Positions 1 to 49,721 of a stretch of DNA of 49,721 bases are shown here, piece after piece. Below the pieces are notes generated by a model. It searched no databases and was not told the origin of the DNA. It saw only the letters and a program-made list of their open reading frames with translations. The DNA lies in IMG/VR virus record IMGVR_UViG_3300042731_005221, positions 1 to 49,721 of that record, one strand, 5' to 3'. The DNA is from a virus. Made by a program: the position numbers and the translations under genes. Numbering within the stretch: the first letter of the stretch is position 1; each line of letters starts with the position of its first letter.

Positions 1-2
1 GG

Positions 3-386
3 ACAATATTCTGCGCGACATGCAATAAAGATATTGAGGCCAGATTGACAGACGGAAAAGAAATATATCCTCGATCTCTATCTTTTCATCATCTCCCTTT
101 TTGGAAATGCGATATTTGCGGTAATTATGTAGGATGTCATCACAAGACGAAAAACAGAACAAAGCCGCTCGGATGCATACCATCAGAAGCGGTTAGAAAC
201 GCCAGAAAACATATTCACAAACTACTCGATAGCATATGGAAAGAAAACAAAATGGCGAGAAAAGAAATATATGCGGCGATAAGTGAAAAATTAGGATGGA
301 AATATCATACCGCTAATATCAGAACCATTGATGAGGCGAGAGAAGTATATAGAATTTTGCAAGAAATTGTCGTTAAAGGAGAGTGA
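3..386 (+). CDS. DUF3268-like zinc-finger protein (5' end outside window)
   Basis: The reading frame is open from base 3, so the gene starts before the window; a TTG at 45 is possible but would cut off an upstream CATC cysteine pair. The protein has FCATC early, then WKCDICGNYVGCH, then a short basic helical C-terminus ending in an isoleucine-rich helix. The order CxxC, FW-C-x2-CGxYVGCH, PLG fits the DUF3268 zinc-finger family common in phages. The family has no established biochemical role; a nucleic-acid-binding function is inferred from the zinc ribbon. It ends 3 bases before the next ATG, with the GGAGAG ribosome binding site inside its own end. Confidence 0.6.
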   Translation, partial: TIFCATCNKDIEARLTDGKEIYPRSLSFHHLPFWKCDICGNYVGCHHKTKNRTKPLGCIPSEAVRNARKHIHKLLDSIWKENKMARKEIYAAISEKLGWKYHTANIRTIDEAREVYRILQEIVVKGE

Positions 387-389
387 ATC

Positions 390-824
390 ATGTCCGATAA
401 AATACCCGAGATGAGCGAAGAACTACTTCACAAAACAATGGCACTGCTAACCATATCGCTTGGAAATCGTGATGAAGATTGGCAGGCAGACTACAAAGAA
501 CTTTACGACCAATATTGTGATTTTTGCGGCAAGCACCCAGAAAGCGAGCTTGAAAAAGCGCGGAGGTTGCGTGAGCATGTGCTGAATGCTGATTTCTACG
601 CCGGAGTATCAGGCAAAAACTTCAACTGCTCACCACATAAGGTTCACGATGTTTTTGATCTGTACGAATCCGCCATATCCGAAATGTTCACGGAGGAGGA
701 ACTGCGCCGCGCTATCGATTGGGCTGACAGCGAGGGCAATCTGTCAGATACGATGATTGAGGAATTCATTGACTGGCTCAAAGCTTTGCAACAGTATAAA
801 GCAAAGAGGAAAAAACATGAATAA
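390..824 (+). CDS. hypothetical protein, 144 aa
   Basis: Clear ATG preceded by AAAGGAGAG. The product is acidic and probably all-helical, with a CDFCGKH cysteine pair near residue 45 and a basic tail (KAKRKKHE). I do not recognise a family. It is tightly coupled to the preceding zinc-finger gene and overlaps the next small ORF by 8 bases, so it is translated as part of the same accessory operon. Confidence 0.6.
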   Translation: MSDKIPEMSEELLHKTMALLTISLGNRDEDWQADYKELYDQYCDFCGKHPESELEKARRLREHVLNADFYAGVSGKNFNCSPHKVHDVFDLYESAISEMFTEEELRRAIDWADSEGNLSDTMIEEFIDWLKALQQYKAKRKKHE

Positions 825-948
825 CATCTACGCCACATCCTACAACACATATCACTACGAATACGCACACACAGGAGCGAGAGAAAAAAACTATATGATT
901 CTGTTTGCTACGATAATCCCGGCGTATACGGGGAAAGGAAAAAGATGA
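817..948 (+). CDS. small hypothetical protein, 43 aa
   Basis: The ATG at 817 lies 4 to 10 bases after AGAGGAAAAAA, a usable purine-rich binding site, and overlaps the upstream stop. The product starts MNNIYATSY and ends in a short hydrophobic stretch (MILFATIIPAY) followed by GKGKR. It could be a tiny membrane-associated peptide. A longer start at 757 in the same frame is less likely because it runs deep into the upstream gene. Confidence 0.4.
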   Translation: MNNIYATSYNTYHYEYAHTGAREKNYMILFATIIPAYTGKGKR

Positions 949-1022
949 TGTATACTACGACAAGCACAGATAATACTGGAGTTGTGTACAAAAGCGAACC
1001 TCGAAAGCCGATTGAGTATTGA
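945..1022 (+). CDS. possible 25-aa peptide
   Basis: Two consecutive ATG codons (945, 948) follow GGGAAAGGAAAAAG, a good ribosome binding site, and overlap the preceding stop by ATGA. The product (MMYTTTSTDNTGVVYKSE...) is short, polar and unlike anything I recognise. The start signals are better than expected by chance, but the length gives little statistical support. Confidence 0.25.
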   Translation: MMYTTTSTDNTGVVYKSEPRKPIEY

Positions 1023-1070
1023 GAAGCGAAGAGGCAAGGAGATTTTGTGAATCGTTAAAGGAGCTCTCCC

Positions 1071-1355
1071 ATGAAACCTAAGAAATGCTACTGGAAAAGA
1101 TGCGGGCAATTTGAATACAACCCATCATGTAGCAGCACTATTTATGCTGTGATGATCCCTGAAAACATTCCCGCTACATGCCACGATTGCAGACGCCCTA
1201 TCACAACCATCGATGAAACGCTATGCTCTACATGCCCGGTCCGCAGTTGTCCGCGCAGTTGCCCGACGTATGAGCGGCGTCACGCAGGCGGCCCGCCTAA
1301 GAGGCCGAAGGTCTGTCTGCGGTTATTCTTGGCGAAGTTGGTGGAGAAAAGATGA
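1071..1355 (+). CDS. cysteine-rich zinc-binding-like protein, 94 aa
   Basis: ATG at 1071 follows AAAGGAGCTCTCCC. The protein carries about ten cysteines, including CHDC (near residue 37) and a CSTCPVRSCPRSCP cluster, then a basic, proline-rich tail. These suggest one or two structural zinc sites. No enzymatic family recognised. Its stop overlaps the next ATG (ATGA), showing translational coupling. Confidence 0.5.
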   Translation: MKPKKCYWKRCGQFEYNPSCSSTIYAVMIPENIPATCHDCRRPITTIDETLCSTCPVRSCPRSCPTYERRHAGGPPKRPKVCLRLFLAKLVEKR

Positions 1356-1507
1356 AAAAGACGTGTGATACATGCCGTAAACCGTCATGGTGTTATTGGC
1401 GTGACGGCGCTATGTGGAATGGTAGATTTTGCAGTGATTGGCGTCCCCGCGTCTGGCCATACGTTCTGTTCGTGGTAATTCTTCTTTTGATTGGAGTGTG
1501 GGTTTGA
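1352..1507 (+). CDS. small zinc-motif membrane protein, 51 aa
   Basis: Starts in an ATGA overlap with the upstream stop after GGAGAAAAG. The N-terminus has CDTCRKPSWC and another cysteine near residue 27. Residues 35-51 form one strongly hydrophobic helix (PYVLFVVILLLIGVWV) running to the C-terminus. The cysteine domain plus a C-terminal membrane anchor suggests a tail-anchored peptide. It overlaps the TTG start of the following nuclease-like gene by 4 bases. Confidence 0.5.
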   Translation: MKKTCDTCRKPSWCYWRDGAMWNGRFCSDWRPRVWPYVLFVVILLLIGVWV

Positions 1508-2083
1508 CACATGCCGAACTTTGCCATTTAACCGCCCGGCGGTTTGGGAAAAAAGCTCTCGTAACATTAGTCGAATATCAAAGTTATGTAACAGGCGAGT
1601 TCCCAGATGTGTTAGTTTTTAATGGCGTTACCACTCTGTTCGAAATAAAAACAAGTCGTTCTGATTTCCTATCTGATGCCAAGAAGGATTGCAGAATAAA
1701 ATGGGCACCGAAAGTCAGTTCATATTTATCAAAACGCGCACTATCTGGATATAATAATGATGTATATTTACAGATAAGGGCGGAAAGGCCGGAATTATAT
1801 TACAGGGAATGTCCGCATATGGGAAGAAGCCGTTATTATGTTTGTGAATGGGGGCTAATACACGTTGATGAATTGCCTAAAGGGTGGGGCCTTTATTGGG
1901 TGAAAGGAAAAAGATTTTATCAGCAAAAAAAGAGCGGGAAGTTTAAGAGGGATATCAATGCAGAAATAATAATTCTTGCTCATGCATTCAGGAAATATGC
2001 ACACGGGAAATGTGATCAAATATATATTGGCGAGTATCAGCAAATATATTGATTGATTACTCAAACATGATTGGAGTGTGGGT
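1488..2083 (+). repeat. 16-bp direct repeat of a translation start region
   Basis: TGATTGGAGTGTGGGT occurs identically at 1488-1503 and 2068-2083, in both cases directly before a start codon (TTG at 1504, ATG at 2084). It contains the GGAG ribosome binding site. This looks like a copied initiation module or the trace of a cassette insertion of the 1504-2052 gene. Confidence 0.6.
1504..2052 (+). CDS. PD-(D/E)XK nuclease-like protein (MmcB-like)
   Basis: TTG start at 1504 chosen because GGAG lies 8 bases upstream and it overlaps the previous stop; an in-frame start at 1438 would run through the upstream gene. Of 182 residues, 30-60 carry FPDVLVF then LFEIKTSRSDFLSDAKK, giving D35, E47 and K49, the PD...ExK signature of restriction-endonuclease-fold proteins such as MmcB. 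The rest is basic and aromatic. It may be a DNA repair or host-takeover nuclease; the substrate cannot be told from sequence. Confidence 0.55.
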   Translation: MTHAELCHLTARRFGKKALVTLVEYQSYVTGEFPDVLVFNGVTTLFEIKTSRSDFLSDAKKDCRIKWAPKVSSYLSKRALSGYNNDVYLQIRAERPELYYRECPHMGRSRYYVCEWGLIHVDELPKGWGLYWVKGKRFYQQKKSGKFKRDINAEIIILAHAFRKYAHGKCDQIYIGEYQQIY

Positions 2084-2563
2084 ATGAAACTCCGCCTTGC
2101 CATATTTTTTATCGTCTCCTCCTTTGCCGTCTACATCGTGGGTCTGTACAAGCATTACTCAAGCCTGGCACCGATTGACCCACAGCCGATAGTAATCGCA
2201 ACAATCGTCTGGCATAACCGTGTCCCGTGGTACGCCAAAAGAATAATAACTACGGAGAAATGGCTGACATATACGCCAAAAGACAGAAAGCTGTGGAGAA
2301 AAATAAAAACCAAGTCCGGGATACGCTACAGGATCGACGACCGCACGGATTGGAAAATAACCTGTTCTATTTTGACCGAGTGGTGGAGTAACGGGGTTGT
2401 CAGTCAATCACGCAATTACAAAGGCAGAGAAAGCTGGAGGTGGTATGTGCATGCTGCTTGGGTTGAAGATGGATCAATAATCGGATATACTTATACTATC
2501 AAACAAATACCTGTTGACGTAGATAACAAAGGTCGGCGGTATTTACCGAGGGTGAAATATTGA
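2084..2563 (+). CDS. membrane-anchored hypothetical protein, 159 aa
   Basis: ATG at 2084 is 8 bases from TTGGAG; an in-frame GTG at 2078 is too close to the site. Residues 1-23 form a signal anchor (MKLRLAIFFIVSSFAVYIVG), followed by a Trp- and Tyr-rich domain probably outside the cytoplasm, with a charged end. No family recognised. Its stop overlaps the TTG start of a two-helix membrane protein, so the two may work together at the membrane. Confidence 0.5.
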   Translation: MKLRLAIFFIVSSFAVYIVGLYKHYSSLAPIDPQPIVIATIVWHNRVPWYAKRIITTEKWLTYTPKDRKLWRKIKTKSGIRYRIDDRTDWKITCSILTEWWSNGVVSQSRNYKGRESWRWYVHAAWVEDGSIIGYTYTIKQIPVDVDNKGRRYLPRVKY

Positions 2564-2778
2564 TTGTAGTATTTCGCTTAGATGAACTGCTTGTTTTGAT
2601 TGTTTTGATTGTCCTTACTTCAACATTAACGTTTCGCGGTATGCAGATTATCCACCGGCATGACTATAGACGATACGGCCGGGCGGTTATCTGGATAGCG
2701 ATATCCGTGGTTTGCGTTACCATAGCATTACTTATGATATATGGTATCGGGTTTGGATTTGTTCAGTTTTTGAAATGA
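2560..2778 (+). CDS. two-helix membrane protein, 72 aa
   Basis: TTG start overlaps the previous stop (TTGA). Two hydrophobic segments, residues 9-27 and 43-66, are separated by a basic loop (HRHDYRRYGR), giving a hairpin topology with the loop likely cytoplasmic. This resembles a class II holin in outline, but the position is far from the lysis cassette, so the role is unknown. Confidence 0.45.
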   Translation: MIVVFRLDELLVLIVLIVLTSTLTFRGMQIIHRHDYRRYGRAVIWIAISVVCVTIALLMIYGIGFGFVQFLK

Positions 2779-2793
2779 AGGGAGAAAATCATA

Positions 2794-2955
2794 TTGCGAG
2801 CATTACAGACAAAATTGACTCCTGAACAAATAATGCTTGAATGCCGAGGATGTCACTGGTTCAATCCGAAAGCCCGCGTTTGGTGTAATCGGAAAGGCAA
2901 GCGGGAGACCGGGAAATTAGGAAAATGTTTGAATAAGAAGAAAGCGAGATTTTAA
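2794..2955 (+). CDS. small Cys4 zinc-finger protein, 53 aa
   Basis: Not annotated by length-based calling. TTG at 2794 follows AAGGGAGAAAATCATA. The product contains CRGCHWFNPKARVWCN and a later cysteine (GKCLNKKK), a Cys4 pattern, with a very basic C-terminus. A nucleic-acid-binding zinc finger is likely by composition. It closes the first run of small genes. Confidence 0.45.
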   Translation: MRALQTKLTPEQIMLECRGCHWFNPKARVWCNRKGKRETGKLGKCLNKKKARF

Positions 2956-3083
2956 AGGAGAACTTGACGAAGCGGCGTCAAGGATAACCGCATGGTCTTT
3001 ATTCCTTTACAAGAGTGATGAGTATGCCGGGGGAATCCGCTTAATTCCCCCCTTATTAAAAAACAATAAAACAGGGAGGGGGT
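2956..3083 (+). terminator. gene-free gap with hairpins, possible terminator
   Basis: The gap holds two inverted repeats: CTTGACG...CGTCAAG near 2968-2985, and GGGGGAAT (3029-3036) with ATTCCCCC (3044-3051), an 8-bp stem followed by CTTATTAAAAAA. The second could stop transcription weakly, though its U-tract is poor. The next gene's binding site (GGGAGGGGG) follows directly. Confidence 0.35.
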
Positions 3084-3347
3084 TTGAAAAAAAGGGGAAG
3101 ATATCCAATAAATCCTGATAAAATGCATTACTATGAGTTCCCGTTACATGACGGTGAATCACTCAGATTATTCGGATCAATTAACCAGTTTAAAAAGTAC
3201 CTTCATTTCACGGCGGCCATGATAAACGAATTAAAAATAAAACACTGGTCGGAAATCAAGTCAAAAGAGGTCGATATTTCATTTGGATATGGGCGCGGTT
3301 CATGGGAAAAAAACAGGGTAAAAAAGATGGGCGGCAGTTGTGATTGA
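3084..3347 (+). CDS. hypothetical protein, 87 aa
   Basis: TTG start after a very strong GGGAGGGGG site. The small basic protein has an aromatic-rich middle (MHYYEFPL, YLHFTAAMI) and a lysine-rich end. No family recognised. Its last codons overlap the -35 element of the promoter that drives the portal gene, so it marks the end of the accessory block. Confidence 0.45.
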   Translation: MKKRGRYPINPDKMHYYEFPLHDGESLRLFGSINQFKKYLHFTAAMINELKIKHWSEIKSKEVDISFGYGRGSWEKNRVKKMGGSCD

Positions 3348-3373
3348 CACAAAAATGAACGAACAATTAAAGT
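3344..3373 (+). promoter_or_regulatory. leaderless-type promoter before portal gene
   Basis: TTGACA at 3344-3349, then TAAAGT at 3368-3373 (18-base spacer). The stretch TTGACACAAAAATGAACG is nearly repeated at 6803 before the prohead protease gene, including the spacer. The predicted transcription start falls on the portal ATG at 3380 and there is no ribosome binding site, so the mRNA would be leaderless. Confidence 0.5.
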
Positions 3374-3379
3374 ATTTAT

Positions 3380-4900
3380 ATGTATACATTAGTTCCGATG
3401 TCCACGGCCAATTATGGAAGAGACGATAAAAATAGACGGGGACATAACGTCTATACCATTTCTGAGATTGTCGGAGTACAAGGGAGGGATCGAGCCGGTA
3501 GAATAATCGACGGTGAGGTTCAAATTCCTATTTTTATGCTCACTCCCCAAGAGCGTGAATATCTTGCCAGGTTATGCGCTCCGATATTCGCGGTCGTCAA
3601 TAATCGTTGTCAAAGAATAAGCGCCTTGGAATGGGAAATTACCAAGAAAAAAAGCGATGAAGACCGGATTGTACAAGCCCTTAGAATGGCCTATGATCTA
3701 TACCGTGAATGGGATTCTCCCACCGACGCTAAACACATCATCGTCCGTGCCCGGTGTATGAAGCAAATCAAAGAAGAATTGCCGGATATAAAAGACGACC
3801 TTTCCAATTTTTCTCAATCTCTAAAAAGGTGGTCTAAAAGACAAAAAATGACCGCCGATGACTCAAGCCAGGAGATAGTAGACTGGATAAACGAGCCTAA
3901 TGACAGCGACGATTTCGAGGAAATGACAAAAAAATGGACATATGATTTGATGGTCCACGGGGCCGATGCCCAATACATGATGATGATCGGCGGATTGCTT
4001 GACTCTGTTTACATGCTCCCGGGGGGATCGGTTTTGCCGCTTCGCGGTAGATATGTAGGCGGGGGGACCGGTTATGTCCAACTCATGCAGCTTGTCGAGC
4101 CTAAAATATATTTTTCCGATGAGATAATTTACGACAACTATATACCCATAAGTGCCAGGTCATACGGGTTAATTCCGATAGAAGCACTTCTAAACAAAAT
4201 AGCGGAATCCATGCTTTTTGATAAATTAGCGGCTGAACGAGCGGACGGAACCACTCCCCCGCAGAAGATTGTGGCATTTGGCGGGGGGACGGGAACCGCT
4301 GTTCTAGAAAACTTGGAAGGCGAAGAACTTAAATTACCGATTGACAAAGAAGAACAATCACGGATTGAGCATAAAATAAACGAGGAACGCAAAAACGCAA
4401 TCGTGACGTTGACTGGAATGGGGACACCGATGGTCGTTGATATATCGAAAGCTGATACATTCGGAACACAAAGCGAGCGGCAGGATAAACTTATTCGTGA
4501 CATCGGCATGGTATTTTCCGCTTCAAACGCGGAGATGAATCTTGACGGATCGATGGAGTTTTCCAGTCAAAGTGTAGCCACCCAACAGGAACGACAAGAG
4601 CGTGAGCGCGGCGTGTACCCGATTGTGAGAATCATAGACAAAACCGTGACAAAAAAATGGATACCCTACCGGTTTGGTCCCGGGTGGAAAATGGAACACA
4701 AAACCAGTTTGAGTGACGCTGAAAAATTGGCGCTTGATAAAGAAAGATTGCAGTCCGGCATGTATGACGTGAACACGCTCAAGGAAGAAAGAGGAGAACA
4801 ACCGTATGACAAAGAAGAGTTCAATTATCCCCAAGGGGCGCAACAGGCGCAATTGGGAGAGTCTCCAAATAATCCGCTATTTATGCGAGGTATGAAGTAA
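3380..4900 (+). CDS. portal protein
   Basis: The 506-residue protein has the features of phage portal proteins: an N-terminal region binding LARLCAPIFAVVNNRCQRIS, a central wing with glycine-rich loops (MLPGGSVLPLRGRYVGGG), a long helical stem region (KEEQSRIEHKINEERKNA) and an acidic C-terminus listing KLALDKERLQSGMYDVNTLKEERG, a typical portal tail. The portal forms the dodecameric DNA channel at one capsid vertex and docks the terminase. It heads the head-gene block and is followed by the minor capsid genes in normal order. No Shine-Dalgarno site precedes the ATG. Confidence 0.85.
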   Translation: MYTLVPMSTANYGRDDKNRRGHNVYTISEIVGVQGRDRAGRIIDGEVQIPIFMLTPQEREYLARLCAPIFAVVNNRCQRISALEWEITKKKSDEDRIVQALRMAYDLYREWDSPTDAKHIIVRARCMKQIKEELPDIKDDLSNFSQSLKRWSKRQKMTADDSSQEIVDWINEPNDSDDFEEMTKKWTYDLMVHGADAQYMMMIGGLLDSVYMLPGGSVLPLRGRYVGGGTGYVQLMQLVEPKIYFSDEIIYDNYIPISARSYGLIPIEALLNKIAESMLFDKLAAERADGTTPPQKIVAFGGGTGTAVLENLEGEELKLPIDKEEQSRIEHKINEERKNAIVTLTGMGTPMVVDISKADTFGTQSERQDKLIRDIGMVFSASNAEMNLDGSMEFSSQSVATQQERQERERGVYPIVRIIDKTVTKKWIPYRFGPGWKMEHKTSLSDAEKLALDKERLQSGMYDVNTLKEERGEQPYDKEEFNYPQGAQQAQLGESPNNPLFMRGMK

Positions 4901-5088
4901 TGCCGATACTGACAGATAAAAAAATGACGGCCGATGAAGCGGATGCGTTGGCGTCACCGTATATCGTATCCATGAACGCGCTGTTCAAAGAAATGGAAGT
5001 CGATATGATGACGGTCGTTGAAGACATGGTGAAATCCGGCGCGACTGAAAATGAGATCATAAACGCCGTTGAAAAAATATTGTCATAG
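4900..5088 (+). CDS. small helical protein between portal and minor capsid genes
   Basis: Starts in a TAATG overlap with the portal stop. The 62-residue acidic protein reads as two or three helices (MTADEADALASPYIVSMNALF, then VEDMVKSGATENEIINAVEKIL). No family recognised. The position suggests a small head accessory or scaffolding helper made in step with portal. Confidence 0.5.
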   Translation: MPILTDKKMTADEADALASPYIVSMNALFKEMEVDMMTVVEDMVKSGATENEIINAVEKILS

Positions 5089-5096
5089 GGGGAAGT

Positions 5097-5741
5097 ATGC
5101 CGTCACCACCTAAACCAAAAAGCGGAGAAAACGCAAAGGATTATATCCCGCGTTGTATGCATGCCATAAGGGATTGCGGTGATCCGCAGGATCAAAGACT
5201 CGCTGCCTGTTATACATCTTTTCGCGAAGCTAAAAAGTCGGAGTTTATCTCAAGTGCGTTTCAGGTATTTAAATCCATTCTAAACCGAGTGTCAAAAACG
5301 GCGCTTCCTGTTGGAACTGTCAAAACACGAAAAGACGGCACCAAGTGGAAAAAGATAGCTCCCGGCCAGTGGGAACAGGTAAGACAAGAAAGACAAGTTC
5401 AATCAGCATTTTCCGAAAAGATGAAAAACAAAAAAGGAAAACGAACCCCGGAAGAAGAAAAAGTATTACAAGAAACCCTTCTTAACGATAAAGGCGAACC
5501 GAAACAATTATATGATGCTATAAAAAAAAGAGACAGCTCTGAAATTATGCAACATGATTTAGAAAATATGGAGCTTGAATTGCTTGACGGTGATATATCA
5601 TATAACGAGTTTATGAATGATCTTAAAGCCATAAATGATGATCTTATTAAACGGAATGTGAATTATCATCCCAAGCCTGAATATGAAAGGCCAGAATTGG
5701 CAACAAATCAACCATGGTACAAAAGACCTCCGCAAGGATAA
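5097..5741 (+). CDS. head-region protein with DGTKWKKIAPGQW motif
   Basis: ATG follows AGGGGGAAGT. Residues 1-45 (KDYIPRCMHAIRDCGDPQDQ and LAACYTSFREAK) form a small cysteine-containing N-terminal domain often seen at the start of phage head proteins. Residues 75-92 hold TRKDGTKWKKIAPGQW, a short motif found in several phage head and protease genes. The remainder is a charged, helical region. Likely a minor head or scaffold-associated protein. The motif's DNA is repeated at the end of the next gene. Confidence 0.5.
   Translation: MPSPPKPKSGENAKDYIPRCMHAIRDCGDPQDQRLAACYTSFREAKKSEFISSAFQVFKSILNRVSKTALPVGTVKTRKDGTKWKKIAPGQWEQVRQERQVQSAFSEKMKNKKGKRTPEEEKVLQETLLNDKGEPKQLYDAIKKRDSSEIMQHDLENMELELLDGDISYNEFMNDLKAINDDLIKRNVNYHPKPEYERPELATNQPWYKRPPQG
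5324..5359 (+). repeat. 36-bp repeat copy 1 (TRKDGTKWKKIA coding)
   Basis: These 36 bases match 6755-6790 with one change. Here codon 8 after the motif start reads TGG (Trp); in copy 2 it reads TGA (stop). Copy 1 lies inside an intact coding sequence. Confidence 0.85.
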
Positions 5742-5744
5742 GTA

Positions 5745-6779
5745 ATGGCAAAGCTTGATTTTGTCGCACTTGCCAAGAAATATAAAATCGGACCGGGAGA
5801 AGCGACCGGAAAAAAATACCGAGCGTTGATGAAAGCCGTTACCGCCCATGAAACCGAAAATGTCTCCCAGGGAATAGTCGGGAAAAGCAACAGCGCATAC
5901 AAAAGGCAGTTGGCAAATCTTGGTGAACAGTATCAGGATATTATTCGGTTTCCCGGGTTTCAGGATGTTATGCCTAAGCGCGAGATATATCTGAGGAAAG
6001 CAGCGCAAGACGGCGATATTATTTCAAACACGCTCCGGGATAAACTGACGAATAAATTGAGAGCGGCATTATCGGAGAAAGACAAAAGCGGACGCTTGAA
6101 GTTTATCGGGCCTGATGGCAGAGTAAGCCCGAAAGCAGTCAAACGATTGCGCTCTGAAATGGCGGGCGTTTATAAATGGTACACTGGCCGGAGAGGGAAA
6201 AAAGGCGAATTGCCAAGTAATTTGGACGCTATAGCGACAACGGAGATAAGAAGCGCGGCGGACGCTGCTAAGGCAAAATACAACGAATTGTTTGCTGAAC
6301 ATAATTCCGATATCGGACGGATGACGAAAACATGGCGGCAGAATAGATCGTTATCGCATGAACCACGCCCGGCTCATACTTATGTGCATGGGCGGACCGT
6401 TAAAATGTCAGAGCTTTTTAATGTCCCGATTATGGTGAAACGCAAGGGCCGCTGGATTAGAAAAGGGTGGGAAAAAATGGCGCACCCTCACGCGGCGGGG
6501 GCAAGTCCTGAATCGACTATTAATTGCCACTGCGACGTCGATTACACGTTTACGCTCAAAAAGATCAAGCCGAAAGGGAAAATACCAAAACAGCCGACGG
6601 GGGAGATTATGCCTAAAAAACCGTTACAGGAAATCAAACCGAAAAGACCGCTTGAGGAAATCAAACCCAAATTGATACAGCTATCAAAAGCTTGTTTAAC
6701 AATATTTGAGAATAAATTGGCTGTCGTGAAAGCTTATCCGGTCGGTCATATTTCAACACGAAAAGACGGCACCAAGTGA
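5745..6779 (+). CDS. minor capsid / head morphogenesis protein (Mu gpF-like)
   Basis: The 344-residue protein carries the phage Mu F-type head morphogenesis domain: TEIRSAADAAKAKYN near residue 165, then TWRQNRSLSHEPRPAHTYVH and a final HPHAAGASPESTINCHCDV at about 245-265. The family is a minor capsid protein near the portal, needed for head assembly. The C-terminus adds a tandem PKKPLQEIKPKRPLEEIKPK repeat and then VGHISTRKDGTK, where a TGA replaces the Trp codon found in the intact copy in the preceding gene. The end therefore looks shortened by a single base change after a segment duplication. Confidence 0.8.
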   Translation: MAKLDFVALAKKYKIGPGEATGKKYRALMKAVTAHETENVSQGIVGKSNSAYKRQLANLGEQYQDIIRFPGFQDVMPKREIYLRKAAQDGDIISNTLRDKLTNKLRAALSEKDKSGRLKFIGPDGRVSPKAVKRLRSEMAGVYKWYTGRRGKKGELPSNLDAIATTEIRSAADAAKAKYNELFAEHNSDIGRMTKTWRQNRSLSHEPRPAHTYVHGRTVKMSELFNVPIMVKRKGRWIRKGWEKMAHPHAAGASPESTINCHCDVDYTFTLKKIKPKGKIPKQPTGEIMPKKPLQEIKPKRPLEEIKPKLIQLSKACLTIFENKLAVVKAYPVGHISTRKDGTK

Positions 6780-6790
6780 AAAAAGATAGC
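6755..6790 (+). repeat. 36-bp repeat copy 2, with nonsense change
   Basis: Matches 5324-5359 at 35 of 36 bases. The only difference is G to A, turning TGG into TGA, which ends the Mu gpF-like gene at 6779. Reading through would add only KKIARIIS before another stop. Confidence 0.85.
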
Positions 6791-6802
6791 AAGAATAATC
6801 TC

Positions 6803-6832
6803 TTGACACCAAAATAAACGAACATGTAGAAA
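6803..6832 (+). promoter_or_regulatory. leaderless-type promoter before prohead protease gene
   Basis: TTGACA at 6803-6808 and TAGAAA at 6827-6832, with a spacer nearly identical to the promoter at 3344 (shared AAAAT-R-AACGAACA). The predicted start site falls on the ATG pair at 6837 and 6840. No Shine-Dalgarno is present. Confidence 0.5.
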
Positions 6833-6836
6833 AAAG

Positions 6837-7835
6837 ATGATGGATACGGCTATAACAAAAAAACAGGAAAGAAAACTCTCATTCAAGTTTCACCCTTTCA
6901 ATATCGATAATAACGAGCATTTCATCGAGAAAGCGGAAAAAGGTGTCCGCCGGAAATATCTTCGCGGTATCAGTTCCGGGATTATGCGCGACGGTCATGG
7001 TGAACGTATGACCGCCCGGTGTATAAAAGATATGATGGACCAGGGGCAAAGCAGGAACGTGCTCCTTTACGCCGGGTTGCATGGCGTTAATTTTATCGAT
7101 GACCTGGGAAAACTCGTTGACAGTAATGTCGTCAATAATAGTGACTGGTTCACTGAGTACCGGCTATTCGACGAACTTGACGGACTTGATGAAATTACGG
7201 TCGGCCGGGCGGATAAGCTTTGGAAACAGATTACCGGGAAGCCGCCTTATAACAAACCTGCTCAAAAAGGGTTTTCGATTGAAGGCACGGTTCCGGAAGA
7301 ATCGATCCTTGAAAAAGACGTGTTACCGGACGGATCATATGCCAACCGCGTAATCGACAAGGTTCTTCTTGACGGCGTGGTAGTCGTAAATAGGCCCGCC
7401 TATGAGGATTCTGTGGCGACGGCCATTTACAAATGCTTGGGGGAACTTGTCCCGGAAGCAGCGGTCCGTATTCGCAAAGGATACCATGACAGCCTGTTCC
7501 AGGAGTTTTCCGACAAAGAGGCCAAGGACAATTATTATCAAAAGTTTTTCCGGCTAAACAATACGCTGGAAGAAAAAATATCGGATATCATGAGCCGCGA
7601 CGATACAAGAAATCGTGAACGGCTTGAGATATTGCTTGACGAGTATAAATCCATCATAGTCAATCTCGTCATGCAGAATCAAAGCGTGTTTCTGCCGGAT
7701 GATGACATCGAGGTCGGTGTAACAATCCAGGCGGGAACTGAAAGCGTGGTCAAAGGCGACCTTATGAAGGCACTTGCTCAAACTTCGCTCAGGCTTGGCA
7801 CGCTGCTATCCAAAAGAATAGGGAGGACAGCATGA
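6837..7835 (+). CDS. prohead protease-like protein
   Basis: Residues 40-215 look like the HK97-type prohead protease fold: YLRGISSGIMRDGHGERM at the start, H82 in LLYAGLHGV, then S147 in QKGFSIEGTV, and VLLDGVVVVNRPAYEDS, where the family has its final beta strands and an RPA-type turn. His and Ser are the expected catalytic residues. The enzyme trims scaffold and capsid during maturation. The 110-residue C-terminal extension is helical and charged. It sits, as usual, just before the scaffold and capsid genes, overlapping the next start by 4 bases. ATG at 6837 or 6840 is equally possible. Confidence 0.7.
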   Translation: MMDTAITKKQERKLSFKFHPFNIDNNEHFIEKAEKGVRRKYLRGISSGIMRDGHGERMTARCIKDMMDQGQSRNVLLYAGLHGVNFIDDLGKLVDSNVVNNSDWFTEYRLFDELDGLDEITVGRADKLWKQITGKPPYNKPAQKGFSIEGTVPEESILEKDVLPDGSYANRVIDKVLLDGVVVVNRPAYEDSVATAIYKCLGELVPEAAVRIRKGYHDSLFQEFSDKEAKDNYYQKFFRLNNTLEEKISDIMSRDDTRNRERLEILLDEYKSIIVNLVMQNQSVFLPDDDIEVGVTIQAGTESVVKGDLMKALAQTSLRLGTLLSKRIGRTA

Positions 7836-8599
7836 AAAAGAAATCCCAGGCGGTTGCCAAAGCGTTTACGCCTGAAGAGACTTCGCTTATCGAAAACATG
7901 GTTGCTATCGGCAATCAGCTTTTGACTATGAGCGAAGGCGGAGAAGTGGCCGGTCCCGAAACGGAGGAACCGGAAAACGTGGAACTGGAAAAGTTTCTCG
8001 GAAAAATGGAAGGACAGCCGGGCGAAGAACGGGAAGATGAACCCGAAGAGGTGGAAAAAGCAGACGACGAGCTTGACGCCAGAAAACCGGCGGAGGATAA
8101 AATGGACATCGGAACAGAAGTAAACGACGAAAACCTGCCCGTCACAAAAATGATGCAGGTTCTTGCCGCTCTTGCGAGCAGAGTACAACCGGTCAAAAAA
8201 TCTCAACCGGGGCTTAACTCAATTACCGCAGCGGTTCAAAAAGCTATTTCGCCGATTGTCAAAAAGATCGAGGCTATGGAGCAGTTCAATGAGAATATGC
8301 TTGACGCGCTCGGTATTACGCAAACGGTCGAGAAGACGCTTGATGAAGCGCGTGGGAAAACGCAGACGGTTCAAAAAGCGTTGCCGGTTCAAGCGACCGA
8401 CCAGGGCGCTTTGCTCAAAGAGCTTACCGGTATTTTCAAGTCGATTGCCAAGGAAAGCACCGGGGAACAAAACTATGACAACCGATTCGGCGGTCGTGGT
8501 GATACCGGCGATGTCCGCAAAGATTTGGGGGCCGCCATGTCGTTCATTTTCAAAAACAATATCAACCGTCGGCAGTTGACTGACCGGCGCGGCATGTAG
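7832..8599 (+). CDS. scaffold-like acidic protein
   Basis: The 255-residue protein overlaps the protease stop (ATGA). It is rich in Glu, Lys and Pro, with a low-complexity acidic middle (EEREDEPEEVEKADDELDA) and helical segments with heptad-like spacing near 130-185. A position between the protease and the major capsid gene, plus this composition, fits a capsid scaffolding protein that is digested on maturation. No specific family recognised. Confidence 0.5.
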   Translation: MKKKSQAVAKAFTPEETSLIENMVAIGNQLLTMSEGGEVAGPETEEPENVELEKFLGKMEGQPGEEREDEPEEVEKADDELDARKPAEDKMDIGTEVNDENLPVTKMMQVLAALASRVQPVKKSQPGLNSITAAVQKAISPIVKKIEAMEQFNENMLDALGITQTVEKTLDEARGKTQTVQKALPVQATDQGALLKELTGIFKSIAKESTGEQNYDNRFGGRGDTGDVRKDLGAAMSFIFKNNINRRQLTDRRGM

Positions 8600-8609
8600 G
8601 AGGTGAAAG

Positions 8610-9992
8610 TTGAAACCTTTTAGATTCAACCAACTTTACGGCACTCCCGAATCAAAAGAGCTTATCAGGAAAGCCTTGACAAGCGCCATGGGTGTAGGCG
8701 AGGCGCTCATTCCAGAGCATCTCGAAAAAATCATCACGAACACGGCCGTAAGGCTTGTGCCTGAACTTAGCGTGCCGGTTCTCCGGTATGATCCTCAAAA
8801 AGTGCACAGCTTTGACCGGTTCACCGCTCTTCCGGCCGCCGGGTCGGCTATGGGTGAAAGTTCTGTTACTCCCGAGAGAAACGGAACTTATGAACGAGCG
8901 ACGCAGACTTTAAAGATTTTCAAGCGGAAAGGTTCCGTAACTGGATTCTTGCAGGCGACGGCAAAAGATTACATCGATCCAAGCGTTGCCGAAATGGAAA
9001 ACCATGTCCAAGCATTTGGTCTTGATCTCAGGACTTACATGCTGTTCGGCAACGCCGGGGCGGATGCTTACAGTTTTTCAGGGCTGGATAGATTCACTTT
9101 GACGAACAGAGCCAACCTTACCGGAGCGGATCAGGTGCCCGCTGACTTGTCTTTACTTGATGACATCATCGACGTAAATACCAGGTTGCAGGGTAACAAT
9201 CACCGTGTGTGTATGCTCATGTCGCCGGAACTGTTGTCGACGTTCAGCCGTCACTGGACGACCGTGCGCGATAACAGAAACGTGCCGTTTTCGGATATTA
9301 AGGTCCAAGGCGGTTATCGGCTTGAGTCATACCGTAATGTTCCTATCCTTGAGACGTCGGCCACCAGACCGCAGGCGCAAATGACGACCGTCGTTATCGC
9401 CGCGACCGGTGCCGGTAGTGGTATCCCGGATAACACTTATTACTTCCGCGTCGCTCCGGTTACCTGGGACGGTGAACAAGGTGCAAGCGCCGCCAGTAAT
9501 TCCGTTACCACGTCAAGTAACGATACGATCACTCTCACTTTTACCGCGTATACGGGAGCTCTTTTCTACAAGGTGTACTGTTCAACCACTTCGGGATCGG
9601 AAACGCTTGTCAAGGTCGTTAGTGCGTTTACCTATGACGGTAACGGCACAATCAGCGCGGCCGTCGCTTCTATCGCGTTTACCGCTAATCCGACCACGGT
9701 TGACACCACCACCGTACCAAGCGGGATGGAAAACGATATTCCCCTTGAATATCAGACCGGCGATTACAACAAACCGACCGAATACTTGTTCCTCTGGGAC
9801 TTGGACGAGTTTCAGGGTATGGGAAAAATCGCGTATACCAACGAGAGCGGCAGTTCGTTCGGAGGGCTTATCACTCCTATGGAAGTGGCGAACACCGATG
9901 ACAACTATCCGTTCCTGCTCAAATCGTATTGCGCCATGATTGACGCATTCGAAAAAACCTGTTACGTCGTTCGTGGTCTCAGGACCAAATAG
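8610..9992 (+). CDS. major capsid protein with inserted beta domain
   Basis: TTG start after a near-perfect TAGGAGGTGA site, consistent with high expression. Residues 20-250 (EALIPEHLEKIITNTAVRLV, FKRKGSVTGFLQATAKDY, LDLRTYMLFGNAGADAYSF, VCMLMSPELLSTFSRHW) and the C-terminal part (EYLFLWDLDEFQGMG, YPFLLKSYCAMIDAFEKTCY) fit an HK97-fold capsid subunit. Residues about 255-370 are a Thr/Ser-rich insertion with alternating strands (NTYYFRVAPVTWDGEQGAS, GALFYKVYCSTTSGSETL), like an Ig or fibronectin type III domain, which would project from the capsid surface. Confidence 0.8.
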   Translation: MKPFRFNQLYGTPESKELIRKALTSAMGVGEALIPEHLEKIITNTAVRLVPELSVPVLRYDPQKVHSFDRFTALPAAGSAMGESSVTPERNGTYERATQTLKIFKRKGSVTGFLQATAKDYIDPSVAEMENHVQAFGLDLRTYMLFGNAGADAYSFSGLDRFTLTNRANLTGADQVPADLSLLDDIIDVNTRLQGNNHRVCMLMSPELLSTFSRHWTTVRDNRNVPFSDIKVQGGYRLESYRNVPILETSATRPQAQMTTVVIAATGAGSGIPDNTYYFRVAPVTWDGEQGASAASNSVTTSSNDTITLTFTAYTGALFYKVYCSTTSGSETLVKVVSAFTYDGNGTISAAVASIAFTANPTTVDTTTVPSGMENDIPLEYQTGDYNKPTEYLFLWDLDEFQGMGKIAYTNESGSSFGGLITPMEVANTDDNYPFLLKSYCAMIDAFEKTCYVVRGLRTK

Positions 9993-10001
9993 GGGGACGC
10001 T

Positions 10002-10625
10002 ATGGCGACAAACAAGGCCCCCGGCGTTGTAACAAAAAGCGACGTTGAGAAAAAAAGCGAAGTGACCAAACCGGAAGCGGCCCCTAAAGCCGCTCCCGGG
10101 AAAGTCATTAAGCGTAGGCCCGCGACCGTCCGGCACCGGGTAAAGTTCGGTCCGGCTCCCCTCGGAAAATCGGTTACGAATATCGTCTATAACGGCGAGG
10201 GTCGGACCGTCAACATGGTCGACGGGTTCTATGAGTTCCCGGAAAACATGGACGAGGGGAAGGTCAAGGCCTTTAAGCAACACCTTATCGGACTCGGGTT
10301 TACGGACGCAAGCGTTACGGTCAACGGAGAAGCGTATAAAGAAGACGCTCCACCTCCGAAAAAGTTTTCTTACTCCGTTGCGCACCCGGACAGGGTTAAG
10401 GGAATTAAGATGACCGGTAACGTGTCGGTCCAGGTTAAAAACAAACCGGTCGCCCTTAAGTTCGAAGACGGCGTTATCCACACAAAAGACAAAGATTTGC
10501 GTGACGCTCTTGTGTCGGGCGGATGGATCGAAATCGCGGCCTCTGAAATTGTTTCCGAACAAAAGGAAGAGCCGAAAAAAGAGCCGAAAAAAAAGCCGGA
10601 GAAAGAAGACGGAGGTAAGTCATGA
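10002..10625 (+). CDS. head-region protein with Lys/Pro-rich ends
   Basis: ATG follows AGGGGGACGCT. The 207-residue protein has a disordered, Ala/Lys/Pro-rich N-terminus, a central part with two small beta-type repeats (KSVTNIVYNGEGRTVNMVDG and MTGNVSVQVKNKPVALKFED) and a tail of KEEPKK units. It directly follows the capsid gene and overlaps the next start. A capsid decoration or head-completion role is inferred from position only. Confidence 0.5.
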   Translation: MATNKAPGVVTKSDVEKKSEVTKPEAAPKAAPGKVIKRRPATVRHRVKFGPAPLGKSVTNIVYNGEGRTVNMVDGFYEFPENMDEGKVKAFKQHLIGLGFTDASVTVNGEAYKEDAPPPKKFSYSVAHPDRVKGIKMTGNVSVQVKNKPVALKFEDGVIHTKDKDLRDALVSGGWIEIAASEIVSEQKEEPKKEPKKKPEKEDGGKS

Positions 10626-11524
10626 ACCTTGCATATATGACACTCGATGAAGCGAAAGCCCTTGACAATTCAAGCCCGGTTGCCCAGGTAACCGGTTTGG
10701 GTTCAAGGCTCAGACGGACGGTTAACCGGACATCGTTTTTCCGTGACGCCGATGAGTTCTATGTTGCCAAACACGGCAGCGATAGTAATTACACCGGTAA
10801 ATCGTGGGAAGACCCGTTCTTGACGATCCAGAAAGCGTTGAATGTGGCCCGTTATATTCCCGGGACGACTGATATCGATTACGGTAAAAACAGGCATAAA
10901 TACATTCACGTCGCTCCCGGTCAATATAACGAGCAGCTTTTGTTTTCCGGGTACAACATTCACCTTATCGCGGATTCGCCGTATCCTAATAACGGAGATT
11001 ACGGCGCTATCATCAATTACGATAACGCCATTACAGCCACATGTGTAATCGGGTTTACCGGTGCCGGTATCGAGATTGCCGGGTTCTGCTTCAACAGTGA
11101 GCGGGCCATTCCGTTGATGCTCATGGGTTCCGGGACGGTCGCCGACGGTTGCGATATTCATCACAACTTTTTCAAAGGCGACAATTCCAAGACGGTTACC
11201 ATCGGTATCGACGCAGAGGCTAAAAACTCTTGGATTCATCATAACCGGTTCAGCGGGATTATCACCGGTATCGACGTTGACGCGAGCGCGTGGTTTCACG
11301 GTATGGAAGTGTTTGAAAATACGATGGGGAACGTTACGAACGGTATCCTTATCGCAAGCGGCGCTACCATTACCGAGTCGGCTATATATCGGAACAGGAT
11401 TGTAGGATCGACCGCGAGTATCACCAACAGTCAAGCGACCGATATTATCATCACTGAGAACCGGACTAAACCGGCTATCAGTGACGCGGGCGGAGCCGCA
11501 GGCGACAATACGACGTTGGCTTAA
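10622..11524 (+). CDS. right-handed beta-helix virion protein
   Basis: The 300-residue protein contains FYVAKHGSDSNYTGKSWEDP, the usual opening of phage pectate-lyase-like beta-helix domains (a DPF-TIQKAL motif follows), then rungs rich in Asn, Gly, Ile and His such as CDIHHNFFKGD, SWIHHNRFSGI and AIYRNRIVGS. The ladder runs to residue about 285. Such domains bind or degrade polysaccharide. The location within the head genes, before a terminator, suggests a capsid-surface spike or decoration rather than a tailspike. Confidence 0.65.
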   Translation: MNLAYMTLDEAKALDNSSPVAQVTGLGSRLRRTVNRTSFFRDADEFYVAKHGSDSNYTGKSWEDPFLTIQKALNVARYIPGTTDIDYGKNRHKYIHVAPGQYNEQLLFSGYNIHLIADSPYPNNGDYGAIINYDNAITATCVIGFTGAGIEIAGFCFNSERAIPLMLMGSGTVADGCDIHHNFFKGDNSKTVTIGIDAEAKNSWIHHNRFSGIITGIDVDASAWFHGMEVFENTMGNVTNGILIASGATITESAIYRNRIVGSTASITNSQATDIIITENRTKPAISDAGGAAGDNTTLA

Positions 11525-11545
11525 AAAGCCCATGATTGATTGAAA

Positions 11546-11581
11546 GGGGGCGGGAGTCCGGGCAACCGGCCCCGTTTTTTT
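11546..11581 (+). terminator. Rho-independent terminator after head genes
   Basis: GGGGC (11547-11551) pairs with GCCCC (11569-11573), enclosing a CCGG-GCAA-CCGG hairpin, followed by seven T residues (11575-11581). The next gene's site GGGGGAG starts only a few bases later. Confidence 0.75.
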
Positions 11582-11594
11582 ACAGGGGGAGACC

Positions 11595-12080
11595 ATGAAA
11601 CTTGATCTTAACGGAGCGCAGGCCATACTTGACTATCTCCAGCATCAAACCAATAAAGGAAATCTTCATGTCGCGTCGGTATCGGGCACAATCGGAGCGG
11701 CCGGGACAATCGCTTTAAGTATTACCACGCCGGATACGACAAAAAAAACTTGTCTGTCAATCGCAGTTAACGCCAACAAAGCGGGAAACTTTATCGTCGC
11801 CGAAGGTGATGTCATCACCGGCGGCAGCAGCGTGACGGCATATAACATGAACCGCAACAGCGCCGTGACATATGGCGGAACGTTGACGAAAGACGCTACG
11901 CGGTCCACTCCCGGTACCACCATGAAAACCACAATCGTAGGCGCGCCTGGAGTGTTCGCATGGAGCGATAGACCTGGCGCGTTTATGAAACTTCTTGGAA
12001 ATACGACTTACACGATTTTGTTTACAGCGGACGGAGCGAGTACGGCAGTATCAATTGAAGTGGCGGTGTACGAGGAATAA
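11595..12080 (+). CDS. small beta-rich virion protein
   Basis: ATG after CAGGGGGAGACC. The 161-residue protein is rich in Thr, Ala, Gly and Val, with alternating hydrophobic strands (GTIGAAGTIALSITT, YTILFTADGASTAVSIEVAV). This is typical of head decoration or head-tail fibre proteins, but no family is recognised. It starts a new transcript after the terminator and is coupled to the large LamG-like gene. Confidence 0.5.
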   Translation: MKLDLNGAQAILDYLQHQTNKGNLHVASVSGTIGAAGTIALSITTPDTTKKTCLSIAVNANKAGNFIVAEGDVITGGSSVTAYNMNRNSAVTYGGTLTKDATRSTPGTTMKTTIVGAPGVFAWSDRPGAFMKLLGNTTYTILFTADGASTAVSIEVAVYEE

Positions 12081-12083
12081 GTA

Positions 12084-13904
12084 ATGGCGATTGAACTTAA
12101 CTATCCATTCACAGCACCATCAAACTATACATTTGATTCCGATAAAATAGAAATATCCAGTGGATTGGTTAAACTTAAACTTCAACAGGACGATGTTGAT
12201 TTTACAGAAGATTTTGCTGATGATACGGATTTTACATATGATTCTGATTTAGTTGAGTTTTCAGGCGGCCAAGTACAACAAAAAGATACACGACCTGCGA
12301 ATTCAACTTTTTACGCATCTTATACTAATAATGTTAATGGAAATTGGGGGAACGGGGTATTAATCGGATCGCCTATAGGTGGGGCTTCTGTTTCTGGTGG
12401 CAAACTTGATCTTGCTCATAGTGATGTTAGATATGTTGATTATGATGCGGACGGGAACGCCGATAGCCAACAAACGGGATGTATACGATTTAAATTAACA
12501 ACAAATTATAGCGGAAATCCGGGCAGTATTCAATCTTTTGTAATAATTAGTAAAACGGATGGCGATGCAACTAATGCCATTAAAATATTTCAATCAAGCA
12601 CATTACTTTTTGTTACTATTAATAATAATGTTGGCGGTACAATCGTTTCGAATGCAGAAACATGGAATCCTGTAATTGACACTGAATATGAAATTGAACT
12701 GAATTGGGATATAACAACAGGAGAAACAAGATTATTTGTTGATGGTGTACAATTAGGATCAACCTTAACAAATACCGGTATAAGAAGTAGCGATATAGGT
12801 CTTTTAAGAGCAGGTGCAGACACGGGCGGGTCAAACAGTTCTAATTTTTTTATAAACGATTTAATAGTTTTCGATACCGTGCAACATACTTCAAATTATA
12901 CTCCAGATTGGTCTAATATTTATGAAACAATTTATGTTGAATCATCTGTCATACTTCCCGAAATGGAACATGCTGGAGCCGGTACGATAAAATTATTCAA
13001 TTCATTTTTAACGACGGAAACAGAGTCCCCTCGATATACTCTACAAATCGGAAGATCAGGGGATTATTTATATTGGACCGGATCGGCATGGGTTGTCTCG
13101 GATGGTACATATTCGCAAGCTAATGATGCGGCAACATTTAACACGAATTGCGGATCGCTTGATGTTGATGGTGAAAATTATGGGCAATTCAAAATAATAT
13201 TTCCGGGTACCAATACTCAAAATTCTGTTGATGAATTGACGGCAAATATAAATGTTGACATTGGATATTTGACGACAAATCCGACAATTGAAATGATAAC
13301 CGGATTTAGAACCGATGGTTTGGAAGGATTTACGGAAACATCAACCAAAACCGGTAATGATGAAATCAAATATATTATCAAAAAAGGATCAACTTGGTAT
13401 TATCATAACGGCAGTTCTTGGACTGTTTCAAATGAAACATATAACCAATCCAATACAGCCGTAGAAATAGAAACGAACAAAACATCACTTCTTGATGATT
13501 CAACGCAGTGTTATATCAAGGCATTTTTGCATTCCGATGATGGGAGTACCAGCCCGGAGCTTGATAATATAAAAGTTGAATATTCTTTTGGTGGTGAAAT
13601 TCCCGATACGATAGATACCTGTATTGTTTGGGGATATTTAAAAGATAATCAGGGAAATCCCGATCAATCGACAATTACGGTATTTCTTAATAAAGATCGC
13701 GTGCTGTACAAAACAAATACGACTATAGTCAGTGAACGGATAACCGTTACGCCGGATGATGTCGGATATTGGGAAGTTGAACTTATTGAAACCGAAAATA
13801 TGGAAGATGATTCAAAATATGTATTTGATTTTGGGGATGGAATTATAACAAGAAAACAGATTCCTAATGAATCAACAAAAAATTATTACGATCTTGAGGA
13901 TTGA
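12084..13904 (+). CDS. large LamG-like surface protein
   Basis: The 606-residue protein starts with a short strand-rich region. About residues 110-270 form a concanavalin A/LamG-type sandwich, with TGCIRFKLTTNYSGNPGS, DTEYEIELNWDITTGETRLF and VDGVQLGSTL as the characteristic strands. A repeat pair (YLYWTGSAWVVSDGTYSQAN and WYYHNGSSWTVSNETYNQSN) follows at about 325 and 450, each with a downstream partner domain, then a C-terminal transthyretin-like domain. It probably binds glycans on the virion surface. The coding DNA is clearly more AT-rich than the flanking head genes, suggesting separate acquisition. Confidence 0.6.
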   Translation: MAIELNYPFTAPSNYTFDSDKIEISSGLVKLKLQQDDVDFTEDFADDTDFTYDSDLVEFSGGQVQQKDTRPANSTFYASYTNNVNGNWGNGVLIGSPIGGASVSGGKLDLAHSDVRYVDYDADGNADSQQTGCIRFKLTTNYSGNPGSIQSFVIISKTDGDATNAIKIFQSSTLLFVTINNNVGGTIVSNAETWNPVIDTEYEIELNWDITTGETRLFVDGVQLGSTLTNTGIRSSDIGLLRAGADTGGSNSSNFFINDLIVFDTVQHTSNYTPDWSNIYETIYVESSVILPEMEHAGAGTIKLFNSFLTTETESPRYTLQIGRSGDYLYWTGSAWVVSDGTYSQANDAATFNTNCGSLDVDGENYGQFKIIFPGTNTQNSVDELTANINVDIGYLTTNPTIEMITGFRTDGLEGFTETSTKTGNDEIKYIIKKGSTWYYHNGSSWTVSNETYNQSNTAVEIETNKTSLLDDSTQCYIKAFLHSDDGSTSPELDNIKVEYSFGGEIPDTIDTCIVWGYLKDNQGNPDQSTITVFLNKDRVLYKTNTTIVSERITVTPDDVGYWEVELIETENMEDDSKYVFDFGDGIITRKQIPNESTKNYYDLED

Positions 13905-13905
13905 T

Positions 13906-14526
13906 ATGGCGTTACCCGATGCAACGGAAGTAAAAGCGTTTCTCACAGGATACGGAATAACCGATGATGTTTTAAATAAAGAATGGATTGAACGCCGAAG
14001 AGATTATAAAATCATACCAATACTTAAAAGAATATTGGGATATGACTTTGTAAACGGTGAAAGCGTTACTGAATATTTGAGCGGTAACGGGAAAGAAACG
14101 TTGATGTTAAGCCGTCGGGGAATGACGGCGTTAACTACGCTTGTCTACACGCACGCGGCGGACGCTACTTATAATCTCATGTCGTCAGTAACGCTTGATT
14201 CGGCCCGGGGGATACTGATAGCGAAATGCGTTTCGCCGGACGGTATTTTGACGGGGAGTATATTCCGCAAAGGCCAGTACAATATAAAAGCGGTGTACAC
14301 CATGCCCCCGTTAACCGATGACTTGGCGGAACTGATATTGTATCAAATGGCAAAAGCGGTGCTGATAATCATATCCAACCGGACCGGTGGCGGTGACAGC
14401 CTTAATGCGCAAGGATATGGAAGGAGTTTTGGACGGCGAGGAAAATACGGTAATCTTATGAGTGAGTTGGACAAAGACAGTGCCGCGATAATAGCCAAGT
14501 ATTCGACTGGGGTGGTGGCGGCATGA
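13906..14526 (+). CDS. head-tail connector-like protein
   Basis: ATG at 13906 lies just after the previous stop and GAGGATTGAT; an upstream in-frame start would overlap the LamG gene. The 206-residue protein begins MALPDATEVKAFLTGYGI, includes RRRDYKIIPILKRIL and a C-terminal helix with YQMAKAVLIIISN. Small proteins of this kind at the head-tail gene border form the connector (gp6-like) ring. Assignment rests on position and helical pattern, not on a firm motif. Confidence 0.5.
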   Translation: MALPDATEVKAFLTGYGITDDVLNKEWIERRRDYKIIPILKRILGYDFVNGESVTEYLSGNGKETLMLSRRGMTALTTLVYTHAADATYNLMSSVTLDSARGILIAKCVSPDGILTGSIFRKGQYNIKAVYTMPPLTDDLAELILYQMAKAVLIIISNRTGGGDSLNAQGYGRSFGRRGKYGNLMSELDKDSAAIIAKYSTGVVAA

Positions 14527-14969
14527 GCGGTTATCTTCCCCCGGCGGTAAGCCGGGAAGGAATGAATTTTGAAGCCGAACATGCTCTGCGGGACGTCCAG
14601 GCCGCCGCCTTGGAATACGGGACGGAAGTCAAGTTCTATACGCCGAGTGAATCAACCGTGAACCGGGGCCGTTATAACAGCGTAAAGTCGAGGGCGATTG
14701 ACGTTGATATAACCGTGTATGCCAACCAGGTTGATTACAGTCCGTCAAAAAAAACTCTTGAACGGGTTGGCTTATCGGAAGATACGGAGATTATCGTTTA
14801 TATCCCGACTCAAGAGTTTACCGACGTGACACATGATATTAAAAGTATTGATTTGATCCGGTGGCGGATGGTTGTCAAAGGCCGGGAATATATCATGTCC
14901 GACAAAAAATTATGGTCTGAAATAGGGGACACATATCTTTATATCGTTATCGGGGGTAAAGTGAAATGA
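14523..14969 (+). CDS. head closure / stopper-like protein
   Basis: Overlaps the connector gene by ATGA. The 148-residue protein has a helical start (MNFEAEHALRDVQAAALEYG) and a beta-rich body ending RWRMVVKGREYIMSDKKLW, an order typical of small head closure proteins, where a beta barrel seals the DNA exit. No specific family signature is visible. The next gene again overlaps its stop. Confidence 0.45.
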   Translation: MSGYLPPAVSREGMNFEAEHALRDVQAAALEYGTEVKFYTPSESTVNRGRYNSVKSRAIDVDITVYANQVDYSPSKKTLERVGLSEDTEIIVYIPTQEFTDVTHDIKSIDLIRWRMVVKGREYIMSDKKLWSEIGDTYLYIVIGGKVK

Positions 14970-15592
14970 CCCCTAAGATAAATCCAAGACTTAATTTTAC
15001 CAAAGAGTTGGCAGAAAAAAAAAGAAGAGTAGCCACTTTGCCGAGATATATGGAAGGGGCCATGTATTCGACGGCCAAGGGACGGGCAAAAGATTTTATA
15101 AAATATTGGCAGCGTAATATCAGAACCGACGCTTTGAGTGTCCGGCGGTTGAAATCCAAAACCGTCAAGATGAAAACCAAACGGGGGTATAGGAAACCGA
15201 GTGTGCCGTTGTACGGATTGGGGGACCGTGATCCTCACACCTATATCAACATGATGAGATTATATGCCATGAAAAACGGGTACAAGGTCGCTCCCGGCCG
15301 GAAAACGCATCATAAATCCGAGTTGAAATTAAAAGACCTTTTTATTGTCCATGAGTACGGGTGTACCATTCAAAACGGGTTCGGCAGAGGGATACATATC
15401 AGGATACCCGCCCGGCCGACTTTCTTCTTGAGTTATGAATCGTTTCTTATCAAAGAGGCCAAAAAGAAAAAAAACAGGATGGTGATGAACGCGGCCCGAC
15501 AATATATAAGAACCGGCCGGACTGAACTATTCCACAAAATCCGGTCACGGTACGGCGGCCGTGGTACGGGCGGCGAGGAAAAAGTATCATGA
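14966..15592 (+). CDS. tail completion / gp10-like protein
   Basis: The 208-residue, strongly basic protein has a helical N-terminus (ATLPRYMEGAMYSTAKGRA) and, at about 145-165, IHIRIPARPTFFLSYESFLI, resembling the conserved iPARPFl segment of HK97 gp10-like and phage virion morphogenesis proteins that complete tails. Its place between head closure and the tail sheath supports a tail terminator or completion role. Confidence 0.55.
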   Translation: MTPKINPRLNFTKELAEKKRRVATLPRYMEGAMYSTAKGRAKDFIKYWQRNIRTDALSVRRLKSKTVKMKTKRGYRKPSVPLYGLGDRDPHTYINMMRLYAMKNGYKVAPGRKTHHKSELKLKDLFIVHEYGCTIQNGFGRGIHIRIPARPTFFLSYESFLIKEAKKKKNRMVMNAARQYIRTGRTELFHKIRSRYGGRGTGGEEKVS

Positions 15593-16788
15593 ATACCGTT
15601 ATAGACAATCTTGACACCGCGACCGATTGGACCGGTACGGGCACGGTCGCGGTACACGGGTTGAATGAGCATAAAGATTTTATCGCCGGTGGTAACTTGA
15701 AATCGCTTGTCTTGAGTTTTCCGTCAGGCAATTCCGGCAATTACGCCACTAAAGATTTGGCTACTCCCATAGACGTATCGGATTATAACGATCTCGTTTT
15801 CAGCATCTGGTCAAGAAGTAAGGGCAATTCGATATATGAAACGGAAGGCGATTTTCTCTACACCCTCGACCTGGGGGACGGAAAACAATTTGACATCCCG
15901 GTATGGGAGACGTTTTCGCAGGTATCGGTCGATATAAGCGATATAGATACTATCGAGAGAATCAGGATTATAGCCAACCATAATGACGCCGATTATATTT
16001 TGATTTCATACATGATAGCGGTAACCGACGATATCCCGGCCGATATATTCAGCGCGTTTAAAGCCGGATTGGAGTCGGCCCGGGCTGAAATATTCCCGTA
16101 TGGGGGGCCGCTTGTAGCCACCGTGTCGGCTGATATGGGAGACACGGAAATCACGTTTGAGGGTAACAGGTATTATCTCGCTGAAGACGCGGTTGTATAT
16201 ATCACCGACGGGGTTAACACCGAAACCCATCAATTGAAAGAAGGTGAAGGTGATACTTTTACGATGTCCGAGTTATACGACGGTGCGGAAATATTAAACG
16301 ATTACACGGACGCCGACGTGTACCTGCAGTATCCGGTCGAGTTTGGACCGTATGAAAAAGAGGCCATTTTCCCTGGAGTGGGAATATGGGGGTTTGTGCC
16401 TACGCCTATGCACCATGTACCGCATAGGGACGAAAATATCAAAGGATATTCGGGCGGTAAGTTTCAGTTTCGATTAGGGGGTTTGAGCGAAAGTTGGCGG
16501 ATTGTGATAGACGCCCAAGCGAAAGACCCGGATAATATCGCGGATATGACGCGGTTTATACGAAAATATCTGTCACGATGCGTGGCGTGGATCAACGGAA
16601 GGGACTTTGATTTCGAGTGGATGGACCCACCGGCGGATGAAACGCCGGATGATGCCATGAATATTATTCCTCATTTGTCCTATATCGTTGACATAGAAAT
16701 CGTCGAAGACGTAGAGTCAGATGAGGAAAGAACAGCGGCCGTGACTCAAAATCTCACGGTGAATATAGAAGAACAGGGGGGAATATGA
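15589..16788 (+). CDS. virion structural protein with galactose-binding-like N-terminus
   Basis: The 399-residue protein begins with a jelly-roll pattern (residues 1-145: DNLDTATDWTGTGTVAVHG, LKSLVLSFPSGNSGNYATKD, IDVSDYNDLVFSIWSR), as in carbohydrate-binding modules. A second part (150-250) has a phage-type beta insert. The C-terminal part (260-399) has MTRFIRKYLSRCVAWING. It overlaps both neighbours and precedes the sheath gene, so it is likely a neck or tail-terminator-associated protein. Confidence 0.45.
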   Translation: MNTVIDNLDTATDWTGTGTVAVHGLNEHKDFIAGGNLKSLVLSFPSGNSGNYATKDLATPIDVSDYNDLVFSIWSRSKGNSIYETEGDFLYTLDLGDGKQFDIPVWETFSQVSVDISDIDTIERIRIIANHNDADYILISYMIAVTDDIPADIFSAFKAGLESARAEIFPYGGPLVATVSADMGDTEITFEGNRYYLAEDAVVYITDGVNTETHQLKEGEGDTFTMSELYDGAEILNDYTDADVYLQYPVEFGPYEKEAIFPGVGIWGFVPTPMHHVPHRDENIKGYSGGKFQFRLGGLSESWRIVIDAQAKDPDNIADMTRFIRKYLSRCVAWINGRDFDFEWMDPPADETPDDAMNIIPHLSYIVDIEIVEDVESDEERTAAVTQNLTVNIEEQGGI

Positions 16789-17024
16789 GCGAAGACAACA
16801 ACAAATATACCGGAGAGAAAAAGATTCCGAAAAACAACAAAGTTGAAAAATCAACGGGATTGTACCGGGTTACGTTCAACCAGCGTAGACGGTTTGAGCT
16901 TAAAATCGGACGCCGCATGATTGCGTTTGATTCCAAAAATCCGACCGTTGTGTTGCGGAAAGAGGAAATCGAGCATCCGGATTTTATTCAACAGCGGAAA
17001 TATTTTTCCGTGGTGGAGGTGTAA
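16785..17024 (+). CDS. small basic protein upstream of sheath gene
   Basis: ATG after AACAGGGGGGAAT, overlapping the previous stop. The 79-residue protein is rich in Lys and Arg at the start (NNKYTGEKKIPKNNK), then a compact part (YRVTFNQRRRFELKIGRRMIAF). No family recognised. Many myovirus-like phages carry a similar-sized unnamed gene here. Confidence 0.5.
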   Translation: MSEDNNKYTGEKKIPKNNKVEKSTGLYRVTFNQRRRFELKIGRRMIAFDSKNPTVVLRKEEIEHPDFIQQRKYFSVVEV

Positions 17025-17027
17025 GTC

Positions 17028-18848
17028 ATGGCTAACCTAAGACGACAGGGAGTTTTCGGGGAACGGCTTCCCACGAAAAAAAGCCAAACCGTTCAAGCGA
17101 GCGATTTTCTTATCGGCGGTATCGTCGGTAAGTTTGAGCGAAAATACGACAAAGCGTTTGTCGTCAACAACCCGGCCGAGTTTCAACAGATATTCGGCAA
17201 TCATATCGACGCCGATTTTTACGGGTCGGACGCCGTGAAAGGGTTTTTCGATAACGTAGCCGGGATAGACGCGAAGTTATACGTCAGTTCACATGTCGGA
17301 TACGACGGATCGGCGGTTGATGCCGTTGTCGCGTTTGCCAACCTTGCGGACGGCACCCCTGAAACGGTTATCAAACTTGAATCGGCGTATGAAGGTGAGC
17401 TTGATTACGGTATCAGCGGCAACCGGACGGGATACACGGTTACGCTTGCCGACAGGTTTGAGACCGCTGCGGCGGCTACCGCGTTGGCGACGGCGTATAC
17501 CATTACCCTTGATTCCGTTATCGGAATCGTGGTCGGTGATATTGTCAAAATAGTGTTGACCGGCGGTGGCGGCGGGACCGCTTACCATACGGTGACCGAG
17601 ATTGACGAAACCGCGAAAACAATCACTTGGACAGATTCGCAGCTTCATGCGACCGCGACGTTGGCGGTTGACGATGTGGTTACCATACCGGGGTTCCGGT
17701 TGCGGCTTTGGAGAAAAAGTCTTGACGGTATCGTAACCGAGGTTGACACGGAACTTGGAAAAGTGATCTGTACCACTGAAAGCGCGGTATCTGATTATTT
17801 CGTCGATAATGTGTTTGCCGATAGTAAGTGGGTAAAAGCGACGCGGCAATCAACCACTCCGGCGACGCTTGATCTTACTATGCCCGTAGCGGTTTCTACA
17901 GTAACCTACCTGGCAAGCGGTGACGACGGAACCGCGCCTACAACTTCGTCCCACTGGTCCCGGGCGTTATCGCGGTTCGATGATCTTCCGGTTAGAATCA
18001 TAGCCAACCCGGAAACGACTGACGCGGCGATTCAAAAAGCGATTGAAACATACAGCCAAGCGCGGTGGGATTTGCCGAAAGTCATTTACAATGTCACGTC
18101 GAATCAGACGAAAGCGCAGTTGCTTGTCATCGGTCATTCGTTCCAGCGGAGTGATGACGTTCTTGGAGTAATCGCGGCCAATTGGCTTGAGGTCGATGAT
18201 CCTTTTTCCACTTCGGCTTTGTCGCCTGACAGGGAAATACCTAACGTTGGTCATATCATGGGCCTGTGGTTGCGGTGTGTGGGTATGAAGGGTATTCACT
18301 ATGTCGCAGCGCAAAGCGATTTGCCCATATACGGAGTCAACGGAATTGTGGGCGATACTTTCCTAAACGATGTTGATAGGACTGATTTGGCGGAAGCCGG
18401 TATCAACGTTATTCAGAACGTGACCGGGTACGGGATAATTTTGAAAAACATGTTCACTCCGTCGACCGCGACCGAGTTCATGTACGCGAACGCCATATTC
18501 ATGAGAGAGTATATCATGATATCGGCTGTTGATTCGCTCCAGGACGCTGAAAATAAACCGGGATCGTTTAATCGGATTAAAGAAAACAAAATGGCGATTC
18601 TTACCTTCCTTCATCAACTGTGGCAGAAAGGCAGTACCGGTAATGTGCCGACCGGTGAGACGTTCGGTCAGTCGATCAACGAGGACGGAACCGATACAAA
18701 ACCGGAAGATCATTTCGAGGTACAAGCCGATCTTATCAACAACCCGCAGAGTAAAATCAATATCGGTGAACAGAATCTTGACACATGGTTTACATTTCCC
18801 GCGCCGTCCGGATCAATCAAAGTCGGCGTTGGCATTAAACTGAGATAA
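17028..18848 (+). CDS. tail sheath protein
   Basis: The 606-residue protein is a contractile tail sheath. The N-terminus has QASDFLIGGIVGKFERKYDKAF and NPAEFQQIFG (the usual opening), and residues 310-600 show ALSRFDDLPVRIIANPE, AANWLEVDDPF, RDEIPNVGH-type spacing and a C-terminal tube-facing domain (EFMYANAIFMREYIMISAVD, GNVPTGETFGQSINEDG). A beta insertion of about 85 residues lies near 145-230 (TITLDSVIGIVVGDIVKIVL). Sheath subunits polymerise around the tube and contract on infection. This fixes the phage as myovirus-like. Confidence 0.9.
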   Translation: MANLRRQGVFGERLPTKKSQTVQASDFLIGGIVGKFERKYDKAFVVNNPAEFQQIFGNHIDADFYGSDAVKGFFDNVAGIDAKLYVSSHVGYDGSAVDAVVAFANLADGTPETVIKLESAYEGELDYGISGNRTGYTVTLADRFETAAAATALATAYTITLDSVIGIVVGDIVKIVLTGGGGGTAYHTVTEIDETAKTITWTDSQLHATATLAVDDVVTIPGFRLRLWRKSLDGIVTEVDTELGKVICTTESAVSDYFVDNVFADSKWVKATRQSTTPATLDLTMPVAVSTVTYLASGDDGTAPTTSSHWSRALSRFDDLPVRIIANPETTDAAIQKAIETYSQARWDLPKVIYNVTSNQTKAQLLVIGHSFQRSDDVLGVIAANWLEVDDPFSTSALSPDREIPNVGHIMGLWLRCVGMKGIHYVAAQSDLPIYGVNGIVGDTFLNDVDRTDLAEAGINVIQNVTGYGIILKNMFTPSTATEFMYANAIFMREYIMISAVDSLQDAENKPGSFNRIKENKMAILTFLHQLWQKGSTGNVPTGETFGQSINEDGTDTKPEDHFEVQADLINNPQSKINIGEQNLDTWFTFPAPSGSIKVGVGIKLR

Positions 18849-18858
18849 GGAGGAGATC

Positions 18859-19272
18859 ATGCAGAAAGCCGCTCAGGCAGCAAAATATAAAATCAATTGG
18901 GACGGCGTTGACGTCCCCGGGCTTGTCATGGTGGGTGAGAAAACGCTTGAACGCGGTCAGTTGGAAATACCGGGGTTTAAAGTCAAACGCAAGATTTCAG
19001 ACGGCGTTGACGTTATCCCAGCCCTTGAACTGACTTACAGACTCGACCGCGATACCATGACGCGACAGTTCATCGACGATTGGTGGAGTAACGACGAAAT
19101 CAAGGAAGGCACGCTTATATGCACAGACGGTCACGGGATCGAATATAAGCGGCAGCTTTTGACGCAGTGTGAACTCGTCAAAAAAACGGAACCCGCGTAT
19201 GACGCGCTTACTCCCACCTATATGCAGTACAACATCATCGTGTTGCCGTGGGATATCATCGATGTAGAATAA
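18859..19272 (+). CDS. tail tube protein
   Basis: ATG after AAGGAGGAGATC, directly after the sheath gene. The 137-residue protein (KYKINWDGVDVPGLVMVGEK, GFKVKRKISDGVDVIPALEL, YMQYNIIVLPWDIIDVE) has the length and beta-rich pattern of XkdM or gp19-type tube proteins, which form the inner tail channel. Assignment is from position, size and pattern. Confidence 0.7.
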   Translation: MQKAAQAAKYKINWDGVDVPGLVMVGEKTLERGQLEIPGFKVKRKISDGVDVIPALELTYRLDRDTMTRQFIDDWWSNDEIKEGTLICTDGHGIEYKRQLLTQCELVKKTEPAYDALTPTYMQYNIIVLPWDIIDVE

Positions 19273-19283
19273 GGAGTTGCATT

Positions 19284-20132
19284 ATGGAAGCGACAGTGTT
19301 TGGTAATCCGCAGACGTTGCCTATACCTTTTCGGTATGGGCAACGTGTTATTACAAAAGCGTCTTTTGACACCCCCGAATTAAGTTCCATCGCTAATGTA
19401 CGAAAATACGCTGAATCAAATGTCTGGAAAGCTATGAAAGCTTATATCGACGGTTCGATTATCGCGCTGATTGATTCCGACGGTGAAGAGATTACCGGAA
19501 ACGGTGAAATCAAAAAAGCCACCGAGTCGATGCCGATTCAGAGCGCGGAAGTATTATCCGTCGCCATAGCCTTGTCTTATAATGAGGATGATTACGTCGA
19601 GGGATTGTACGAATGCCCTTTATGTAAAAACGTCGTGAAAGCTATAGACGACGGCGAGGACGATACCAGGGATAGAATCAGAAATCTGTCTATCGTTTCC
19701 TGTGAATCGGCTGACGAAATGGTTCATATTGAACTCAAAAATCATATTGTAATCAAAGGAAAAAGCCGGGCTGATAAAGAAGAACATGAGCTTGTTATAA
19801 CCGAGTTTTCTATGAGACACCCTACTATCCGCGATGGAATTGCCAGCATGGGAAAATACGGGGCGACGGATGAACTAAGACAACAGTTCGCCATGTTTAC
19901 CGAGGCGCTTGTGAGCATCAACGGGGAAGAGGTATCTCAGGCGGAGCGGGCGCAATTCGGAATGATGATTTTCGAGAAGATGAAAGCCGGGCATGATACC
20001 AGGGAGATTAACAGGCAGACCACTCAATACGGAATATCAGGGAGAGTTAAAAAAGTTTGCCGGTGCGGACGCCGGTTTGACGCGACGATAGAAACCCGGT
20101 CTTTTTTCGCTTTCGCTCTTCGGCAGACCTGA
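19284..20132 (+). CDS. tail assembly chaperone, zero-frame product
   Basis: ATG at 19284 follows AAGGAGTTGCATT; an in-frame start at 19248 lies inside the tube gene and has no site. The 282-residue protein lies between the tube and tape-measure genes, where tail assembly chaperones are found. It carries CPLCK near residue 111 and CRCGR near residue 259, four cysteines that could form one zinc ribbon. The end (SFFAFALRQT) sits at a TTTTTTC slippery site, with a longer -1 frame product described separately. Confidence 0.7.
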   Translation: MEATVFGNPQTLPIPFRYGQRVITKASFDTPELSSIANVRKYAESNVWKAMKAYIDGSIIALIDSDGEEITGNGEIKKATESMPIQSAEVLSVAIALSYNEDDYVEGLYECPLCKNVVKAIDDGEDDTRDRIRNLSIVSCESADEMVHIELKNHIVIKGKSRADKEEHELVITEFSMRHPTIRDGIASMGKYGATDELRQQFAMFTEALVSINGEEVSQAERAQFGMMIFEKMKAGHDTREINRQTTQYGISGRVKKVCRCGRRFDATIETRSFFAFALRQT

Positions 20133-20147
20133 CGGTTCGTAAGAGCG
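20102..20147 (+). promoter_or_regulatory. programmed -1 frameshift site (slippery heptamer and stem)
   Basis: T TTT TTC at 20102-20108 is in the correct phase relative to the chaperone frame. Five bases downstream, CGCTCTT (20114-20120) pairs perfectly with AAGAGCG (20141-20147), a stimulatory stem. The -1 frame is open from here to a TAG at 20357. Confidence 0.8.
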
Positions 20148-20359
20148 GTAAAAGCGTATTTTGGCTTGTCGGGGGTTTTCAGCATGTCGACATCGGGAAA
20201 GACGATATCATGGCTGAATATGTTGATATTGTCGCCGCGTTGCCGGGATCATTTAGTTTTGCGAGTTGGTTAAAGATGAGATGGGGAGAAAAAGAAAAAT
20301 TCAGGGAAATTACCAAAGTAATTATTGACAAACTGAAAAAGGATATTGAGGATGCCTAG
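20108..20359 (+). CDS. tail assembly chaperone, -1 frameshift extension
   Basis: In the -1 frame after the slippery site, 83 codons are open: RFRSSADLTVRKSGK, then VFWLVGGFQHVDIGKDDI, SFASWLKMRWGEKEKF and a Lys-rich helix to the TAG at 20357-20359. It has no good start of its own, and would be made as a C-terminal fusion to the 19284 product, as lambda gpG-T and equivalent myovirus chaperones are. In lambda the extended form recruits tape measure and tube subunits. The extension ends 8 bases inside the tape-measure gene, keeping them coupled. Confidence 0.75.
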   Translation, partial: RFRSSADLTVRKSGKSVFWLVGGFQHVDIGKDDIMAEYVDIVAALPGSFSFASWLKMRWGEKEKFREITKVIIDKLKKDIEDA

Positions 20360-21824
20360 GGAAAATCAGGATGCCATATTCACGTTCAACGGCGAAGAGA
20401 TGAAAAAGTTTTTTAAGTCTCTCGGTGAGGGCGTCAACAATATCGGTTCTTCCATGCAAAACATGACTAAAAACATAGCGTCCGGCGTAAAAAAGGGAAT
20501 GGGCCATTTCGCTAAATTGGGCATAGTATTTTTGGGATTAAAAAAACTGGTCGGTCAGATTCCTGAAATCGGCCAAGCGTTCAGTATTGCCAAAGACGTG
20601 GCTTTGCGTAATTTCCTATGGCCATTGCGGAAATGGTTGATGCCGTTATTGCAAAGAATGCTCGATTGGGTCAGAGACCATCGGGCGCAATTCGTAAAAT
20701 GGGGTCAGCATCTTGTCAACATAATCAAAGGAGTGGTCAGCGTCGTAAAAACCGTATTCAACACGGTGAAAAATATCATTGGAAGCATTACGGGCACGAT
20801 TTCCAAAGTGTTCAGCGGTATGGCCGGGGGCGCTGACCAAGCGTTCAATATCATCGTGTTCAAGATTAACGCGATTCTGATGTTTATCGGGGAAATAATA
20901 AAAGAAATCGGCGGTGTCATCGGTGACATTTGGAAAGGCCTTGAACCGCATATCAAACCGATTTGGGAAATTATAAAATTGATCGTCGATGAAATAGGTA
21001 AAATGATTGAAGCTCTTGGACTCGCCGAAACATCTTGGGAAGATTTCGGAAGCGCCGTGGGATCAATATTGACAACCGTGGTCGGGCTGGTCGGTATGGT
21101 CGTATCAAGTATTTCCACGATTGTACAAGGGATATCTCAACTCGGTGAAGGTTTAGCCATTCTCGGTGACATATTAAGCGGTAAAAAGGTATCGGGAGAA
21201 AGAGCGAGAGAGTTTCTTGAAAAACCCGCTCAGTTGATTGACGAATGGGGTAAGAGCATGGAAAAATATGCCAACCTCATAGGCGGGTCGTGGAAAGAAA
21301 CGTTTAAACCGAAACCGGGGGAAAAAGCTCCAGGGACGCCGCTTGCGCCCATGATTCCAGGGCCCAACCGGGATATTTACGTCAAAGACGCGATTGTAAC
21401 CCCCCGTGGTGACGTTATCCATACCGACCCGTCGGATTACATTATTGCCACAAAAACACCGTCAATAAAAATTCCTAAAATTGATATTTCCGTAGGCGCT
21501 CCCATGATACCGGATATAAAAAATATTATTGAATCACCTAAGAATACTGAAATAAATAATTATACTGAACAATCTAAAAAATCAGAGATAAATAATTATA
21601 TCGATTCTCGAAAAACGCAACCTATAAATAATTATAAACCGATTAAACCATATGTGAGTAATACTGAAAAAAATATTAAACATGATTTTAATATCAGTTT
21701 CGGACCGTTTACCGTTACCGTGACGGAAGGTGATGCCGTAAACGCCGGGAGGAAGTTCGCTGAAGGGATATCAGAAACTTTGCGTGACAGCGTTTTGGGG
21801 GACCTTGTAAGGGAAGGCGCATGA
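20352..21824 (+). CDS. tape measure protein
   Basis: ATG at 20352 chosen over a TTG at 20346. The 490-residue protein is long, helical and hydrophobic in the middle (residues 50-300: FAKLGIVFLGLKKLVGQIPE, IIKGVVSVVKTVFNTVKNII, VGLVGMVVSSISTIVQGI), as usual for tape measures. A Pro-rich linker follows, then three INNY-containing repeats at about 390-430 in unusually AT-rich DNA. At about 0.15 nm per residue this predicts a tail near 75 nm. It follows the frameshifted chaperone as expected. Confidence 0.75.
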   Translation: MPRENQDAIFTFNGEEMKKFFKSLGEGVNNIGSSMQNMTKNIASGVKKGMGHFAKLGIVFLGLKKLVGQIPEIGQAFSIAKDVALRNFLWPLRKWLMPLLQRMLDWVRDHRAQFVKWGQHLVNIIKGVVSVVKTVFNTVKNIIGSITGTISKVFSGMAGGADQAFNIIVFKINAILMFIGEIIKEIGGVIGDIWKGLEPHIKPIWEIIKLIVDEIGKMIEALGLAETSWEDFGSAVGSILTTVVGLVGMVVSSISTIVQGISQLGEGLAILGDILSGKKVSGERAREFLEKPAQLIDEWGKSMEKYANLIGGSWKETFKPKPGEKAPGTPLAPMIPGPNRDIYVKDAIVTPRGDVIHTDPSDYIIATKTPSIKIPKIDISVGAPMIPDIKNIIESPKNTEINNYTEQSKKSEINNYIDSRKTQPINNYKPIKPYVSNTEKNIKHDFNISFGPFTVTVTEGDAVNAGRKFAEGISETLRDSVLGDLVREGA

Positions 21825-22420
21825 TTAAAGGGTTACAGTTTTCAATACCGAAATATTCCGCTCACATGCCGTGGTGGATGCTTGATATCGACAACAATCA
21901 GATTATTACCACTACGACCGTCCCTGAACAAATCAAAGACGATAAATCAATTGTTATAGCGGAAGTCGTTATTCCCGGCAGAAATTACGCTCCCATGCGC
22001 CACGCTTCAAACGGGAATAGAGTAATATCGTTTTCCCTTAAATTGGTAAAAAGGAATAACACTTTCGGGAACATGTTGCTTTTGAAACAGTTCGACCAGT
22101 TGAGAAATCAGCGGGCCAGTCTGTTTGGAATATATCCGCAGCAGTTCGCGCCTAACCCGAAAGTCGTGTATTGTTGGGGGACCGGGTCGGTCCCGCTTGT
22201 CTATTATGTGACGAAATGCGCATTCACTTCCAACGGGATGATGGTCAACAACATGGGAAACCCGCAGTACACCGAAATCGAAATTGAATTAAAACTTGAT
22301 GAAACCCACCCTTTGTATACGGTCGAGGAAATGTTCAGACGCATGAGCGCGTTAAACGGATCCATTTTAGAGGCTTTTGATACGGCTATCAGTACGGCGA
22401 CGGGGGCGAAAACGATATGA
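21821..22420 (+). CDS. baseplate protein after tape measure
   Basis: Overlaps the tape-measure stop by ATGA. The 199-residue protein (FSIPKYSAHMPWWMLDIDNN, IVIAEVVIPGRNYAPMRHAS, FGNMLLLKQFDQLRNQRASL, TKCAFTSNGMMVNNMGNPQY) resembles the small protein that links tape measure and hub in contractile systems. The GNPQYTEIEIELKLDE strand near the end is typical of that family. Exact ortholog not certain. Confidence 0.55.
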   Translation: MIKGLQFSIPKYSAHMPWWMLDIDNNQIITTTTVPEQIKDDKSIVIAEVVIPGRNYAPMRHASNGNRVISFSLKLVKRNNTFGNMLLLKQFDQLRNQRASLFGIYPQQFAPNPKVVYCWGTGSVPLVYYVTKCAFTSNGMMVNNMGNPQYTEIEIELKLDETHPLYTVEEMFRRMSALNGSILEAFDTAISTATGAKTI

Positions 22421-22692
22421 GATATTTCCGTGAACCCGATGTTGTTTTCACAAACGCAAACGGCGTGTCGGTTACGTTGAAAGAAACGCGGGAACTTGAG
22501 GAACTGGAAACGGCGACGGAAATTGAAGTCCATAAAAATGATATGCTTGACGAGATAGCTACAAAACGGGACGTTTACGGCGAAAACGCGGAAGCGCTTG
22601 TCTATAAACTGTTTGACGCGAACGCGGTTGAAATAATTGAGTCCGGTTATAACTTGGGTCGTGTCGGTAAATTAAAAATACCGTTGGTGTGA
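22417..22692 (+). CDS. small baseplate protein (LysM/gp53-like)
   Basis: The 91-residue protein ends KNDMLDEIATKRDVYGENAE... ALVYKLFDANAVEII ... GRVGKLKIPLV, the spacing of a LysM-like phage protein (XkdP/gp53 type) that connects hub and tail tube. It overlaps its upstream neighbour by 4 bases. Confidence 0.55.
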   Translation: MRYFREPDVVFTNANGVSVTLKETRELEELETATEIEVHKNDMLDEIATKRDVYGENAEALVYKLFDANAVEIIESGYNLGRVGKLKIPLV

Positions 22693-22693
22693 T

Positions 22694-23968
22694 ATGGGGA
22701 TAGGGCTTACTAATAAAGATATGAGTTTTTTTTCGGTTGAAAGTGATGATATTGATCTTGAGAAACAAGTCATGTCTCAAGACATACAAAATCTGACGAT
22801 CACGGAAGAACTCGGTAAAATGGATACCGGTTCAATTACGTTTAACGATCCCAATCATTTTTATTCCCGCGTTTTGAGAACGGGAGTGACTTTGAGAATC
22901 GCGTGGGGATATGCCATGTTTGGGTCGGACCTATCTATTCCGGAAAATCTGTTTAACGCCGATGAGTTTTCACAAAACCTTGAACGGCGGGGGTTGCGTG
23001 TTTTGGTGGTAGGACCGCAGGGACGGGCTGATGAACAGGGACGGGTGACGTACAACTGCAATTTTCAAGCGCTTGATATGCGGGGGAGCAATAATTTTGT
23101 CAGATATACGTCCGGGAACAAAGGCGACGTTATTGGTCAGATTATGGATAGGTTGGGTATTGATCCCGCGCATAGGGATATCAATTTCCAGCGTATGCAG
23201 GAAAAAATAACTCCGTCGACTGAGGTTATGCAGTGGGAAAGCGATTTCAAAACGCTTGCCAGATTGTCGATTGAATGGCGGACGGTGTTTCGCATGGGAT
23301 ACGCACAAGACGGTGCGCCGGTCGGTATATTCGTCGATCCCTGGGCAATAGGCGATTCACCGGCTACCGCTACACTGTCTGGAGCGGCGACAAGTGTATA
23401 TTACGATTACCGGGGAGGATACATAAATCAACCGGGCGCGGCCGCAATCGCTAACGTGCAATCATATAGTTGGAAAGATCAAAGCGGTGAAAGCGGGGTC
23501 GGCGACAATATTCAAATGCGCTGGGTGGGCGGTAAACCCGTGTTTTACCATTATGTCGCTGAAACGCAAAGCGTGACCGTGTGGGAATTAAATGAAGGGG
23601 CCATGCAAGCGGAACTTGATAGACATGAAAACTTTCTTGATAAAGCGGCGGTCATTAAAGAGTGGGTCGGTGCGCGGACGTTCGAACAGATAAAAGATTA
23701 TTTCACTCCGATTAAACAGGAAACCGCGCCCCAGGGGTCGGGGATTATAACCAATATCGTGACAATAGGAAATCCCATGTTCACGGCTGGTCTTCGCGCT
23801 GAACTCGGACCGGGGTTTCCTGAGAGAGTAAGACAAAAAGGAGTAGCCGTTTATATCCGCAAAGTGGCGCATAAGATAGACGCTAATTATATGTGTGACC
23901 ACGAGCTTGTCGACGCTTTTGTGCTGAGTCCGACCGGGCAAGTGATTATATCAACGGGGGGAAGATGA
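22694..23968 (+). CDS. baseplate hub protein (gpD / late control D-like)
   Basis: The 424-residue protein opens with DLEKQVMSQDIQNLTITEEL, MDTGSITFNDPNHFYS and LRTGVTLRIAWGYA, the first barrel of gpD/gp27-type hubs. Further on are NCNFQALDMRG, GNKGDVIGQIMDRLGID and a C-terminal YIRKVAHKIDANYMCDHELV segment close to the family's final strands. The hub trimer carries the spike and opens the tube. It is followed directly by the spike gene. Confidence 0.8.
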   Translation: MGIGLTNKDMSFFSVESDDIDLEKQVMSQDIQNLTITEELGKMDTGSITFNDPNHFYSRVLRTGVTLRIAWGYAMFGSDLSIPENLFNADEFSQNLERRGLRVLVVGPQGRADEQGRVTYNCNFQALDMRGSNNFVRYTSGNKGDVIGQIMDRLGIDPAHRDINFQRMQEKITPSTEVMQWESDFKTLARLSIEWRTVFRMGYAQDGAPVGIFVDPWAIGDSPATATLSGAATSVYYDYRGGYINQPGAAAIANVQSYSWKDQSGESGVGDNIQMRWVGGKPVFYHYVAETQSVTVWELNEGAMQAELDRHENFLDKAAVIKEWVGARTFEQIKDYFTPIKQETAPQGSGIITNIVTIGNPMFTAGLRAELGPGFPERVRQKGVAVYIRKVAHKIDANYMCDHELVDAFVLSPTGQVIISTGGR

Positions 23969-24576
23969 GCCGGGAACTGGATTTGATACGGAGAATAATT
24001 ATCGAAGAGACCATATTCCTGCGCCATTACGTCGGCGAAGTGCTTGACAATAAAGATGGGCTTAACCAGGGCCGTGTCCAGGTAGCGCTCTATGAATTGA
24101 AATGGGACGAAAAAGCCACCGCTCCGTGGTGTTTCCCCAGATACATACAGGGGGTGAGAATCCCGGTTCCCGGCGATTGGGTTGAAGTCTATTTTATCAA
24201 CGGAAAACCGGAACGGCCTGTCTGGTTGGGCATAGCGTCTGAGGTCAAGGACCAGATTTTAGATTCATACGACGGCGAGACGCGGGACGTGTTGCATGAA
24301 AGCCGGGTGACCGGAGACGCTATTACTTATGATTCCGAAAATGAACGATATGAAATAGGCGAGGCGGATGAATCGTTTGTCAAGGGCGATACGGCTAAAC
24401 AAGAGTTGCAGAAAAACGTCGACGCTTTGACGCAATTGATAAACGATTTGACGGCATGGACTCCGGTTCCTAATGACGGGGGCACGGCGTTGAAAACAAT
24501 ATTGTCGACGGGTTTCTTGACGAAAACCCCGGCGAACTTGTCTGATATATTAAGCGATAAGATAAAGGGCGAATGA
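23965..24576 (+). CDS. baseplate spike protein (gpV / gp45-like)
   Basis: The 203-residue protein has an OB-fold at residues 20-95: HYVGEVLDNKDGLNQGRVQV, APWCFPRYIQGVRIPVPGDW and VEVYFINGKPERPVWLGI. The helical C-terminus (TAKQELQKNVDALTQLINDL) and no long triple beta-helix suggest a short spike. It forms the membrane-piercing trimer below the hub. It overlaps hub and next gene by 4 bases each. Confidence 0.75.
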   Translation: MSRELDLIRRIIIEETIFLRHYVGEVLDNKDGLNQGRVQVALYELKWDEKATAPWCFPRYIQGVRIPVPGDWVEVYFINGKPERPVWLGIASEVKDQILDSYDGETRDVLHESRVTGDAITYDSENERYEIGEADESFVKGDTAKQELQKNVDALTQLINDLTAWTPVPNDGGTALKTILSTGFLTKTPANLSDILSDKIKGE

Positions 24577-24995
24577 TGGAAAAAACGCTTGATGAACTTA
24601 AGACAATCGACTACTTCTTTTATCGCGGGTTATGTCCGCTTGGCGAGGAAGTGCAACACGATGTCGTCATGGGACTTTTTCAGCCGAAAAGACAACTTAT
24701 CTATAACCGTGCCGACGGCGCGGGGATTATCGAATTAAGTAACGCGCCTGCGGGCGCTTCGTTCACGGTGAAAGCGAAATACAACGTCGCTTCCTGGGCC
24801 GGGAGACGAAACAGGGAAGTGGCGAACGGAAGCGGCGGGTTGCCGGATAGACGAGTGGCTCTTTCGCAGGCTACCGTGAATGTATCGTTTCCCAAACGAG
24901 GAGAGGTTAATATTACCGTGCTTTATATTCCCCTTTACGATTACAAGAAAACCGTCGCGGTGAGCGCACCGCTTGCGGTCGGGACGGAGGCGTAA
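24573..24995 (+). CDS. baseplate-region protein, 140 aa
   Basis: Starts with ATGATG overlapping the spike stop. The protein has a helical opening, then a beta-rich body with PAGASFTVKAKYNVASWAGR and VSFPKRGEVNITVLYIPLYD. In other contractile phages the gp25-like wedge gene (W) sits here, but I see no gp25 signature. The stop is followed immediately by the gpJ-like ATG. Confidence 0.4.
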   Translation: MMEKTLDELKTIDYFFYRGLCPLGEEVQHDVVMGLFQPKRQLIYNRADGAGIIELSNAPAGASFTVKAKYNVASWAGRRNREVANGSGGLPDRRVALSQATVNVSFPKRGEVNITVLYIPLYDYKKTVAVSAPLAVGTEA

Positions 24996-26750
24996 ATGCC
25001 TGAACTGAGGAGTCCTTTCAAATATACCAGCCGGACGTTTACAACCGCCATGACAGACCTTAACGCCGATAGGGAACTGGTCGACAAACCCTCATGGTTC
25101 AAACGGATGTGTTGCGGGATTATTGATCTGTTTTCGTTTATCTTGGACGGTGAGGCAAACAACGTATTATTGGGGACCGCGTTTACGCGGCGGCGTATCT
25201 TGGAAGCGGCGAGGATGCTTGATTACACGGCCACGCCCAGGTCGACCGCAAGCGGGGTCTTGTTGTTCCATCTTGACGCTGCGGTGTCGTTTCCCTTGGC
25301 AATAGCTCTTGATGACTTATGCGCCCAGACTCAAGGCAACGTGGCGGTATCGGCCAGACGGTTTGAGGCCCGGGTAGCGTATTCACAGGCGTCGCAAACG
25401 GCGGAGACTTTTACGGCCAGCGCCGGTGACGATTGGCTTGTAGTGGCGCGTGATTATACCACGGGAGAAAAAGTACGGGTATCGACGACCGGAACACTGC
25501 CGGGCGGGTTGGCGGCTGCTACCGATTATTACGTTATTCGGGTCGACGCCACTCATATCAGACTGGCGGAAAATCAGGACAAATCATTTGATAACGATTA
25601 CATAGACATTACCACGGCAGGTTCCGGTACGCATACGGTCACGCTGTTTTCCATTCAAGTCACCTGTTATCAGCAAACGTCCAAAGATCAATTCGTGTTG
25701 GGACAAGGCGATAATGTCACCGAGTGGCAAGAAATGACCGCACCAGATCAATATATCCTGCGTGATACCGTTGTTATCGTTATTAACTCGATTACCTGGA
25801 CGCGGGTCGATACGCTGATAGACAGCGGGGCGGCTGATACGCATTATCGGATTGATTATAACTCGGACGGTACAATGGTCGTCATATTTGGTGACGGCAC
25901 ATATGGATCGTTGCCGGGAGATTTCCCGGTTTATATTTCCTATGCGGTCGGTGGCGGTGTTGATTCAAACGTCGCGCTTGAAGATACCGTGACGATATAC
26001 GCGGGCGCTGATTCAAACATAACCGATGTTACCAATTCAGCGGCCCTTACCGGAGGAGCGGACGCTGAAGGTGACGCTTCAATCAAGAGAAACGCGCCTC
26101 TGCTTCTTAAAGCCCGTGATCGGTTTGTAACAGAGGAAGACGGAGAAGGGTTAGTGTTGAACTACGGCGGCATATCGCTTGTCGACGTGACGGCCAACTA
26201 TTACGGTACCTTGTCGGCACGTGTGTTGGGGATCGCCACGGGGGGCGGTAATCCGTCAAGCGCATTGAAAACCGCAATACAAACGTATCTTATTGGACGA
26301 AGCGTGTGTGAAAGTATGGATGTCAGGTTTGTCGATTCCACTATTACGTCGGTGGCGGTGACGGCGCAGATTAAAATATTGGCCGGGTATACTTTCGCGA
26401 CCGTGCAAGCTTACACGGTTCTTGCTTTGAGATTGCTTTTCACGGAATGCGGCGAAGAGATTTTGTTGTTATATCAAGATAATGGAATTGAGAACTCCGT
26501 TGACTGGATTAACGATAAATGGTCGACCAGTTTTGACAGCGACGATTATAATCAAATTGCCGAACTGCTTGATAATCTTGATGCAAGAGATTTTGACAAA
26601 GATGTCCAAGAGTCTGATGTAACCGGGTATGTCGATTCCCGCGTCTGGGGGGTCGATTATATGACGATAAGCGTACCGTCATTTCCGGTCAGTATGGCCG
26701 ACGATGAAATAACCACGGAAGGGACCATGACGGTCACGCAAATACCATGA
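24996..26750 (+). CDS. baseplate J-like protein
   Basis: The 584-residue protein shows the baseplate J pattern: a helical start, then GTAFTRRRILEAARMLDYTA, and in the second half GADAEGDASIKRNAPLLLKA, RFVTEEDGEGLVLNYGGI, VLGIATGGGNPSSALKTAIQ and DVRFVDSTITSVAVTAQI. Residues 125-215 are a beta insertion (EKVRVSTTGTLPGGLAAATD, IDITTAGSGTHTVTLFS) common in phage tail proteins. gpJ forms the wedge around the hub. Confidence 0.8.
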   Translation: MPELRSPFKYTSRTFTTAMTDLNADRELVDKPSWFKRMCCGIIDLFSFILDGEANNVLLGTAFTRRRILEAARMLDYTATPRSTASGVLLFHLDAAVSFPLAIALDDLCAQTQGNVAVSARRFEARVAYSQASQTAETFTASAGDDWLVVARDYTTGEKVRVSTTGTLPGGLAAATDYYVIRVDATHIRLAENQDKSFDNDYIDITTAGSGTHTVTLFSIQVTCYQQTSKDQFVLGQGDNVTEWQEMTAPDQYILRDTVVIVINSITWTRVDTLIDSGAADTHYRIDYNSDGTMVVIFGDGTYGSLPGDFPVYISYAVGGGVDSNVALEDTVTIYAGADSNITDVTNSAALTGGADAEGDASIKRNAPLLLKARDRFVTEEDGEGLVLNYGGISLVDVTANYYGTLSARVLGIATGGGNPSSALKTAIQTYLIGRSVCESMDVRFVDSTITSVAVTAQIKILAGYTFATVQAYTVLALRLLFTECGEEILLLYQDNGIENSVDWINDKWSTSFDSDDYNQIAELLDNLDARDFDKDVQESDVTGYVDSRVWGVDYMTISVPSFPVSMADDEITTEGTMTVTQIP

Positions 26751-27394
26751 TACCGAGTGATATTATAAAACATTTTCCGAAAATATATCAGGACAAAGGT
26801 GAAGCGTCGATGACGGCGCTTGCGTCAGCTCTTAATACTCAGATATCGAGATTGACCGATGATGTTTTTGGAATAGGATTGATTCTTAATCCCATTAGAT
26901 GCCCGTCTGTTATCCTCGATGAATTGGGATACATGTTTGCGGCGGGGATTCTTCCGTTTGACTCAGAGGATACCAAACGCAAAAAAATATATTATGCCGT
27001 GCAAAATCATCGCAACAGAACGTTGTTTAATGATGACGTGAAAATAATCATAGATACCTACGTCGGCGGCGATTGCAGTTTGTTCAGTACGGTCGGTTAT
27101 GATGATTGGATTTGTTGCGGGAAAGGCGATGAACCAGCGGGATATTATTGGGCCGGATGCGGCGGAAAAGACGCTTCCCTTGGATACGGAATATTGATGT
27201 ACGGTAAGGGAACGGAACCGGGGATCAAGGGAAATATTTATATCGACGTTGATTCGTCTACTTTGACGGCCACCGAGGTCGAGGAGATAAAAACAGCGTT
27301 GACTGACCATGTGGCGGCTTATTTCAAGTATTTTTTAGGTTACGTTACCGCCGGGGTGTTCACAACTTACGCGAATGGAATCATAAACGAATAG
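26747..27394 (+). CDS. gpI-like baseplate protein
   Basis: Overlaps the gpJ stop. The 215-residue protein begins with helices (MTALASALNTQISRLTDDVF), then CPSVILDELGYMFAAGILPF and KKIYYAVQNHRNRTLFNDDV, the order of tail protein I, which joins the wedge to tail fibres. The middle has a Cys/Gly-rich loop (DWICCGKGDEPAGYYWAGCG). The fibre gene follows, as expected. Confidence 0.65.
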   Translation: MIPSDIIKHFPKIYQDKGEASMTALASALNTQISRLTDDVFGIGLILNPIRCPSVILDELGYMFAAGILPFDSEDTKRKKIYYAVQNHRNRTLFNDDVKIIIDTYVGGDCSLFSTVGYDDWICCGKGDEPAGYYWAGCGGKDASLGYGILMYGKGTEPGIKGNIYIDVDSSTLTATEVEEIKTALTDHVAAYFKYFLGYVTAGVFTTYANGIINE

Positions 27395-27403
27395 GGGTTT
27401 GTT

Positions 27404-29785
27404 ATGGCGAGATTGAACAGATTACAGAACTTGAAATTCTATAACGACGGGGCCGACGATATTCCGTATATCACGGGTGATAGATTCTGGGGACAGGATA
27501 TGGTCAGAACGTTTCGGTATCTGCAAAGTCAAGCTGGTGCTATGTTTTGGCATATGTTTGGGTCGTCCGGGAAATTGCTCAAACAAGGTAACGTTGCCGT
27601 CGCGTCATATACGACAGTTAATATAGGGTCATGTTCCGGGATAGTCGAATATGACGTTGATATCGGAGATGACGGATCGGCGTGGGCGGTCCCTCAGTCG
27701 AAAACCACTTTTCAGATTTACGTGTTGGTTGAAAACCCGTCTACCGTTTCGGGGTTTGATTTATCTGCCGCAGGCGCTACGCTTGACGGCGCTTCTATCA
27801 ATTATCTCAAAATGAGTTATGACGAAGCTGATATTCAAAGCCGGACACGCGAGTTCGCTTCCGGGTCATATTATTATTGCGTGGCCGATAGTTACACAAT
27901 CACCTGTAATACCACGCCTCCAACAAGCAATGAGGTTTCCCTGGCCCGTCTTGTGGGAAACGGTTCGTCATTTCTTACTATTACCCATGAGGGAAGCAGA
28001 ATAACGGCTAGAAATGTCGGTACTGAAAATATAAGTTTGGGAACATCGGCGTTAAATAGTTTGACGACTGGTATTTATAATGTAGCTATCGGATATCAAA
28101 CATTAGAATCAAATACGACTGGTAAATATAATGTTGCTATTGGATATAGAGCTTTAAGAGTAAGCACTGTTTCAGAACAAAATGTCGCAATTGGAAACGG
28201 CGCAATGCAAGCGATTACTTCAGGCGCTTATAATGTTGGTGTGGGATATCTTGCTTTATCTTCAGCCATAACGGGAACAGCAAACGTTGCGATTGGTGCT
28301 AATTGTTTACAAAGTTTGACTGTCGGATATTATAATACCGCTGTTGGACGATCTGCCGGTGGTAGTATTACTGATGGAGAATATAATGTAGCTATTGGAT
28401 ATAACGCTCTTTTACTAAACTCGACAGGAAATATGAATGTAGCTGTTGGAAGAGATGCTCTTCATGCATATGTAGGAAGCAATGGAATTGCTATCGGTTC
28501 TAATTCCCTTTACACTTGTACAACCGGTGATGACAATATCGCTGTTGGAACGTATGCATTAAGATATACGACAACCGGATATGATAATATTGCAATTGGG
28601 ACAAACGCTCTTCAAGCGAATACCACAGGACATATAAATATTGGTATTGGTATTACTGCGCTTTATTCAAATACATATGGTGTTCAAAATATCGGAATAG
28701 GAAACGCTACATTATTTAATAATACAACCGGAAGCAGTAATATAGCTATCGGTGACGCGTCACTTGATGCCAATACTATCGGCGGGGGAAATATTGGAAT
28801 TGGAATAGCTGCTCTTGGCGCAAACACGGCCGGCAATTCCAATATTGCTATGGGATTAAATACTTTAGCAACAAACACGACAGGATCAAATAATGTCGCG
28901 ATAGGAGAAAGCGCGTTACAAGTTTCCACCGTCTCCAACCTTACTGCCGTCGGTTATCAGGCGCTGAAGGCGAATACCACAGGGGCCTCAAATGTAGCTA
29001 TGGGGTGGCAAGCTTTAACCGCTAACACGACTGGGGTATCAAACACCGCTTGCGGAGCGGGTTCTCTTGGATCAAATACGATAGGAGAAGGAAATACAGC
29101 TATAGGTTCATCGACACTTGACGCTAACACAACCGGGATATCAAACACCGCTTGCGGAACAAGTTCTCTCGGATCAAATACGATAGGTTCGAATAATTCC
29201 GCTTTTGGAAGACTTTCTCTGTTTTCGGCTACAACCGGGGTAAATAATACCGCTTGTGGATATAGTGCCGGATCAACTATAACAACAGGATCAAATAATA
29301 CTTGTCTCGGATATGACGCTGAACCGACAGGAGCAACCGCAGATAATTCCGTGACGCTTGGAGACGCGAATGTAACATCTTTACGTTGTGCGGTTACCAC
29401 GATTACGGCAATATCAGACCAGCGGGATAAAGACGATATCGCGGATCTTGCGTTGGGACTCGATTTTCTCAATAAACTCAGACCGGTTCAATTTTATTGG
29501 AACAAACGGATATTGTATTCTTTAGATGCTGAGGGAAGAGTAAACAGGGATTCAAATGGTTTTCCCATTTTACAACCCAAGGGCACAAAAGAAAAAGAAA
29601 ATGTTTTGTCCGCCGGGTTTATCGCTCAGGAGTTTCAAAGCTTGATGACAAGTGAAAACGCCGAATGGTTGCGGCTTGTCAACGATACTAATCCGGAAAT
29701 ACTCGAAACTTCAGACGGTAAATTGCTTCCCGTCATCGTCAAGGCTATACAAGAGTTGTCGGCGAAAGTCGATGCTCTTGAATAA
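27404..29785 (+). CDS. tail fibre with adhesin-like head repeats and S74 chaperone
   Basis: The 793-residue protein has an N-terminal attachment part (1-195), then about 200-655 more than twenty 14-17-residue repeats of the NVAIGY-x-AL-x-NTTG type, the YadA-like left-handed beta-roll found in trimeric autotransporter head domains. Near residue 671 SDQRDKDDIADLALGLDFLN begins a Peptidase_S74 intramolecular chaperone (Ser and Lys of S-x2-R-x-K), which folds the trimer and cuts itself off; the end is coiled-coil (ELSAKVDALE). It is the likely host receptor-binding protein. The repeat DNA is AT-rich. Confidence 0.85.
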   Translation: MARLNRLQNLKFYNDGADDIPYITGDRFWGQDMVRTFRYLQSQAGAMFWHMFGSSGKLLKQGNVAVASYTTVNIGSCSGIVEYDVDIGDDGSAWAVPQSKTTFQIYVLVENPSTVSGFDLSAAGATLDGASINYLKMSYDEADIQSRTREFASGSYYYCVADSYTITCNTTPPTSNEVSLARLVGNGSSFLTITHEGSRITARNVGTENISLGTSALNSLTTGIYNVAIGYQTLESNTTGKYNVAIGYRALRVSTVSEQNVAIGNGAMQAITSGAYNVGVGYLALSSAITGTANVAIGANCLQSLTVGYYNTAVGRSAGGSITDGEYNVAIGYNALLLNSTGNMNVAVGRDALHAYVGSNGIAIGSNSLYTCTTGDDNIAVGTYALRYTTTGYDNIAIGTNALQANTTGHINIGIGITALYSNTYGVQNIGIGNATLFNNTTGSSNIAIGDASLDANTIGGGNIGIGIAALGANTAGNSNIAMGLNTLATNTTGSNNVAIGESALQVSTVSNLTAVGYQALKANTTGASNVAMGWQALTANTTGVSNTACGAGSLGSNTIGEGNTAIGSSTLDANTTGISNTACGTSSLGSNTIGSNNSAFGRLSLFSATTGVNNTACGYSAGSTITTGSNNTCLGYDAEPTGATADNSVTLGDANVTSLRCAVTTITAISDQRDKDDIADLALGLDFLNKLRPVQFYWNKRILYSLDAEGRVNRDSNGFPILQPKGTKEKENVLSAGFIAQEFQSLMTSENAEWLRLVNDTNPEILETSDGKLLPVIVKAIQELSAKVDALE
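29021..29189 (+). repeat. 102-bp-period near-direct repeat inside the fibre gene
   Basis: Bases 29021-29087 and 29123-29189 are almost identical over 67 bases (both encode SNTACG-x-x-SLGSNTIG). The period of 102 bases equals 34 residues, two repeat units, so the repeat array has recently grown in frame by duplication. Confidence 0.7.
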
Positions 29786-29803
29786 ATATCAAGGAGAAAC
29801 CAT

Positions 29804-30520
29804 ATGGAAGCAAAAGAAAGACATGTCAGAATGGAACAACCGGCACCCAGACGGGTAATGATCGGTACACCGTCCCATGACGGGCGAGTGGAAGTTCTTT
29901 ACACCAACGCTCTGATTGAAACGATCAGGGCTTGCGCGGCAGCTAATATCATCATCGAACAATTTTTCATTAAAGATGATGCCCTTCTTGTCAGGATGCG
30001 GAACGATATCGTCAAACAGGCGCTTTTGAGAGAGGTTGACGATTTGGTGTTTATCGACTTTGACATGGACTGGACCCCCGGGCAATTTTTGAAACTTCTT
30101 TCCCATCCCGTTGACTTGGTATCCGGGACGGCCAGAAAAAAAACAGACACGCAGGAAGTTTACGCCGTAAAATGCAATCGTCCCATCGATAAGATGGAGA
30201 AAGACAAAAACGGGTTGATTGAAGTCGACGGCGTGGGATGTGCTTTCACCCGGATGACAAAAAAGTGTATGCAAAAACTTTGGAAAAAAGCAAAAGCTTA
30301 TAATGACGATAATCGCGGCGGGAAAAACAAAATGATTTTCAGGATTGAAATAGTCAACGGAGAGTTGACGGGTGAGGATATTATGATGTCACGGCTTTGG
30401 AAATCATGCGGCGGTAAAGTTTACCTTGATCCGGAAATTACGGTCGGTCATATCGGGTCTAAATGTTTTGTAGGAAACTTTTCGGCTTGGCTTAACAGGG
30501 CGAAAATAAACGGCGGTTAA
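29804..30520 (+). CDS. GT-A-type glycosyltransferase
   Basis: ATG after AAGGAGAAACCAT. The 238-residue protein begins RRVMIGTPSHDGRVEVLYTN, has VFIDFDMDWTPGQFLKLL at 83-100 with DxD-type acidic residues for metal and nucleotide sugar, and later a GEDIMMSRLWKSCGGKVYLD and VGHIGSKCF end, typical of phage-encoded GT-A transferases. It may glycosylate the virion fibre or modify host surface sugars. It sits directly after the fibre and before the lysis genes. Confidence 0.65.
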   Translation: MEAKERHVRMEQPAPRRVMIGTPSHDGRVEVLYTNALIETIRACAAANIIIEQFFIKDDALLVRMRNDIVKQALLREVDDLVFIDFDMDWTPGQFLKLLSHPVDLVSGTARKKTDTQEVYAVKCNRPIDKMEKDKNGLIEVDGVGCAFTRMTKKCMQKLWKKAKAYNDDNRGGKNKMIFRIEIVNGELTGEDIMMSRLWKSCGGKVYLDPEITVGHIGSKCFVGNFSAWLNRAKINGG

Positions 30521-30522
30521 TT

Positions 30523-30798
30523 ATGGCGGAAAAAAACGTCTCGGTTGAAAATCACAAATGGACACCTAAAAGATTGTTGCCGGTATTCATTACAAACGCG
30601 GTTACTATAATCGGGTTTGTTGTTGTTTATGGAATTATCAATCCAAACGCTTCCGCCACCGAGAAAATAAATAAACATGAAACAAGAATCAGCGTGAACG
30701 AAACCAATATCAGTACGACCATTAAAGGTTTGTCGTCGCTGAATGATAAAGTTGAGAGGATCCTTGATATCCTTTTGAAATGGAGGGATAGGCTGTGA
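30523..30798 (+). CDS. membrane protein with coiled coil (holin or XhlA-like)
   Basis: The 91-residue protein has a charged N-terminus, one transmembrane helix at 18-40 (LLPVFITNAVTIIGFVVVYG) and a C-terminal coiled coil (NETNISTTIKGLSSLNDKVE) ending in basic residues. The gene overlaps the endolysin-like start. In phage lysis cassettes such proteins act as holins or XhlA-type partners. Confidence 0.5.
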   Translation: MAEKNVSVENHKWTPKRLLPVFITNAVTIIGFVVVYGIINPNASATEKINKHETRISVNETNISTTIKGLSSLNDKVERILDILLKWRDRL

Positions 30799-31412
30799 AG
30801 GGATGCTTAAACACGGGACGTAACGCGCTATATCGCCAGGGCAATAATGTTATGGAAATCCTCGATGGCCCGGCTTTGACTAAATGTAACGATACGGCGA
30901 TTGTATTGCCGTGGGCAGCGGTAACGCCTAAATTCGATGAATGGGAAAATCCTTTCGGAGGAAGCTACCGTAAATGGCAGCCAGAGGATTTGGTTGACCT
31001 GTATTTCCATGAAGAGAAAAATTGGCCTCATTTCCAACAGACAAGAAAACTGCCACTGTGCCATGAACAACCGCATGATGGCAAGTGGCCGCCGGAACAG
31101 ATACCGCAATATCATCAATTGGCTTTACGGGAAATATTTAATTGCGGTTCTGATTTTTCATTCAACGCTACCTTCACGTATGTGGCGGGAGAAGTGAGTA
31201 GAGGTGTCGCCTGTATTCTAAGATTAAAAAACCCAGGGCATTTCGTGACGGCTGTCGCTTATAAAGAAAAAGATATGTTGATCGGCTTCAAAGACCCTGC
31301 TCCCGTGAAATGGTTGCAGAAAACAGAAGATGCCGACGGAAACAAATGGATGGGTCTTAATGATTTCGTAGACAACGTTCATACCGATATTACCAGATGC
31401 TGGAGGTTATGA
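30795..31412 (+). CDS. C39-like peptidase, probable endolysin
   Basis: GTG start after TGGAGGGATAGGCT overlaps the upstream stop. Of 205 residues, C31 in LTKCNDTAIVL and H152 in NPGHFVTAVAYKEKD, with GFKDPAP after it, match the Cys, His and Asp/DPA arrangement of C39-like papain-fold peptidases used in some endolysins. No signal peptide. Flanking small membrane proteins support a wall-cutting role. The family assignment is from motif spacing only. Confidence 0.5.
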   Translation: MKGCLNTGRNALYRQGNNVMEILDGPALTKCNDTAIVLPWAAVTPKFDEWENPFGGSYRKWQPEDLVDLYFHEEKNWPHFQQTRKLPLCHEQPHDGKWPPEQIPQYHQLALREIFNCGSDFSFNATFTYVAGEVSRGVACILRLKNPGHFVTAVAYKEKDMLIGFKDPAPVKWLQKTEDADGNKWMGLNDFVDNVHTDITRCWRL

Positions 31413-31663
31413 TTATGATGCTCAAGATTTTACAAGGTGCTACCGTGGGACTTGTCGCGGTTATTCTTCTCGCTGGGCTGGGTATTGTGTTGTTCAAACC
31501 GGACGCTATCGCCGCTTATGTTCAGTACGTTCCTGTGGCGACGGGAATTCTTATACCGGAAATAGCCGCCGCGTTTTTGGGCAAACCGCTTAAAGAGTTT
31601 GTAGCGATTCAGCGGGAAAAAGCTAACGGCGGATCAAAACCGCTTGAAAATATAGGAGGATAA
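31409..31663 (+). CDS. small membrane protein in lysis cassette
   Basis: ATG at 31409 follows TGGAGGTT, overlapping the previous stop; ATG at 31415 is an alternative. The 84-residue protein has two hydrophobic segments (LQGATVGLVAVILLAGLGIV and VPVATGILIPEIAAAFLG) and a basic end. It is a holin candidate. Confidence 0.5.
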   Translation: MIMMLKILQGATVGLVAVILLAGLGIVLFKPDAIAAYVQYVPVATGILIPEIAAAFLGKPLKEFVAIQREKANGGSKPLENIGG

Positions 31664-31664
31664 T

Positions 31665-32156
31665 TTGTGGCGCGTAATATCGTTATCGTTATTTTTTCTT
31701 TGCTTGTCGTCGCCGGTGCTATCGGCACAATCAGGGGATTTGTCTGTGAGAATGCAAATGCAACAGAAATTATTGGACTGCGAACTGAAATTGATAGCTT
31801 GCGCACAGCAAATCAAAACTTTGGAGAACTTAACCAGCGACTTGAGCAATCAATTAACGATAGAAAAAAACGAGAGGAAAACCGAGAACGAGAGAGACAA
31901 AAAATTATTGATGGATTACGAAACGCAGTTAACGGAGCAACGGGAGATATACAAACGGCAATCACAGGAATACGAGAATGTCAAAAACTCGCTCTCCAGA
32001 TTGAGAACTGAAAATACTATTCTGTGGATCGCCGACGGCGTAATTGGTACGGGGTTGATTTTATACGGCCTGTTCACTGGAGACATGCCGTTGATAATAA
32101 TCGGCGGCGCTATGGCGGTTACCTGCGGTTTTCATTTCGTGTTCGATATTTTTTAA
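31665..32156 (+). CDS. spanin-like protein, outer frame of an overlapping pair
   Basis: TTG start at 31665, just after AGGAGGATAA. The 163-residue product has an N-terminal signal (SLSLFFLCLSSPVLSAQ), a long coiled coil (25-110) and two hydrophobic C-terminal segments (WIADGVIGTGLILYGLFTG and PLIIIGGAMAVTCGFHFVF). This exported start, coiled coil and C-terminal membrane anchor resemble a unimolecular spanin, which joins outer and inner membranes at lysis. The lipobox is not canonical (FFLC). A second 114-codon gene lies fully inside it in another frame. Confidence 0.5.
   Translation: MWRVISLSLFFLCLSSPVLSAQSGDLSVRMQMQQKLLDCELKLIACAQQIKTLENLTSDLSNQLTIEKNERKTENERDKKLLMDYETQLTEQREIYKRQSQEYENVKNSLSRLRTENTILWIADGVIGTGLILYGLFTGDMPLIIIGGAMAVTCGFHFVFDIF
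31667..32011 (+). CDS. i-spanin (Rz-like) protein, embedded frame
   Basis: GTG at 31667 shares the ribosome binding site with the 31665 TTG start (the codons overlap by one base). The 114-residue product has an N-terminal signal anchor (NIVIVIFSLLVVAGAIG) and a long charged coiled coil (EIDSLRTANQNFGELNQRLE, RKKREENRERERQKI), the form of inner-membrane spanin Rz. Which of the two frames is mainly translated cannot be settled by eye; both have membrane signals and coiled coils. Confidence 0.5.
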   Translation: MARNIVIVIFSLLVVAGAIGTIRGFVCENANATEIIGLRTEIDSLRTANQNFGELNQRLEQSINDRKKREENRERERQKIIDGLRNAVNGATGDIQTAITGIRECQKLALQIEN

Positions 32157-32190
32157 AGGTCCGGGGCACCGGGCTTGCTTCCATAATTGA

Positions 32191-32215
32191 GGGTCGGCGA
32201 AAGTCGGCCCTTTTT
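32191..32215 (+). terminator. Rho-independent terminator after lysis cassette
   Basis: GGGTCGGC (32191-32198), GAAA loop, GTCGGCCC (32203-32210), then TTTTT. The 8-bp stem includes two G-U pairs. It separates the late genes from the next regulated block. Confidence 0.75.
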
Positions 32216-32218
32216 ATA

Positions 32219-32247
32219 TTGATAATCTGTACTGATTGCGGTATATT
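32219..32247 (+). promoter_or_regulatory. promoter 1 of the GATTG family
   Basis: TTGATA (32219-32224), 17-base spacer, TATATT (32242-32247). The spacer end GATTGCGG is shared with 32489. The predicted start lands on the ATG at 32254, so the HTH gene mRNA would be leaderless. Confidence 0.65.
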
Positions 32248-32253
32248 ATAGGT

Positions 32254-32448
32254 ATGTGGTATACGACGATTGAAGCGGCTAAAAAATTAGGAATATCTCC
32301 CCGGGCGGTTCGCTCCCATATCGAACGGAAATATGAAATACGCAAGCTCTGCCAGCAGCGCGGCAGCATTTGGATTGTTCCGCAAGAAGCTTTTGACCTT
32401 ATTAAAAACAACCCTGGTCCCGGGCGTCCGGCCTTGAAAAAAGCGTAA
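32254..32448 (+). CDS. helix-turn-helix DNA-binding protein (excisionase/MerR-like)
   Basis: ATG at 32254 chosen because it falls at the predicted transcription start; an in-frame TTG at 32236 lies in the promoter. The 64-residue protein (WYTTIEAAKKLGISPRAVRS, HIERKYEIRKLCQQRGSIWI, PQEAFDLI) is a compact HTH_17-type fold, with a GPGRPALKKA hook at the end. It probably regulates its own promoter and the one at 32489, which share the same spacer sequence. Confidence 0.7.
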   Translation: MWYTTIEAAKKLGISPRAVRSHIERKYEIRKLCQQRGSIWIVPQEAFDLIKNNPGPGRPALKKA

Positions 32449-32488
32449 AAAGGGCCTGAAAAAAAAATAAAAATATTTGTAAAAACAC

Positions 32489-32517
32489 TTGATATATTGT
32501 GCCGATTGCGGTATATT
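32489..32517 (+). promoter_or_regulatory. promoter 2 of the GATTG family
   Basis: TTGATA (32489-32494), 17-base spacer, TATATT (32512-32517), with GATTGCGG before the -10 as at 32219. A long structured leader follows before the first gene. Confidence 0.65.
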
Positions 32518-32523
32518 ATATAT

Positions 32524-32696
32524 ATATCAAAATAGTGAAACGGGCAACCGGCAACCTGTCGCGAAAGCGGCCTTCGGCGAAGCCAGTCCGGCGAGACGGA
32601 AAACAGGGGGCGAGCGGCGGGATGCCGCGAACGGAGACGGAAGCCGAAAAGAGACGGACGAGAGAGCTTGACGCGCTGAGGCGCAGGAGGCATTAC
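32524..32696 (+). other. structured leader upstream of 32697 gene
   Basis: About 170 bases from the predicted transcription start to the ATG, GC-rich and full of short inverted repeats (for example CGGGCAACCGG and GGCCTTCGGCGAAGCC). It has an open frame in one phase but no good start before AGGAGG at 32684. It probably acts as RNA rather than coding. Confidence 0.35.
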
Positions 32697-32915
32697 ATGA
32701 AAACTTTCGGGAACACCACAGTACAAAAAAATTACGTCGAAATGATAGCAGATGTGAAAAGACAGATTGAACGCTATACACAACAAGAAAAAGAAGCGAC
32801 AAGCGATGTCGTGAAAAAAATATCGCAAAAACGGATTGCAGAATATTCTGCGCTGCAAGAAAAAATAGAGACAGATACCATCACCGAAGAAGACGTCGCG
32901 ACCTATTGGGATTAA
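32697..32915 (+). CDS. small helical protein, 72 aa
   Basis: ATG at 32697 follows GCAGGAGGCATTAC, much better than upstream in-frame starts. The protein is charged and helical with Gln/Glu-rich coiled-coil segments (VEMIADVKRQIERYTQQEKE) and an acidic end. No family recognised. It is the first gene of the tiny-gene tract driven from the promoter at 32489. Confidence 0.5.
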   Translation: MKTFGNTTVQKNYVEMIADVKRQIERYTQQEKEATSDVVKKISQKRIAEYSALQEKIETDTITEEDVATYWD

Positions 32916-33033
32916 TACTACGGCTCGCCGCCCACTCCCTGGAGTGCGGCGCGTCAGGCTCTCTCACAGAGATAGACCACAGAGCCGTATGGCTCATCTA
33001 TAGGTCGGCGGACCAAAAACGCGGAGAAACACC
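32916..33033 (+). other. hairpin-rich gene linker 1
   Basis: Non-coding 118 bases. CACTCC (32933-32938) pairs with GGAGTG (32941-32946), extended by flanking GCCG/CGGC pairs; GGTC and GACC form a hairpin near the end; then CGGAGAAACACC leads into the next ATG. Confidence 0.45.
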
Positions 33034-33447
33034 ATGAGTATTATCGATGACGTAAAGCGCCTGGAGAGAGCCGGAGACGAAAACAGCCGTGTTACGACGA
33101 AACTGAAACATGCTGTCGACAGCGTGGCGTCAAAAATCCTTGAAAATCTCGGCGCCTTACGCCCCGGTATGAGACATGCGCATGACTATGAGTACGTCAA
33201 AATCGCGGACCGGCTGTTTTTCGGTCGTCATTCGAAGGATCTCTACTTCGATTATGACGGAGAACTCGACCTCGAAAATGAGGAACACTACTGTCTCACA
33301 TCTGATTCGCGGTATCCATACCGGGAAGTTTCACTCCATTTTGCCAAGGCAGTCGCGAAAGGGCTACTCCAAGAAGTCGCTGTATACATCGAGACCGCTA
33401 ATAAGCAAGCGGAAAAAATTTCAAAGACTTTGCCCGAAGAAAAGTAA
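33034..33447 (+). CDS. hypothetical protein, 137 aa
   Basis: ATG after CGGAGAAACACC. The protein opens with a helix (SIIDDVKRLERAGDENSRVT), then a more beta-like part (YVKIADRLFFGRHSKDLYFD) and a C-terminal helix (AKAVAKGLLQEVAVYIETAN). No family recognised. It lies between two hairpin linkers. Confidence 0.55.
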   Translation: MSIIDDVKRLERAGDENSRVTTKLKHAVDSVASKILENLGALRPGMRHAHDYEYVKIADRLFFGRHSKDLYFDYDGELDLENEEHYCLTSDSRYPYREVSLHFAKAVAKGLLQEVAVYIETANKQAEKISKTLPEEK

Positions 33448-33535
33448 TTACCACGAGCGCCCGGGCAACCGGGCGGCTCTGCGGTCTATCTCACAGGACG
33501 AAGGCTCCTGCGCCGAATGGCGTAAGGAGGGACTT
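33448..33535 (+). other. hairpin-rich gene linker 2
   Basis: GCCCGG-GCAA-CCGGGC (33459-33474) is a perfect 6-bp stem with a GNRA tetraloop. A second hairpin uses CAGGA and TCCTG. AAGGAGGGACTT then precedes the next ATG. Confidence 0.5.
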
Positions 33536-33733
33536 ATGGAAATATTGAATAATAATGGAGAAGGCGATACATTAAAAACAAAATCTTTTTTGTATGCGTC
33601 AGGAAAGCCAGAAGATTTTGACAAAAAGATAATTGAGTGGCTTGCACAATTTCCTAATATCAGAATCAAAAATATTTCGTATAGCTCGGAACACGATTGT
33701 ACTATTTGTACAATATGGTACTTCCTTAATTAA
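33536..33733 (+). CDS. small hypothetical protein, 65 aa
   Basis: ATG after AAGGAGGGACTT; the frame upstream contains no better start. The product (LKTKSFLYASGKPEDFDKKI, ISYSSEHDCTICTIWYFLN) is a mixed alpha/beta small protein. No family recognised. AT-rich against its GC-rich linkers. Confidence 0.5.
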   Translation: MEILNNNGEGDTLKTKSFLYASGKPEDFDKKIIEWLAQFPNIRIKNISYSSEHDCTICTIWYFLN

Positions 33734-34063
33734 CCCCGCGCCGCCGCTCACCGGAAACGGTGCGGCGCAGGAGCTTTCGTCAACTTTTACCGGGGTGCAG
33801 ATTCCCGTGCCAGTCTGCAATAGAGCTGACGGCTTAGGCCGTCCGGCTCCGAGGGTGGTCTGTAGAATATGGATTGGAAGAATCTTGCTTCTGCCCGCTG
33901 TTCGCAAGTACAGACCGCCTCCGGAGCCGCAAGGCTTAGATGACGTTTAACATTTGTTAAGATTTTCGGTTAATACCACCCATATGAAGTTACTGGGACT
34001 CGTCATCTGTTAAATTGAGCAGCGGGGGACGCTTTCCCCGCTGTCTCTTATCAAGGAGGGACT
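33734..34063 (+). ncRNA. candidate structured RNA, about 330 nt
   Basis: No supported gene here. Four stems are visible: GCGCCG...CACCG-GAAA-CGGTG...CGGCGC (33738-33768); a long stem from 33843-33864 to 33909-33929 (about 20 pairs with few mismatches); GATGACG (33939-33945) with CGTCATC (34001-34007); and AGCGGGG (34021-34027) with CCCCGCT (34036-34042), followed by AAGGAGGGACT. A small hairpin GCAGA...TCTGC lies near 33796-33817. I do not recognise a named class. Confidence 0.5.
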
Positions 34064-34258
34064 ATGATCACAATCGAACTTATGGAAATTATCTTCGGGA
34101 CGCCCTGGGCGACTCCCGAACAGTGCGAAGCCGTGGCGATTTTGCACGGCCGCCAACAATTTGAGAAAGCGCAGCCGCGCCGTGAATTGCTGGAAGCGGT
34201 TGCGGAGGAAAAAAATATTGTTCATGTCGCCATGCGGCAGATTGCGAGGAGCGTATGA
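34064..34258 (+). CDS. small helical protein, 64 aa
   Basis: ATG after CAAGGAGGGACT. The protein is mostly helical (LMEIIFGTPWATPEQCEAVA, LLEAVAEEKNIVHVAMRQIA). No family recognised. It overlaps the next gene by ATGA. Confidence 0.5.
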   Translation: MITIELMEIIFGTPWATPEQCEAVAILHGRQQFEKAQPRRELLEAVAEEKNIVHVAMRQIARSV

Positions 34259-34461
34259 AAAAAGAAAAAGTTCCTGCCGGATATACATTTGTCGGCAACA
34301 CACGAACGGGGGATATCCCTGCCGAATGCGTTGGCTTGAATTACATAATCGGCGAACAGGCGGTTGATATTCACGGGTCGCCGCTTGCGCGTGAATATAT
34401 GCGGCCGTTATATATCCACAATCTCGATTTGCAACGATATAACGCAAATATGCAGTCGTAA
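34255..34461 (+). CDS. small hypothetical protein, 68 aa
   Basis: Starts in an ATGA overlap. The product (KVPAGYTFVGNTRTGDIPAE, YIIGEQAVDIHGSPLAREYM) reads as a compact mixed fold. No family recognised. Confidence 0.5.
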   Translation: MKKEKVPAGYTFVGNTRTGDIPAECVGLNYIIGEQAVDIHGSPLAREYMRPLYIHNLDLQRYNANMQS

Positions 34462-34622
34462 TCCCTTCTGCGCCCTGCGGAACGCATGTGGAATCAAATT
34501 ATGGGGTAATTCAACGGGCGCTCTGAAAAACCAATCGCGTGGTTTGGTGTTAGCCACCCCCGGGAAAAACGTCCATCAGAGCGTCCTTTGAAACGCCTAT
34601 ACGTAGGCGGAGGAGGCAAAGA
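34462..34622 (+). other. hairpin-rich gene linker 3
   Basis: GGGCGCTCTGA (34516-34526) pairs with TCAGAGCGTCC (34576-34586), an 11-bp stem with one wobble, enclosing AACCA/TGGTT. A second hairpin GCCTA-TACG-TAGGC (34595-34608) sits just before AGGAGGCAAAG. Confidence 0.5.
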
Positions 34623-34727
34623 ATGATGAAATGTCCTGCTTGTGGGTACTACGCTTTTAATGGTATCGAATGTTTCGATTGTGGCTATCGTGCTCCACAA
34701 GGAAACGATGATACCGATTATTGGTAA
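34623..34727 (+). CDS. zinc-ribbon microprotein, 34 aa
   Basis: Tandem ATG codons after GGAGGAGGCAAAGA. MMKCPACGYYAFNGIECFDC then GYRAPQG forms a complete CxxC...CxxC zinc ribbon in only 34 residues. The binding site, motif and linker on both sides make this a real small gene. Confidence 0.65.
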   Translation: MMKCPACGYYAFNGIECFDCGYRAPQGNDDTDYW

Positions 34728-34796
34728 CCTGTATCCCTCCCGCGTCCTACGGGGCGCGAGGGGGAACGCTGGATGATTCCAGCGGAAGGAGGCTCT
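34728..34796 (+). other. hairpin-rich gene linker 4
   Basis: A CCCTC...GAGGG stem around CGCG/GCGCG is followed by CGCTGGA (34767-34773) paired with TCCAGCG (34778-34784), then GGAAGGAGGCTCT before the ATG at 34797. Confidence 0.5.
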
Positions 34797-35162
34797 ATGG
34801 GAAATCTTGCTATTGCGATTATGCAGTTTCGAGTCGGCGTTATCGAAATGACTGCCAATCAATTATTGAAAAACGGAGACGAATCAAGCGCTTTGATATA
34901 TCAACTGCGCGCCGATAAACTCAGAGAAGAAATTGAAATCGAAAAAATAAACAGCGGTCCGCATATTCCCGATTGCCCTGAATGTCACCATGACCTTGGG
35001 AGCAATCAAGAGAATTGCAAAACATGTTTTGACAGTGACCCTCAAAATGAAGGTCACTGCTTTTCATGCGGTGAACGGCGGGGGACAAATGATGATTGTT
35101 TCGATTGCCGTGATTATCTGCGGGACGCTGAACAGTGCTACTATGACATGGCGGATAAATAG
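34797..35162 (+). CDS. double zinc-ribbon protein, 121 aa
   Basis: ATG at 34797 after AAGGAGGCTCT; an in-frame ATG at 34773 lies inside the linker hairpin. After a helical N-terminus the protein has CPECHHD...CKTC, then CFSCGER...CFDC, two Cys4 zinc ribbons, and an acidic aromatic end. Probably binds nucleic acid or protein partners; no family recognised. Confidence 0.6.
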   Translation: MGNLAIAIMQFRVGVIEMTANQLLKNGDESSALIYQLRADKLREEIEIEKINSGPHIPDCPECHHDLGSNQENCKTCFDSDPQNEGHCFSCGERRGTNDDCFDCRDYLRDAEQCYYDMADK

Positions 35163-35235
35163 TCGAAACGCCCTGCGGGGCGTCCGCCGGGACTGGTCAC
35201 CCGGCGCTGATGAGATAGACCAAGCGGAGGTGGAT
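35163..35235 (+). other. hairpin-rich gene linker 5
   Basis: CGCCC (35169-35173) with GGGCG (35178-35182), then CGCCGGG (35185-35191) with CCCGGCG (35200-35206), then AAGCGGAGGTGGAT before the next ATG. GATAGACC recurs here and in linker 1. Confidence 0.5.
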
Positions 35236-35484
35236 ATGGAACAAAAACAACAGATGTCAGTGTACGACGGGCTGGAACACGTGAAGGATCATTACAGTGC
35301 CGTCAAGGATTATGCCAAAACGTTGATTGATAATTTTGTTCCCGCCATGCAAGAAAGAGTTGGGCTATTAAAAAAAATGCGCAAAACACATGTGTTTGTC
35401 ATGAGCGCATACGAAAAAGCAGGAATGCTCAATCCGAAATACCGCGATTGGAGATTGACTGTTCTTTTGGGGGATGTGTCATGA
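35236..35484 (+). CDS. small helical protein, 82 aa
   Basis: ATG at 35236 after GCGGAGGTGGAT; the longer frame upstream runs through the linker and the previous gene. Helical throughout (DGLEHVKDHYSAVKDYAKTL, VPAMQERVGLLKKMRKTHVF). No family recognised. Confidence 0.5.
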   Translation: MEQKQQMSVYDGLEHVKDHYSAVKDYAKTLIDNFVPAMQERVGLLKKMRKTHVFVMSAYEKAGMLNPKYRDWRLTVLLGDVS

Positions 35485-35591
35485 AGAATATGTCAATCGG
35501 CGGTAAGGTACTTTTGGGTATTGCGTTTGCCCTTATTGGAGCGGTGTCCTGTTATATCAGCGTATGCTGGTATTTTAACACTCTCCTATAA
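35481..35591 (+). CDS. single-helix membrane peptide, 36 aa
   Basis: ATGA overlap with the preceding stop, GGGGGATGTGTC upstream. One transmembrane helix (GKVLLGIAFALIGAVSCYIS) fills most of the product. Ends just before a strong terminator. Confidence 0.45.
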   Translation: MKNMSIGGKVLLGIAFALIGAVSCYISVCWYFNTLL

Positions 35592-35601
35592 TTCCTCCGT
35601 T

Positions 35602-35633
35602 AGCCGGGCTAGAAATAGTCCGGCTTTTTTTTT
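35602..35633 (+). terminator. Rho-independent terminator of the tiny-gene tract
   Basis: AGCCGGGCTA-GAAA-TAGTCCGGCT, a 10-bp stem with one wobble and a GAAA loop, followed by nine T residues. Confidence 0.9.
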
Positions 35634-35655
35634 GATACAATCAAGGGGGTATCAA

Positions 35656-35856
35656 ATGGTTGTCCGTATTAAATCTCAATATCAAAAATATAGATTTGTT
35701 TCAACACTTGGTGGTTGGAATATTGTTGATGTTAACGGTAAATCTGTCGGTAAAATCTCCCGATGTAAAAAAAATGATTTTCGCATTCTTGTGTTGAAAG
35801 GAAGTGTTTCTCAAATTAAAGATGTTTTGGAATCCAGGGTATTAAAAAACATTTGA
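35656..35856 (+). CDS. small hypothetical protein, 66 aa
   Basis: ATG at 35656 after AAGGGGGTATCAA. Basic, beta-rich start (VVRIKSQYQKYRFVSTLGGW, NIVDVNGKSVGKISR) and a C-terminal helix. It lies between the terminator and the next promoter, whose -35 overlaps its stop. No family recognised. Confidence 0.5.
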   Translation: MVVRIKSQYQKYRFVSTLGGWNIVDVNGKSVGKISRCKKNDFRILVLKGSVSQIKDVLESRVLKNI

Positions 35857-35881
35857 CATTATTATATAAATAGATTAAAAT
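35853..35881 (+). promoter_or_regulatory. promoter for recombination module
   Basis: TTGACA (35853-35858), 17-base spacer, TAAAAT (35876-35881). The element from TAGATTAAAAT to ATTATGGAGGT is nearly repeated at 49231-49260. Confidence 0.75.
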
Positions 35882-35904
35882 AAAATCATATTATGGAGGT
35901 GCTT

Positions 35905-36732
35905 ATGGCGGAAAAAAGCAAGGCCTTGGTGAAGGCTAAAAACACACCGAGACCAAAAAAAGCTATTGAAAAACGTGCTGAAAATCTTATCGAAATTGCT
36001 ATTAACAAAGATTATGATCTTGATCGGATGCAACGGCTTATCGAAATGAAGGAAAAAGAAGACGAGAAGTACGCGGAAAAAGAGTTTTACATTCATTTCG
36101 CTGAACTTCAAGCCGATTTACAACCGATCCAAAGAAACAAAAAGGGATACACGAATAACTACAGTACCCTCGCCGCGATAAAGATAGCGGTTGATAAAAA
36201 AATCGCGGATCATGGCTTTTCATATTATTGGGAACGGTCAAAAATCGACAAAGAACATAAGTGGATGGAATCCGCTTTTGTGCTTGTCGGATACGGCCAT
36301 GCCAGGCGGTCAGTGGCGGAAGGCCCTATCCTCGTCGCGGCGGCGAATAGAGAAACAGGCGAAACGCGCATGAACCCGCTTCAAGCGATACAGGCCACAC
36401 AAACCTACTTGCGGCGTTATTCCATGATGGACGGTTTGGGGATAGTATCGGAGGACGATGATATAGACGGATCGGGGAAGACCGCCATGAAGGAACCGTC
36501 CAAAAGAACAGGGGAAAACAAAAACGACGATCTTGAAATCAACAAAGCGGCGTTGACCGCGTTGTATAAAAGATGTTTCAGTTCAAAACTGTTTAGCGAT
36601 GAAGAGCTTGTCAAAATGACAACCGAAGCGAAAGACGCCGGTGACCAGCAGAATATCGGTAAGCTTAAATCTCTCAAGGCAAAATGGGAAGGGGACCTTG
36701 AATCCAAAAGAAAGAAAGGAAAAGCGAAATGA
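35905..36732 (+). CDS. ERF-family single-strand annealing protein
   Basis: ATG at 35905 chosen; GGAGG lies 6 bases upstream, and the ATG at 35893 is inside that site. The 275-residue protein has the ERF core: FYIHFAELQADLQPIQRNKK, YSTLAAIKIAVDKKIADHGF near residue 87, and ATQTYLRRYSMMDGLGI near 165-180. ERF proteins anneal complementary single strands in phage recombination. The acidic, Lys-rich C-terminus may bind a partner SSB. The exonuclease gene downstream completes a two-component recombination system. Confidence 0.85.
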   Translation: MAEKSKALVKAKNTPRPKKAIEKRAENLIEIAINKDYDLDRMQRLIEMKEKEDEKYAEKEFYIHFAELQADLQPIQRNKKGYTNNYSTLAAIKIAVDKKIADHGFSYYWERSKIDKEHKWMESAFVLVGYGHARRSVAEGPILVAAANRETGETRMNPLQAIQATQTYLRRYSMMDGLGIVSEDDDIDGSGKTAMKEPSKRTGENKNDDLEINKAALTALYKRCFSSKLFSDEELVKMTTEAKDAGDQQNIGKLKSLKAKWEGDLESKRKKGKAK

Positions 36733-37514
36733 AGACACAGACAATTACCAGAAAAGCCAACAACTTACGCGACCTTGAAATTCCCAAAAAACTTGACGCC
36801 GTGCAGGTCGAGGCACTCCGCAAAGAAGCCATGAAAATCTATACCCTTGCGGAAGCTATGGCCGTTACCGATAAGGAAACCAAAACCGGAGCGGAAAAGC
36901 TTATCAAAGCTTGCACCGAATACCTGACGAAAGTGAAAAACTATTTCAAAGATGAACTTGCGGCCCGGGCGGAGAAGAAACGCCAGGCGGCGGCGGAAAA
37001 GAAAGAGCTTGACGATCTTATCGATGCCATTTCCGACCTTATCAAGGACGCCCGTAGTGAACTTGACATCAAAACCAACGATTATATCACCGCTGAGAAC
37101 CGCAGAATCGAGGAAGAGAATAGGAAAAAAATCTTTGAAGCCCAGAAAAAAGCCGAAGAGGAAAAGAGGAAAGAAATCGAATCGCTGAAAAAGATGGGCA
37201 CTCCTGAAGCCAAACAAGCGGTCAGGGAATTGAAAGCCGCCCCTACCGTCGCCGCTCCCGTGCAAATGGAAGAGAAAGTAGCTTCGTATTCCGGGAGCAT
37301 CCATAGGCAATTGTGGACCGCACAAGCGACGGCGGCGGATATACAAGTATCGCTCAAGCTATTGGTGGAAGCGGCCGCAAAGGATTTTGACCGGTACGGT
37401 AAGTTTCTGCAACCGAACTGGCCGTCTATCAACAGTGAAGCCCGGAACGAAAAGGAAAAATTTTGTGTTCCCGGTTTCATGGCGTTTGACAAAGGTTCAA
37501 CGGCCCATAAATAA
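36729..37514 (+). CDS. coiled-coil protein of the recombination module
   Basis: Overlaps the ERF stop. The 261-residue protein is a long, highly charged coiled coil at about 70-185 (EKKRQAAAEKKELDDLIDAI, NRKKIFEAQKKAEEEKRKEI), followed by a globular C-terminal part ending KFCVPGFMAFDKGSTAHK. Similar proteins occur next to phage annealing proteins, but their role is not established. Confidence 0.6.
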   Translation: MKTQTITRKANNLRDLEIPKKLDAVQVEALRKEAMKIYTLAEAMAVTDKETKTGAEKLIKACTEYLTKVKNYFKDELAARAEKKRQAAAEKKELDDLIDAISDLIKDARSELDIKTNDYITAENRRIEEENRKKIFEAQKKAEEEKRKEIESLKKMGTPEAKQAVRELKAAPTVAAPVQMEEKVASYSGSIHRQLWTAQATAADIQVSLKLLVEAAAKDFDRYGKFLQPNWPSINSEARNEKEKFCVPGFMAFDKGSTAHK

Positions 37515-37529
37515 TGGGTGGTAGGCCGT
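37500..37529 (+). repeat. inverted repeat after coiled-coil gene
   Basis: ACGGCC (37500-37505) pairs with GGCCGT (37524-37529), and inside it CCCAT (37504-37508) with ATGGG (37514-37518). No T-run follows. It lies over the end of the gene at 37514 and leads into the tRNA-like element. Confidence 0.5.
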
Positions 37530-37535
37530 CGATGA

Positions 37536-37596
37536 AGCCGTTTCCTTCCAGTTAGGTGGCGGGCATCATATCGGGGTTCGAATCCCTGAGCGGCCA
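37536..37596 (+). other. tRNA-like element lacking a normal anticodon arm
   Basis: The 3' part is tRNA-like: CGGGG-TTCGAAT-CCCTG is a full TPsiC arm, followed by AGCGGCC and a discriminator A. The 5' AGCCGTT pairs with AGCGGCC at six of seven positions and is followed by T8. The middle has AGTTAGGTGGCGGGC, which resembles a D arm, but only about 61 bases remain and no anticodon stem is seen. No CCA is encoded. It may be a tRNA remnant, a tRNA mimic, or the phage side of an integration site in a tRNA 3' end. Confidence 0.45.
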
Positions 37597-37597
37597 T

Positions 37598-38236
37598 ATG
37601 GAAATTGAAATCAAGAAGGGGATATTTTACAATCCCGACGGTCATGATTATTATGAAAAGATGAATCAAGACCGGAGAAGAATACCGTCCGTGACAGAAG
37701 TAATAAACTCGTTTGACGTTGATAAAGCGAAACGATTTTACACGGAGGAAAGCCGTATCCGGGGGACAATCATACACAAGACTTGTTTTCTCGATGACGA
37801 GGGAACGCTTGATGAATCAACGGTAGAAAAGTGGTTGAAGCCATATCTTGATGCGTATAGAAAATGGAAGAAAGAACATCAACCGGTTATCTTGAATCAT
37901 GAATATAGTGTGTATGATGAGACTCTTGATATATGCGGGACGGTTGATATTTGCGCTTTGCTTCCACTATCTGATAATCCAAAACGCAGAAATTATATTG
38001 ATATAAAATCCGGGGTGAAATCCGCTTCACATATTTTACAGATTTCCGGTTATTGCATTATCGAGGAAGGCCCTAAATGGTTAAGTAGTGGATCATACTG
38101 CCTGTATCTCAATAATAAAGGAAGATATAATTTCCAGGAACATCGAGTCGACAAAAGAATGGTGGCCGGTGCTGAATGGGTGCGCATGGTAAAGGCATTT
38201 CAAGATAAGCGGTCACAACTTTTTTGGGGTGAATAA
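37598..38236 (+). CDS. RecB/Cas4-like PD-(D/E)XK exonuclease
   Basis: ATG at 37598 directly follows the tRNA-like element; the in-frame start at 37556 lies inside it. The 212-residue protein shows the RecB-type nuclease order: RGTIIHK (H60), EYSV (E102), CGTVDICALL (D117), NYIDIKSG (D135, K137) and QISGYCIIEE (a conserved Gln-x-x-x-Tyr). It likely resects DNA ends so that the ERF protein can anneal them. The gene ends one base before the next ATG begins. Confidence 0.75.
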   Translation: MEIEIKKGIFYNPDGHDYYEKMNQDRRRIPSVTEVINSFDVDKAKRFYTEESRIRGTIIHKTCFLDDEGTLDESTVEKWLKPYLDAYRKWKKEHQPVILNHEYSVYDETLDICGTVDICALLPLSDNPKRRNYIDIKSGVKSASHILQISGYCIIEEGPKWLSSGSYCLYLNNKGRYNFQEHRVDKRMVAGAEWVRMVKAFQDKRSQLFWGE

Positions 38237-39150
38237 TGGCGTCTACAACATTTTACGGATACAGAAAACACGGTGAAGAGAAAGACATATTTCATATCAT
38301 AGTCGAGCGTGACAGTCTTCCCGGGCTTAAAATGTTCAATAATCGTCTTACCAGTGCGGAAGAAAAAGCCGGTGAATTGAAGCTACTAAAGTTTATGGTT
38401 GACTATCATTATAAGAAACGTACCCTCGATCAAAACGCGCTTATGTGGGTTTTGTATACGATTCTTGCCTATATAATGAATGCCGGCGTTTCCGGGGCGA
38501 AGGCCCAAGAGGTTACCAGAACACAACTCTACGAACAAGATGTCGATGATTATTGTCCATCTTTTATAATCAAAATACAGCGAGAACATATTGAGTATAT
38601 CAAGCAGGAATACCGGAAATGTACCGTGATTAAAGAGGAAGACAATACAATCTACATGAAGGTGGTTATCACGACTTCTCATTTTAACACCGTGCAGATG
38701 GCGGAATGGATTGATAGGCTTTTTAACCGTATTTCCTATTACGGTGTTCCCGTAGAGAAACAAGCGGAGATTCATCGTCACTGGAAAGATTGGCGGCAGT
38801 TTATCAACGACGAGGGGATCACGCTTCACAACGATGTTATGACGGCGGAACAGTACAAGAACGCTGTTCCTATTTGCGAAGCTACCGGTTCATGGCTGGG
38901 TAATGGCGGTGGAAGTCTTGCCCATATAGACGCCCGGGGAATGGGCGGTAATCCAGAAGAATGGAAAGATACGCCTTCTAATTGGTTGCATCTTTGCGAT
39001 AATGCCCATGCGCTATTTGACAATGGCCGGGGGCGTGATGAGTTTTTGAAACGGTATCCGCATTTAAGGAATAAAGTAGAAGCAGCTTTGAAAAAACCGA
39101 TTGCAAAGGATGGTGAAAAAGTTGCTCAAAAAGAGCTTGATATATTTTGA
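38236..39150 (+). CDS. HNH nuclease with recombination-type N-terminus
   Basis: Starts in a TAATG overlap. Of 304 residues, the N-terminal half contains YHYKKRTLDQNALMWVLYTI, the hallmark of NinB/HNHc_6-type phage recombination proteins. The C-terminal half has an HNH-type site: CEATG near 215, SLAHIDARGMGGNP near 229 and LHLCDNAHALFDNGRG near 252. It likely cuts recombination intermediates or nicks DNA, working with the ERF and exonuclease upstream. Confidence 0.7.
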   Translation: MASTTFYGYRKHGEEKDIFHIIVERDSLPGLKMFNNRLTSAEEKAGELKLLKFMVDYHYKKRTLDQNALMWVLYTILAYIMNAGVSGAKAQEVTRTQLYEQDVDDYCPSFIIKIQREHIEYIKQEYRKCTVIKEEDNTIYMKVVITTSHFNTVQMAEWIDRLFNRISYYGVPVEKQAEIHRHWKDWRQFINDEGITLHNDVMTAEQYKNAVPICEATGSWLGNGGGSLAHIDARGMGGNPEEWKDTPSNWLHLCDNAHALFDNGRGRDEFLKRYPHLRNKVEAALKKPIAKDGEKVAQKELDIF

Positions 39151-39161
39151 GGAGGTCAATA

Positions 39162-39356
39162 GTGAAAAAATATCAATCGACAAAACCTGTCCAGATAATC
39201 GGATCGGGTCCGGGGAAAAAATATCCCAGGGTTAATTTGCCTTATGCGTTGGCGGGATTGATCGGACGGTTTTATGATGTCGAGAAAAACGGTGATGTGA
39301 TAACATTGCGCCCGTTTGATCCGAATAAGCATATACAAAAAATCGCAAAATATTAA
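39162..39356 (+). CDS. small basic protein, possibly AbrB-like
   Basis: GTG at 39162 follows GAGGAGGTCAATA; an earlier in-frame start at 39147 lies inside the previous gene. The 64-residue protein (YPRVNLPYALAGLIGRFYDV, GDVITLRPFDPN) resembles the swapped-hairpin AbrB/SpoVT fold in outline, which binds DNA. That is a guess from pattern only. Confidence 0.45.
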   Translation: MKKYQSTKPVQIIGSGPGKKYPRVNLPYALAGLIGRFYDVEKNGDVITLRPFDPNKHIQKIAKY

Positions 39357-39381
39357 AGAAAGGAGGTAGGCTCCTGGAGAA

Positions 39382-39410
39382 CGGGGCGCGGTGTACCGGC
39401 CGCGCCCTAT
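39382..39410 (+). terminator. GC-rich hairpin, weak terminator
   Basis: GGGGCGCGG and CCGCGCCC form a strong stem at 39382-39407, followed by TATATT rather than a T-run. It sits just upstream of the next promoter and may end recombination-module transcripts. Confidence 0.4.
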
Positions 39411-39411
39411 A

Positions 39412-39441
39412 TTGACATAACTGGTCTGATTGTATTATATT
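39412..39441 (+). promoter_or_regulatory. promoter 3 of the GATTG family, before leader RNA
   Basis: TTGACA (39412-39417), 18-base spacer, TATATT (39436-39441), with GATTG three bases before the -10, as at 32219 and 32489. Confidence 0.7.
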
Positions 39442-39460
39442 TTAATCGGCGAATAAATAT

Positions 39461-39543
39461 CATAGGCACAGGGGTTTGTATTCCCCCGCCCGCGCCTTCC
39501 TATGAGGCGCACGCCGGGGCGGAGGGATACAAACCCTTTTTTT
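39461..39543 (+). ncRNA. kissing-loop terminator leader RNA, copy 1
   Basis: The outer stem pairs 39472-39491 with 39516-39536 and ends in seven T residues (39537-39543), an intrinsic terminator. Inside it GCGCCT (39492-39497) and AGGCGC (39505-39510) form a hairpin with a 7-base loop whose CCTATG (39499-39504) is complementary to CATAGG at 39461-39466, upstream of the stem. Seven T residues then ATTGGAGGATAAT lead straight to the ATG. Same architecture as 49550-49637. Confidence 0.75.
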
Positions 39544-39556
39544 ATTGGAGGATAAT

Positions 39557-40432
39557 ATGGAATGGTGCTTTGACCAAGTTTTGAATATTCTTGTTGATTA
39601 TGAAATGAAAAACCTATCGCCTTTTGATGTTGTTGTCTTTTTGGTTATCGCACGCCATTCCTGGGGTCATATAGATATGCTTAAACCTATTGAGCGAAAT
39701 GATATTCAATCAAAAGCAAATATGTCTGAAAGATCAATATTTAAATCGCTTTCATCGTTGCAAGAAAAAGGGATGATAAAAATACATTCTGGAGGAGGAA
39801 GGGGGAAAAAAACAGTTTATGCCATAAATCTTGATTATTTTGATAAAATAATTCAACGAGAATTAAATATTGAAACAAAAAAAACACTGCACCATATACA
39901 GTGTATTACAAACACTGTATATAAAGGGGCTGTTCACGCTTCTGAGTTACCACTAGAATTAGGTCAGAGGAGTAAACAAAAACCGACAAGCACGGCTTCG
40001 CCGTTGCCGTCGGCTACGCCTCCGGCAGTTGTTTTGAAAAAAAATAATCGTAAAAAAAGAAGTAAAGAAGAGACGGAAATGAAAGATGAAATCTGGTTGA
40101 TGTTCGAAGATGCGCTGGGAGCTAAGATTACCGGAAAGAGCGCGGCGCTTGAAGCGAAGAGCATATGGGAATTGATTGACATGATGAATAACGGGAACGG
40201 ATGGAAGAGTGACATCAAGGAGATGGTGTCAAGATTTATATCGTACATAAAAGACCCGCCGGAAGGGTTTGAATATCTGAGGAAATGCCTGCCGCTTCCT
40301 CATATTTTGGTGTCACCAAGGACTTGGTTGAAAATGACTATAAAACCACCGGAAGAAAAAAAATTACCGACTCTTGAAGAGACAGAAAAATATATGAACG
40401 ATTTGATAGAAGAGGGATTTATTCATAAATGA
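39557..40432 (+). CDS. replication initiator-like winged-helix protein
   Basis: ATG at 39557 after TTGGAGGATAAT; the TTG at 39545 is inside the binding site. The 291-residue protein starts with a winged helix (FDVVVFLVIARHSWGHIDML, MSERSIFKSLSSLQEKGMIK, HSGGGRGKKTVYAINLDYFD), as in lambda O-like and DnaD-type phage replication initiators. A basic linker follows, then a C-terminal helical domain (SIWELIDMMNNGNGWKSDIK). It likely binds the phage origin; the gene order with the next gene supports this. Confidence 0.6.
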   Translation: MEWCFDQVLNILVDYEMKNLSPFDVVVFLVIARHSWGHIDMLKPIERNDIQSKANMSERSIFKSLSSLQEKGMIKIHSGGGRGKKTVYAINLDYFDKIIQRELNIETKKTLHHIQCITNTVYKGAVHASELPLELGQRSKQKPTSTASPLPSATPPAVVLKKNNRKKRSKEETEMKDEIWLMFEDALGAKITGKSAALEAKSIWELIDMMNNGNGWKSDIKEMVSRFISYIKDPPEGFEYLRKCLPLPHILVSPRTWLKMTIKPPEEKKLPTLEETEKYMNDLIEEGFIHK

Positions 40433-41124
40433 AACATTCCGAGTTTATGCAGAGAATAATATATCAATTCGGCGATTGGGAAAAAGACGAAAAAAGAGGG
40501 ATAACAAAACAAGCGGCCGAGTTTAGGAAAAAACAATTTTCAAAAAAAATAATTGAAATGTATGACGAAGATGACCTTAATACGCTATGGGATCGAGTCG
40601 TTATAAATTGCGAATATAAACCGTCAATTACCGGATTAAATAAACTTATCCCAGGGCGTAAAAGAGTACAACACATAACAGGATTTGAACCGTCAAAGTT
40701 TGGTCTTGAAGATGAATACTCTACGGAGACCGGAAAATATCTCGGTTCGAAATTAAAAGATTTTATGAAGTTACATAAGATGGATAAAAAGGGAACCGTG
40801 TATGATATGAACGAATCAGACAGGCAAGAGCTTTTAGTCAGATCAACGGTTTTTTGGGATAAACTGATAGGGTCTATGAAAACAATACCGGATGGAATAA
40901 AAAAGAAAGTTTTTCACCCTGAACGGTGTAAGGGGTGCGGTAAAAGAATCGGAGAAGAAAGAGAAAAAGGTGAAACGTATTGCGACTTGTGCGGATCGAA
41001 TATACTTGACCCTACTAATGTGATGCGCGATACGGGGGACGGACAAATAGGAAAGATGATTGTTAATAGTATAACACAAAAAAATCAAGGCGCGATTACA
41101 GCGCCTAAAAATCTACAGTTTTAA
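40429..41124 (+). CDS. replication-associated protein with C-terminal zinc ribbon
   Basis: Overlaps the initiator-like gene by ATGA. The 231-residue protein has a helical N-terminus similar in size to the DnaB-loader or gp59-type proteins that follow initiators, and a CKGCGKRIGEEREKGETYCD-LCG zinc ribbon at about 163-186. A helicase-loading role is inferred from order only. Confidence 0.45.
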   Translation: MKHSEFMQRIIYQFGDWEKDEKRGITKQAAEFRKKQFSKKIIEMYDEDDLNTLWDRVVINCEYKPSITGLNKLIPGRKRVQHITGFEPSKFGLEDEYSTETGKYLGSKLKDFMKLHKMDKKGTVYDMNESDRQELLVRSTVFWDKLIGSMKTIPDGIKKKVFHPERCKGCGKRIGEEREKGETYCDLCGSNILDPTNVMRDTGDGQIGKMIVNSITQKNQGAITAPKNLQF

Positions 41125-41134
41125 GAGGTGTGTT

Positions 41135-41473
41135 ATGACCGGACGGATGAAAGAAATATTACATTCGCTTATTGAAATTGCCGATATGATGAAAAATATC
41201 GGTAATGATTTTTTCGTCAACTATCTGCCAAATATAGACGGGATTGAAGTACAGCTCTATATGGGCGGGTGGGAAAGGGATATAGAATCCGGTGAAACAG
41301 CTTCCTTATACGATTTCGATGTTGATTGTAATACCAAAATGTATCGCATGTTTCAAAAGTTTGTCGATGAAAAAATGACGGTTGATGATGTCGTATTGCT
41401 TATGAATACGATAGGTTCAAGAGAAAATTGCGGAGACAGTTTGGAAGAAATGGAAGCGGAAATGCCGTTTTAA
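41135..41473 (+). CDS. hypothetical protein, 112 aa
   Basis: ATG after AGAGGTGTGTT. Acidic, helical start (MKEILHSLIEIADMMKNIGN), a beta middle (IDGIEVQLYMGGWERDIES) and an acidic end. No family recognised. Confidence 0.5.
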   Translation: MTGRMKEILHSLIEIADMMKNIGNDFFVNYLPNIDGIEVQLYMGGWERDIESGETASLYDFDVDCNTKMYRMFQKFVDEKMTVDDVVLLMNTIGSRENCGDSLEEMEAEMPF

Positions 41474-41487
41474 AGAAAGGAGATGAT

Positions 41488-41916
41488 ATGAGAAAGAGAG
41501 AAAAAATAAAACAGGCCGCCAGGTATTCGCAAATCAATATGGAAAACGCCATTAAGATGGTTTCCAAAAAACATGACTATCACGCTCCGCAGGAATACGG
41601 GTTTACAAAGGACCGATTCGCGGATGAGGTTTCCCGGGTGGAAAAAAACTTGTTGAACGATATCATTATTGGGAATATATGCAAGGCATATATTGAGAGG
41701 TCGAAGTTTCTCACTTGGCGGGTGAACAAAATCACAAAGTGGATTGATGAAATGGCTAAAGAGATCGAACGGAAAGAAAAAATCGAGCGTGAAAAGAAAG
41801 CCAAGGAAAACGCGGAAATGAAAACCGAAAAACCGGAAGCGATACCGATGACCGGGCTTAACAGGAAACAGCGGAGGAAAATAGAAAGACAAAAAAAGAA
41901 GGAACATAAAGAATGA
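41488..41916 (+). CDS. charged helical protein before csf1
   Basis: ATG at 41488 after AAAGGAGATGAT; the earlier in-frame ATG at 41428 lies inside the preceding gene. The 142-residue protein is basic and helical with a long KEIERKEKIEREKKAKENAE segment and a GLNRKQRRKIERQKKK end. It overlaps csf1 by 4 bases and could be the first gene of the csf operon. No family recognised. Confidence 0.5.
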   Translation: MRKREKIKQAARYSQINMENAIKMVSKKHDYHAPQEYGFTKDRFADEVSRVEKNLLNDIIIGNICKAYIERSKFLTWRVNKITKWIDEMAKEIERKEKIEREKKAKENAEMKTEKPEAIPMTGLNRKQRRKIERQKKKEHKE

Positions 41917-42764
41917 AATATTTAACAGCATCAATGCTTTTTGCGGGACAATCACAATGTGCGGGGGAATATCGGTGTTATTATTGCGGTGCGTATTGTG
42001 ACGAAACTTATAAAACAAATGAATATGTAAAGCCTACTTTTACAAATCGAGATATTGTCAGATTTCCAGGATCGGAATATGTATGTTTTGGTTGCATTGA
42101 ATCTCTTGGGCAGGGTCCTGATAGCATAGAGATGATAGACGGAACGATTAAAGAAAGAACAACACCGCGTGGCATGCAACCACGGATGTATTCATGGGTA
42201 TTGACGCAGACAAAAAAAGTCGCGGCGACAAAGGCGCATAGGAAATATCTTCGAGAAATAATTCTTAATCCGCCGGAACCTCCGTTTGTTATTGTAATTG
42301 CCGATTCTGGACAAAAACAATTAATATTCCGCGCGCCCGTGGCTATGAGTCGCGATGTATATCCCCTGTTGCTTGAGAATCAACGAATAGAGGTCGTTTC
42401 CGCTGTTCTTTTGGAAAGATTAAAAATGACTCCGCCTATTTGCGCGGCCCTCGGAAAACCAGCATTACTCGGTGAAATTACTACCGGATCGTATGTCCGG
42501 TATGAAGAATATCATAGTTCTATCGACGGTTTAGAGCGTTGGCTCCGTATCCGAGAAGAACCGATGTCACGTCTTGCGGCGTGGCTGTCTCCATCGAAGG
42601 AGGAAGCACAATATGAATATCCAGGTATTAAGCGCACAGGAATTCAGGCAAAAACTGGCGGGTATAATCGATCCCGATCAAGCAATGCCGGAGGAAATGA
42701 AAGAAGAAGTGAAGACGATGGCCGTCAACTTCACCTCGGTTTTGGCGAGTCTGTTCAGCGATGA
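41913..42764 (+). CDS. csf1: Csf1-like type IV CRISPR-Cas large subunit
   Basis: ATG overlaps the upstream stop. The 283-residue protein has a Cys4 zinc finger at the start (C22, C25 in YRCYYCGAYC; C58, C61 in YVCFGC), then APVAMSRDVYPLLLENQRIE and LGEITTGSYVRYEEYHSSID. A zinc finger first and Csf1-like length and order, next to csf2 and csf3, fit the type IV Cas8-like protein. It sits at the 5' end of the guide complex in characterised systems. The last 50 residues (Gly, Ser, Arg-rich) overlap the next gene for 152 bases and are probably disordered. Confidence 0.75.
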   Translation: MKYLTASMLFAGQSQCAGEYRCYYCGAYCDETYKTNEYVKPTFTNRDIVRFPGSEYVCFGCIESLGQGPDSIEMIDGTIKERTTPRGMQPRMYSWVLTQTKKVAATKAHRKYLREIILNPPEPPFVIVIADSGQKQLIFRAPVAMSRDVYPLLLENQRIEVVSAVLLERLKMTPPICAALGKPALLGEITTGSYVRYEEYHSSIDGLERWLRIREEPMSRLAAWLSPSKEEAQYEYPGIKRTGIQAKTGGYNRSRSSNAGGNERRSEDDGRQLHLGFGESVQR

Positions 42765-43128
42765 TCTTGACCGTAAAACTTTGTGGGAGAGAATCGGAAA
42801 TGGTATCGTCGTCTGTTCTGCAAAGTGCGGGGGTGATTGGGAGACCTTTATTAATCAAATCCTTGAGTATATAAAGGCCGACGGTGCAAAGGTAGCTTCT
42901 TCAAAAGATTTCAACATTATTTTTGAGGATTTAACGAATCGGACGCAATCGTGGCGTGAGGCGTGGTTACGGGTCATGGAAAAAAAGCATTATCTTATTA
43001 TCGTAAAAGCCCGCGCATTATGGAATTCTCTCAAGGCAGAGAAAGCCAAGGCCAGCGAAGAATTGAAAAAAGAAAAGGATGAGCTTTTTGAAGACGATAT
43101 TCCCGAAGCGAAAAGGGGGAAAAAATGA
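42613..43128 (+). CDS. Cas11-like small subunit (type IV-B position)
   Basis: ATG at 42613 after GAAGGAGGAAGCACAAT. The 171-residue protein is all helical (LSAQEFRQKLAGIIDPDQAM, VNFTSVLASLFSDDLDRKTL, LRVMEKKHYLIIVKARALWN) with a charged tail. In type IV-B loci a small helical Cas11 protein lies between csf1 and csf2, exactly as here. Homology cannot be shown by eye because Cas11 proteins have little sequence similarity. It overlaps csf1 for 152 bases and csf2 for 4. Confidence 0.55.
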   Translation: MNIQVLSAQEFRQKLAGIIDPDQAMPEEMKEEVKTMAVNFTSVLASLFSDDLDRKTLWERIGNGIVVCSAKCGGDWETFINQILEYIKADGAKVASSKDFNIIFEDLTNRTQSWREAWLRVMEKKHYLIIVKARALWNSLKAEKAKASEELKKEKDELFEDDIPEAKRGKK

Positions 43129-44045
43129 ACTTAATAAAAAACTGCAAAATACATTGCGTATCAGAAACCCTGGCCATGCTTACGCATATGATGGGCACCG
43201 CCGGGAATGAAGCAATTATCAACCGCGAACAAGTATACACAAAAGGCAAGCTCCGAGAAGTCCCGGTATTGTCTGGGAATGCTATACGTCATCGAATGAT
43301 AAGAGAGCCGGGGGCGCTTTTTCTTATTGGGGCCTGTGGCCTTAAGGGTAAACTCAACATCGACCAGGCTAATTATCTTTTCAATGGCGGGAACTTAACG
43401 GAATCTTCAACAACCGAAAACTTGGCGCGTATTGCTGAAATGCAGGAACTTATGCCGTTAATCCGGCTGCTTGGCGGCAGTCTTAAAAACCAGGTTATTG
43501 GCGGTAGTCTCTATGTTCTTCGCGGGTTGCTTGTCTGCGAAGAAAACCGCGAGGCAATATCCAAAATGATACCGGAAGAAATTGGATTGCCTGATGAGGC
43601 GCTTCGCTCATGCGAGGATTTCGTAACACAATACCAATATACCAGGGGTGACGCACGAAAACGCAATGACGCCGGGCAATTACTCGAAATGCCAGACGCA
43701 GACAATACTCAACTAATGATATATAACGGCCAGAATGTTTGTCCAGGGGCGCTTTGGTATCATGGATTTATTCTCCAAAATATATCACCGCTTGAGGTTG
43801 GTGCACTTCTTCATGCTCTTCAACAGTGGGAAGCTTCGGGTGGAACTATCGGCGGGCAAGCACGTATCGGGCATGGGAGATTAAAAACAAGTATCTATAT
43901 GGAAAACGGTGAAAATTTTTACGGTTCCGATCTGGATACTTTGGAGGTTGTTGCCGATTATATCAAGCATATTGATACCAACAAGGACAAGATAGCGGAA
44001 TGGTTGATGGCCGCGTTCCCAAGCAGGGGGCTTAAAATCAAATGA
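43125..44045 (+). CDS. csf2: Csf2 (type IV Cas7-like backbone protein)
   Basis: ATGA overlap. The 306-residue RAMP protein opens IHCVSETLAMLTHMMGTAGN, then VPVLSGNAIRHRMIREPGAL at about 45-65, a Cas7-family signature, and GGTIGGQARIGHGRLKTS at about 238-255, the Gly-rich loop. Csf2 subunits form the helical backbone that wraps the RNA. Strong family match by motif order and neighbours. Confidence 0.85.
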   Translation: MNLIKNCKIHCVSETLAMLTHMMGTAGNEAIINREQVYTKGKLREVPVLSGNAIRHRMIREPGALFLIGACGLKGKLNIDQANYLFNGGNLTESSTTENLARIAEMQELMPLIRLLGGSLKNQVIGGSLYVLRGLLVCEENREAISKMIPEEIGLPDEALRSCEDFVTQYQYTRGDARKRNDAGQLLEMPDADNTQLMIYNGQNVCPGALWYHGFILQNISPLEVGALLHALQQWEASGGTIGGQARIGHGRLKTSIYMENGENFYGSDLDTLEVVADYIKHIDTNKDKIAEWLMAAFPSRGLKIK

Positions 44046-44722
44046 TAAAAAACTGGAAAGCGACGGCGTACCTGAGTACGCCACTTGCGTTTGATCCTCC
44101 TGCATTTGATGCGCTTTTGGAATGGGAATTGGCGCGACGATTGGGAATGAAACATCACAACAAACTTACTCGTAATGTCCCATTGTCGGAAATTGATCCA
44201 GTACCAATACCTTTGGCGCAAAGAACAATCAATGGCCATGATGTTTTTTGTTGTTCCGATCCCATACTTCCGCCCCCGCGAGCGGAATGGTCCGATCATC
44301 AATCCAAGCGCATAGAAACACATAAAATAGCGCTATTACTTGATTCTACTCAAAGGAGAAGCTTGCTTATAGGCTCAGGTCCTTATAAAATGCGGTATGT
44401 GCCAGTTCGAGTACGATTGGTTGATCGTGTAATATGGTTTTTTCGTGGTGATAAAAAAGAAGTCAATAAACTATTAAAATCAGTCATCGGCTTGGGTAAG
44501 CATAGAAATATAGGATACGGTCTTATTGATCGCTGGGAATATGAGGAGACGCCAGAAGATTATAGTATCACCGCTCTTTGTCGAGGAAAGCCGGTGTTGA
44601 TGAAAACCATCCCAACTGGTCCGCAACTTGGAGGGCTTACTGGGTATAGAAAATCATTCGGCGGAGCGTTTCCTCCCTACTGGCACCCGGAAACATATAT
44701 GGAGGTTGCCGTACCGTGTTGA
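44042..44722 (+). CDS. csf3: Csf3 (type IV Cas5-like protein)
   Basis: ATGA overlap with csf2. The 226-residue protein starts with ATAYLSTPLAFDPPAFDALL, has GLGKHRNIGYGLIDRWEYEE at about 150-170 (the RAMP Gly-rich loop) and ends GYRKSFGGAFPPYWHPETYM, a Csf3-typical PPYWH end. Csf3 caps the 5' handle side of the complex. Its final bases overlap the winged-helix gene. Confidence 0.8.
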   Translation: MIKNWKATAYLSTPLAFDPPAFDALLEWELARRLGMKHHNKLTRNVPLSEIDPVPIPLAQRTINGHDVFCCSDPILPPPRAEWSDHQSKRIETHKIALLLDSTQRRSLLIGSGPYKMRYVPVRVRLVDRVIWFFRGDKKEVNKLLKSVIGLGKHRNIGYGLIDRWEYEETPEDYSITALCRGKPVLMKTIPTGPQLGGLTGYRKSFGGAFPPYWHPETYMEVAVPC

Positions 44723-44982
44723 CAGGATCGGAACATGTAAATGAATATGGATATAGAATGCATTATACAAGGACTGACACTCCTAGGGAGTTGCGATTCG
44801 ATACAAAATGGCAACGCATGAAACATCTTGAAAATCTTTTAAAGCAACATCCCTGGACAAAGTCTGGACTGGCAAGACAATTACATGTGCACCGCTCAAC
44901 CATCGGCAGATATATCGATGAAATGAGCGAACTTGTTTTAATCCAAGAGGACGACAATGGGAGGCTGTCGATTGCGAATTAA
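44716..44982 (+). CDS. winged-helix regulator between csf3 and radical SAM gene
   Basis: GTG at 44716 overlaps csf3; an internal ATG at 44758 is possible. Of 88 residues, 45-85 hold a helix-turn-helix (TKSGLARQLHVHRSTIGRYI, DEMSELVLIQEDDNGRLS), as in DeoR or WYL-type winged helices. It has no effector domain. It may control the csf operon or link to host regulation. Its place within the overlapping run makes it part of the module. Confidence 0.65.
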   Translation: MLTGSEHVNEYGYRMHYTRTDTPRELRFDTKWQRMKHLENLLKQHPWTKSGLARQLHVHRSTIGRYIDEMSELVLIQEDDNGRLSIAN

Positions 44983-46198
44983 TTTGATTGAGGCTTGCAA
45001 TGACGCAGACACGGGAAGTATAGGAGCTTTTTATGTAAAAACTCATGCAGAAAAAACGGGACATATTGTTGAAATGAACCGGTATACAAAATTGGGATAT
45101 GATATTGAAATGATTTCACTTCATCATTGCTCTGATTTTTTGCGGCTTTTGAAATTGCCACAAAAAGCGCCCATTAGATTAATAGGCGGGCACCCTATGC
45201 AGAATAATCCGCTTCCTATTATAAAATATGGGGATGCTGTTTTTGTCGGAGAAGCCGAAAATTCTATAGGAGAATCTTTGGATCGGATAGAAAGGGACGG
45301 CATTGATGGCCTGAAAAATCAAGCTGGATGGATAATATCAAAAAACTGGAAGAAGGGCATGGATTTGCCAGAGGTTGTGATTTGTAATCCTTTACCAGAA
45401 AACCCTCCTTATCTTAATCGTCCTGGAACAAGATCGGCTGCTTGGTATGTAGAAATCGCCCGTGGATGCCCTTTTAAATGTCATTATTGCGAACTTGGAT
45501 ATAGTTCCAAATTCAGAATATATAAAAAGGATCATTTAATTGAGGTTTTGAAACGATGTGATTTGTCAAAAACAAGAAAAATAAATTTCTATGCTCCTGA
45601 TGAAGCAAGTTATCCGGCCTATAAAGAGCTTTATGAGTACTTAAAAACAGAAGGATATATGGCTGCTTTTAGCTCAATGCGGCTTGAATCTGTCATGAAA
45701 AACAAACCGCCCATAGCAAAAAATATGCTTATTCGGATAGGAATTGATGGGCTTACCGAATCAACCCGCGCACGTGTTAATAAAAAGATTACAAATTCAA
45801 TGATTCTCAATTATTATCGGATGCTTATCGATGCGGGACACGTCCAGTTTAAACAGTTTATGATATTTGGTTATCCATGGGAAAAAATATCAGATTTTGA
45901 CGAATTTGAATATTTGATGCAAGGGATATTCAGAATCCCGCTTAAAAAAAATGTTTCTCTTAGAATAAAATGGACACCTTTTATTCCGCAGCCATGCACA
46001 CCTTTAGGAAAAGAAGACGCTATATATGATTATGATATGGTAGACAGGATAAATACATGGCACGCGTTAAATAAACGGCCGAGATATGAGCCGGGATGGT
46101 TTGTTGAGAATGACGGATTAATGATGGAAAAATCACATCGGCTACAGTGTGAATTGACAAAAGGGGACGAAGATGTTCTTGATAAATATAAAAAATAA
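44972..46198 (+). CDS. radical SAM enzyme linked to the csf operon
   Basis: TTG at 44972, with GGGAGG 7 bases upstream, is preferred to the ATG at 44957. The 408-residue protein has an N-terminal Rossmann-like region like the B12-binding part of some radical SAM enzymes (IRLIGGHPMQNNPLPIIKYG, DAVFVGEAENSIGESL) but no DxHxxG cobalamin motif. Then RGCPFKCHYC at about 165-173 gives CX3CX2C for a 4Fe-4S cluster, followed by the barrel (FYAPDEASYPAYKELYEYLK, IRIGIDGLTESTRARVNKKI, FKQFMIFGYPWEK). The substrate is unknown. It overlaps the regulator by 11 bases. Confidence 0.85.
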   Translation: MRINLIEACNDADTGSIGAFYVKTHAEKTGHIVEMNRYTKLGYDIEMISLHHCSDFLRLLKLPQKAPIRLIGGHPMQNNPLPIIKYGDAVFVGEAENSIGESLDRIERDGIDGLKNQAGWIISKNWKKGMDLPEVVICNPLPENPPYLNRPGTRSAAWYVEIARGCPFKCHYCELGYSSKFRIYKKDHLIEVLKRCDLSKTRKINFYAPDEASYPAYKELYEYLKTEGYMAAFSSMRLESVMKNKPPIAKNMLIRIGIDGLTESTRARVNKKITNSMILNYYRMLIDAGHVQFKQFMIFGYPWEKISDFDEFEYLMQGIFRIPLKKNVSLRIKWTPFIPQPCTPLGKEDAIYDYDMVDRINTWHALNKRPRYEPGWFVENDGLMMEKSHRLQCELTKGDEDVLDKYKK

Positions 46199-46243
46199 AT
46201 GGAGGCGAGAATATTATCCCGATATTCTAGCGAGGATAAAAAA

Positions 46244-46513
46244 ATGAGTGACTGGATAGAGTTTGAACTTGATAAAGCAAGGGCGGCGCAGAAAGATAAA
46301 AGCGTCATTCTTATGCATGTCGACCGGGGAACTTTTAACAGGGCCTTGGATGAATGGTTAAAACGAAATGGAACAGATATGGAATATACTACTTTTTTGT
46401 TGCTATTTGGCGGAGAGATGAGACAACGACTTGGTTATACAACGTCTATGTTGATAGCTGATATTTGGAATGAGGATTTTTATCAAGCATGGAAACGAAA
46501 CGGAGGTGATTAA
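46244..46513 (+). CDS. small hypothetical protein, 89 aa
   Basis: ATG at 46244 is 8 bases from GAGG; an in-frame ATG at 46199 follows the radical SAM stop directly but lacks a site. Helical (DWIEFELDKARAAQKDKSVI, GTFNRALDEWLKRNGTDME). No family recognised. It could still belong to the csf transcript. Confidence 0.5.
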   Translation: MSDWIEFELDKARAAQKDKSVILMHVDRGTFNRALDEWLKRNGTDMEYTTFLLLFGGEMRQRLGYTTSMLIADIWNEDFYQAWKRNGGD

Positions 46514-46515
46514 CT

Positions 46516-46932
46516 ATGAAAACAAACAGATGCGATTGTGGCGGACGAATGGCAAAATGGCAACCTATTAAAGAAATAGATGGATTGATTGTTGGATATA
46601 TAAAATATGAAAATGAAAAAAGAACATGTAGAAAATGTGGCGCAACTGAAATAAGAAAAATAAAACAGAATAATAAAAAATTATCCAAAAATGACTATTC
46701 CCTATCTGATAAACTTAGTATGGAAATCCAGGCAGCGCGTGAGATATATTACAGAAACAGGGGTAAATATCCAGAAGCTATAATATTAACTCCAAAAGAA
46801 AAAGAAATATTAGGAAATCCTATTACATATTATGGTATGAAAATACAGGTTGATGATTTTGTTACTTACCGTTTTCCAGAAGTTTTTTATTTACTCAAAT
46901 ATGGCGTTGATGAAAATAAAAAAAAACAGTAA
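46516..46932 (+). CDS. protein with N-terminal zinc ribbon, 138 aa
   Basis: ATG after CGGAGGTGATTAACT. N-terminal CDCGGRM...CRKCGATEIRKIKQN (about 7-50) forms a Cys4 ribbon resembling YgiT/MqsA-type antitoxin fingers, followed by a helical middle and a final aromatic strand region (FVTYRFPEVFYLLKYGVD). No toxin partner is seen next to it. Confidence 0.5.
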   Translation: MKTNRCDCGGRMAKWQPIKEIDGLIVGYIKYENEKRTCRKCGATEIRKIKQNNKKLSKNDYSLSDKLSMEIQAAREIYYRNRGKYPEAIILTPKEKEILGNPITYYGMKIQVDDFVTYRFPEVFYLLKYGVDENKKKQ

Positions 46933-46954
46933 ACTTAATGAAGGGAGGTTGAAT

Positions 46955-47125
46955 ATGGAACAAAAACAAAAGAAATCAATTTACCCGTTTTTTGACCCGC
47001 GTAATTTTGGATTTGAAAATGTTATAGATATGTTTGAAGGTCATCATATAGGGGTAGCATCTATCAAAAAAGGTGCTATTGGAAAAGCTGAAATAAGAAA
47101 GGTTACCATATCTAATGGCGGTTAA
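46955..47125 (+). CDS. small hypothetical protein, 56 aa
   Basis: ATG at 46955 after AAGGGAGGTTGAAT. Basic start, then NFGFENVIDMFEGHHIGVAS and a beta-like end. Overlaps the terminase small subunit start by 11 bases. No family recognised. Confidence 0.45.
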   Translation: MEQKQKKSIYPFFDPRNFGFENVIDMFEGHHIGVASIKKGAIGKAEIRKVTISNGG

Positions 47126-47630
47126 ATCATCCGGCGCGGTCCTTGAAGTGAGATTACAAGAACTTACTCAATTGGTAATTGAAGGATACGGGTGGCAGGA
47201 AATAGAAAACCACTGTAAGAAAAAATGGAATATTACATCAAATACTACAATTGAAAGATATATGAAAGCAATAAAAGAGCGGTTGCAGAAAAGCGGTGAA
47301 GTCGACCTTGCCTATAATCGGTCAGTGCAAGTTTCCAGGTATAGCAATATATTAAAACAGTTATTCCCGTTGTTATTTAAAACCAAAGAAATTGTTGACA
47401 AAGAGACAGAGAAGAAAAAAAATAAAGTATTTTTGAATGCAAGGGCAATTAGATTATACTTAATGACCTGCCGACGGCTTGATCGTATCCAGGGAACAGA
47501 AAGCGTAACCCATAAGTTTGAAGGCCTTCTTAATCACATGAACGTCGACGTTGAATTGAAGCCGGAGGATGAAGCGGCATATGAAGACACGCTCCGTAAC
47601 ATTTTCAGCGGAGGGAACAAAAAAGCTTGA
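47115..47630 (+). CDS. terS: terminase small subunit-like protein
   Basis: The 171-residue protein has an N-terminal HTH (VIEGYGWQEIENHCKKKWN, TTIERYMKAIKERLQKSGEV), a helical oligomerisation region and an acidic C-terminus, the form of phage small terminases that recognise pac or cos DNA. It lies directly before terL. Assignment by order and domain pattern. Confidence 0.6.
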   Translation: MAVKSSGAVLEVRLQELTQLVIEGYGWQEIENHCKKKWNITSNTTIERYMKAIKERLQKSGEVDLAYNRSVQVSRYSNILKQLFPLLFKTKEIVDKETEKKKNKVFLNARAIRLYLMTCRRLDRIQGTESVTHKFEGLLNHMNVDVELKPEDEAAYEDTLRNIFSGGNKKA

Positions 47631-49209
47631 TTCGATATTAAAGCGGAAAAATTATCCCGCTTGGATGGCTTTCAAGCATCATAGAACCCACGAAAATAAA
47701 CGACTCGATTTTGTAAAACATCAATATTTAAAACAGCTCTATCTCGATGAAGCGGCTTATATCGCAATCATGAAATGCGTACAATCGGCGGTAAGCGAAT
47801 ACCTACATAATCGAGCTCAGGCCAGGGCGATACAAGGCCGGTCTATTTTTTATGTTTTGCCTACAGACCGCCTTGTATATCGTGTTGTCAGAAATCGCAT
47901 AGATAAGGAGATAATGTTTACTCCAATTCTGCAAGCGTTTTCCGGGCTTGCGGAAGAGAAAACAAAAGTAATGTATCGTCAGGCGCAGTCGATGAGCATG
48001 AAACAATTCGGGATGGGAACGATAGCGTTTGTTCCTTCTAATTCTGAACCGGCGTTCGCTGAATTTAAAGCCGATGAAATTATCGTCGATGAACAGGACG
48101 AGTGTGACCCGGAAAATCTTGTCAAAGCTTGGGAACGGTTGGGACACTCAGAATACAGGATGCAAGTCAGAGTCGGAAATCCAACAATAGATATGCCGGG
48201 GACTATCGCGGAAGAATATAATGCGACGGATAGAAAACAATGGAATACAAAATGTCAGCACTGTGGGTATTGGGATGTTTTTGACTGGTTCAAAAACGTG
48301 GTCAGAGAAATTGAGGCCGGACGATATATGATCCGTGATGAAGCGTGGAATTGGGAGGATTCACGGGACATAAATATCATCTGCGCAAAATGCGGAAAAC
48401 CGAAAGACAGATATGCAGACGGTAAATGGATCAAGACAGCTGAATCAGTAAAAAGCGGATATCATATCAATCAAATGTTTGCCGGAACATATTTTATTAA
48501 AGAAATTCTAGAACGGTTTATGGAAGGGATAACAAACCCTACGAAGATGCAGCGATTTTATAACGCTTCACTTGGATTGCCGTTTACCGACAAGGGGGCG
48601 AGAATAGATGAAGATATGTTGAACGCTTGTCTTGGTGAAATGCTTAATGGTCAGAAATCCACCGCAGGGGTCGGAATCATGGGAGTGGATGTCAACGATA
48701 CGCTTAATGTAACTATCGGCCGGTTGCTCCCGGACATGAGCGTGTTGGTGACATATATTCTTGAAATGCCGCAGAATGTAAATGATCTTCTCGTTTTGGC
48801 AATTGAACATGATGTTAAATTTATTGTGCTTGATGGATTGCCGGAACAATATTTTGTCAGAAAAATAAAATCCAAGTTTACCGGACGCGGCCGGGCGGCG
48901 TTTGCGTGTTTTTACACGACTCCGAAAGACGATATTGTCGATAAGCGAAGGAATGTAACAGTCGACAGAACCGCGTCACTCGATGAAGTGAAAAGTATCA
49001 TTTCTCTGAAAAACATGATTCTTCCTATTGACGCGGCGACGGTACCGGATTTTTATAATCAGGTCACAGTATCAGTCCGGGTATTTGATCCTAAGATGGG
49101 AAAGTTTGGTGCGTTTGTTTGGAGGGAAGGGAATAGAGAAGACCATTTTTTTCACAGTCTAAACTATCTCGTGTTAGCCGCAAAAATAGCGAAAAGATAT
49201 TCAAGATAA
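47569..49209 (+). CDS. terL: terminase large subunit (GpA-like)
   Basis: The start is uncertain: ATG at 47569, 47581 or 47665 are all in frame, with GGAGG at 47610. The protein has an ATPase region with Walker B (EIIVDEQDEC, residues about 170) and a deviant Walker A (IMKCVQSAVSEYL at about 67, lacking the usual GK). A Cys4 zinc finger (CQHCG near 229, CAKCG near 272) is typical of GpA terminases. The nuclease part has GVDVND (373), IVLDGL (420) and DHFFH (525). It packages DNA through the portal. Confidence 0.85.
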   Translation: MKRHMKTRSVTFSAEGTKKLDSILKRKNYPAWMAFKHHRTHENKRLDFVKHQYLKQLYLDEAAYIAIMKCVQSAVSEYLHNRAQARAIQGRSIFYVLPTDRLVYRVVRNRIDKEIMFTPILQAFSGLAEEKTKVMYRQAQSMSMKQFGMGTIAFVPSNSEPAFAEFKADEIIVDEQDECDPENLVKAWERLGHSEYRMQVRVGNPTIDMPGTIAEEYNATDRKQWNTKCQHCGYWDVFDWFKNVVREIEAGRYMIRDEAWNWEDSRDINIICAKCGKPKDRYADGKWIKTAESVKSGYHINQMFAGTYFIKEILERFMEGITNPTKMQRFYNASLGLPFTDKGARIDEDMLNACLGEMLNGQKSTAGVGIMGVDVNDTLNVTIGRLLPDMSVLVTYILEMPQNVNDLLVLAIEHDVKFIVLDGLPEQYFVRKIKSKFTGRGRAAFACFYTTPKDDIVDKRRNVTVDRTASLDEVKSIISLKNMILPIDAATVPDFYNQVTVSVRVFDPKMGKFGAFVWREGNREDHFFHSLNYLVLAAKIAKRYSR

Positions 49210-49212
49210 CGC

Positions 49213-49241
49213 TTGCAATATTTATATTATTAGATTAAAAT
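49213..49241 (+). promoter_or_regulatory. promoter, second copy of TAAAAT module
   Basis: TTGCAA (49213-49218), 17-base spacer, TAAAAT (49236-49241), then ATTATGGAGGTATTTATG. Matches the promoter and ribosome binding site at 35853-35907. Confidence 0.7.
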
Positions 49242-49264
49242 GGCACTACATTATGGAGGTATTT

Positions 49265-49524
49265 ATGTTTGAACGCGAGAAAAAGAAAGCAACAATAATA
49301 GATGAACCGATGACAGTTATGAACGGATAATAATATTTGCAAAGAAAGCTAATGTATTTGATGAATTAAATAAATTAATACCACTATTTGAAAAATACGT
49401 TGATGATTTTACGGGAATACACCCACGACAAACTGAGTTAATTATTACATTTATACTATTATCACTTAAGGGGATGGGATTATTAAAAGATAAAAAAACA
49501 CTTGAAAAGGATAAAACAATATGA
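49265..49524 (+). pseudogene. frameshifted small gene
   Basis: ATG at 49265 follows TGGAGGTATTT and opens 21 codons (MFEREKKKATIIDEPMTVMN) before TAA at 49328. The -1 frame is open from 49306 to a TGA at 49522 and encodes a convincing protein (IIIFAKKANVFDELNKLIPL, TELIITFILLSLKGMG) without a start. Joining the two frames between 49306 and 49330 gives an 86-residue protein. There is no slippery heptamer in the overlap, so a disrupted gene or a sequencing indel is likelier than programmed shifting. Confidence 0.5.
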
Positions 49525-49530
49525 TATATT
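49502..49530 (+). promoter_or_regulatory. promoter before leader RNA copy 2
   Basis: TTGAAA (49502-49507), 17-base spacer, TATATT (49525-49530). It overlaps the end of the frameshifted gene; predicted start near 49537. Confidence 0.7.
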
Positions 49531-49549
49531 TAATTATATAAAAGCCGTA

Positions 49550-49637
49550 GGATGAGTGCGGAGAGGGACCGGTTGGTTCCCCGTAAAGCCTTTGGGCGGC
49601 CTGCTCATCCCAGGCCGGGGAACCAACCGGTTTTTTT
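49550..49637 (+). ncRNA. kissing-loop terminator leader RNA, copy 2
   Basis: The outer stem is perfect: 49568-49583 pairs with 49616-49631 and runs into seven T residues. Inside, GGCCTG (49598-49603) and CAGGCC (49611-49616) form a hairpin with loop CTCATCC, complementary to GGATGAG at 49550-49556, upstream of the outer stem. ATTGGAGGTGAT follows directly before ATG at 49650. Architecture equals copy 1, but the stem and loop sequences differ. Confidence 0.8.
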
Positions 49638-49649
49638 ATTGGAGGTGAT

Positions 49650-49721
49650 ATGCAAACCATCGGCTTAATTATATCAACAATTATTGTTATCGCTTGCGGC
49701 GGGCTGTTTGTCGGCGCGATG
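49650..49721 (+). CDS. membrane protein start (3' end outside window)
   Basis: ATG at 49650 after TTGGAGGTGAT. The visible 24 residues are a transmembrane helix (QTIGLIISTIIVIACGGLF). It is the first gene downstream of leader RNA copy 2. Confidence 0.55.
   Translation, partial: MQTIGLIISTIIVIACGGLFVGAM

Follow-up and report, generated by a model that had tools for sequence, protein, structure and literature searches.

A nested pair of envelope-protein frames with coincident starts: a candidate spanin-like lysis locus in a phage related to Leptospira phages LE3 and LE4

Can one stretch of phage DNA encode two envelope proteins whose start codons share a base, and what might such a pair do? 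The question arises from a 49.7-kb record, handled as a virus and referred to here as the window (the whole stretch of DNA that was analysed, 49,721 nucleotides), in which a 163-codon frame (A) and a 114-codon frame (B) overlap. On re-reading the window sequence, the coordinates and lengths assigned to both frames in the original prediction were found to be exact; they are listed here with their immediate surroundings.

30523-30798, plus strand: small membrane protein, with a weak PHROG match to hemolysin/holin families and positional counterparts in the IMG/VR contig L005 and in LE4
30795-31412, plus strand: endolysin candidate, 62% identical to an L005 protein and with a distant counterpart in Leptospira phage LE4
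31397-31663, plus strand: holin-like small protein, named from its position, size and hydrophobicity
31654-31659, plus strand: Shine-Dalgarno motif AGGAGG, which can serve both starts
31665-32156, plus strand: frame A, 163 codons from TTG at 31665-31667
31667-32011, plus strand: frame B, 114 codons from GTG at 31667-31669
32189-32222, plus strand: terminator-like hairpin with a T-rich tail, 3' of frame A

Base 31667 is common to the TTG of A and the GTG of B, the start region reads AGGAGG-ATAAT-TTGTGG, and the TAA of the holin-like gene ends one base ahead of the TTG. Neither frame can start earlier, because a TAG at 31653 lies in frame 5' of A, and that same TAA, at 31661, is in frame with B immediately 5' of its GTG; in-frame starts further downstream in either would remove the hydrophobic N-terminus. 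The aligned spacing (DtoStart) from the AGGAGG at 31654-31659 is 13 to the TTG and 15 to the GTG, which bears out the proposal that one ribosome binding site serves both.

The N-terminus of A (MWRVISLSLFFLCLSSPVLSAQS) has the form of an ordinary cleavable-type signal peptide without a lipobox, and is followed by a helix of more than 100 residues and then by a glycine-rich, hydrophobic C-terminal hairpin. A single-sequence AlphaFold2 model (mean pLDDT 84.7) has helices at residues 2-14 and 26-138, separated by a break at 15-25, and a hairpin helix at 141-162; the cysteines lie at positions 39 and 46. Sub-cut-off family matches are common for coiled coils, as with that of A to NCBIfam TIGR04211 (20.6 bits, far below the cut-off of 65). 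B consists of an N-terminal hydrophobic membrane anchor continued as a single long helix (modelled as one helix at 2-113, mean pLDDT 87.5), and weakly matches Rz-like spanin families (PHROG 214, E=7e-4; PHROG 739, E=3e-3; PHROG 9841, E=0.02), to which its counterparts in two relatives, L025 and L035, give stronger matches. With its N-terminal inner-membrane anchor and helical periplasmic domain, both features of an i-spanin, B is best read as an Rz-like i-spanin-type protein. Scanning six frames of the window for lipoboxes, with lambda as control (Rz1 and Bor were recovered), returned no SD-led lipoprotein candidate, and a classical lipoprotein o-spanin in the window was rejected on this basis. 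No outer-membrane anchor is recognisable in either product. By ordinary export rules, the signal peptide of A would probably be cleaved and its C-terminal segment would halt in the inner membrane; alternatively, that glycine-rich segment might enter the outer membrane.

The pair ends an array that runs from the tail spike, through one further gene, to the small membrane protein, endolysin candidate, holin-like gene, A/B and the hairpin, the last having the longest stem of the region's six terminator-like sites, where chance alone would give 2.1. No family match was found for the holin-like protein at 31397-31663, and the endolysin of L005 matches Peptidase_C39_2 weakly (E=0.09). Taken together with the models and hydrophobic N-termini of A and B, these upstream endolysin-like and holin-like genes support the original description of a nested pair of exported helical proteins in a lysis-gene context. 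The window belongs to a contractile-tailed phage whose head and tail genes mark it as a distant relative of Leptospira phages LE3 and LE4 (identities of 42-43% for the major capsid protein, 34% for the sheath-type protein and 34% for the portal), a kinship that suggests its host may be a spirochaete. The LE4 genes ATN95058-ATN95062 are ordered similarly to the lysis region of the window, and a candidate cassette can be placed in each phage.

LE4 (L001), 13931-15980: candidate lysis cassette
LE3 (L009), 2792-4841: candidate lysis cassette

Both comprise, in order, genes for a small membrane protein, an endolysin-like protein, a holin-like or small membrane protein and two envelope proteins, the last of which is A-like, bearing a possible lipobox (FIQC) and, at its C-terminus, a membrane segment. 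These last two genes are adjacent and lack coincident starts, whereas the window pair is nested. As a by-product, the comparison thus offers candidate lysis genes for LE3 and LE4, where the genome paper had identified none (PMC6078989).

Elsewhere in the window, the protein encoded between tail spike and lysis genes (29804-30520) matches PHROG_1574 (E=4e-14), and its relatives are annotated as polysaccharide biosynthesis proteins or mannan polymerase subunits. PADLOC matches four consecutive genes at 41913-44722 to the effector subunits of type IV-A CRISPR systems (Cas8/Csf1, E=5e-74; Cas11, E=9e-41; Cas7/Csf2, E=1e-92; Cas5/Csf3, E=1e-37), with which NCBIfam agrees at scores below cut-off. 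Three nearby stretches showed no CRISPR-like array, and we therefore regard these genes as an effector module carried by the phage with no obvious array of its own. They adjoin a gene for a radical SAM protein with a possible B12-binding domain (44957-46198).

The double open frame is not a product of chance. When A was re-encoded with the codon usage of this phage, none of 20,000 trials kept B open, and the reciprocal re-encoding of B left A open in one of 20,000; under a stricter test that permutes each gene's own codons, the second frame was open in about 1% of trials each way. Synonymous re-encoding nearly always shuts the second frame at every one of six loci; A given B in L035 is the weakest case (0.08). 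Further, a six-frame scan of 51 records (about 0.73 Mb, with some overlap among records) for starts no more than 60 nt apart, hydrophobic N-termini in both frames and polar remainders in both, returned only pairs of the A/B kind.

Direct searches of IMG/VR contigs and INPHARED phage records with A and B gave no match, nor did searches of the same collections with proteins of relatives; the relatives themselves were reached through the endolysin (L005) and the major capsid protein (L024, L025, L026, L035 and L047). At position 8866 of L005, 233 bases past the endolysin gene, the sequence AATAAGGAGTGTCTA-GTGTGGCG contains two GTG codons overlapping by one base, which open a frame with a signal peptide (VWRNILFIFLLSFCYSPPLYSQS) and another with an N-terminal anchor (MAKHIIYISIILLLLAALVLTI). 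This pair runs into the contig end, and both frames are open throughout the 36-37 codons present. The start of contig G001 does not extend the L005 pair, so G001 is not closed across it. L005/G001 and the window share their lysis genes, including the endolysin, and almost nothing else by tblastn, a pattern suggesting that dissimilar phages have exchanged this cassette.

A scripted scan of the capsid-protein relatives placed an A/B-type pair in L024, L025, L026, L035 and L047. The start of A precedes that of B by 2 nt in the window, L005, L024 and L025, and by 5 nt in L026; the order is reversed in L047, where B leads by 4 nt, and in L035, where it leads by 7 nt. The start of A minus that of B equals 1 modulo 3 in seven of seven loci (the window and six others), and each of the six complete loci encodes an A with a hydrophobic segment at its C-terminus. 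The original prediction turned on neither frame being interrupted in homologues, and a stop was found in none of the six further loci (0/6), which are homologous by sequence only in part. Indeed, profile comparison among the window, L047 and L024 groups demonstrated no sequence homology between them, so the shared layout may reflect either deep descent or convergence. Further searches gave the following: endolysin profiles run against genome contigs, viral contigs and capsid relatives yielded no additional cassette; the B and A alignments, used as queries, recovered the L024-L026 records only; a B profile run against 297 genomes of the order of G023 matched G023 itself and, weakly, one sequence with two internal stops; and L059 and L060 hold Leptospira plasmid-phages that are related through the capsid protein but lack a pair of this type. 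L035 derives from a MAG labelled Clostridia, possibly through a binning error.

Substitution tests were made in the L024 group (L024, L025, L026 and L035), whose members are closer relatives of each other, and here both frames are under selection. Between L024 and L025, differences at codon positions 1, 2 and 3 amount to 0.22, 0.24 and 0.33 in A and 0.31, 0.19 and 0.23 in B, and the third-position excess seen in three neighbouring genes (0.10, 0.06, 0.42; 0.07, 0.04, 0.28; and 0.10, 0.05, 0.38) is absent from the overlap. This flat pattern, with near-equal protein identity (A 64%, B 61%), answers the call for a codon-level check, showing constraint on both frames across this pair of genomes. 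Simulating selection on a single frame from L024 to the divergence of L025 produced 3.3-4.8 stops in the other frame, where none is observed (simulated probability of no stop in the unselected frame at most 0.03); with the selected frame held at its observed identity, the other dropped to about 0.47. Within this group the periplasmic cysteines are invariant in A and in B. Selection on both frames implies, as far as sequence comparison can carry the point, that both are translated in these relatives. The window has no close full-length relative among those found, and its own support accordingly consists of the re-encoding test and the recurrence of the pair in L005.

How might both frames be started? 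In Escherichia coli, overlapping AUGUG starts are read in both frames at aligned spacings of 12/14, and overlapping GUGUG starts at 12/14 and beyond; UUGUG was absent from the start pairs tested (Kohl et al., PMC9841429). Among the loci described here, L024 and L025 have AUGUG with aligned spacings of 12/14, while the GUGUG of L005 and the UUGUG of the window both have 13/15. These four loci therefore lie inside the measured range of dual initiation, such that both frames can plausibly start from one site, the UUGUG of the window being an extrapolation from AUGUG and GUGUG. L026 has two SD-like motifs, one suiting each start, an arrangement resembling that described for tamA (PMC9841429), and the spacings in L035 and L047 fit dual initiation less neatly. 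In the window, a single AGGAGG would put UUG and GUG both within P-site reach, and ribosomes dividing between the frames would deliver A and B in a set ratio; we infer that both starts are used. A shared start of this kind is unusual, as originally claimed, and its initiation mechanism has bacterial precedents in Thermus rnpA-rpmH and in the E. coli AUGUG and GUGUG pairs (PMC9841429). No precedent for overlapping-start initiation in spanins was found in the literature. At these loci natural selection appears to have kept an ambiguous start that yields two long products, so that the choice of start, the spacing and the ratio of products become directly testable.

What the two products do is a separate matter. 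We think it probable that this dual-coding gene supplies the last two proteins of the lysis cassette, with B of i-spanin type and A its lipid-free partner in the o-spanin role, both begun by ambiguous initiation. The narrower claim, that nesting, coincident starts, a lipid-free and C-terminally anchored A, and a product ratio set by single-site initiation together form a new two-component spanin arrangement, we hold to be evenly balanced. B would be anchored by its N-terminus in the inner membrane with its helical rod in the periplasm; A, exported by its signal peptide, would set a second periplasmic rod on a C-terminal membrane anchor; and once holin and endolysin had acted, the two might pair through their helices and disrupt the outer membrane. 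Contact between A and B, and a part for the pair in lysis, are predictions of this model, and the outer-membrane step is its weakest part. The two-component reading is supported by recurrence of the pair, dual constraint, the Rz-like matches of B, lysis-type neighbours, the start spacings and the invariant cysteines. Counting against a spanin are the want of a recognisable outer-membrane anchor, the position of the L024-group pair among head genes, the absence of cysteines from both A and B of L047, and the MAG label of L035, as a clostridial host, should the binning be correct, would have no need of a spanin. The lack of demonstrable homology among the three groups and the absence of UUGUG from the tested start pairs also weigh against the model.

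Each of three rival explanations draws on part of this evidence. That only one frame is a real gene (B as i-spanin, or A alone), the other being an accident carried by the U-rich signal sequence, gains something from the tendency of long second frames to arise by chance, from the hydrophobicity of U-rich stretches in several frames, and from the lack in the window of a close full-length relative on which substitutions could be compared; it is made highly improbable by the re-encoding tests, the flat codon-position pattern, the single-frame simulations and the finding of one and the same relative frame at all seven loci. The pair could instead be dual-coding without serving lysis, as two inner-membrane coiled-coil proteins concerned, for example, with superinfection control or holin regulation. 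The L024 group, with its pair between capsid and connector genes and not adjoining an endolysin, fits such a role, as does the want of a known outer-membrane anchor in either protein; in the window, L005 and L047, however, endolysin-like and holin-like genes lie directly 5' of the pair (the L047 endolysin being a clear M15 peptidase), and the Rz-like profile matches of B also make a non-lysis function unlikely.

The remaining alternative, in which A acts alone in the manner of a unimolecular spanin (u-spanin) and B has a separate part as helper or regulator, we judge quite unlikely. A signal peptide with a C-terminal membrane segment does give A the u-spanin outline, and in LE3 and LE4 the A-like protein, with its possible lipobox, has a gene to itself. 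Against this, all 58 catalogued u-spanins carry the lipobox that A lacks, and they are beta-rich without periplasmic cysteine (PMC6139136), whereas A is modelled as all helix and, both in the window and in the L024 group, contains cysteines; B, moreover, is Rz-like by profile. A fits the o-spanin definition no better, since that class consists of outer-membrane lipoproteins with a lipobox, and all o-spanins and u-spanins in the published survey are lipoproteins (PMC6139136). Nor is the embedded architecture matched, in which the o-spanin start falls inside the i-spanin gene, at 0.4-0.5 of its length in about 70% of embedded pairs (PMC6139136); the window starts are 2 nt apart, at about zero. 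The likeness to Rz1-in-Rz genes drawn in the original prediction therefore stands on the Rz side, through the PHROG matches of B, and fails on the Rz1 side, where A has a C-terminal membrane segment and no lipobox. With no convincing lipoprotein found elsewhere in the contig and a start position unlike that of lambda, the pair is not a canonical Rz/Rz1, and as A falls outside both the o-spanin and u-spanin definitions, we file A/B as a spanin-like lysis pair in a new arrangement. Periplasmic cysteines occur in most two-component spanins, and the survey raises, as an untested possibility, spanin components anchored in other ways, among them type I inner-membrane proteins whose TM domain is C-terminal (PMC6139136); the A/B loci are concrete candidates for such a non-lipoprotein component.

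A close comparison is with lambda Rz/Rz1, likewise two envelope proteins encoded in overlapping frames of one lysis cassette, after holin and endolysin. Lambda Rz and B share an N-terminal anchor and helical rod, and the offset of Rz1 from Rz, 220 nt, equals 1 modulo 3, the same relative frame as A against B. Rz1, however, starts inside Rz, the 220 nt amounting to 0.48 of the gene length, whereas the starts of A and B share a base; and Rz1 is a lipoprotein of 60 codons, whereas A is longer than B, lacks a lipobox and ends in a membrane segment. With u-spanins of the T1 gp11 type, A shares an N-terminal export signal and a C-terminal membrane segment, and differs in lacking the lipobox, in being helical and not beta-rich, in its cysteines, and in having an Rz-like partner in the same DNA (PMC6139136). 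At the level of initiation, Thermus rnpA-rpmH and the E. coli AUGUG and GUGUG pairs likewise place two starts a few bases apart behind one ribosome-binding site to open two frames. The rpmH-rnpA starts, however, read AUGGAUG and lead to cytosolic products with unrelated roles, whereas A and B look like partners; and the alternative frame of E. coli tamA runs to about 10 codons, whereas A and B are both long.
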